Shown piece by piece: positions 1 through 37,838 of a stretch of 37,838 bases of DNA. The DNA comes from an uncultured Flavobacteriales bacterium. GTDB lineage: Bacteria; Bacteroidota; Bacteroidia; Flavobacteriales_G; Salibacteraceae. The stretch is from assembly GCA_913057205.1 (NCBI GenBank), contig CAJXNO010000024.1:1-37838 (forward strand), in the 5' to 3' direction. The notes beneath the pieces are model-generated. The model was not told where the DNA came from, searched no databases, and saw nothing but the letters and a program-made list of their open reading frames with translations. Within the stretch, counting starts at the first letter, position 1, and the number at the start of each line of letters is the position of its first letter. The position numbers were made by a program, and so were the translations under genes.

Positions 1-1
1 T

Positions 2-1573
2 GATTTGATCAACTTCCGAGGAATTACTTGGAACGAGGAGGATATGGGAATGACTTTCCAGGAGATTGAAATTCCTGAGGACATCATTGACGAGGCAAGA
101 GAATTGAGAGGACAGCTGCTTGAAGCGGTTGCTGAATTCGATGAGTCTTTGATGGAGAAGTATTTCGAGGATGAGAACTCGTTGACCGAGCGTGAGATCC
201 TTGACGCTTTGCGTGAGGCTACCATCGCAGGAAAGGTAGTTCCTATGATGTGTGGTTCTGCATTCAAAAATAAAGGCGTTCAAGCCATGCTCGACATGGT
301 GATGGAGATCCTTCCTTCGCCTTTGGATACAGAAGCGATCGTAGGTTCGAACCCTAAGACGGAAGAGCAAGAGAGTCGTAAGCCATCTCCAGATGAGCCG
401 TTTGCTGCGCTTGCATTTAAGATCGCAACAGATCCATTCGTAGGTCGACTTTGCTTTACACGTAGCTACTCTGGTAAGCTTGCTGCTGGTTCGTACGTAT
501 TGAATACGCGTACCGGTAACAAGGAGCGTATCTCTCGTATCTTCCAGATGCACGCGAACAAGCAAAACCAGATCAACGAATTGCATTGCGGTGATATCGC
601 TGCATTGGTTGGTTTTAAGGACATCAAGACAGGTGATACTTTGTGTGCAGAGAACGCACCGATTGTATTGGAATCAATGGATTTCCCAGATCCGGTTATC
701 GGTCTAGCAATTGAGCCTAAGACGCAAGCTGACGTTGATAAACTCGGTATGGCTTTGGCTAAATTGGCTGAAGAGGATCCAACCTTCCAGGTAAAGACAG
801 ACGAGGAAACCGGCCAGACTGTGATCAGCGGAATGGGTGAGCTTCACTTGGATATCATCGTTGACCGTTTGCGTCGCGAGTTCAAGGTAGAGGCGAATCA
901 AGGTGCTCCTCAGGTGAACTACAAAGAATCGATTACCGGTTCTACAGAGCATCGCGAGGTTTACAAGAAGCAGACGGGTGGTCGCGGTAAGTTCGCAGAC
1001 ATCATCGTCCGCATTGAGCCAGGTGACGCAGAGAAGCCAGGATTGATCTTTGAAAGTGAGGTGAAGGGTGGTAACGTACCACGTGAATTCGTTCCTTCTG
1101 TAGAGAAGGGCTTCAAAGAAGCGATGAAGAACGGTGTGCTTGCAGGCTATCAAGTAGATAACTTGAAAGTAACCCTGTTGGATGGATCTTTCCACCCGGT
1201 GGATTCGGATCAACTGTCGTTCGAATTGGCAGCGAAGATGGCTTACCGTACTGCAATGAAGCAGTGTAACCCAGTAATCCTTGAGCCAATCATGAAGCTG
1301 GAGGTGTTGACCCCAGAAGAGAATATGGGTGATGTTGTAGGTGACTTGAACCGTCGACGTGGCGTTGTTGAAGGTATGGGCGACCGTGCTGGATCTAAGG
1401 TTGTGAAGGCTAAAGTGCCTCTTTCTGAAATGTTCGGTTATGTAACGCAGTTGCGAACCATCACTTCAGGTCGTGCAACCTCAACCATGGAATTCTCTCA
1501 CTTCGATGAGTGTCCAAAGAACATCGCTGATGCGGTTATCGCTGAAGTGAAGGGAAGACTTGAAAAAGCGTAA
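2..1573 (+). CDS. fusA: Elongation factor G, C-terminal part (5' end outside window)
   Basis: EF-G is the ribosomal translocase; it uses GTP to move tRNA and mRNA after peptide transfer. The frame is open from base 2, so the gene is cut by the window edge. About 523 of the usual ~700 residues are present. The P-loop and the other GTPase motifs lie upstream; what remains is the end of the G domain ([14 protein letters not shown]), domain II (from about residue 130), domain III ([10 protein letters not shown]), domain IV ([13 protein letters not shown]) and domain V ([14 protein letters not shown]). It sits 27 nt before rpsJ with no terminator between, so the str genes are joined directly to the S10 genes and no tuf gene intervenes. 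Identification is certain; only the start is missing. Confidence 0.97.
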
Positions 1574-1600
1574 TAAAACAAAAGATACAATCAAGAACTA

Positions 1601-1906
1601 ATGGCGCAACGAATCAGAATTAAGCTGAAGTCCTACGATCACAACTTGGTAGATAAGTCTGCTGAGAAGATCGTCAAGACAGTGAAGACTACCGGAGCTG
1701 TTGTAAGCGGACCGATTCCTCTGCCCACCAAGAAGCAGATCTATACCGTGCTGCGTTCACCACACGTGAATAAGAAGGCACGCGAGCAGTTCCAATTATC
1801 CAGCTACAAGCGACTGATGGATATCTACAGCAGCTCATCTAAGACTATCGATGCTTTGATGGGATTGGAGCTTCCTAGTGGAGTTGACGTAGAAATCAAA
1901 GTGTAA
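1601..1906 (+). CDS. rpsJ: 30S ribosomal protein S10
   Basis: S10 is a small-subunit head protein, also known in other bacteria as NusE in antitermination. The 101-residue product matches the family length and begins [14 protein letters not shown], with the internal [19 protein letters not shown] loop that reaches into the 30S subunit. It starts at an ATG 27 nt after fusA with an A-rich leader and no Shine-Dalgarno sequence, and is followed by rplC after 22 nt. It is the first gene of the S10 block. The family match is unambiguous. Confidence 0.98.
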
Positions 1907-1928
1907 TCATCCTTAAAAGCTAAGAGAA

Positions 1929-2546
1929 ATGTTAGGAATAGTTGGAAAGAAGGTCGGAATGACCAGCGTATATGCTGAGGATGGTAAGAACATCCCATGC
2001 ACGGTGATCCAAGCGGAACCAAACGTTGTAACGCAGTTGCGTACAGCTGACGTTGATGGATATGCAGCGATTCAGTTGGCGTATGACGAAGTATCTGAGA
2101 AGAGCGTCAACAACAGCGAGAAAGGTCACTTCGCAAAAGCTAAGACCGCACCAAAGCGCAAGCTCGTTGAGTTTCGCGATTGGGATGGCGAGCAAAATGT
2201 AGGTGATGAAGTAACGGTTGAGATGTTTGAAGAGGGAGAGTTCGTTGATGTTGTAGGTACCTCAAAGGGTAAAGGATTCCAAGGTGTTGTTAAGCGCCAT
2301 GGCTTTGCCGGAGTGGGTGACGCTACACACGGTCAGCACAACCGTCTTCGTGCTCCTGGTTCGATCGGTGCTTGTTCTACTCCTGCACGTGTATTCAAAG
2401 GAATGCGCATGGCAGGACGTATGGGCGGTAAGCGCGTTAAGATGATCAACCTACAGATCGTGAAAGTATTGGCAGATAAGAATGTGATCCTTGTGAAAGG
2501 TGCGGTACCTGGAACGAAAGGCTCTTACGTGATAATCGAGAAATAA
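1929..2546 (+). CDS. rplC: 50S ribosomal protein L3
   Basis: L3 is an early-assembling large-subunit protein whose extended loop reaches toward the peptidyl transferase centre. The 205-residue product starts [15 protein letters not shown] and holds the conserved [11 protein letters not shown] and [12 protein letters not shown] segments around residues 115-170. The stop codon overlaps the rplD start by one base (TAATG), an arrangement that usually means termination-reinitiation coupling. Length and motifs are normal for the family. Confidence 0.98.
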
Positions 2547-3175
2547 TGGAATTAGCAGTATTAAGCACAGCAGGAAAGGAGACCGGTCGAAAGGTCAAAC
2601 TAGACAAGGATGTGTTCGGCATTGAGCCAAACGAGCATTCTATTTACCTCGATGTAAAGCAGTACTTGGCCAACCAACGTCAAGGAACACACAAAGCAAA
2701 AGAGCGCGCAGAGGTTGCTTACTCAACCAAGAAGATCAAGCGTCAGAAGGGTACCGGTACGGCACGTGCAGGTAGCATTAAGAGCCCGGTTTTCGTTGGT
2801 GGTGGTCGTGCATTCGGTCCAGAGCCGCGTGATTATGGTTTCAAGCTGAACAAGAAGGTGAAGCGTCTCGCTCGTAAGAGTGCGTTGAGCGCCAAGGCGA
2901 AAGACAGCAGCGTTCGCGTTTTGGAAGACTTGAAGATGGAAGCGCCAAAGACCAAGGATTTTGCAGAAGTGTTGAAGAACCTTGAGTTGACTGGAAAGAA
3001 AGCGCTGATCGTTACTTCTGAAAAAGAAGCTAACGTGGTATTGAGCGCACGCAATATCTCTAAAGTGAAGGTGACAACAGCAGAGAGCTTGAACACCTAT
3101 GATATCATGAATGCTTCGGTGTTGGTGGTATGTGAAGGAGCGATGGAGAAGATCAACGAAGTATTAAAGAAATAA
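2546..3175 (+). CDS. rplD: 50S ribosomal protein L4
   Basis: L4 binds 23S rRNA and lines the peptide exit tunnel; in E. coli it also represses its own operon, but no such leader is visible here. The 209-residue product holds the tunnel loop with KGTGTARAGSIKSPVFVGGG at about residues 69-88 and the GPEPRDY motif just after. Its ATG shares one base with the rplC stop, and rplW begins 3 nt after its stop. Confidence 0.98.
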   Translation: MELAVLSTAGKETGRKVKLDKDVFGIEPNEHSIYLDVKQYLANQRQGTHKAKERAEVAYSTKKIKRQKGTGTARAGSIKSPVFVGGGRAFGPEPRDYGFKLNKKVKRLARKSALSAKAKDSSVRVLEDLKMEAPKTKDFAEVLKNLELTGKKALIVTSEKEANVVLSARNISKVKVTTAESLNTYDIMNASVLVVCEGAMEKINEVLKK

Positions 3176-3178
3176 GCA

Positions 3179-3469
3179 ATGAGCGTACTAATTAAACCTT
3201 TGATCACAGAGAAGATGACTGAGTTGAGCGAGAAGCGCAACCAGTATGGCTTCGTTGTGGATCGTACCGCGAATAAGGTGGAGATCCGTAAAGCAATCGA
3301 GGAGCAGTACAACGTGAGCGTTACTTCCATCAACACCATGGTGTATGCTGGTAAGAATAAGAAGCGCTTCACGAAGTCAGCGATTCTTAACGGACGTACC
3401 AATCACTTTAAGAAGGCAATTGTAACGGTTGCAGAAGGCGACGTTATAGATTTTTACGCGAACATTTAA
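3179..3469 (+). CDS. rplW: 50S ribosomal protein L23
   Basis: L23 sits at the tunnel exit and is the docking site for trigger factor and SRP in bacteria. The 96-residue product starts MSVLIKPLITEKMTELSE, the usual N-terminus, with NKVEIRKAIEEQYNVSV in the middle and the basic GKNKKRF segment. It lies 3 nt after rplD and 13 nt before rplB. Length is normal for the family. Confidence 0.97.
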   Translation: MSVLIKPLITEKMTELSEKRNQYGFVVDRTANKVEIRKAIEEQYNVSVTSINTMVYAGKNKKRFTKSAILNGRTNHFKKAIVTVAEGDVIDFYANI

Positions 3470-3482
3470 GAACTGAGGAGAG

Positions 3483-4307
3483 ATGGCAGTTAGAAAACTA
3501 AAACCAATGACGCCGGGCCAACGCGGTAAGGTAGTGAGCTCTTTCGAGACCGTTACCACCGATAAGCCAGAGAAGAGCTTGCTTGCTCCGATCAAGAAAT
3601 CAGGCGGACGAAATAACTCAGGTAAAATGACCATGCGCTACCGAGGTGGTGGTCACAAGCGTCGTTATCGTGTCATCGACTTCAAGCGTGACAACCACGG
3701 TGTGGAAGGTACGGTGAAGACGATTGAGTATGATCCAAACAGAAATGCACGCATTGCATTGGTAGAGTATGCTGATGGCGACAAGCGTTACATCATCGCT
3801 CCAACTGGACTAGAAGTAGGACAGATGGTACGCAGCGGTGAAGGATCTGCTCCTGAGATTGGTAATACCTTGTTCTTGAAGGACATTCCCTTGGGTACAA
3901 TCGTTCACAACATCGAGCTTCGTCCGAAGCAAGGTGCCAAGATCGCACGTAGCGCAGGAACATACGCTCAATTGGCTGCTAAGGAAGGCAAGTACGCAGT
4001 GCTTAAGCTTCCTAGTGGTGAGGTTCGTATGGTGCTTCAAGCGTGTATGGCGAGCATTGGAACGGTATCTAACTCAGACCACTCACTCGAGGTGAGCGGT
4101 AAGGCGGGTCGCAGCAGATGGCTTGGTCGTCGTCCACGCGTTCGTGGTGTTGCAATGAACCCAGTGGATCACCCGATGGGTGGTGGTGAAGGCCGTTCTT
4201 CTGGAGGGCATCCACGTTCACGTAAAGGTTTGCCAGCTAAGGGCTATAAGACGCGCTCTAAGACGAAGTCGTCTAACAAGTTTATCGTAGAGAAAAGAAA
4301 GAAATAA
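3483..4307 (+). CDS. rplB: 50S ribosomal protein L2
   Basis: L2 is a core 23S rRNA-binding protein needed for subunit association and the peptidyl transferase region. The 274-residue product has the N-terminal [11 protein letters not shown] segment, the OB-fold and SH3-like core, and the conserved [13 protein letters not shown] segment near residues 225-235, which carries the invariant histidine. A GAGGAG purine stretch lies at 3475-3480, only 2 nt from the ATG, so it is too close to be a well-spaced Shine-Dalgarno sequence. It is followed by rpsS after 6 nt. Confidence 0.98.
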
Positions 4308-4313
4308 TAAGGC

Positions 4314-4589
4314 ATGAGTAGATCACTTAAAAAACCGCCGTTCGTACACTACAAGCTCCAGCAGCGCGTAGACGAAGCACAAGGCTCAGCGAAGAAGAGC
4401 GTGATCAAGACATGGAGCCGTGCTTCCATGATCACCCCTGAGTTTGTTGGATTAACAATCGCGGTACACAATGGAAACAAGTTCATCCCGGTTTTCGTAA
4501 CAGAGAATATGGTTGGACACAAGTTGGGCGAGTTCGCTCCAACGAGAAACTTCCGTGGTCATGCCGGTAATAAGAAAGGCAAAAAGTAA
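4314..4589 (+). CDS. rpsS: 30S ribosomal protein S19
   Basis: S19 lies in the 30S head and contacts A-site tRNA together with S13. The 91-residue product starts [15 protein letters not shown] and carries the family signature [22 protein letters not shown] toward the C-terminus (here split over residues about 62-83). It lies 6 nt after rplB and 7 nt before rplV, in the standard S10-operon order. Confidence 0.98.
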
Positions 4590-4596
4590 TTGAGTC

Positions 4597-5040
4597 ATGG
4601 GAAGTCGAAAGTCACAAATGGCCGAAAGAATGAAGGAGGATCGCAAGTCGCAGTACATCGCTAGACTGCGTAACTGTCCTACTTCACCAAGAAAGATGCG
4701 ACTCGTAGCTGACTTGGTTCGCGGAATGGATGTAGCAAAAGCGTCAGCTGTTCTTCAGTTTACCAAGAAGCACGCAGCCCGTGATCTTGAGAAGTTGCTT
4801 CGCTCCGCGATCTCCAACTTCGAACAGAAGAGTGGTGAGCGTTGGGAAGAAGCGGATCTTTTCATCAAAGAGATCTCTGTGGATGGTGGACGCGTATTGA
4901 AGCGTATCCAACCAGCTCCTCAAGGCCGTGCCTACCGAGTAAGAAAGAGATCAAATCACGTGACCATGGTGCTTGCTTCCGCAAACGACGCGATCAATGC
5001 ACAAGTTGCACAAAACGAAACAACTGAAACTGAAGCTTAA
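4597..5040 (+). CDS. rplV: 50S ribosomal protein L22
   Basis: L22 lines the exit tunnel next to L4. The product is 147 residues against about 110 in E. coli; the extra length is an N-terminal charged lead (about 25 residues before [18 protein letters not shown]) and a short C-terminal extension, both usual in Bacteroidota. The hairpin tip and the [17 protein letters not shown] segment are intact. I chose ATG 4597 because the MGSRK-type start resembles related flavobacterial proteins; ATG 4618 is the alternative. The stop overlaps the rpsC start by one base (TAATG). Confidence 0.97.
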
Positions 5041-5762
5041 TGGGACAGAAGACAAATCCAATCGGCAATAGACTCGGCTTCATCCGCGGGTGGGACTCAC
5101 AGTGGTACGGCGGCAAGCGATTCGAAGACAAGCTTGTTGAAGATCAGAAGATCCGTGATTACATCTACGCGCGTTTGAGAAATGCAAGCGTGTCTCACAT
5201 CGTGATCTCGAGAACCCTGAAGCTGGTTACAGTTACGATCAACACAGCGCGTCCTGGAATCATCATCGGTAAAGGTGGTCAGGAAGTGGACAAGCTGAAA
5301 GAAGAATTGAAGAAACTTACCAAGAAGGAAGTGCAGATCAACATCTACGAGATCAAGCGCCCAGAGTTGGATGCCAAGTTGGTAGCTGATTCTATCGCAC
5401 GCCAGATCGAAGGACGTATCTCTTTCCGTCGTGCAGCTAAGATGTCTGTTGCCTCTACCATGCGTATGGGAGCTGAAGGTATCAAGGTAATGGTGAGCGG
5501 TCGATTGAACGGTGCTGAAATGGCGCGTACAGAGCAGTACAAGGATGGACGTGTTCCATTGCACACCTTCCGTGCAGACATCGATTATGCACTTTCAGAA
5601 GCACACACCACTTACGGCCGTATTGGCGTGAAGGTGTGGATTTGTAAGGGCGAAGTATATGGTAAAAGAGACCTTTCAACGACGGTAGGTTCTGGCACAC
5701 CTAACAAAGGTGGCGGAGGAAAGCCAAGCGGTCGCGGAGGTCGTAGAAAGTCAAACGCATAA
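5040..5762 (+). CDS. rpsC: 30S ribosomal protein S3
   Basis: S3 forms part of the mRNA entry channel of the 30S subunit. The 240-residue product starts [14 protein letters not shown] and holds the KH domain with the GxxG-type loop in [18 protein letters not shown] at about residues 74-91, followed by the S3 C-terminal domain with the RGRINGAEMAR-like segment (here [11 protein letters not shown]). The C-terminus is a Gly/Lys/Arg tail. Translation is probably coupled to rplV through the one-base overlap. rplP follows after 15 nt. Confidence 0.98.
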
Positions 5763-5777
5763 TAACAGATTTGAGCA

Positions 5778-6197
5778 ATGTTATCACCAAGGAAAACAAA
5801 GCACCGTAAGCAGCAGAAGGGACGAATCAAGGGCGTCGCGAATCGTGGACACCAACTGGCGTTCGGAACCTTCGGTATCAAGTCACTCGGTGCAACGAGA
5901 ATAACCTCTCGCCAAATCGAAGCTGCACGTATCGCGGTTACCCGTTACATGAAGCGTGAAGGTCAGGTGTGGATCCGCATCTTCCCAGACGTACCGGTAA
6001 CGAAGAAACCAGCTGAAGTACGTATGGGTAAGGGTAAAGGAGCCCTTGACCATTGGGCAGCTAAAGTTGAGCCAGGAAGAATACTCTTCGAGATTGAAGG
6101 AGTTTCTTTAGAGGTTGGACGTGAGGCATTGCGCCTTGCTTCCCAGAAGCTACCTGTTACAACTAAGTTTGTTGTTAGAAGAGATTACGTAGAATAA
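5778..6197 (+). CDS. rplP: 50S ribosomal protein L16
   Basis: L16 helps shape the A-site of the large subunit and is added late in assembly. The 139-residue product starts [16 protein letters not shown] and holds the [19 protein letters not shown] signature near residues 80-100; that loop carries the arginine hydroxylated in E. coli. Length is normal. It sits between rpsC and rpmC as in the canonical S10 operon. Confidence 0.98.
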
Positions 6198-6207
6198 ACA
6201 GAAGATC

Positions 6208-6408
6208 ATGAAGTCATCAGTAATTAGAGAAATGACCACAGAGGAGCTCGAGGATGCTATCTCAAATGAGCGCGAGAACCTCTCCAAGATGAGAATGCAG
6301 CACGCTGTTTCTCCACTTGAAAACCCATTGGTTTTGAAGGAGAAGCGCAAGAATGTAGCACGCATGCTCACCGAGTTGACGAAAAGATCTAAAGAAGCTC
6401 AACAGTAA
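6208..6408 (+). CDS. rpmC: 50S ribosomal protein L29
   Basis: L29 is a small helical protein at the tunnel exit next to L23. The 66-residue product starts [18 protein letters not shown] and contains a second helix with [17 protein letters not shown], the usual two-helix hairpin. It is followed by rpsQ after 5 nt. Weak sequence conservation is normal for L29; position between rplP and rpsQ settles the call. Confidence 0.97.
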
Positions 6409-6413
6409 GAATC

Positions 6414-6671
6414 ATGTCAGAGAGAAATCTAAGAAAAGAGCGTATCGGCATCGTGACCAGCAATAAGATGGACAAGTCCATCACGGTTACCGTATCACGA
6501 AAGATGAAGCACCCGAAGTACGGTAAGTTCGTGAACGTGTCGAAGAAATTTATGGCGCATGACGAAAAGAACGAATGTGGAATTGGTGACTCAGTTCGTA
6601 TCATGGAAGTTCGTCCGATGAGTAAGAGCAAGCGCTGGAGACTAGTTGAAATTGTAGAAAAGGCTAAATAA
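6414..6671 (+). CDS. rpsQ: 30S ribosomal protein S17
   Basis: S17 is an OB-fold primary 16S rRNA-binding protein. The 85-residue product has the family pattern [20 protein letters not shown], the HPKYGKFV strand, and [22 protein letters not shown] (split here: [11 protein letters not shown] then [10 protein letters not shown]). It is the last gene of the classical S10 block and lies 7 nt before rplN, the first spc gene, with no break between the two operons. Confidence 0.97.
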
Positions 6672-6678
6672 TACAGAG

Positions 6679-7047
6679 ATGTTACAGCAGGAGTCACGAA
6701 TGAAAGTTGCCGACAACAGCGGAGCCAAGGAGGTTCTTTGCATCCGCGTGCTTGGTGGTACCAAGCGACGTTATGCAAGCGTTGGCGATACGGTGGTAGT
6801 TTCCGTTAAGGAGGCCATGCCATCAGGAAATATTAAGAAGGGCGCTGTAAGCCGTGCAGTGGTTGTTCGTACGAAGAAAGAAGTACGCCGCCAAGACGGT
6901 TCTTACATCCGATTCGATGAGAATGCTGTTGTTCTCTTGAATAATACAGGCGAGATGCGCGGTACGCGGATCTTCGGACCGGTAGCCCGTGAGTTGCGCG
7001 AAAAGCAGTTCATGAAGATTGTTTCACTGGCCCCAGAGGTGCTGTAA
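6679..7047 (+). CDS. rplN: 50S ribosomal protein L14
   Basis: L14 binds 23S rRNA at the subunit interface and is the docking site of the silencing factor RsfS. The 122-residue product starts [20 protein letters not shown] and has the signature [11 protein letters not shown] with [14 protein letters not shown] near the C-terminus. Length equals the family norm. It opens the spc block directly after rpsQ. Confidence 0.98.
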
Positions 7048-7061
7048 AAGAATTAGAACGC

Positions 7062-7385
7062 ATGCAAAAGAAATTGCACATAAAGAAAGGCGATCAAGTC
7101 GTGGTTATCTCTGGTAACGAAAAGGGAAAATCAGGACGTGTATTGGAGGTGAATGCTGAAACCAACCGTGCGTTGGTAGAAGGCTTGAACATGATCTCTG
7201 TGCACACTAAGCCGAACGCTGCGAACCCAGACGGTGGAATCGTGAAGAAGGAAGGTCCTATTCACATCTCTAACCTGTTGATCGCTGATCCAAAAGACGG
7301 ACAGCCAACTCGCATCGGACGAAAGATCGACGAATCAGGAAATAAAGTTAGATACGCTAAAAGATCAGGGGAGGTTATCAAATGA
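7062..7385 (+). CDS. rplX: 50S ribosomal protein L24
   Basis: L24 is an assembly initiator of the 50S subunit with a KOW motif. The 107-residue product has [20 protein letters not shown] at residues about 8-27, the KOW motif, then the [18 protein letters not shown] segment. Its stop codon overlaps the rplE start by four bases (ATGA). The last codons of this gene include a GGGGAGG stretch that would serve as ribosome binding site for rplE. Confidence 0.98.
7368..7374 (+). promoter_or_regulatory. Shine-Dalgarno-like GGGGAGG before rplE
   Basis: The stretch GGGGAGG lies inside the last codons of rplX and ends 7 nt before the rplE ATG at 7382, which is good Shine-Dalgarno spacing. Most genes in this window have no such site, in line with the known weak use of Shine-Dalgarno sequences in Bacteroidota. 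It could be chance, since it encodes the Gly-Glu-Val of the L24 tail, or a retained site that supports coupled translation at the 4-nt overlap. Confidence 0.5.
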
Positions 7386-7933
7386 ACGATTACAAGCCAA
7401 GACTGAAGACCCAGTACACCGAGGAGATCGTACCTGCGCTGAAAGACAAGTTTCAGTACAGCAGTGTGATGCAAGTTCCACGATTAAAGAAGATCGTGTT
7501 GAGCCAGGGATTGGGTGACGCAACAGCAGACAAAAAGATCATTGAGAACGCGCTCAACGAGATGACTCAGATCGCTGGACAAAAGGCAGTTGCAACCTAC
7601 GCTAAGAAGGATATTTCGAACTTTAAGTTGCGTAAGGGCATGCCGATCGGAGCCAAGGTTACACTTCGTGGTGATATGATGTATGACTTCCTGGATCGTT
7701 TGGTTGCAGTAGCACTTCCAAGAACACGTGACTTCCGCGGCATCAGCTCAAAAGGTTTTGATAAGCGAGGTAACTACAACTTGGGTATCAAAGAACAAAT
7801 CATCTTCCCAGAGATCGACATTGATAAGATCAGTCGAGTAACCGGTATGGATATCACGTTTGTGACGTCTGCGAATACCGATGAGGAAGCATTCGAATTA
7901 TTGAAAGCATTTGGATTACCATTCAAAAAGTAA
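7382..7933 (+). CDS. rplE: 50S ribosomal protein L5
   Basis: L5 binds 5S rRNA and contacts P-site tRNA. The 183-residue product contains the conserved [16 protein letters not shown] segment near residue 30, [16 protein letters not shown] in the middle and GKQFPE-type end region here read as [13 protein letters not shown]. The start overlaps rplX by four bases, suggesting translational coupling, and rpsN follows after 3 nt. Length is normal. Confidence 0.98.
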
Positions 7934-7936
7934 GAT

Positions 7937-8206
7937 ATGGCAAAGGAATCAATGAAAGCCAGAGAGCGAAAAAGACAAAAGCTCGTAGACAAGTACGCTG
8001 AGAAGCGTGCACGTCTGAAAGAAGAAGGGAAATGGGAGGAGCTGCAAAAGCTTCCGAAGAACTCTTCTGCTGTTCGACTACACAACCGTTGTAAGCTGAC
8101 CGGTCGTCCGAGAGGATATATGCGTCAGTTCGGTGTTTCTCGTGTACTGTTCCGTGAAATGGCCAACAAGGGTTTGATTCCTGGCGTATCCAAATCAAGC
8201 TGGTAA
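7937..8206 (+). CDS. rpsN: 30S ribosomal protein S14, long zinc-free form
   Basis: S14 is a late-assembling 30S head protein. The 89-residue product is the long, zinc-free type: the core region reads [20 protein letters not shown] and has only one cysteine, so it lacks the CxxC...CxxC zinc site of the short 61-residue form. The C-terminus is the usual [10 protein letters not shown]. It lies between rplE and rpsH as in the standard spc order. Confidence 0.97.
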
Positions 8207-8228
8207 GAAAAGAGATAAAAGAAAAGAA

Positions 8229-8630
8229 ATGGCAGTTACTGATCCAATAGCAGATTACCTTACACGACTTCGCAACGCGATTCGTGCAAACCACCGAGTG
8301 GTTGATATTCCAGCATCTGGGGTAAAGAAGGAAATCACCAAGATCTTGTTCGAGAAAGGTTACATCTTGAACTACAAGTTTGAGGAGCAAGCTCCTCAAG
8401 ACAACATCAAGATCGCATTGAAGTACGATAAGGTGACGAAATCGTCAGCTATCAAAGACCTTCAGCGCGTGAGTAAGCCTGGACTTCGTAAGTACACAGG
8501 TTCTGAAAACCTTCCTCGGGTCTTGAATGGCTTGGGCATCGCTATCCTTTCCACCTCTCGCGGGGTGATGAGTGATAAAGAAGCTCGTCAACAAGGTATT
8601 GGAGGAGAAGTATTGTGTTACGTATACTAA
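8229..8630 (+). CDS. rpsH: 30S ribosomal protein S8
   Basis: S8 is a primary 16S rRNA-binding protein; in E. coli it is the translational repressor of the spc operon, binding near the rplE start. No E. coli-like repressor site is evident here. The 133-residue product starts MAVTDPIADYLTRLRNA and ends with the signature GLGIAILSTSRGVMSDKEAR followed by GIGGEVLCYVY. Length is normal. rplF follows after 12 nt. Confidence 0.98.
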   Translation: MAVTDPIADYLTRLRNAIRANHRVVDIPASGVKKEITKILFEKGYILNYKFEEQAPQDNIKIALKYDKVTKSSAIKDLQRVSKPGLRKYTGSENLPRVLNGLGIAILSTSRGVMSDKEARQQGIGGEVLCYVY

Positions 8631-8642
8631 AAGTTTGAAGTA

Positions 8643-9197
8643 ATGTCACGAATTGGAAATGCACCGGTTACCATCCCATCAGGGGTTGAAGTGAAGCTCG
8701 AAGGGAACACCATCCATGTGAAGGGTCCTAAAGGCGAGCTCTCACAAAGCATCGACCCTATTATCACGGTTGCCGTGGAGGGAGAAACCATCACCTTCGC
8801 TCGCGAGAATGATCATAAAGATCAGCGCTCGAAGCATGGTCTTTACCGCGCGTTGGTAAAGAACATGATCGAAGGAGTGTCACAAGGCTACCAAACCAAG
8901 CAAGAGTTGGTTGGTGTGGGTTACCGCGCTACCGTACAAGGTCAGAAGTTGGAGCTTGCACTGGGCTTCTCGCACAACGTTGTTTTCCAGATCCCAGATG
9001 AGGTGAAGGTTACAGCAGAGCAAGAGCGTGGTAAAAACCCGATCGTGACATTGGAATCTCACGATAAGCAGTTGATCGGACAGGTTGCTGCGAAAATCCG
9101 TTCACTGCGGAAGCCTGAACCATACAAGGGAAAGGGTATCCGATTCGTAGGTGAGCACATCAGAAGAAAAGCCGGTAAATCAGCAGCTAAAAAATAA
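8643..9197 (+). CDS. rplF: 50S ribosomal protein L6
   Basis: L6 lies near the factor-binding site of the 50S subunit and is built of two similar domains. The 184-residue product starts MSRIGNAPVTIPSGVEVKL and carries the C-terminal signature PEPYKGKGIRFVGEHIRRKAGK split across residues about 159-180. It has a single short Lys/Ala tail. It is followed by rplR after 7 nt. Length is normal for the family. Confidence 0.98.
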   Translation: MSRIGNAPVTIPSGVEVKLEGNTIHVKGPKGELSQSIDPIITVAVEGETITFARENDHKDQRSKHGLYRALVKNMIEGVSQGYQTKQELVGVGYRATVQGQKLELALGFSHNVVFQIPDEVKVTAEQERGKNPIVTLESHDKQLIGQVAAKIRSLRKPEPYKGKGIRFVGEHIRRKAGKSAAKK

Positions 9198-9204
9198 TTG
9201 AAGC

Positions 9205-9558
9205 ATGGCACTGACGAAATCAAATAGAAGAGCTACCATCAAGAAGCGTATCCGTAAGAAGATTACCGGTACCGCTGATATTCCAAGGCTTTCTGTATTC
9301 AGAAGCAACAAGGAAATCTATGCTCAGATCATCAACGACCTGGATGGTACCACCTTGGCTGCAGCTGCATCCTTGGGCGATAAGTCGGCTCACGCTGGCA
9401 ACAAGATCGAACAAGCAGCGGCAGTAGGAAAGAAGATCGCTGAGGCAGCGAAGAGCGCAGGTGTTGAGAAGGTGGTATTCGATCGTAACGGTTATTTGTA
9501 TCACGGTCGCGTAAAAGCATTGGCAGATGCGGCGCGTGAGAATGGTCTAAACTTCTAA
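9205..9558 (+). CDS. rplR: 50S ribosomal protein L18
   Basis: L18 binds 5S rRNA together with L5 and L25. The 117-residue product has the basic N-terminal lead [20 protein letters not shown], the [15 protein letters not shown] strand, and the C-terminal [20 protein letters not shown] segment with AARENGLNF at the very end, all family features. It lies 7 nt after rplF and 11 nt before rpsE. Confidence 0.98.
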
Positions 9559-9569
9559 GAGAAAGAACA

Positions 9570-10088
9570 ATGGCAAGCGAAAACATTAAAAGAGTAAAGT
9601 CAAGTGAGATCGAATTGAAAGATCGTCTCGTGGAAGTTAGACGTGTAACCAAGGTGACCAAAGGTGGACGTGCGTTCGGTTTCTCTGCGGTGGTTGTAGT
9701 TGGTAACGAGAACGGTGTTGTAGGACACGGACTTGGTAAAGCCAAAGAAGCAACCAGTGCCATCGAGAAAGCGATCGACGATGCTAAGAAGAATTTAATC
9801 AAAGTGCCTATCCAACACGGAACTGTTCCGCACGAGCAGGAAGGTCGTTACGGAGGAGCACACATCTTCTTGAAGCCTGCATCTAACGGTACCGGAGTTA
9901 TCGCCGGTGGTGCAATGCGCGCAGTATTGGAAAGCGTGGGTATCAAGGACGTATTGGCAAAGTCAAAAGGTTCTTCTAACCCAGCGAACGTGGTAAAAGC
10001 AACGATTGAAGCACTGACACAACTTCGTGACGCAAACACGATCGCTCGTCAGCGCGGTGTGAGTTTGGATATAGTTTACAACGGATAA
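9570..10088 (+). CDS. rpsE: 30S ribosomal protein S5
   Basis: S5 helps keep decoding accurate and lines the mRNA entry tunnel. The 172-residue product has the double-stranded RNA-binding-like N-terminal domain with [20 protein letters not shown] around residues 32-51, then GHGLGKAKE, and the C-terminal domain with [19 protein letters not shown]. Length is normal. rpmD begins 4 nt downstream. Confidence 0.98.
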
Positions 10089-10092
10089 GACA

Positions 10093-10275
10093 ATGGGAAA
10101 GCTCAAAATAACACTCGTACGGTCGACCATTAAGCGACCAAAAGATCAGAAGGCCACCATCACGGCTTTGGGTCTAAAGAAGATGCATCACTCTGTAGAA
10201 GTGGAAGCAACGCCACAGATCATGGGGATGGTGAACAAGGTGAATCACCTTCTAAATGTTGAAGAAGTTAAATAA
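10093..10275 (+). CDS. rpmD: 50S ribosomal protein L30
   Basis: L30 is a small surface protein of the 50S subunit, absent from some bacterial lineages but present here. The 60-residue product has the full family pattern: [19 protein letters not shown], then [18 protein letters not shown] and [15 protein letters not shown]. It lies 4 nt after rpsE and 8 nt before rplO. Confidence 0.97.
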
Positions 10276-10283
10276 CTGCAGAA

Positions 10284-10736
10284 ATGGACTTAAGTAATTT
10301 AAAACCAGCAAAAGGTTCTGTAAAAAAGAACAATAAGCGTTTAGGTCGTGGAGAAGGTTCCGGATCTGGAGGTACAGCTTCTCGTGGACATAAAGGTGCT
10401 AAGTCGCGAAGCGGTTATTCTAAGAAATTAGGCTTCGAAGGTGGTCAGATGCCTTTGCAGCGTCGTGTTCCTAAGTTTGGATTCAAGAATCCTAAGCGTA
10501 AGGAGTTCCACGGTATTAACTTGGATACCCTTCAGAAGCTTGCTGAGGAGCACAAGGTTGCAGAAATCAACGCAGAATTCTTGCGTGAGCGCTCCATCGT
10601 TGGCAAGTCTGATTTGATCAAAGTATTAGGTCGAGGAGAGTTGACATCAAAGTTGACGGTAGAAGCACATGCTTTCTCTAAGACAGCGAAAGAAGCTATT
10701 GAAGCAAAAGGTGGATCTGTAAAGATCATTGAATAA
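10284..10736 (+). CDS. rplO: 50S ribosomal protein L15
   Basis: L15 is a 23S rRNA-binding protein of the 50S core. The 150-residue product starts MDLSNLKPAKGSVKKNNKRL and has the Gly-rich, basic extension GRGEGSGSGGTASRGHKGAK, then FEGGQMPLQRRVPKFGFKN and a C-terminal globular domain. It lies 2 nt before secY, so ribosome synthesis and the secretion channel share a message here as in the E. coli spc operon. Confidence 0.98.
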   Translation: MDLSNLKPAKGSVKKNNKRLGRGEGSGSGGTASRGHKGAKSRSGYSKKLGFEGGQMPLQRRVPKFGFKNPKRKEFHGINLDTLQKLAEEHKVAEINAEFLRERSIVGKSDLIKVLGRGELTSKLTVEAHAFSKTAKEAIEAKGGSVKIIE

Positions 10737-10738
10737 GG

Positions 10739-12070
10739 ATGAAAAGATTAATAGAAACACTTCAGAATATTTGGAAGATCGAAGATCTAAGGATTCGTAT
10801 CTTGAATACTTTGGGCTTCCTTCTGATCTACCGTTTGGGTGCGTTCATCGTACTTCCAGGCGTTGATCCAGAGATTCTGGGTGAGGTAAACGGTCAGGCT
10901 ACAGGTATAGCCGCTCTTCTGAACATCTTCGCAGGTGGCGCGTTCTCGCGTGCTTCCGTGTTTGCGCTGGGAATCATGCCATACATCTCCGCATCGATTG
11001 TGATGCAGTTGATGGGTATTGCGGTTCCTGCCATTCAGAAAATGCAACGTGAAGGGGAAAGTGGACGACGTCGCATCAACCAATGGACGCGTATTTTGAC
11101 CATTGCCATCACGGCGATCCAAGCACCGAGCTACATCTCTACTCAGATCCCTGCGCAAGCAGTGGTGGGTGGAACCAGTACCTTCTGGTGGATCAGCACA
11201 GTAGTTCTATTGATTACAGGTACCATCTTCGTGATGTGGCTGGGTGAGAAAATCACCGACAAGGGTATCGGAAACGGTATCTCCATGATCATTATGATCG
11301 GTATCATCGCTCAGCTTCCTGGCTCTTTCTTCTTTGAAATTGAGCAGCGCACAAACGCAGGTGGCTTTGTTATGCTGTTGATCGAGTTGGTGTTCTTGTT
11401 GCTCGTAACCATCGCTACCGTTGCGCTGGTGCAGGGAACCAGGAGGATACCGGTCAACTTTGCTAAGAAAGTAGTTGGAAACAAGCAGTACGGTGGTGTA
11501 CGTCAATACATCCCGTTGAAAGTGAATGCAGCGGGCGTAATGCCAATCATCTTTGCTCAAGCATTGATGTTCTTGCCAGTGACTTTGGTAGGATTCACCA
11601 GCTCTGATGCAGCTACAGGTTTCGCATCTGCATTCGCAGACATCACCGGTTTCTGGTACAACTTTGTTTTCTTCATTCTGATCATTGCGTTCACTTATTT
11701 CTATACTGCGATTACGGTCAATCCGAATCAAATGGCGGAAGACCTGAAGCGCAATGGAGGATTCATCCCAGGGGTGAAGCCGGGTAAGAAAACAGCAGAA
11801 TTTCTAGACAGTGTGCTTTCACGCATCACCTTGCCAGGATCAATTTTCTTGGGCATCGTGGCGATCTTACCAGCCTTCGCGATGATTGCTGGTGTATCCA
11901 CAGGTTTCGCTTACTTCTTTGGTGGCACTTCGCTGCTCATCATGGTAGGTGTGATCTTAGATACCTTGCAACAGATCGAAAGCCACTTGTTGATGAGACA
12001 TTATGATGGACTGATGAAGTCCGGAAAGATAAAAGGTCGTTCGTCTTCCGCGTTTGGAATGGCAGGATAA
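10739..12070 (+). CDS. secY: Protein translocase subunit SecY
   Basis: SecY is the membrane channel through which unfolded proteins leave the cytoplasm, working with SecE, SecG and SecA. The 443-residue product has ten hydrophobic segments, the plug-region pattern and the family stretches YRLGAFIVLPGVDP near residue 30, GIMPYISASIVMQL near 80 and FIPGVKPGKKTAEFLD near 340. It starts 2 nt after rplO. Every secreted protein in this window, including the T9SS cargoes, would pass through this channel. Confidence 0.98.
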   Translation: MKRLIETLQNIWKIEDLRIRILNTLGFLLIYRLGAFIVLPGVDPEILGEVNGQATGIAALLNIFAGGAFSRASVFALGIMPYISASIVMQLMGIAVPAIQKMQREGESGRRRINQWTRILTIAITAIQAPSYISTQIPAQAVVGGTSTFWWISTVVLLITGTIFVMWLGEKITDKGIGNGISMIIMIGIIAQLPGSFFFEIEQRTNAGGFVMLLIELVFLLLVTIATVALVQGTRRIPVNFAKKVVGNKQYGGVRQYIPLKVNAAGVMPIIFAQALMFLPVTLVGFTSSDAATGFASAFADITGFWYNFVFFILIIAFTYFYTAITVNPNQMAEDLKRNGGFIPGVKPGKKTAEFLDSVLSRITLPGSIFLGIVAILPAFAMIAGVSTGFAYFFGGTSLLIMVGVILDTLQQIESHLLMRHYDGLMKSGKIKGRSSSAFGMAG

Positions 12071-12073
12071 CCG

Positions 12074-12862
12074 ATGTGGCGTATGCTGAAAGCGAAGAGT
12101 GAAGAGGAAATAGCGCTAGTAAGAGAGAGTTCTTTACTTGTTGGAAAGACTTTAGCAGAAGTTGCTGCCGAAGTGAGACCAGGGGTTACTCCGCTGGACT
12201 TGGATAAGATCGCGTATGAGTTTATCCATGATCATGGAGCTGTACCAGGGTTCTTGAATTATCAAGGATTTCCGAACAGCTTGTGCATCTCACGCAATGA
12301 AGCAGTTGTTCACGGAATACCGACGAAGAAACCACTTGAAGAAGGGGATATTCTATCGGTAGACTGCGGTGTCTTGATGAATGGTTTCTACGGAGATTCT
12401 GCCTATACCTTTAAAGTGGGCGAGGTGGATCCTGATGTAGATCGTTTGTTGGAGACAACGAAACGATGCCTGCAGTTGGGCATTGAGCAAGCTGTAGCAG
12501 GGAACCGGGTCGGTGATATCGGTTATGCGGTGCAACAAGAAGCGGAGAGTAATGGTTATGGTGTTGTACGCGAATTGGTAGGCCACGGTCTCGGTCGCGA
12601 ATTGCATGAAGCCCCAGAGGTGCCGAATTTCGGTCGCAGGGGTAAAGGACCAAAGCTCGTTGAAGGATTGGTGATCGCTATTGAGCCGATGATCAATTTG
12701 GGAACCCGCGAGATTTCGCAGTTGAGAGATGGTTGGACCATCGTAACAGCGGATCGAAAGCCCTCAGCTCACTATGAACACACCGTAGTGGTTCGTAAGG
12801 GGCAGGTGGAAGTCCTTTCAACGTTTGATTTTATTGAAGAGAAACTAAAGATAGAAGCATAG
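12074..12862 (+). CDS. map: Methionine aminopeptidase, type I
   Basis: This enzyme removes the initiator methionine from new proteins using a two-metal site. The 262-residue product shows the metal ligands in order: Asp in SVDCGVLMNGFYGDSAYTF (two aspartates), His in ELVGHGLGRELHEAP, Glu in IAIEPMI and Glu in HYEHTVVV. The length is that of short, type Ia enzymes without a zinc-finger extension. ATG 12074 follows secY by 3 nt; ATG 12083 (MLKAKSEEE) fits the family equally well. It sits between secY and infA, where E. coli lacks it but many other bacteria have it. Confidence 0.97.
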   Translation: MWRMLKAKSEEEIALVRESSLLVGKTLAEVAAEVRPGVTPLDLDKIAYEFIHDHGAVPGFLNYQGFPNSLCISRNEAVVHGIPTKKPLEEGDILSVDCGVLMNGFYGDSAYTFKVGEVDPDVDRLLETTKRCLQLGIEQAVAGNRVGDIGYAVQQEAESNGYGVVRELVGHGLGRELHEAPEVPNFGRRGKGPKLVEGLVIAIEPMINLGTREISQLRDGWTIVTADRKPSAHYEHTVVVRKGQVEVLSTFDFIEEKLKIEA

Positions 12863-12869
12863 ATAGTTT

Positions 12870-13088
12870 ATGGCGAAACAAGCGTCCATAGAGCAAGACG
12901 GAACGATTACAGAAGCATTGTCAAACGCAATGTTTCGGGTAGAACTAGAGAATGGGCATGTCATCACTGCACACATTTCGGGCAAGATGCGCATGCACTA
13001 CATAAAGATATTGCCTGGCGATAAGGTGAAGGTGGAGATGTCTCCATACGACCTGTCAAAAGGACGAATTACGTACAGATACAAATAA
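12870..13088 (+). CDS. infA: Translation initiation factor IF-1
   Basis: IF-1 binds the 30S A-site during initiation. The 72-residue product is a single OB fold with the family pattern [40 protein letters not shown] and [15 protein letters not shown]. Length is exactly that of the family. It lies 7 nt after map and 8 nt before rpmJ. Confidence 0.98.
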
Positions 13089-13096
13089 GCTGGATC

Positions 13097-13213
13097 ATGA
13101 AAATTAGAGCATCCGTAAAGAAAAGATCTGCTGATGACAAGATCGTAAAGCGCAAGGGTCGCGTCTACGTCATCAACAAGAAGAATCCAAAACACAAACA
13201 ACGACAGGGTTAA
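13097..13213 (+). CDS. rpmJ: 50S ribosomal protein L36, zinc-free form
   Basis: The 38-residue product reads [20 protein letters not shown] and ends [10 protein letters not shown], clearly L36, the smallest ribosomal protein. The usual zinc ligands (CxxC, then C and H) are gone: it contains no cysteine at all, with Arg-Ser-Ala-Asp-Asp where the first pair would be. It is therefore a zinc-independent (C-minus) L36. The ATG lies 8 nt after infA and the stop 11 nt before rpsM. Confidence 0.95.
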
Positions 13214-13224
13214 ACGATTAGAAT

Positions 13225-13602
13225 ATGGCTCGTATAGCAGGTATTGACCTACCAAGAAATAAAAGAGGCGTAATCGGACTGACATACATTTATGGTATCG
13301 GTCTGTCAACCGCTCAAGAGATCCTTACGAAGAGCAACATCGATCATAACAAGAAGGTAGCTGATTGGAATGATGATGAATTGGCGCTCGTAAGACAACA
13401 CATCAATGAGAACTTGACTGTAGAAGGAGCATTGCGTTCTGAAACGCAGCTGAACATCAAGCGTCTCATGGATATCGGATGCTACCGTGGTGTTCGCCAT
13501 CGTGCAGGACTTCCATTGCGTGGTCAGCGTACCAAGAACAACAGCCGTACCCGAAAAGGAAAGAGAAAGACCGTTGCAAACAAGAAGAAGGCAACGAAAT
13601 AA
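13225..13602 (+). CDS. rpsM: 30S ribosomal protein S13
   Basis: S13 lies at the top of the 30S head and contacts the P-site tRNA and the 50S subunit. The 125-residue product starts [20 protein letters not shown], has the helix-hairpin-helix [14 protein letters not shown], and ends with the signature [20 protein letters not shown] and a basic tail. Length is normal. It opens the alpha block. Confidence 0.98.
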
Positions 13603-13626
13603 TTAACTAATTAGAATACGTTTTCC

Positions 13627-14010
13627 ATGGCGAAGACTCAAACAAAGAAGAGAAAGGTTAAAGTAGATGCGGTAGGTGAAGCACACATTCAGGCTTCATT
13701 CAACAACATCATTATCTCTTTAACGAATTCCAATGGTGATGTGATCTCGTGGTCATCTGCAGGTAAGATGGGCTTTAGAGGTTCAAAGAAGAACACACCA
13801 TACGCTGCACAAGTTGCTGCACAAGACTGTGCCAAGGTTGCGCATGAAGCCGGACTCCGCAAGGTGAAGGTTTATGTGAAGGGACCAGGCTCCGGTCGCG
13901 AGAGTGCGATCCGTAGCATCTCAAACAGCGGCATCGAGGTGTCTGAGATCATCGACGTAACCCCACTACCGCACAACGGTTGCCGTCCATCGAAACGTAG
14001 GAGAGTTTAA
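13627..14010 (+). CDS. rpsK: 30S ribosomal protein S11
   Basis: S11 is part of the 30S platform near the mRNA exit. The 127-residue product has the pattern [20 protein letters not shown], the segment [20 protein letters not shown] and the C-terminal signature [18 protein letters not shown]. The 24-nt gap after rpsM is unremarkable. rpsD follows after 11 nt. Confidence 0.98.
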
Positions 14011-14021
14011 TATTAGAAGAA

Positions 14022-14630
14022 ATGGCAAGATACACAGGACCAAAGTCAAAGATCGCTAGAAAGTTCCGGGACCCAATTTTCGGACCAGACAAGGCGTTGG
14101 AGCGTAAGAACTACGGTCCAGGAATGCACGGACCGAACAAGCGACGCATGAAGCAGTCAGAATATGCTGTGCAGTTGCAAGAGAAGCAAAAAGCTAAGTA
14201 TACCTATGGTATTCTTGAGCGTCAGTTCTCTAACTTGTTCGCTGAAGCATCACGAAGAAAAGGCATCACCGGTGAGAACTTGTTGATGTTGTGTGAGTCT
14301 CGTTTAGACAACACGGTTTTCCGCCTTGGTATCGCGCCTACACGTAGAGCAGCGCGCCAGTTGGTAGGCCACCGTCACATCACCGTTAACGGCGATGTTG
14401 TGAACATCCCTTCATATCAATTGAAGCCAGGTGATGTTGTTGCGGTTCGCGAAAAGTCAAAGTCACTTGAAGCGATCACCAACTCAGTAGCAGGTAGCTC
14501 AACAAAAGATTATGCTTGGTTGGAGTTTGATAAGAATGAATTGAGCGGTACGTTCATCGTTCCTCCAACCCGTGATCAGATTCCGGAGAACATCCGTGAG
14601 CAGCTGATCGTTGAATTGTACTCTAAATAA
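14022..14630 (+). CDS. rpsD: 30S ribosomal protein S4, zinc-free form
   Basis: S4 starts 30S assembly and, in E. coli, represses the alpha operon. The 202-residue product has the S4 N-terminal domain ([20 protein letters not shown]) without the zinc-binding cysteines of some S4 proteins, then the S4 RNA-binding domain with [20 protein letters not shown] and [17 protein letters not shown] 101-nt gap with a structured repeat separates it from rpoA, so S4 is a reasonable candidate to act there, though nothing in the sequence proves it. Confidence 0.97.
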
Positions 14631-14643
14631 TTAGATAACCATC

Positions 14644-14712
14644 ATTGGATGTGAGCAGAAATGTTTGAGGGCCCTTCTTCAAGCTGTTCAAACGAAGACA
14701 CTTAGATCCAAT
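14644..14712 (+). promoter_or_regulatory. Nested inverted repeat in rpsD-rpoA leader, candidate cis-acting RNA
   Basis: This is the largest gap in the 14.8 kb ribosomal cluster. An outer pair ATTGGAT (14644-14650) and ATCCAAT (14706-14712), extended by GTG/CAC with a bulge, encloses an inner pair GTTTGA (14663-14668) and TCAAAC (14688-14693). The loop holds GGGCCC and a small CTTCAAG element. The structure ends 19 nt before the rpoA ATG. No T-run follows, so it is not an intrinsic terminator. It may be an RNA leader controlling rpoA-rplQ, a processing site, or a protein-binding site; I know of no named family that it matches. Confidence 0.5.
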
Positions 14713-14731
14713 CAAAACTGAAGAAACAAAC

Positions 14732-15724
14732 ATGGCAATTCTAGATTTTCAACGACCTGATAAGGTCATTATGATACAAGCGGATGACTTCAAAGGTCAA
14801 TTTGAATTCCGTCCGCTAGAACCTGGATACGGTATTACCATCGGTAATGCACTTCGCAGGATCCTTCTTTCATCATTGGAAGGTTACGCGATCACTTCCA
14901 TCAAAGTTGAAGGCGTTGAGCACGAGTTCAGCACCATCAAAGGTGTGATCGAAGATGTTACGGAGATGGTGTTGAACATGAAGGAAGTACGCTTCAAGCA
15001 ACAGATCAAAGAGGAAGACACGGAGACCGTTCGTGTGAAGGTGAGTGGACAGGATAAGTTCACTGCGGGTGACATCGGTAAGTGCACCTCTTCATTCCAA
15101 GTGCTTAATCCGGATCACGTGATTTGCCACATGGATGAGAATGTGACCCTTGAAATGGAAGTTACGGTTGGAAAAGGACGCGGTTACGTTCCTTCTGAAG
15201 AGAACAAGACTTCTAATCCGGCAGTTGGTACCATCTTCTTAGATTCCATCTTCACCCCGATCCGTAACGTGCGGTACACCATCGAGAACTATCGTGTAGA
15301 GCAGAAGACCGACTATGAAAAGCTGATCTTCGATATCGACACCGATGGCTCTATTCACCCGAAAGAGGCGTTGAAAGAGGCTGCTAAGATTTTGATCCAC
15401 CACTTCATGTTGTTCAGCGATGAGCGCATCACTTTGGATCAAGTAGAGAAGAAGGCAGAAGAGGAGTTGGATGAGAATACACTTCACATGCGCCAGCTCT
15501 TGAAGACAAAGTTGGTTGACCTAGACCTTTCAGTTCGTGCATTGAACTGCTTGAAGGCGGCTGACGTAGAAACATTGGGGGACTTGGTTACCTATGAGAA
15601 GAATGACCTGTTGAAGTTCCGCAACTTCGGTAAGAAGTCGCTTACTGAATTGGAAGACCTCGTTCAGATGAAGGGACTCCAGTTCGGAATGAACGTGTCG
15701 AAATATTTGTTAGAAAAGGAATAA
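14732..15724 (+). CDS. rpoA: DNA-directed RNA polymerase alpha subunit
   Basis: The alpha subunit starts RNA polymerase assembly as a dimer and its C-terminal domain touches promoters and activators. The 330-residue product has the N-terminal domain (residues ~1-230, with [20 protein letters not shown]) and the C-terminal helix-hairpin-helix domain (about 255-330, with [20 protein letters not shown] and the [13 protein letters not shown] motif), joined by an acidic linker. Length is normal. rplQ follows after 21 nt, as in the usual alpha operon. Confidence 0.98.
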
Positions 15725-15745
15725 GAACGCTTGATTTTTTAAGCA

Positions 15746-16444
15746 ATGAGAAATCGTAATAAGATCAATCAACTCGGACGTACAACTTCACATCGCAATG
15801 CGTTGATGATGAATTTGGCTAACGCGTTGATCACGCACAAACGCATTTCAACCACCCTTGCTAAGGCGAAAGCACTGCGAGGATATGTTGAGCCTTTGAT
15901 TACCAAGTCAAAGGAGGATACGACGCATTCACGTCGAATGGTTTTCCGTCACCTTCAAAGCAAGGATGCCGTTGCCGAGCTTTTCCGTAACGTGGCTCCT
16001 CAAGTAGGTGAGCGTCCAGGGGGCTACACCCGAATCATCAAGACAGGTTTCCGCGCAGGTGACTCTGCTGAAATGTGCATCATCGAGTTGGTTGACTTTA
16101 ACGAAGTCTACACCACAGAGAAGAAGGCGCAAGCAGGTAAGAAAACGCGTAGATCACGTCGAGGCGGTGGAGGAAGCTCTAAGGAGACCGAATCAACTAA
16201 GACAGCTTCTAAGTCAGAAGAGACCAGCGCAGCAGCAGCTGCTGCTGAAGTAGCTGAAGAGGTTGTAGAAAAGGCAGAAGAAGTGGTTGAGAAAGCAGAA
16301 GATGCAGTGGAAGAAGCTGTTGAGGCTGCTCCAGATGCCGTAGAAGATGTGGTTGAAGAAGTAACTGGCTCAACGAAGGACGAATCCAAAGAAGAGTCAT
16401 CAGAAGACGCGTCAGAATCTGAAGAAGAGGAGAAGAAAGACTAG
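15746..16444 (+). CDS. rplQ: 50S ribosomal protein L17 with long acidic C-terminal tail
   Basis: L17 is a 50S protein near the tunnel exit. Residues ~1-127 are the ordinary L17 domain ([50 protein letters not shown]). The product is 232 residues, almost twice the 127 of E. coli. The tail begins with a basic [12 protein letters not shown] segment, then runs as Ala/Glu/Val-rich repeats of the type VVEKAEE and AVEEAVEA, and ends in a Ser/Glu/Asp-rich stretch and lysines. Extended L17 tails occur in Bacteroidota, but this one is long. A terminator follows 32 nt after the stop, closing the ribosomal cluster. Confidence 0.96.
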
Positions 16445-16475
16445 AAGACGTGCTTCAATCATAGATAACAAAGAG

Positions 16476-16506
16476 AGAGGATAGCTTAGCTTATCCTCTT
16501 TTTTTT
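16476..16506 (+). terminator. Intrinsic terminator after rplQ
   Basis: AGAGGATA (16476-16483) and TATCCTCT (16492-16499) form a perfect 8-bp stem with an 8-nt loop, followed by a run of eight T on the + strand (16499-16506, the first being the last stem base). It is the only intrinsic terminator I see in or after the cluster running from fusA, and it separates that cluster from carA. Confidence 0.9.
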
Positions 16507-16531
16507 GACCAAAATTTGACAATATTGCTTC

Positions 16532-18941
<2,410 letters not shown>

Positions 18942-18950
18942 CAACATGTA

Positions 18951-18982
18951 TTTGTAAATAACCCCTTTCCATATTACTTTCG
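18951..18982 (+). promoter_or_regulatory. Bacteroidota-type promoter for gltA
   Basis: TTTG at 18951-18954 and TACTTTCG at 18975-18982 are separated by 20 nt. They match the primary sigma factor consensus of this phylum (TTTG near -33 and TAnnTTTG near -7), with one mismatch in the -7 box. Transcription would begin around 18988, giving a leader of about 50 nt before the gltA ATG. The position in the 100-nt eno-gltA gap supports the call. Confidence 0.65.
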
Positions 18983-19041
18983 TGAGCCCTCGAAAAAGGA
19001 GGACCTAGTTCTTATAGTATACACATCGAAAACAGAGAGAA

Positions 19042-20328
19042 ATGTCGGATTTTGCAGAATTACATTATGAGGGGCAAACCTACAAACTGCCCGTAGTTGT
19101 TGGAACAGAGAATGAGAAGGCCTTAGATATTTCTAAACTGCGTGGTGAATCTGGTTTGATTACCATAGACCCCGGTTTCAAGAATACAGGATCTACAAAA
19201 AGTGCGATCACGTTTCTCGATGGTGAAAAAGGAATTCTGCGCTACCGCGGGTACCCGATCGAACAACTGGCTGAAAAGTCATCGTTCTTGGAAGTGGCCT
19301 ATTTGATCATCTTCGGTGAATTGCCCACCAAAGCTGAGCTTGAGGAATGGACTTCTGACATTACCTACCACACGTTGATCCATGAAGATTTCAAGCGTAT
19401 TCTCGAGGGCTTCCCAAGCAATTCTCACCCGATGGGTGTGTTGTCTTCACTGGTTACTAGCTTAACCGCTTTCTATCCAGAATCGCTTGATCCGTCTCGC
19501 TCGGCAGACGAAGTACGCATGAGCATTGTTCGCCTGCTGGCAAAGATGCCAACCCTAGCGGCATGGTCATACAAGAATGAGATCGGACAACCTACCGTTT
19601 ATCCAGACAACAACTTGGATTACGGCGGTAACTTCTTGCGTATGATGTTCGCTACACCTGCAGAAGGTTTTGAGGTCGATCCCATAGTGAGCGATGCGTT
19701 GAATAAACTCCTGATCCTTCATGCAGAACACGAACAGAACTGTTCTACGTCTACGGTTCGCATCGTTGGCTCAAGTCATGCCAGTCTTTACGCTTCTGTT
19801 TCAGCTGGAATCAATGCCCTTTGGGGACCGCTTCACGGTGGTGCTAACCAAGCAGTGATCGAAATGCTCGAGAACATCAAGGCAGACGGTGGTGATACAG
19901 ATAAATACCTTGCTAAAGCAAAGGATAAAGATGATCCATTCCGTTTGATGGGCTTCGGACACCGAGTTTACAAGAACTTTGATCCACGAGCACGCATCAT
20001 TAAGAAAGCAGCAGATGAAGTATTGGCAAAACTAGGCGTTAATGATCCTGTATTGGACATTGCGAAGCGTCTTGAGGAAGCTGCGCTCCAAGATCCGTAC
20101 TTCGTAGAGCGTAAGCTGTATCCTAACGTCGATTTCTATTCTGGTATCATCTACCGAGCACTTGGTATTCCTACCAATATGTTTACCGTGATGTTCGCAA
20201 TGGGACGACTTCCAGGATGGATCGCTCAGTGGAGAGAGATGCGTAAGAACGGTGAGCCAATTGGTCGTCCAAGACAGGTCTATACCGGAGAAAATGAGCG
20301 CCACTACGTTGATGTAAATCAGCGATAG
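19042..20328 (+). CDS. gltA: Citrate synthase (hexameric, type II)
   Basis: Citrate synthase joins acetyl-CoA and oxaloacetate at the entry of the TCA cycle. The 428-residue product has the catalytic triad of the E. coli-type enzyme: His265 in GPLHGGAN, His307 in MGFGHRVYKNFDPRA and Asp364 in VDFYSGIIYRALG. The N-terminal beta-strand domain (LRGESGLITIDPGF) and the length mark the type II, NADH-sensitive group, though sensitivity cannot be judged here. It has its own promoter and is followed by a 32-nt palindrome. Confidence 0.97.
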   Translation: MSDFAELHYEGQTYKLPVVVGTENEKALDISKLRGESGLITIDPGFKNTGSTKSAITFLDGEKGILRYRGYPIEQLAEKSSFLEVAYLIIFGELPTKAELEEWTSDITYHTLIHEDFKRILEGFPSNSHPMGVLSSLVTSLTAFYPESLDPSRSADEVRMSIVRLLAKMPTLAAWSYKNEIGQPTVYPDNNLDYGGNFLRMMFATPAEGFEVDPIVSDALNKLLILHAEHEQNCSTSTVRIVGSSHASLYASVSAGINALWGPLHGGANQAVIEMLENIKADGGDTDKYLAKAKDKDDPFRLMGFGHRVYKNFDPRARIIKKAADEVLAKLGVNDPVLDIAKRLEEAALQDPYFVERKLYPNVDFYSGIIYRALGIPTNMFTVMFAMGRLPGWIAQWREMRKNGEPIGRPRQVYTGENERHYVDVNQR

Positions 20329-20356
20329 ACCTGATTATCAAATAACTATCGTAACT

Positions 20357-20388
20357 TTAGCCCTTGTTATGCGCATAACAGGGGCTAA
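20357..20388. repeat. 32-nt near-perfect palindrome after gltA
   Basis: Sixteen bases (20357-20372) are followed directly by their reverse complement (20373-20388) with a single G-U-compatible mismatch; the centre is ATGCGCAT. As RNA it would form a 14-bp stem with a GCGC loop. Only TTGTTT follows, so it is a poor intrinsic terminator by the T-run rule, though it could slow polymerase or protect the gltA 3' end. As DNA it could be an operator for the next gene, whose start lies 7-13 nt away. Confidence 0.6.
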
Positions 20389-20400
20389 TTGTTTATGGCC

Positions 20401-23331
20401 ATGAAGAGATTATTGTTTCTTAGTGTGCTTGGTTTATTTGTGCTTAGCAATCTGCAAGCTCAGATACTTTGGTATCAGGATTTCAGTCTGCCGAACGGCA
20501 CAACAGTAGACAACGGATCTACGGCATGGTCAACTAATCTAGCCTTTGATTGCAGCGGTTCGGTTACCGGTATTTTTGATGTCCAAGGAGGACAGTTTGT
20601 AGGCAATGAGACCGACTGCAATGCCCGTGGGAAAGCGAATGGATCGATGTTTCGGCCTATCCATCGGTTGATGTCTATGCCGTATTGGATGGAATAGGTG
20701 CGCTGGATGCAGGCGGTGGATTGCCAGATACCAATAAGGTCGGTTTCAGGGCAAATGGTGCTGCCGGTGTTACTTAGCTTGATCAATATGCAGGAGCACA
20801 GGTCATCAATTCCATCTCATGCGGAGGAACAGCCGTTGGAGCAGATAGCATTCAGATCGTGGTTCAGATGTCCACAATTGGTAGCGATGAGTCGCACATT
20901 CTTGATGATGTCACGGTATCGGTTTCAGGTGACCTTCCGATTGGTGGCGGTGATACCCTTTTCTCCCGAGGAACTGACGACTGGGATCAAACCAATACAT
21001 GGTCTACTACCATTGGAGGGGCTTCTTGTGGATGTACACCGAATGCAAACAGCGTAGTCTATGTACTCTTCGGAGATTGGGTGCTGTTAGATAATGACGC
21101 CGATGCAAAAGAGCTACACATCGAGTTTGGTGGACGCATGGATTGGGATGCAGACAACGTGGAATTAACCATCCATGACGATGGTATCGTAGAGGTGAGT
21201 GTTGGCGCCAGACTCTTTGAAAATGGAAGGGGAAATGCCTTCCTGGAATTTGACGGTACAGGGAACCATACCCTGGCTGTGTACTGTGAAGACGTAGGTC
21301 TGGAGGTTGATCAGATTCGTGTTACCGAGAATTGTTCATTAACGGTAGTAGGGAACGGACGGATCGATGTGGAGGATGATTTTGAGCTAGTTGCAAACGG
21401 CGCAACGGTCATTAACCAATTCACCAATCTGCTCTACATTCAAGATGACCTTGATCTTTTAGGAGACGATGTGGTATTTCACAATGACAGAGGATACCTC
21501 TACATCGATGGTACGCTGGAGATCCTTGGTGAACGAACCGAGATTATCAACCGGGATAGCATCTATGTTGATTTAGATTTTCATGGTGAAAATGCGGATG
21601 ACGGAACCTTCGAGAATCATGGCTATATCCACTGTAATGATGACGTCATCATGTCGAACAACTCCGATGATTATCGCATCGATAACTTCGGATTTTGGCG
21701 TATTGATGATGATTTGAGAGAATCCGGTACTGGAGCGGTGGCCAATGAGTTTCACAATCGGAGCGGCTCATACTTTCAGCTAGTTCATAACAGCAGTGAA
21801 TTAGACTGGCAGTTATGGGCTCTACGATTCCAATACAGTCGATTACTTTCGACTGGGAGCACAGGATTACCTTTTCACACCTGAAGATGCTTATTGGAAC
21901 CTAACATTGAGTGGATCGGATCGTAAACGTGCACGTGCTGACCTCGATTTCAACGGAACGGTCAGGATAGAAGGAACAGCAAGCTTCGATGTGGATGATC
22001 AAAACTGTGACCTGACGGTTGCAGGCGACTGGGTGAGTACGTCGAATAACGCGCTTCCCTTCGACTACGGAACAGAGCTGGTGACCTTTGATGGTAACCA
22101 ACGCCAGAGAATGCGGTCGAACAATCTTGGCGGTACATTCAATGATGTAGTGATCAATAAGTCTGATTGCCTCGTACTTATTTCTCCAATGAACATACGT
22201 GCGAATGGATCCATCACGTTCACGTCTGGCTATGTTTCATCTGATTCATTGAATCCGCTGGTGCTGAACGATGGGTCAACGGCCTTAAGTGCTAGTGATA
22301 ACAGTTACGTAGACGGAAGGGTGCGGAAAATTGGAAATGATGCTTTTACATTCCCCATTGGTGATGGCGGCAATTATCAGCCAGCCAGTATTTCAGCTCC
22401 AGCCGGTATAACGGATGCCTTCATGGCGCAGTATTTTCTAGTTGATCCACGCACACGTTGGTCCTATGACGCAGTAGACATAACCCTTCATCACGTAAGT
22501 ACAGAAGAGTTCTGGCTAATTGACAATACAGGAGGTGGAACGGGGGTGGCGCTTACCTTGTCCTTTGATGCTTTCAGTGGAGGTGTAGACAACTTGGATA
22601 GCCTGGTGGTGGCTCGATGGAACGGGACTGTTTGGACCAGTGAAGGAAATGGGGGCACGACAGGGACAACGGCAGCAGGCACGCTTTCTTCCAATGGTGC
22701 AATTGCCGACTTTTCTCCGTTCACCTTGGGTTCCGTTCAAAACGACTTCACGGTGAACCCGCTGCCGGTTGAGCTGGTCTCCTTTCAAGCAATCAGACGA
22801 GGAAATGACGTGGAGCTCAACTGGAAGACAGCAACAGAGGTCAATAACGATTACTTGGATATTGAGCGCAGTACTGATAATCAGGAGTGGATTCTGGTGA
22901 ACAGTATTCAAGGTGCAGGAACGAAGTCAACACCTACCGATTACATCGAATGAGATTACGAAGCGCTAAAAACAGCCTTGTTTTACCGACTCAAACAAGT
23001 TGATTTTGACGGAACGGCTACCTATTCGAATACAGTGTTTGTTCCAATCGCACCGGCGGATGAGAAGCAGGAGGTCATCTTTCAAACCTTTCCAAATCCT
23101 GTGGAGCGCAGTCAACGATTGAACCTGGTGTTTGAGAACCTAGGCGGTCAAGACTTACTGATCGTGCTTCGTTATATGCAGGGGCGTGAGTTGTACATGA
23201 AGACGGTCTACCATGCCTCTGAGGATAACTATGAGGTCATTGAGGTGAGTCAAACGATCCCTGCTGGTCAATACATCATTACGGCCACTTCAGATAATGC
23301 GATATACAACAGTAAGTTGATGATTCGCTAG
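20401..23331 (+). pseudogene. Broken gene for a large T9SS-secreted beta-solenoid protein
   Basis: Reading across frames gives about 970 residues of one secreted protein. It begins with a signal peptide (MKRLLFLSVLGLFVLSNLQA; ATG 20395 is an alternative start) and contains Asp-rich tandem repeats of about 22 residues (21354-21743), a segment of the NPLPVELVSFQA type with YRLKQVDFDG near 22980, and a T9SS type A sorting domain at the end (FPNPVE ... GQYIIT ... KLMIR). Four lesions break it: a one-base loss near 20628-20631 (in GTGGGAAAG), a TAG at 20775-20777, a one-base gain near 21811-21816, and a TGA at 22951-22953. Homologous sequence continues across every lesion, so decay looks recent. 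Sequencing error is the main alternative, but neighbours are intact. Confidence 0.85.
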
Positions 23332-23345
23332 CTCGCTAGTGGAGC

Positions 23346-23373
23346 AAAAAAAGCCCGATGAAAATCGGGCTTC
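23346..23373 (-). terminator. Intrinsic terminator of the minus-strand coiled-coil gene
   Basis: AAGCCCGAT (23351-23359) and ATCGGGCTT (23364-23372) form a perfect 9-bp stem with a GAAA loop (TTTC on the minus strand). On the minus strand the stem is followed by a run of seven T (A-run 23346-23352 on the plus strand). It lies about 25 nt beyond the stop of the gene at 23397-24197. On the plus strand it has only TT after the stem, so it works poorly for the pseudogene. Confidence 0.88.
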
Positions 23374-23396
23374 GAGTAGTCGTAATATTTGTTTGC

Positions 23397-24197
23397 CTAG
23401 GCAAATACTGCTTTTTCAGTGAGGTCTTTCACCTTTTCTGCTTCTTCATTCGCTAATTCCTCATCTACCAAGATGCGGCCACTGTGCTCATCGGTGATGA
23501 TCTTCTTGCGTGCAGCAATATCCAACTGGCGTTGTGGTGGAATTTTAATGAATGACCCACCAGATGAACCACGCTCAACAGGAACTACCGCCAATCCATT
23601 CTTCACACTTCCACGTATGCGCTTGTAAGCATTCAGCAAACGGTCTTCGATCAATTCCTCTGCTTCTTCAGAAGCTTTCAAAAGCGCTTTCTCCTCTTTC
23701 TCCGTCTCTTTGATGATACCTTCAAGCTCCTTCTCCTTCACCTCTAGGTCTTTCTTGCGTCCGTTGAGGGTTTCCTCAGCGCTTTCAAGTACCTCTTTCT
23801 TCTGTTCAATCTGAGCTTCGAATTCCTTCATGCGCTTCTCCGCCAACTGGATCTCCAAGGTTTGGTATTCAATCTCCTTTGAAAGGCTATCAAACTCACG
23901 GTTATTGCGCACATTCTTTTGTTGCTCCTCATACTTCTTGATCATCTCGCTTGACTCGATGATCGCATTCTTTCGGTCTGAAACCTTGTTCTGCAAATCT
24001 TCCAATTCACTTTGAAGGTTGTTCAAACGCGTTTGTAATCCTTCGATCTCGTCTTGAAGGTCTTCTACTTCCAATGGAAGCTCACCACGTACGATGCGGA
24101 TTTTATCGATCGCTGAATCGATCAACTGAAGTCTGTACAGTGCCCGAAGCTTTTCTTCAACACTTGTTGTTTCTTTTGCGCTCTTCTTTTTTGCCAT
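23397..24197 (-). CDS. Coiled-coil protein with degenerate C4-type zinc ribbon (COG1579 family)
   Basis: The 266-residue product is a long antiparallel coiled coil (residues ~30-190, rich in Glu, Lys and Leu) followed by a small C-terminal domain, the layout of COG1579/DUF164 zinc ribbon proteins, whose function is not settled. The C-terminal domain keeps the family frame (IPPQRQLDIAARKKIITDEH, then SGRILVDEEL), but the four zinc cysteines are gone: RGSSGGS and DEHSGRI stand where family members have CxxC pairs. The product cannot bind zinc there in the usual way. It starts 3 nt after the Nif3-like gene, so the two are one operon. Confidence 0.88.
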   Translation of the reverse strand: MAKKKSAKETTSVEEKLRALYRLQLIDSAIDKIRIVRGELPLEVEDLQDEIEGLQTRLNNLQSELEDLQNKVSDRKNAIIESSEMIKKYEEQQKNVRNNREFDSLSKEIEYQTLEIQLAEKRMKEFEAQIEQKKEVLESAEETLNGRKKDLEVKEKELEGIIKETEKEEKALLKASEEAEELIEDRLLNAYKRIRGSVKNGLAVVPVERGSSGGSFIKIPPQRQLDIAARKKIITDEHSGRILVDEELANEEAEKVKDLTEKAVFA

Positions 24198-24200
24198 AGA

Positions 24201-25301
24201 TTATGAGATGAAGTAGTGTACGGGATTCGTTTTTACTCCCGACAAAAGGACGGCAAAGGTATGAAATTTTTTCGCTAGATATGCTTGAATTAAATGCGGT
24301 GTAAACTGCTCAAACTCAAAGTGTCCGATGTCAATTATCGCAATGGAATCTTCCGCATCGAAGAATTGGTGGTATTTGAAGTCACCAGTGATGAAGACAT
24401 CCGCTTTCGTGCGTTGCGCTTGAGCCAATAGAAAACTCCCGCTACCTCCGCAGAACGCCACTCGCTTCACCTCCGTTCGAATTGCCTTCGTGTGCCTGAG
24501 TACAGGTGCGCCAAATGCGTGTGAAACGTGCTTCAAAAACGCATCAAATGGCATGGGCTGTTCCAATTCGCCAACCATACCACTGCCTACATTGGGTTGT
24601 ACATTCTCCAAGCGCACGATGTCATATGCGACTTCCTCGTAAGGATGTTTGTTGAGCAATGCTTGGATCACCCTTCCTTCAAGATGCGCCGGGAATATGA
24701 CTTCAATCTTGACCTCTTGTTCGGTGTGATCTTCGTTTTGCTTTCCCACAAAAGGATTTGTTCCTTCTCCAGCTCTGAACGTGCCCTCACCTCGGGTATT
24801 GAAGCTGCAATGGTCGTATGCACCTACGTGTCCAGCACCAGCTCTAAACAAGGCTTCTCTTACGCTTGCGCACGCAGCCTCAGGTACAAAGGTGAAGAGC
24901 TTCTTTAGTCCTTCTTTCTTGGGCGATAGAATCTGAAGGTTTTTTAGTCCTAATCGCTTACCAATTTCCCAATTCACCCCCGTATCCACCGCGTCAAGGT
25001 TAGTATGCAAAGCATAGATAGCGATGTCGTTCTTGATGGCAGCGATCACCGTTCGTTCCACGTAATCCTTACCTGTGAGCGACTTTAAGCCGGAGAATAC
25101 TATTGGGTGGTGAGCAATGATCAGGTTCGCTCCTTCTTCAATGGCTTCTTTCACAACCTCCTCCGTGCAATCCAAGGTGCATAGTGCACGTTCAATCTCT
25201 TGTTCAGGATTACCGCAGATCAATCGGCTGTTGTCATAGGACTCTTGGTATGCAGGTGGAGCCCATTCCGCAAGGCTTTGAAGGATGTCTTTCAGTTTCA
25301 T
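24201..25301 (-). CDS. Nif3-like dinuclear metal centre protein
   Basis: Nif3/YbgI proteins form hexameric toroids with a two-metal site; the cellular role is unclear (GTP cyclohydrolase I type 2 homologue is an annotation often attached to them). The 366-residue product has metal ligands in LIIAHHPIVFSG (about residue 65), LHTNLDAVDTGVN (about 100) and DIGHFEFEQFTPH near the C-terminus. About 110 residues between the two halves match the extra YqfO-type domain, which explains the length compared with ~250 in E. coli YbgI. One odd point: the usual YDNSGL is YDNSRL here. It is cotranscribed with the coiled-coil gene and divergent from lpxK. Confidence 0.9.
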   Translation of the reverse strand: MKLKDILQSLAEWAPPAYQESYDNSRLICGNPEQEIERALCTLDCTEEVVKEAIEEGANLIIAHHPIVFSGLKSLTGKDYVERTVIAAIKNDIAIYALHTNLDAVDTGVNWEIGKRLGLKNLQILSPKKEGLKKLFTFVPEAACASVREALFRAGAGHVGAYDHCSFNTRGEGTFRAGEGTNPFVGKQNEDHTEQEVKIEVIFPAHLEGRVIQALLNKHPYEEVAYDIVRLENVQPNVGSGMVGELEQPMPFDAFLKHVSHAFGAPVLRHTKAIRTEVKRVAFCGGSGSFLLAQAQRTKADVFITGDFKYHQFFDAEDSIAIIDIGHFEFEQFTPHLIQAYLAKKFHTFAVLLSGVKTNPVHYFIS

Positions 25302-25354
25302 TGACCGTCGATTTTAAGCAAAGCACGCAAACTCCAGCCAATTCTCCTAGCGAC

Positions 25355-25362
25355 TACCTTTG
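25355..25362 (+). promoter_or_regulatory. -7 element TACCTTTG immediately before lpxK
   Basis: TACCTTTG matches TAnnTTTG exactly and ends 4 nt before the GTG start of lpxK. No TTTG is seen at the -33 position. Transcription would begin at or next to the start codon, so the message would be leaderless or nearly so. Confidence 0.5.
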
Positions 25363-25366
25363 TTAG

Positions 25367-26422
25367 GTGAAGTTTCTTCTCCTTCCTTTCGCTTGGCTCT
25401 ATGGAGCAGTGGTGTTCATTCGCAATGTGTGCTATGACCGCGGATTGCTCAAAAGTCGTGCGTTTGATGTGCCGGTGATCGTAGTGGGAAACCTGCGCGT
25501 GGGTGGAACGGGGAAAACCCCCATGACCTTGTTCCTGCTGTCCCTGTTGAACCAACGTGAGAAGCGAACAGCAATGGTGAGTCGTGGTTATGGAAGAAAA
25601 ACAAATGGACAGCTTCAGGTTGCTCTAGATCATTCACCGGATGAAGTTGGAGACGAACCCTACATGATCAAGCAACGTTTTCCTGAGGTGCAGGTGATTG
25701 TAGATGAACGTCGCGTGCGCGGTATTCTGTCTGGAATTGAATCAAATGAGGATCCGGAGGTAATAGTGCTAGATGATGGCATGCAGCATCGAAAGGTGCT
25801 GCCAGGCTTACTTATCATGTTAACCGCCTATCATAAACCATATTACGATGACTTTTTGCTTCCTGCCGGACGATTGAGGGAGCCGGCATTTGAAGCGAAT
25901 CGAGCTGACATGATCGTTGTGACCAAGTGCCCTCCGAAACTGGATATCCACACAAGAAGGTCTATTCGAGAGCGCATACGACCGATGCACCACCAGAAGG
26001 TTTTCTTCGCTTGTGAAACTTGGAAATCCTTGAGCAGCTTGTGGCGGGCTGACGACACCGTTGAGGTAAGTTCGCTCTCAGATGTGGACGTATTGCTGGT
26101 TACAGGAGTGGCGGATGATCAAACCATAACAGAGCAACTGGAACAGCATTGCAGAAAGGTTCACCGGATCGCTTTCAAAGATCATCACGTGTATACAAGT
26201 GCAAGCATCGATCGAATACTTAATAGCTTCGAAGGAATACCCTCTGAGCAGAAAATCATCCTCACCACCGAAAAAGACGCGGTTAAGCTCAGAAAATGGT
26301 CGGAAAATGAGAAATTCGCAGCCCTTCCGGTATACGCTATTCAACATGCAATGGCACTCTTTTCGGAAGATGTAGAAGCATTTGAACAAAGAATTGATGA
26401 GTTTATCCGATCGTATCACTGA
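25367..26422 (+). CDS. lpxK: Tetraacyldisaccharide 4'-kinase (lipid A)
   Basis: LpxK phosphorylates the 4' position of the lipid A disaccharide at the inner membrane. The 351-residue product has an N-terminal hydrophobic segment (FLLLPFAWLYGAVVFI) that would anchor it, the P-loop VGGTGKTPM near residue 45, DDGMQHRKV near 130, and the LLPAGRLREP segment typical of the family. The start is a GTG; there is no ATG that would keep the hydrophobic segment. It overlaps the downstream phosphorylase gene by 26 nt if that gene starts at ATG 26397. Confidence 0.95.
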   Translation: MKFLLLPFAWLYGAVVFIRNVCYDRGLLKSRAFDVPVIVVGNLRVGGTGKTPMTLFLLSLLNQREKRTAMVSRGYGRKTNGQLQVALDHSPDEVGDEPYMIKQRFPEVQVIVDERRVRGILSGIESNEDPEVIVLDDGMQHRKVLPGLLIMLTAYHKPYYDDFLLPAGRLREPAFEANRADMIVVTKCPPKLDIHTRRSIRERIRPMHHQKVFFACETWKSLSSLWRADDTVEVSSLSDVDVLLVTGVADDQTITEQLEQHCRKVHRIAFKDHHVYTSASIDRILNSFEGIPSEQKIILTTEKDAVKLRKWSENEKFAALPVYAIQHAMALFSEDVEAFEQRIDEFIRSYH

Positions 26423-27227
26423 AACGTGCTCATTCCTCAACGAGCGCATTGACCAGCGCATAGACATTGCCGTTGTATTGGGCACCGGTCTTAGTGGCTT
26501 TTCTGCCGAACTGAATGTGCAACAGGAGATTCCTTATGCTAGCATTCCGAACTTTCCAGTAAGTACGGTCTCCGGTCATGATGGTAAGTTGATCATCGGC
26601 GAAATGGAAGGAGTAAGCGTGCTCGCAATGGCTGGCCGTTTTCATTACTATGAAGGCTACAGCATGGACCAGGTTGTCTATCCGATTCGGGTGATGCATC
26701 AGCTCGGAATCAAGAAGGTGATGCTGTCCAATGCAAGCGGTGGAGTTAATCCAAACTTCTCTGTTGGAGATATCATGCTCATAAAAGATCACATTAACCT
26801 CTTCCCAAGCAATCCATTGATCGGACCAAACAATGACGAATGGGGACCGCGTTTTCCAGACATGTCGGAGCCCTATGCGTATCGCTTACTCGACGCCATG
26901 CGTTCAGCATCCGTAACTGCGGGAATTGCAATTCAAGAAGGCGTATATGCCGGGGTTTCAGGACCGTGTTTTGAGACACCGGCGGAATACAAGTACTTAC
27001 GCGTCATCGGCGCGGATGCCGTGGGTATGAGTACCGTACCTGAGTGTATTGCGGCCCGCCATATGGACATGGAGGTGGTAGCGCTTTCTGTAATCACTGA
27101 TCTAGGCATCGAAGGAAAGATCGAGAAGGTAAGCCATGAAGAAGTAAAGGAAGCTGCAGCCAAAGCAGAGCCAAATGTGGCGAAATTGGTACGTGCATTC
27201 ATGAAGATCGCAGGTAAGGATGTCTAG
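26397..27227 (+). CDS. Purine nucleoside phosphorylase, type I trimeric
   Basis: This enzyme splits inosine, guanosine and their deoxy forms with phosphate in purine salvage. The 276-residue product has the family pattern VVLGTGLSGF (residues ~28-37), the phosphate-binding GHDGKL and AMAGRFHYYEGYSM, NASGGVNPNFSVGDIMLI, and the purine site with GVSGPCFETPAEYKYLR and GMSTVPECIAARH. I chose ATG 26397; a TTG at 26382 in frame would add five residues. The start lies inside lpxK, which suggests coupled translation. gatB follows after 27 nt. Confidence 0.95.
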   Translation: MSLSDRITETCSFLNERIDQRIDIAVVLGTGLSGFSAELNVQQEIPYASIPNFPVSTVSGHDGKLIIGEMEGVSVLAMAGRFHYYEGYSMDQVVYPIRVMHQLGIKKVMLSNASGGVNPNFSVGDIMLIKDHINLFPSNPLIGPNNDEWGPRFPDMSEPYAYRLLDAMRSASVTAGIAIQEGVYAGVSGPCFETPAEYKYLRVIGADAVGMSTVPECIAARHMDMEVVALSVITDLGIEGKIEKVSHEEVKEAAAKAEPNVAKLVRAFMKIAGKDV

Positions 27228-27241
27228 CCAGTCGGCTTATT

Positions 27242-27249
27242 TAACTTTG
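27242..27249 (+). promoter_or_regulatory. -7 element TAACTTTG immediately before gatB
   Basis: TAACTTTG matches TAnnTTTG exactly and ends 5 nt before the gatB ATG at 27255. No TTTG lies at the -33 position. If used, transcription would start within a few bases of the start codon. Confidence 0.45.
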
Positions 27250-27254
27250 AAGCA

Positions 27255-28715
27255 ATGGAATTGTCACAAGAGACCATAGATAAATACGAAGCCGTCATCG
27301 GCTTGGAAGTGCACGCGCAGTTATTGACCAATACCAAGGCGTTTTCGGCAGAGCGCAATGAGTACGGAAACCTTCCGAATACGAATACAGGCCCTATCAG
27401 TTTGGGACATCCAGGAACGCTCCCTGTACTGAACGAAAAGAGCATTGAGTACGCCGTTCGGCTCGGGGTCGCTTGTGGATGTGAGATTCGAGAAGAGAAT
27501 CAATTTGCGCGCAAGAATTATTTCTATGCGGATTTGCCAAAGGGCTATCAGATTACCCAAGACACCACTCCGATCTGCACAGGCGGTGCCATTACCATTA
27601 AGGTGAACGATCAGGAAAAGCATGTAGGCTTGACACGGATACACATGGAAGAGGATTCCGGTAAGAGCATCCACGACCTGTCACCATTTGAAACCATGAT
27701 CGATCTGAACCGTGCGGGCGTGCCGCTGTTGGAGATCGTTTCTGAACCAGACATGCGAAGCGCCGACGAAGCATATGCATACTTGACGGAGGTAAGGAAG
27801 TTGGTAAGATACCTGGAGATCTGCGACGGAAACATGGAAGAGGGTAGCCTACGCTGTGATGCCAACGTATCTGTCCGCTTAAAAGGGGCTGAGGCATTTG
27901 GTACGCGAGTTGAGATCAAGAACTTGAACAGTATCCGAAATGTGCGTCGAGCGATTGAGTTTGAGATCTTACGCCACATCGATATGGTGGAGCGCGGCGA
28001 GGAGATCAGAAAGGCAACGCTGACCTTCAACGCTGCTACGGGTGAAACCGCCATCATGCGTACCAAGGAAGAAGCCGATGACTATCGCTACTTCCCAGAG
28101 CCCGACCTTCAACCGTATTTTGTAACGCAGGCCTACATCGACAACGTGCGTGGGTCACTTCCTCCGCTTCCAAATCAGTTGTTTGCGAAGTATAAGAATG
28201 AGCTTGGGTTGAGTGACTATGATGCGGGAGTGCTTACCGAAGAGAAGCATTTTGCTTTGTACTTTGAGGCCTTACTTCAGTATGTGAAAGACACCAAGTC
28301 GGCCGCTAACTGGATGATGGGTGAAGTGAAGAGTTACCTCAATGAGATGGCCATGGATATTCAAGATTTCCCCTTGACTCCAACGCGTTTGGCAGAAGTC
28401 ATCAACATGGTAAGCGATGGTCAGATGGGACGAACCCTTGCTGCGCAACAACTGTTTCCTCTGATGCTTCAGCATAAGAATAGCTCAGCTCAAGAACTCG
28501 CGGAAGCACATGACTTGGTTCAGGTGAACGATTCATCGGAACTAGAAGGCTGGATTCAAGAAGCGCTCAACCAGTTTCCTGATAAAGTGGAGGAATACCG
28601 TGGAGGGAAGAAGGGAATATTGGGACTCTTTATGGGTGAGGTGATGCGAAAGAGCAAAGGCAAGGCAGACCCGCAGAAGACAAATGAACTGATACGTAAA
28701 GCACTTGAAGGATAA
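27255..28715 (+). CDS. gatB: Aspartyl/glutamyl-tRNA amidotransferase subunit B
   Basis: GatB, with GatA and GatC, turns Glu-tRNA(Gln) into Gln-tRNA(Gln), and Asp-tRNA(Asn) into Asn-tRNA(Asn) where needed. The 486-residue product has YEAVIGLEVHAQL at the N-terminus, GHPGTLPVLN, ARKNYFYADLPKGYQITQ near residue 95, the EDSGKS and DLNRAGVPLLEIVSEPDMRS segments of the kinase-like domain, and a C-terminal YqeY-like tail. Length is normal. gatA and gatC are not in the window. Confidence 0.97.
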   Translation: MELSQETIDKYEAVIGLEVHAQLLTNTKAFSAERNEYGNLPNTNTGPISLGHPGTLPVLNEKSIEYAVRLGVACGCEIREENQFARKNYFYADLPKGYQITQDTTPICTGGAITIKVNDQEKHVGLTRIHMEEDSGKSIHDLSPFETMIDLNRAGVPLLEIVSEPDMRSADEAYAYLTEVRKLVRYLEICDGNMEEGSLRCDANVSVRLKGAEAFGTRVEIKNLNSIRNVRRAIEFEILRHIDMVERGEEIRKATLTFNAATGETAIMRTKEEADDYRYFPEPDLQPYFVTQAYIDNVRGSLPPLPNQLFAKYKNELGLSDYDAGVLTEEKHFALYFEALLQYVKDTKSAANWMMGEVKSYLNEMAMDIQDFPLTPTRLAEVINMVSDGQMGRTLAAQQLFPLMLQHKNSSAQELAEAHDLVQVNDSSELEGWIQEALNQFPDKVEEYRGGKKGILGLFMGEVMRKSKGKADPQKTNELIRKALEG

Positions 28716-28733
28716 TTCAATATGAGAAGTACC

Positions 28734-29879
28734 ATGAAATTTCAACTCTCGTTGCTGTTGGCAGCGATTTTTCTGATCACTGCGTGTGGAAACCAGGATT
28801 CAAGCAATGGCGCTGATGTTTCGCAGAGCGATGCGGAACAAACCCAAGGTCCGAACACCACGATCACCGGAAACTTTGCTGGTGCGGCAGGGAAACCAAT
28901 CTACTTGCAGTACCTCAAGCCAAATAGCATAGAAGCGATAGATACCGCTACGGCAGACGAAGACGGGGATTTCAGCTTTGAATTCCGTGTTGACCAGGTG
29001 GATTTCTACCGTGTAGCGATGGGCGAACAAAACATGTGCGTGCTCGTGCTGCAACCGGGAGAAGAGGTAGAGCTGACTGCGGATGCGTCACAGATCTATA
29101 AAAGCTATGAAGTGAAGGGGTCGCCAGAAAGTATGCGTCTGCTCCAACTCAACCAGATCCTAGCTGAACGCGATTCAATTGGAATGGAGCTGCAACAGGC
29201 GCAGATGAATCAAGATCGTGATCGGTTTACGGTAGCCATGGCTGCTTATCAGCAGGTGCTGGCTGAAGTGTCGGGGTCTATCAAGGCCTTCATTGATGAA
29301 GATCCTGGGCGTATGTCATCCCTTGCCGCCGTGCAGAACCTTGATCCTGCCCAAGATTTTCAGTACTTCGTGAAGGTGGTGGATGCGATGGAAGGCAAAG
29401 CAGAGGGAAATGCCTTCTATGACACCATGAAAGAACAAGTGCAGCGATCGCGTAAGCTAGCTGTTGGCTCTGAAGCTCCTGAGATTTCGCTTCCTCAACC
29501 CAACGGCGAAACGCTTAGTCTGTCTGACTTGAGGGGGCAGTATGTGCTGATTGACTTTTGGGCATCGTGGTGTGCACCGTGTAGAAAGGAGAATCCGAAT
29601 GTGGTTCGTGTGTATGAAAAGTACCACGATAAAGGTTTCGAGATATTGGGTGTTTCCTTGGATAAGAATCGTGGCGCTTGGCTAGCAGCCATCGAACAAG
29701 ATGGATTGAAGTGGCAACATGTGAGTGACCTCAAGTATTGGCAGTCAGCCGTGGTTGCTGAGTATCAAGTGCAAGGAATCCCATTGACCTACCTCATAGA
29801 CCCTGAAGGGAACATTGTTGCAAAGAACCTTCGTGGACCAAGTTTGGAAGAGAAGTTGGCCTCGATCTTTAATGAATAA
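28734..29879 (+). CDS. TlpA-like thioredoxin lipoprotein (DUF4369 plus thioredoxin domain)
   Basis: The product is probably a periplasmic or outer-membrane-anchored thiol-disulfide protein. The first 18 residues are a lipoprotein signal (MKFQLSLLLAAIFLITAC, lipid on Cys18); ATG 28722 would add four residues. Residues ~45-140 resemble the DUF4369 beta domain often joined to thioredoxins in Bacteroidota (GNFAGAAGKPIYLQYL). The thioredoxin-like domain starts at about 245 and carries the redox pair WCAPC at 279-283 and cis-proline in GIPLTYLIDPEG. It lies 18 nt after gatB and 2 nt before the M1 peptidase gene, so the last two are likely cotranscribed. Reductant and substrate are unknown. Confidence 0.9.
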   Translation: MKFQLSLLLAAIFLITACGNQDSSNGADVSQSDAEQTQGPNTTITGNFAGAAGKPIYLQYLKPNSIEAIDTATADEDGDFSFEFRVDQVDFYRVAMGEQNMCVLVLQPGEEVELTADASQIYKSYEVKGSPESMRLLQLNQILAERDSIGMELQQAQMNQDRDRFTVAMAAYQQVLAEVSGSIKAFIDEDPGRMSSLAAVQNLDPAQDFQYFVKVVDAMEGKAEGNAFYDTMKEQVQRSRKLAVGSEAPEISLPQPNGETLSLSDLRGQYVLIDFWASWCAPCRKENPNVVRVYEKYHDKGFEILGVSLDKNRGAWLAAIEQDGLKWQHVSDLKYWQSAVVAEYQVQGIPLTYLIDPEGNIVAKNLRGPSLEEKLASIFNE

Positions 29880-29881
29880 GC

Positions 29882-32800
29882 ATGCATAAGCATCTGACGC
29901 TTATTTCTATTCTCATTTGCGGTGCAGTATTCGCGCAGTCACCCAATGGCTCACTTCTCAGAGAAGGGTATTGGCAACAAGAGGTAGATTATAAAATTCA
30001 AGTCAGTTTAGATGATGAACAGCATGTGTTGCGTGGACATGAAGAACTGGTTTACACCAATAACAGTCCAGACACTCTTTCGTACCTGATCTTTCACCTC
30101 TGGCCAAATGCCTATGCGTCAAAGAAATCAGCATTGGCGAAGCAGCTACTGAGAAATGGAAATACCAAACTTGCGTTCGCTACTCCAGATGAAATGGGTG
30201 GCATTGATAGCTTGGCCTTTACTTTGGATGGCTTGCCTTGTGTCATGCGCTATGACTCCGAGCACATAGATATCTGTACCCTTGACCTTGAGAAACCGCT
30301 TTATCCGGGAGGTGAAGTAAAGGTTGCAACTCCGTTCAAGGTAAAGCTGCCTACGGGCAGAATCTCCCGATTAGGTCACCTCGGTCAGAGCTATCAAATC
30401 ACCCAATGGTATCCTAAACCAGCCGTTTATGACCATAAGGGATGGCATGGCATGCCTTATTTAAACCAAGGTGAGTTCTATTCAGAATTTGGTTCGTTTG
30501 ATGTTTCCATTACACTTCCTGCCAACTATACCGTGGGAGCTACAGGGGATCTACAAAATGAAGAGGAGAAACTTCGACTCGACAGTTTGGTTCGTAGAAC
30601 ACAACGCTATAAGGACAACAATACAGACATCATGATCCTCGGGAAGGATGAGGACGGAGAAAACCCCAATGCCTTTCCAGAGAGCTCTTCAAAGTTGAAA
30701 ACACTCCGATATAGGCAGGATAGGGTACATGATTTTGCCTGGTTTGCAGACAAGCGCTTTCTTGTAGATGGGGAGAAAATGGCCCTTCCAGGACGAACAG
30801 ATTCCATACAGCTTTGGGCGATGTACGCCCCGAGGAACGCGGATGAATGGAGACGGACTACTGAATACCTGAGAGATGCGGTTTACTATTACTCCAAGTG
30901 GAATGGAGCGTATCCCTATGATCAGGTAACAGCCGTAGATGGCACCATCAGCGCAGGGGGTGGAATGGAGTACCCAAACGTGACGGTTATTGGCGACGCT
31001 CAATCGGCTTTCCTCTTGGAGATCGTGATCATGCACGAAGTTGGTCACAACTGGTTTTACGGCATTCTAGGCTCCAACGAACGGGATCACCCTTGGCTTG
31101 ATGAAGGAATCAATAGCTACAATGAGCTGCGCTACCTTAAAACGAAGTACCCCGAAGCTTACATGCTCGCGGGACAAAGCGACTCACCTTTGCTTGAGCG
31201 ACTCGGTTTAAAACCTTATGGTCCTGGAGGAACCCAGTATTTGACCTACTTGCTTTCGGCCCGTGCGAATCAAGATCAGTCTCACCAAATAGCTTCAGCA
31301 GAATACTCGAGCCTGAATTACGGTGCAATTGTCTATTCGAAGTCAGCCGTAATCTTCGATTACCTCCGTTCGTACCTCGGCGATGAAGAGATGGATCGCA
31401 TCATGCAGGCGTACTATGAAACCTATAAGTTCAAGCATCCTTATCCTGAAGATTTTAGGAGACTTGTGGAAGCAATGTCGGAGAAAGACCTGGAGTGGTT
31501 CTTCGATGGTTTGCTCGGTACAACAGAAAAGCTCGACATTAAACTTGCTGGCGTTGAAAAGAGCAAAGAAGGCGCCCAAGCATCGGTCAAACTCAAGAAC
31601 AAGGGTGGTATTGACGGTCCAGTTGCGCTTTCTTGGTTCGGAGAAGATGGCAAAGCCACTGGTGAGCAATGGATTGAGGGATTTGCTCGAGACACAAGTA
31701 TTCAGCTTCAAGGTGAAGTAACTCGTATAGAAATCGATCCAGCGTGGGAGATACCAGAGATCAATAGGAAGAACAATTACTGGCAATCAGGACAGCTACT
31801 TAATCGGTATGAACCGCTGGAAGCGCGAATGATTCCAAGTTTAGAGAACCCAAGAAAGACCCAATTCTTCTACCTTCCTATTTTTGGTGCGAACTATCCG
31901 TCGGGAATCATGCCTGGCTTTGCTTTGTATAACTCCATCATCCCGGTAAAGCGTTTAAATTACGTGATTGCACCGATGTTCTCAACGAAGGCATTAACAA
32001 TTACAGGTACAGGTGAGCTATATTACATGTTCACCCCGGTTGCTTCGTCCTTCGAAACCATTGATGTTGGCTTGAGAGGAAAGCGCTTTGTATCTGATTT
32101 CCGTTTCAGTGTGCCCTCCATCGCTTTTAATCGAATTCAACCCTATGTGAGGTTTGATTTTCGACCTCCATCACCAAGTGGCTACTTTGACCATGAGATG
32201 GAGTTCAGTGCGGTGCTCACCTCACTTGATACGCTCGGCACTGCAGACCAAAACATGCGCTTAGAACAATTCTACCGTTTGAATTATAGCGCTCAGTACG
32301 ATCATCCCATCTATAACACACGTTTGGATTGGAGCAATGAGATGCATGAGCAGTTCCTGCGCACATCTATCACATTGGGTCAGACGATTGATATCTCTGA
32401 GAAAGTGATCGTTCGGAACCGGTTGTTTGCAGGATATTTCATCACCAATGCGACCAATGATGCACGTTTTAATTGGCGTATGGACGGACAACGAGGAAGC
32501 ACAGATTACGCCTATGACCACACATTGATCGATCGTTCAATGACAGATGATGTGTTATCTCGACAGATGACAATGACCCACGGAGCCTTTAAGTTGCCTA
32601 CTGCTGTTGGTCAATCTGCAACGGGTATCATGGCCCTCAACGTGGAGGTTCAGCCCAGAAAGCTTCCTTTGGGAGTTTTTGCCGATGCTGGAACCAATCT
32701 TTCAGGTGCCCAGCTCTTTGACGCTGGACTGTTCTTGAACATTGGAAGAGGTCTTTTCACACTCTATGCACCCTTGGTCTGGAGCAACAACATAGAACAG

Positions 32801-32902
32801 GAGCGTTTAACCAATGGACGAGCGCTGTTGGATTACATCCGGTTCCAAATAAGCTTTGACAAGTTGAATCCGATGGATATCCGTAGAAGTCTACAGATTT
32901 GA
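29882..32902 (+). CDS. M1 family zinc metallopeptidase with long C-terminal half
   Basis: M1 enzymes remove N-terminal amino acids from peptides. The 1006-residue product has a signal peptide (about 19 residues, ending VFAQ), an N-terminal beta domain, the exopeptidase motif GGMEYP near residue 360, and the zinc site HEVGH at 385-389 with the third ligand Glu408 exactly 18 residues later (WLDEGIN). Residues ~560-650 are a small beta domain (KLAGVEKSKEGAQASV). Beyond about 650 lies a long stretch rich in aromatic alternating strands that is not part of a normal M1 enzyme and looks like an outer-membrane beta-barrel, though that is inferred from composition only. The last base overlaps the lpxH start (TGATG). 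Confidence 0.9.
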   Translation: MHKHLTLISILICGAVFAQSPNGSLLREGYWQQEVDYKIQVSLDDEQHVLRGHEELVYTNNSPDTLSYLIFHLWPNAYASKKSALAKQLLRNGNTKLAFATPDEMGGIDSLAFTLDGLPCVMRYDSEHIDICTLDLEKPLYPGGEVKVATPFKVKLPTGRISRLGHLGQSYQITQWYPKPAVYDHKGWHGMPYLNQGEFYSEFGSFDVSITLPANYTVGATGDLQNEEEKLRLDSLVRRTQRYKDNNTDIMILGKDEDGENPNAFPESSSKLKTLRYRQDRVHDFAWFADKRFLVDGEKMALPGRTDSIQLWAMYAPRNADEWRRTTEYLRDAVYYYSKWNGAYPYDQVTAVDGTISAGGGMEYPNVTVIGDAQSAFLLEIVIMHEVGHNWFYGILGSNERDHPWLDEGINSYNELRYLKTKYPEAYMLAGQSDSPLLERLGLKPYGPGGTQYLTYLLSARANQDQSHQIASAEYSSLNYGAIVYSKSAVIFDYLRSYLGDEEMDRIMQAYYETYKFKHPYPEDFRRLVEAMSEKDLEWFFDGLLGTTEKLDIKLAGVEKSKEGAQASVKLKNKGGIDGPVALSWFGEDGKATGEQWIEGFARDTSIQLQGEVTRIEIDPAWEIPEINRKNNYWQSGQLLNRYEPLEARMIPSLENPRKTQFFYLPIFGANYPSGIMPGFALYNSIIPVKRLNYVIAPMFSTKALTITGTGELYYMFTPVASSFETIDVGLRGKRFVSDFRFSVPSIAFNRIQPYVRFDFRPPSPSGYFDHEMEFSAVLTSLDTLGTADQNMRLEQFYRLNYSAQYDHPIYNTRLDWSNEMHEQFLRTSITLGQTIDISEKVIVRNRLFAGYFITNATNDARFNWRMDGQRGSTDYAYDHTLIDRSMTDDVLSRQMTMTHGAFKLPTAVGQSATGIMALNVEVQPRKLPLGVFADAGTNLSGAQLFDAGLFLNIGRGLFTLYAPLVWSNNIEQERLTNGRALLDYIRFQISFDKLNPMDIRRSLQI

Positions 32903-33657
32903 TGGAGATTGGCCAGAACATATATTTTGCGTCAGACTTTCATCTTGGGGCTTATGTGGATGATGATCAGCCTTTGGTGCGTGAGAAGAAAATCGTTGCT
33001 TGGCTGGATAGCATCATGGATGATTGCGCTGAGCTCTACCTCTTAGGTGATGTCTTCGACTTTTGGTTCGAGTACCGTCACGTGGTTCCCAAAGGCTATG
33101 TTCGATTGCTGGGGAAGCTTGCTGATTTTGCAGACCGAGGCATCCCCATTCACATTTTCACGGGTAACCACGACGTTTGGATGTTTGGCTACTTCACTGA
33201 ACAATTCAATGCACAGATCCATCGTTCACCGGTGTTAAGAGAATGGTCTGGCAAGCGGTTTCTGATTGGACACGGTGATGGTTTGGGACCAGGAGATCAT
33301 GGGTACAAGTTCATCAAACGTGTATTCACCAATCGTTTGGCGCAGCGGCTTTTTGCAGCCATGCATCCAAGTTTCGGCGTTCGTTTGGCGCGCTTTTTTT
33401 CACGTACCAGTCGAAAAGCAACAGGGGATAAGGACCAGACCTTTCTTGGCGATAAGGAGTACCTGATTCAATACTGTAAGACCTACTTGCAAATGGAACA
33501 CATCGACTACTTCATCTTCGGTCACCGACATTTACGCATTGATGAGCAGGTAGGAGAGCGTAGTCGTTACATCAATCTCGGCGAATGGTTCAGCGGAACG
33601 CCTTACGCTGTATTCAATGGAGAACAACTCGAGTTGCTCGATTACCAACCCACTTGA
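32902..33657 (+). CDS. lpxH: UDP-2,3-diacylglucosamine diphosphatase (lipid A)
   Basis: LpxH splits UDP-2,3-diacylglucosamine to lipid X and UMP. The 251-residue product is a calcineurin-like metallophosphoesterase with all the metal motifs: Asp12/His14 in SDFHLG, Asp50 in GDVFDFWFEYRH, Asn89-His90 in GNHDVW, His124 in GHGDGLGPGDHG and GHRH with His208/His210. The broader LpxH/YbbF-like family in Bacteroidota has this form. I start it at ATG 32902, whose first base is the last base of the M1 stop. It converges with GAPDH, 15 nt apart, and I see no terminator between them. Confidence 0.9.
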   Translation: MEIGQNIYFASDFHLGAYVDDDQPLVREKKIVAWLDSIMDDCAELYLLGDVFDFWFEYRHVVPKGYVRLLGKLADFADRGIPIHIFTGNHDVWMFGYFTEQFNAQIHRSPVLREWSGKRFLIGHGDGLGPGDHGYKFIKRVFTNRLAQRLFAAMHPSFGVRLARFFSRTSRKATGDKDQTFLGDKEYLIQYCKTYLQMEHIDYFIFGHRHLRIDEQVGERSRYINLGEWFSGTPYAVFNGEQLELLDYQPT

Positions 33658-33672
33658 TCAATAAAGTGCTGA

Positions 33673-34665
33673 TTATCCTACCCGTTGAATGAGTTCAGCT
33701 AAGCGGTTAGAGTATCCCCACTCATTGTCATACCATCCAACCACCTTCACCATCCTGCCCAATACCGATGTCAATTGCGCATCGAATACGCAGGAATATG
33801 GGTTTCCGATGATGTCTCTAGATACAATGGGGTCTTCGGTATATTCCAAGATGCCTTTTAGAGGGCCTTCAGCCGCAGCCTTGAAAGCAGCATTGATCTC
33901 TTCTACGCTTGTGTCTGACTTCACCATGCAACTGAAGTCGGTTAGCGAACCGTTCGGAACAGGAACGCGGATACCTGCACCGCCCATATGTCCTTCTAAC
34001 TCAGGAAAGATCTTGGTAATGGCTTTAGCAGCTCCAGTAGTTGTTGGTACGATGCTTTGTGCTGCAGCACGTCCACGCCGCCAGTCTTGATGCGGCGCAT
34101 CATGCAAACGTTGGTCTGATGTGTAGGAATGCACAGTGGAAATGTAGGCTTCTTCAATGCCCCAGTTATCCTGCAAAACCTTGACCAAGGGTGCTGCACT
34201 GTTTGTCGTACAAGAAGCATTTGAAAGGATCAGGTCATCTTGTTCGATCAAATGATCGTTGATCCCAAGCACAACTGACTTTATTTCCTTGTCTTGCGCT
34301 GGAGCGGATATGATGACCTTTTTTGCTCCGGCATCTAGGTGTTGAGCGGCCAGTTCTTTTGTTCTGAATTTTCCAGTAGCCTCTATGACCACATCGATAC
34401 CCAGCCTCTTCCAAGGTGCATCTACTGGTGAGTTGTGGTTTGTGACCAAGACTTCTTTGCCGTTAATAATGATCAGGTCATCCACTGCTTTTACTTCTGA
34501 CGGGAAGCGTCCGTGTATGCTATCGTACTTGAGCAAGTGAGCCAAGTTCGACGCGTCTGCCAGGTCGTTGATCGCTATCAGTTCAATCTCATCAAAGGAC
34601 TGAATGACGCGTGTAAGGCTTCGACCTATCCTTCCAAAACCATTGATTGCTATTCGTATGGCCAT
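33673..34665 (-). CDS. gap: Glyceraldehyde-3-phosphate dehydrogenase, type I
   Basis: GAPDH oxidises glyceraldehyde 3-phosphate to 1,3-bisphosphoglycerate with NAD(P). The 330-residue product has the nucleotide-binding INGFGRIGRSL at the N-terminus, the catalytic Cys152 in NASCTTNSAA, the following histidine segment TVHSYTSDQRLHDAPH, and GWYDNEWGYSNRL near the C-terminus. I start at ATG 34665 (MAIRIAING), the usual family start; a TTG at 34683 would add six residues. It follows a terminator at 34695-34726 and so is probably transcribed on its own. Many Bacteroidota have more than one GAPDH; whether this is the glycolytic one cannot be told here. Confidence 0.96.
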   Translation of the reverse strand: MAIRIAINGFGRIGRSLTRVIQSFDEIELIAINDLADASNLAHLLKYDSIHGRFPSEVKAVDDLIIINGKEVLVTNHNSPVDAPWKRLGIDVVIEATGKFRTKELAAQHLDAGAKKVIISAPAQDKEIKSVVLGINDHLIEQDDLILSNASCTTNSAAPLVKVLQDNWGIEEAYISTVHSYTSDQRLHDAPHQDWRRGRAAAQSIVPTTTGAAKAITKIFPELEGHMGGAGIRVPVPNGSLTDFSCMVKSDTSVEEINAAFKAAAEGPLKGILEYTEDPIVSRDIIGNPYSCVFDAQLTSVLGRMVKVVGWYDNEWGYSNRLAELIQRVG

Positions 34666-34694
34666 ATCCCGCTTTTTTGGCAAATATCTAAAAG

Positions 34695-34726
34695 AAAAAA
34701 GGCCACCGATGAGGGTAGCCTTTTTT
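34695..34726 (-). terminator. Hairpin terminator between the T9SS gene and GAPDH
   Basis: GGCCACC (34701-34707) and GGTAGCC (34714-34720) form a stem with one internal mismatch and a 6-nt loop, flanked by six A before and six T after. The T-run is present on both strands, but only the minus strand has a gene ending nearby (stop at 34748), so this is its terminator and it isolates GAPDH from it. Confidence 0.85.
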
Positions 34727-34747
34727 GATACTTTGATGTGAAACGGC

Positions 34748-37700
34748 TTAACGCATTACCATGAACTTGGTTGTTTCGCGCATGCCTTCGGCTTCAATCA
34801 CAGCGAAGTAAGCGCCTATGCGCATGCCATTGCTGTAGAAGCTAAAGTTGTTCTGTCCGTTCACGATACGCTTTTGGAAGCTACGTACTGAGCGACCGTT
34901 CATGTCATAAATGGTAACAGTTGCGATGCCATTGAATGAGGCGTCAAAACGGATGTTTGCTTCCCCTTGCACCGGATTCGGGAACAAGCTGAAATCAGCG
35001 ATTGCCTTTTCAGAAGCAGGAACATCACCAAATTCAGGAACGCTTACCAATTCTTCAGAGTTGGATTGCCAAAAACCTAGTCCGTGGGTACCAACATAGG
35101 TTACACCGCTATTCGATGCTTTATCAAACGGCAACCATTGCTGGCGAATGTCGTAAGTCGGTACGTAGGTAAGCTCTTCATTTTGATCACTCCATTCTAC
35201 AGAGCTGGCGGTGATGTCTGAAGTAGCCCAAAGACCAAACTCTGTACCGATCAACACCATGTTCGGATCGTTCACGTTGAATTCAGCGTCGTAAACAGGC
35301 ATTGGCGCCAAGTTACCATGAACGTTGGTGAGCGATGGATTGCTCAGTGCATTCTCAACGTATGCTACACGGTTCGTATTACCGTAGCCACCACCGGTCA
35401 CTACCAATCGGTTGTTGTCGTTGCGATCGATCGCAATCCCTGTTACCGGTCCTTGCCATCCAGCAAGTCCTTGCATTACGTTCACAGATGAGATGCTATT
35501 TGCATCTTCCTCAGTGTATACATCGTTCAAGCCAGACAAGCGGTAAACAGAACCGTTGGTGCTTCCAACAAAGGCAACGTCACCATCATTGCTAACCTCC
35601 ATACAGGTTACTGTACCACCTACACCGGGCAAGCCAATACCTGCAGGTACGGTGCGCTGCGCATTCAGCACGTTTCTATACATACGGATGTTTCCTCCAG
35701 CAAGTGCATCGCCAGTAGAAAGCAAGAAGGACTGAACAGGATCTTGAATCTTAACCACGTCACCGGGTCCTAAGTCGCTTTCCAAACGGTGCTCAAAGGT
35801 GTAGCTGCCTTGCAATGAACGCAAGTTTTCACTTTCAATGATCAATACATCATTAGCAGCGTACTCTACATCAAAGAACACGGTAATGTTCGCATTTTCT
35901 GCTGGGGCTTCATCAAAGGTTACGTTCACGCTGATGCTGTTATCCTCATTGAATACCACGTTTCCTTCTCCGTCACCAATAAGCGATTCTCCATCACTTG
36001 GGTCAACGGTTAGTACTTGTGTACCGCTTTGAATAACTACACTCGACTCAATGATGGACGCCGCAGGCTGTACAGGCGCTACTGTTTCGTTGTAGGTTCG
36101 GATAATTCCATTACCGGTTGCAACTGCAATATCGGTAGTGGTTACTTCAAAGATGATCGAGTCTTGACTCGTTGGGTCATCGATGCTTTCCCAAAGCTTA
36201 ACTACGGTAAGGAATGGTCCACCAGAGTTCATTGCACTCACCAATGCGAATGGAGGTTGTACCGTAGTACCACCTGACACATCCACTCGGAACACCATTC
36301 CGTTCTGAGATGATGTGAACACGATCGGCATGTTCTGAGAAGCATCACAATCGATACCATCGTTTCCAGTTACTTGGTAACCAACCAATGGATCGTTCTC
36401 ATTTTCACCTAGAACAACCAGCGTACCGTTATCCTGAGTCCCTCCGATGATACCACCACCACCATTGAAGTGTGTGATGCCATAGAATTGGGTAGTGATG
36501 TAATTCTTATTCATACCTTGCCAAGTTTCACCGTTATTCTTGGTCATGGAGATACCTCCGTCTGTAGTTACGTACATCGTACGCTTATCATTCGGGCTGT
36601 AATAGAAATAATGCTTGTCTGCGTGTACGTAGAAAGGAAGTACATCTGAGGAGGGAGGTCCTCCACCTTCGCTCGCCACTCGGGTCAAACTTCCATCGTA
36701 CCGCCAGATCTCAACTCCACCGATGAAGATGGTTTCAGGATCGCGAGGATCAACAACCAAGGCTACGTCATAAACACCCTGGCAACGGTTTTCGTTACCC
36801 ATTGGCTCAAAGTCATCGTGGGATTGAAGCAAAAGCGACCAAGAATCGCCGCCATCAATCGACTTGTAAATACCTCCTAAACAAGCCAGTGGATTCGTGT
36901 TGAAAAGCACATACATAACGTCTGGGTCGCTTTCAGAAACAGCAACACATGTGCGAACACCAGCGCTAAGTAGACCGCGATCATTGATCAAGGTAAAGGA
37001 CTCATCCGCACCACCATTCTCGGAAAGGTAAACACGTCCACCTGCAAATGAAACCAAGACCTTTTGAGGGCTTTCATTGGTGATGGCAATATCAGCGCAA
37101 GCATCGTTAGCGAAATTGATGCTGTTGTTCTCATCGATGTAAACAGGGTTGATCCAGGTTTCGCCATCGTCTTGAGAAACCAATAATCCACGGTGTGTAG
37201 CAGCGAAAATATGTCCTTGCGCATTGGTTCGAATACGGTTGACAGCGATCCATGGGTTATTGGCATTTCCAGCAACACTGAAGCGGTTGTCTGGAGTAGT
37301 ACTCGTCATGTGTTGGAAAGTCTCTCCTTCGTCATCAGAGTAATAGATTCCAAAGCCAGGCCAACGAATCGCCACTGAGTTAGCAAAGGCGTCAAAGCTG
37401 GAACCCGTGCCTACATAAATACGTCCCGTGTTGGTATCTTGGTGAATGCACGAAATAATAGCCGATGAGGAATCTTGATTCTTGAACTGATCGTGTGGCT
37501 GCCAGGTAGCACCTGCGTTGTAACTGATCCAAAGACCTCCAGAAACACCACCTGTGATCAATGTGTCAGGCTTGCCATAAAGCTCAATGATCGCTCTTGT
37601 ACGACCACCAACATTGTCCGGACCACGTTGCATGAATTCCAGATCTAGATCATCGTTTCGAGTTGCTCGATTGGTGATCATGCTCTTAGCTTCCAATGCA

Positions 37701-37837
37701 GCAGCTGGGTTGTATTCCCCTGTGCGTAGATCGATCCGAGCCCATTCCATTGCGTAAGGTTCAGATTGCTCAAACGATCGCTCCTTGTACTGCTTTTCCT
37801 GCTTGAGGTAGAGGCCAGAAGTGATCGCTAGCGCAAC
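34748..37837 (-). CDS. Large T9SS-secreted Asp-box (sortilin-like) beta-propeller protein, 5' end outside window
   Basis: About 1029 residues are visible and the frame is open to the window edge; the Met at 37750 is internal. The start of the visible part (VALAITSGLY) looks like the end of a signal peptide. Many Asp-box motifs follow (SYNAGATW, SDDEGETF, SQDDGETW, SIDGGDSW, TKNNGETW, in the first 480 residues), as in sortilin/VPS10 and BNR beta-propellers, with GGTQDNG between. A middle region (about 560-700 from the internal Met) has a beta-sandwich composition; the C-terminal 90 residues are a T9SS type A sorting domain (FPNPVQGEANIRF, MNGRSVRSF, GAYFAVIE, KFMVMR). It is likely exported by SecY and anchored or released by T9SS; its ligand is unknown. 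Confidence 0.9.
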   Translation of the reverse strand, partial: VALAITSGLYLKQEKQYKERSFEQSEPYAMEWARIDLRTGEYNPAAALEAKSMITNRATRNDDLDLEFMQRGPDNVGGRTRAIIELYGKPDTLITGGVSGGLWISYNAGATWQPHDQFKNQDSSSAIISCIHQDTNTGRIYVGTGSSFDAFANSVAIRWPGFGIYYSDDEGETFQHMTSTTPDNRFSVAGNANNPWIAVNRIRTNAQGHIFAATHRGLLVSQDDGETWINPVYIDENNSINFANDACADIAITNESPQKVLVSFAGGRVYLSENGGADESFTLINDRGLLSAGVRTCVAVSESDPDVMYVLFNTNPLACLGGIYKSIDGGDSWSLLLQSHDDFEPMGNENRCQGVYDVALVVDPRDPETIFIGGVEIWRYDGSLTRVASEGGGPPSSDVLPFYVHADKHYFYYSPNDKRTMYVTTDGGISMTKNNGETWQGMNKNYITTQFYGITHFNGGGGIIGGTQDNGTLVVLGENENDPLVGYQVTGNDGIDCDASQNMPIVFTSSQNGMVFRVDVSGGTTVQPPFALVSAMNSGGPFLTVVKLWESIDDPTSQDSIIFEVTTTDIAVATGNGIIRTYNETVAPVQPAASIIESSVVIQSGTQVLTVDPSDGESLIGDGEGNVVFNEDNSISVNVTFDEAPAENANITVFFDVEYAANDVLIIESENLRSLQGSYTFEHRLESDLGPGDVVKIQDPVQSFLLSTGDALAGGNIRMYRNVLNAQRTVPAGIGLPGVGGTVTCMEVSNDGDVAFVGSTNGSVYRLSGLNDVYTEEDANSISSVNVMQGLAGWQGPVTGIAIDRNDNNRLVVTGGGYGNTNRVAYVENALSNPSLTNVHGNLAPMPVYDAEFNVNDPNMVLIGTEFGLWATSDITASSVEWSDQNEELTYVPTYDIRQQWLPFDKASNSGVTYVGTHGLGFWQSNSEELVSVPEFGDVPASEKAIADFSLFPNPVQGEANIRFDASFNGIATVTIYDMNGRSVRSFQKRIVNGQNNFSFYSNGMRIGAYFAVIEAEGMRETTKFMVMR

Positions 37838-37838
37838 A

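Follow-up and report, generated by a model that had tools for sequence, protein, structure and literature searches.

A conserved structured RNA between rpsD and rpoA in three families of Bacteroidota, a possible translational operator of rpoA-rplQ

What occupies the single long gap in an otherwise tightly packed ribosomal gene cluster? The question was raised by a window of 37838 nucleotides (the whole stretch of DNA that was analyzed), which carries such a cluster and in which rpsD and rpoA are separated by 101 nt (14631-14731). The other gaps within the cluster measure 27 nt or less, counting rpmJ (38 residues, 13097-13213) as a gene; the earlier statement that no other gap exceeds 27 nt is borne out once rpmJ is recognized. 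The genes that flank the gap are as follows.

14022..14630, + strand: rpsD (ribosomal protein S4), an open reading frame, the upstream neighbour of the element
14732..15724, + strand: rpoA (RNA polymerase alpha subunit), an open reading frame with tblastn matches to relatives, the first gene 3' of the element
15746..16444, + strand: rplQ (ribosomal protein L17), an open reading frame, the second gene 3' of the element

The rplQ product of the window is an L17 protein of 232 residues, with an Ala/Glu-rich C-terminal tail of ~100 residues; the L17 of E. coli, at about 127 residues, is much shorter.

A first-pass annotation of this DNA had pointed to two nested complementary pairs in the gap, and both are exact: 14644-14650 (ATTGGAT) with 14706-14712 (ATCCAAT), and 14663-14668 (GTTTGA) with 14688-14693 (TCAAAC). 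Taken by itself, the window sequence makes the nesting of the two pairs only slightly out of the ordinary, which constitutes weak evidence. Pairs of 7+6 bp arose in 511 of 20000 dinucleotide shuffles of the gap (2.6%) and in 54 of 3774 sliding 101-nt stretches of the window, and the folding z-score of the gap region as a single sequence was -1.4 to -1.95. The minimum free energy fold of the window copy favours a competing apical hairpin, formed by UUUGAGGG with CUUCAAG, and in this it differs from four relatives (L095, L033, L014 and L108), whose single sequences fold into the consensus structure described below, or nearly so. A second GAAGA, typical of the genus, is located at 14694-14698 of the window and could take the place of the tail in pairing with the apical loop, a possible competing state. 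Terminator-like sites, i.e., a G+C-rich stem followed by a T-run, numbered zero in 14400-14900, in agreement with the original view that the repeat is not an intrinsic terminator.

The case for an element is decided by comparative evidence, in which the two noted pairs correspond to helices P1 and P3 of a structure conserved in three families. The rpoA gene and its upstream neighbour were taken from 30 genomes (the window's included) and 80 named genome records, and the rpsD-rpoA gaps were compared. By inspection, the same motif of ~83 nt, ending just 5' of the rpoA AUG, was found in 31 of the 110 loci: 11 of the 13 members of the window's genus (the window among them), in which the noted pairs are kept, one further locus of the same family (L014) and 19 named records. 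The named carriers include Fluviicola, other Crocinitomicaceae, Polaribacter, Winogradskyella and Aquimarina agarivorans. In the window, the parts of the element are distributed as follows.

14643..14725, + strand: whole structured RNA element (rpoA leader), ~83 nt; covariance model R1 80.7 bits, R2 40.6 bits
14644..14650, + strand: P1, 5' strand, pairs with 14706-14712; AUUG is an invariant core, longer in the window's genus
14652..14655, + strand: P2, 5' strand, UGAG, pairs with CUUA at 14701-14704
14656..14661, + strand: central internal loop, 5' side, CAGAAA, conserved unpaired positions
14662..14668, + strand: P3, 5' strand, pairs with 14688-14694, including a U14662-G14694 wobble
14671..14672, + strand: P3b (short apical stem), 5' strand, pairs with 14683-14684
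14675..14681, + strand: apical loop UUCUUCA, which would form the 5' strand of the pseudoknot; UCUUC is the same in all 126 distinct rows
14683..14684, + strand: P3b, 3' strand, pairs with 14671-14672
14688..14694, + strand: P3, 3' strand; covariation
14695..14700, + strand: central internal loop, 3' side, AAGACA, conserved in the window's genus
14701..14704, + strand: P2, 3' strand, CUUA; covariation
14706..14712, + strand: P1, 3' strand, pairs with 14644-14650
14713..14718, + strand: A-rich stretch CAAAAC linking P1 to the tail, with a usual length of 5-7 nt; conserved as UUAAAAC-like
14719..14725, + strand: tail UGAAGAA at -13 to -7 of rpoA, which would form the 3' strand of the pseudoknot

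The element proved to be present where it had been placed, with different limits: it runs from 14643 to 14725 instead of 14644 to 14712, the 3' tail and the proposed pseudoknot having been missed. A GTG/CAC "extension" (14651-14653 with 14699-14701) had also been put forward, and is out of register with the conserved P2 (14652-14655 with 14701-14704).

The gap almost certainly encodes an RNA structure, a long hairpin that consists of P1, P2, a central internal loop, P3 and P3b. Among the first 31 rows of the alignment, standard pairs filled 93.0% of 588 cells, versus 28-43% when the partners were slid, and the covariation score was 0.487 versus 0.193 for shuffled rows, none of 500 shuffles scoring as high. 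A stricter test, run earlier on 114 rows as well, comprised 126 distinct copies in an unconstrained MAFFT alignment (1378 column pairs) and a tree-aware null, for which a tree was derived from rpoA DNA and each column was simulated along it with the number of changes specific to that column. The eight highest-ranking of the 1378 column pairs were all helix pairs, in P2, P3 and P3b, with tree-aware E-values of <0.01, 0.008, 0.06, 0.20, 0.31, 0.48, 1.05 and 1.8; only three helix pairs reached E<0.1 under this null. The strongest covarying pair of the element (columns 22-56) is located in P3, the second and third (12-66 and 13-65) in P2, which forms a 6-bp helix in relatives, and the sixth of the 1378 (33-46) in P3b. 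P1 is beyond the reach of the covariation test, because its AUUG/CAAU is nearly invariant (kept in 19 of 19 rows of alignment A2). G-U pairs occur in the helices (11 of 31 rows, for example, have U-G as the basal pair of P3), which favours an RNA over a DNA site. The compensatory changes by which the structure was to be judged are thus present, and pairs of P2, P3 and P3b covary across the 126 distinct copies.

The most conserved parts of the element are unpaired, namely the central internal loop and the apical loop UCUUCA. The internal loop sequence of the window's genus differs from that of the other families, in which the 5' side reads CCAAAG and the 3' side GCGCAA, without exception in the 19 rows of A2. 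A kink-turn in this loop was considered and is not claimed: compared by eye with the kink-turn consensus, the window's genus has CGAAGA on one strand facing a strand without GA, and the other families have neither.

Two covariance models were built, R1 from the motif copies found by inspection, including those of the window's family, and R2 from 19 copies, none of which came from that family. The sole match of R2 in the 37838 bases spans 14643-14725 and scores 40.6 bits (E 1.1e-6). Among the 14 loci L001-L014 this model detected 12, missing exactly L008 and L009. Rfam 15 yielded no family at the element, either at gathering score across the window, at E<=10 in 14400-14900 or in three relatives (L095, L033 and L113), and in the open-licence papers searched no rpsD-rpoA RNA element was reported for this phylum. 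The original suggestion of a cis-acting RNA of a new type is strongly supported by the compensatory changes, by conservation in close and distant relatives and by the lack of an Rfam match. The element is an RNA family absent from Rfam and, as a kind, a probable cis-regulatory leader of ribosomal operons. Like autogenous r-leaders, it is consistently located upstream of a unit that holds a ribosomal protein gene (rplQ), and its conserved RNA structure covaries.

The apical loop and the tail quite probably pair to form a pseudoknot. In the window, loop 14675-14681 is complementary to tail 14719-14725 over 7 bp, and all 126 rows are able to form the 5-bp core (UCUUC/GAAGA); the core gives no covariation, because it never varies. 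A sixth loop-tail pair is possible in 111 of the 126 rows and mismatched in 15. Its tail base is other than A in 11 rows, eight of which keep the pair (four G-C, two A-U, one G-U and one U-G), and this column pair ranked 10th of the 1378; its p in the tree-aware test was 0.047, rising to 0.14 when only double changes are counted. The hairpin and the tail also go together across loci, since 133 of the 135 loci that have the hairpin, versus 5 of the 79 that do not, carry GAAGA no more than 20 nt from the rpoA AUG. The two hairpin loci that lack GAAGA represent one place read twice, which carries GAAGG. All five of the GAAGA loci without a hairpin are Aquimarina by record name, and R2 finds no element there. 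In these loci (L074, L075, L077, L087 and L099) the GAAGAA before rpoA stays and the hairpin is gone, which may reflect a recent loss; in Aquimarina agarivorans (L076) the whole element is retained.

The lengths of the parts bear on how such a pairing could be accommodated. The hairpin amounts to ~30 stacked layers. If it were straight, a linker of the usual 5-7 nt could by no means span the distance from P1 to the apical loop, from which we infer that the hairpin is folded in half at the central loop. The lower arm (P1 plus P2) and the upper arm (P3 plus P3b) are about equal, ~12 layers each; the arms would lie side by side after the fold, and the apical loop would meet the tail. Such a fold would probably give the conserved internal loop a role, as hinge and putative binding site.

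The occurrence of the element was analyzed further in wider sets of genomes. It was detected in 15 of 35 genomes of the window's family (three more gave weak matches, E 0.5-0.6, in loci without rpoA), in 16 of 40 of family f21 and, by a strict pattern, in at least 82 of 299 of family f55, versus 0 with a reversed control. Going by the named records, we take f55 to be Flavobacteriaceae and f21 to be Crocinitomicaceae. A class-wide covariance model search, in which 11 candidates were scored for each genome, detected it in at least 17 of 396 genomes, all from these three families; in the order of f55 it was found in 2 of 40 genomes, both f55, and in a phylum sample in 2 of 41, i.e., the window's genome and one f55 genome. 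Among 28 further genomes read at the gap, three carry the element, all in the window's family. In the class, order and phylum samples, therefore, the element was not detected outside three families of Bacteroidota. Its position is constant: all 82 pattern matches, the 17 class-wide matches and the 16 f21 matches are located between rpsD and rpoA, and rplQ follows rpoA in 133 of 135 element loci, the other two being too short to tell. There is one copy per carrier genome, save a weak second match (E 0.9) in one genome. The element is dispensable, being absent from 2 of the 13 genus members and from most of the class genomes searched. In these two members of the genus (L008 and L009) the gap is 23 nt long and both the hairpin and the GAAGA tail are absent, a natural deletion of the whole element that is useful for comparison.

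A box described in F. psychrophilum as the -7 consensus of sigma-A, TAnnTTTG (PMC9723704), precedes the element in 4 of 21 f21-like loci versus 1 of 104 control stretches, and 3 of 14 long-gap loci have a terminator-like hairpin in that place. Those genomes probably make a separate rpoA-rplQ transcript, with the element as its 5' leader; elsewhere the element is apparently internal to the operon. The box is absent from the 115 nt upstream of the window's copy (L001), and a sigma-70 scan of the window produced nothing upstream of the element. A promoter box in the other families was rejected, the counts (5 of 90 f55-like and 0 of 15 f1 loci) resembling those of the controls (5 of 445 and 1 of 80). 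The four f21-like sites with a promoter-like box between rpsD and the element are L255, L258, L259 and L261; in L255 and L259 the box abuts the 5' arm of a hairpin that has a T-run behind it, an arrangement that looks like an rpoA promoter overlapping with a terminator of the upstream message.

What, then, might the RNA do? We lean slightly towards reading the whole as a conserved cis-acting RNA that serves, in the mRNA, as a translational operator of rpoA-rplQ. The hairpin would fold back at its central internal loop, so that the apical loop pairs with the tail at -13 to -7, and the resulting pseudoknot would occlude the rpoA initiation region, a step to which we give an even chance; in Bacteroidota this region is without a Shine-Dalgarno sequence and relies on staying free of structure. 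Messenger RNAs of F. johnsoniae are without Shine-Dalgarno sequences, and structure between -20 and +20 accounts for part of the tuning of their initiation (PMC6847099); given the position of the tail, loop-tail pairing should therefore lower rpoA translation. It is conceivable, with somewhat less confidence, that an operon protein bound at the conserved internal loop would stabilise the folded state. Candidate ligands would be L17 and S4 in the first place, L17 because rplQ is a target gene and S4 because it is the cognate ribosomal protein in other lineages, followed by alpha itself. A string search against E. coli 16S, 23S and 5S rRNA and part of the 23S rRNA of the window's genome found no rRNA mimic of the internal loop, the matches being short, scattered and never in a matching two-strand context, and the ligand is thus a guess. 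In this way rpoA-rplQ would be under feedback control independently of the ribosomal genes upstream. That rpoA-rplQ is set apart from the other genes, as the first-pass annotation supposed, fits the position of the element, the predicted pairing at the start region and the terminators or promoters upstream in a few relatives; the function itself is one that we infer.

Five alternatives were considered. The hairpin and pseudoknot might act as a ligand-free structural brake, which would lower rpoA translation, without any sensing, to a fixed ratio with the ribosomal proteins, which are more abundant. The patchy distribution and the clean loss within the genus would suit a tuning element of this kind, and structure near the start does lower translation in F. 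johnsoniae (PMC6847099). We consider this reading unlikely, as it would leave the invariant internal loop superfluous.

A second S4 operator within the operon is likewise a doubtful candidate; on this reading free S4 would bind the element and repress rpoA-rplQ, in addition to acting at the known S4-Flavobacteria leader that precedes rpsD. Alpha-operon leaders elsewhere have S4 as their ligand, and the site that it binds in E. coli is a pseudoknot spanning an initiation region; however, rpoA is the very cistron that S4 leaves unrepressed in E. coli (PMC10931766). The element and the rpsD leader share one operon in 17 of 135 element loci, yet the leader occurs in 19 of 79 loci without the element, so that no link in presence was evident (the leader was scored by regular expression; three loci gave no data). 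Moreover, the element is unlike RF03141 and RF00140 in the Rfam comparison, and the string search found no 16S mimic.

An element of mRNA processing or stability (an endonuclease site, a transcript end or a 5' end) that uncouples the rpoA-rplQ mRNA from the upstream message is quite improbable. It would be in keeping with the terminator-like hairpin or promoter-like box just upstream in some f21 relatives, but would leave unexplained the loop-tail complementarity and the nearly fixed distance to the AUG, and terminator-like sites are lacking at the window's copy. Binding of a transcription factor to a DNA palindrome was rejected as very improbable: P1 of the window is a perfect 7-bp inverted repeat, which must be set against the G-U pairs in the helices, arms that vary when compensated and the fact that the unpaired apical and internal loops are the most conserved parts. 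The chances of a short upstream ORF (14661-14705) with leader-peptide control are negligible, and this reading was also rejected, since the ATG at 14661 that opens a 14-codon frame in the window is missing from L014 and the copies of other families, and L004-L006 are longer there, with the frame shifted.

An extension of the element into rpoA is not claimed. In the f55 carriers (L128-L218), rpoA codons 2-6 are almost invariant, synonymous positions too (often GCA GTA TTT AAT TTT); the sequence types follow clades, and the invariance may be clade history or part of the RNA.

Should the element be a translational operator of rpoA-rplQ, at least three families would have in it a concrete means of uncoupling RNA polymerase from the synthesis of ribosomal proteins. 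In a phylum without Shine-Dalgarno sequences, where structure at the start site helps to tune translation, it would moreover be a clear example of control by RNA structure. These observations indicate that an undescribed element can hide in one of the best-conserved gene clusters of bacteria.

Several known leaders invite comparison. The S4-Flavobacteria leader (RF03141) belongs to the same phylum and the same operon and is, like the present element, a predicted cis-regulator. It is a hairpin of 33 positions upstream of rpsD (Eckert and Weinberg 2020, PMC7247131), and was detected there in relatives (L095, L033 and L113), never at the element; in the window, where the rpsK-rpsD gap is only 11 nt, it falls below threshold. 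The S4-Bacteroidia leader, from a sister lineage, is a hairpin predicted to regulate rpsD-rpoA-rplQ and placed before rpsD (PMC7247131, Table 1). The L17 leader of Actino- and Proteobacteria and L17DE are RNA elements tied to rplQ, as is the present one, and occur up- or downstream of that gene in other phyla (PMC7247131). Neither the S4-Bacteroidia leader nor these L17 elements gave an Rfam match at the element.

The E. coli S4 operator, Alpha_RBS (RF00140), is a cis-acting pseudoknot at the initiation region of an alpha-operon gene, a feature that the present element would share if its predicted pseudoknot forms. Alpha_RBS is located before rpsM, over its start, and its model had no match in the window at gathering score or in 14400-14900 at E<=10; unlike Alpha_RBS, the element before rpoA has one hairpin loop that would pair with a tail. 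In E. coli the alpha operon is repressed by S4 except for the rpoA cistron, which is regulated independently (PMC10931766). The elements of this operon described for Bacteroidota in PMC7247131 are predicted S4 leaders, with rpsD as the first regulated gene. Together, the escape of rpoA from S4 in E. coli and the rpsD-first leaders of Bacteroidota favour a second operator, directed at rpoA, and the element would be unusual in targeting rpoA from within the operon.
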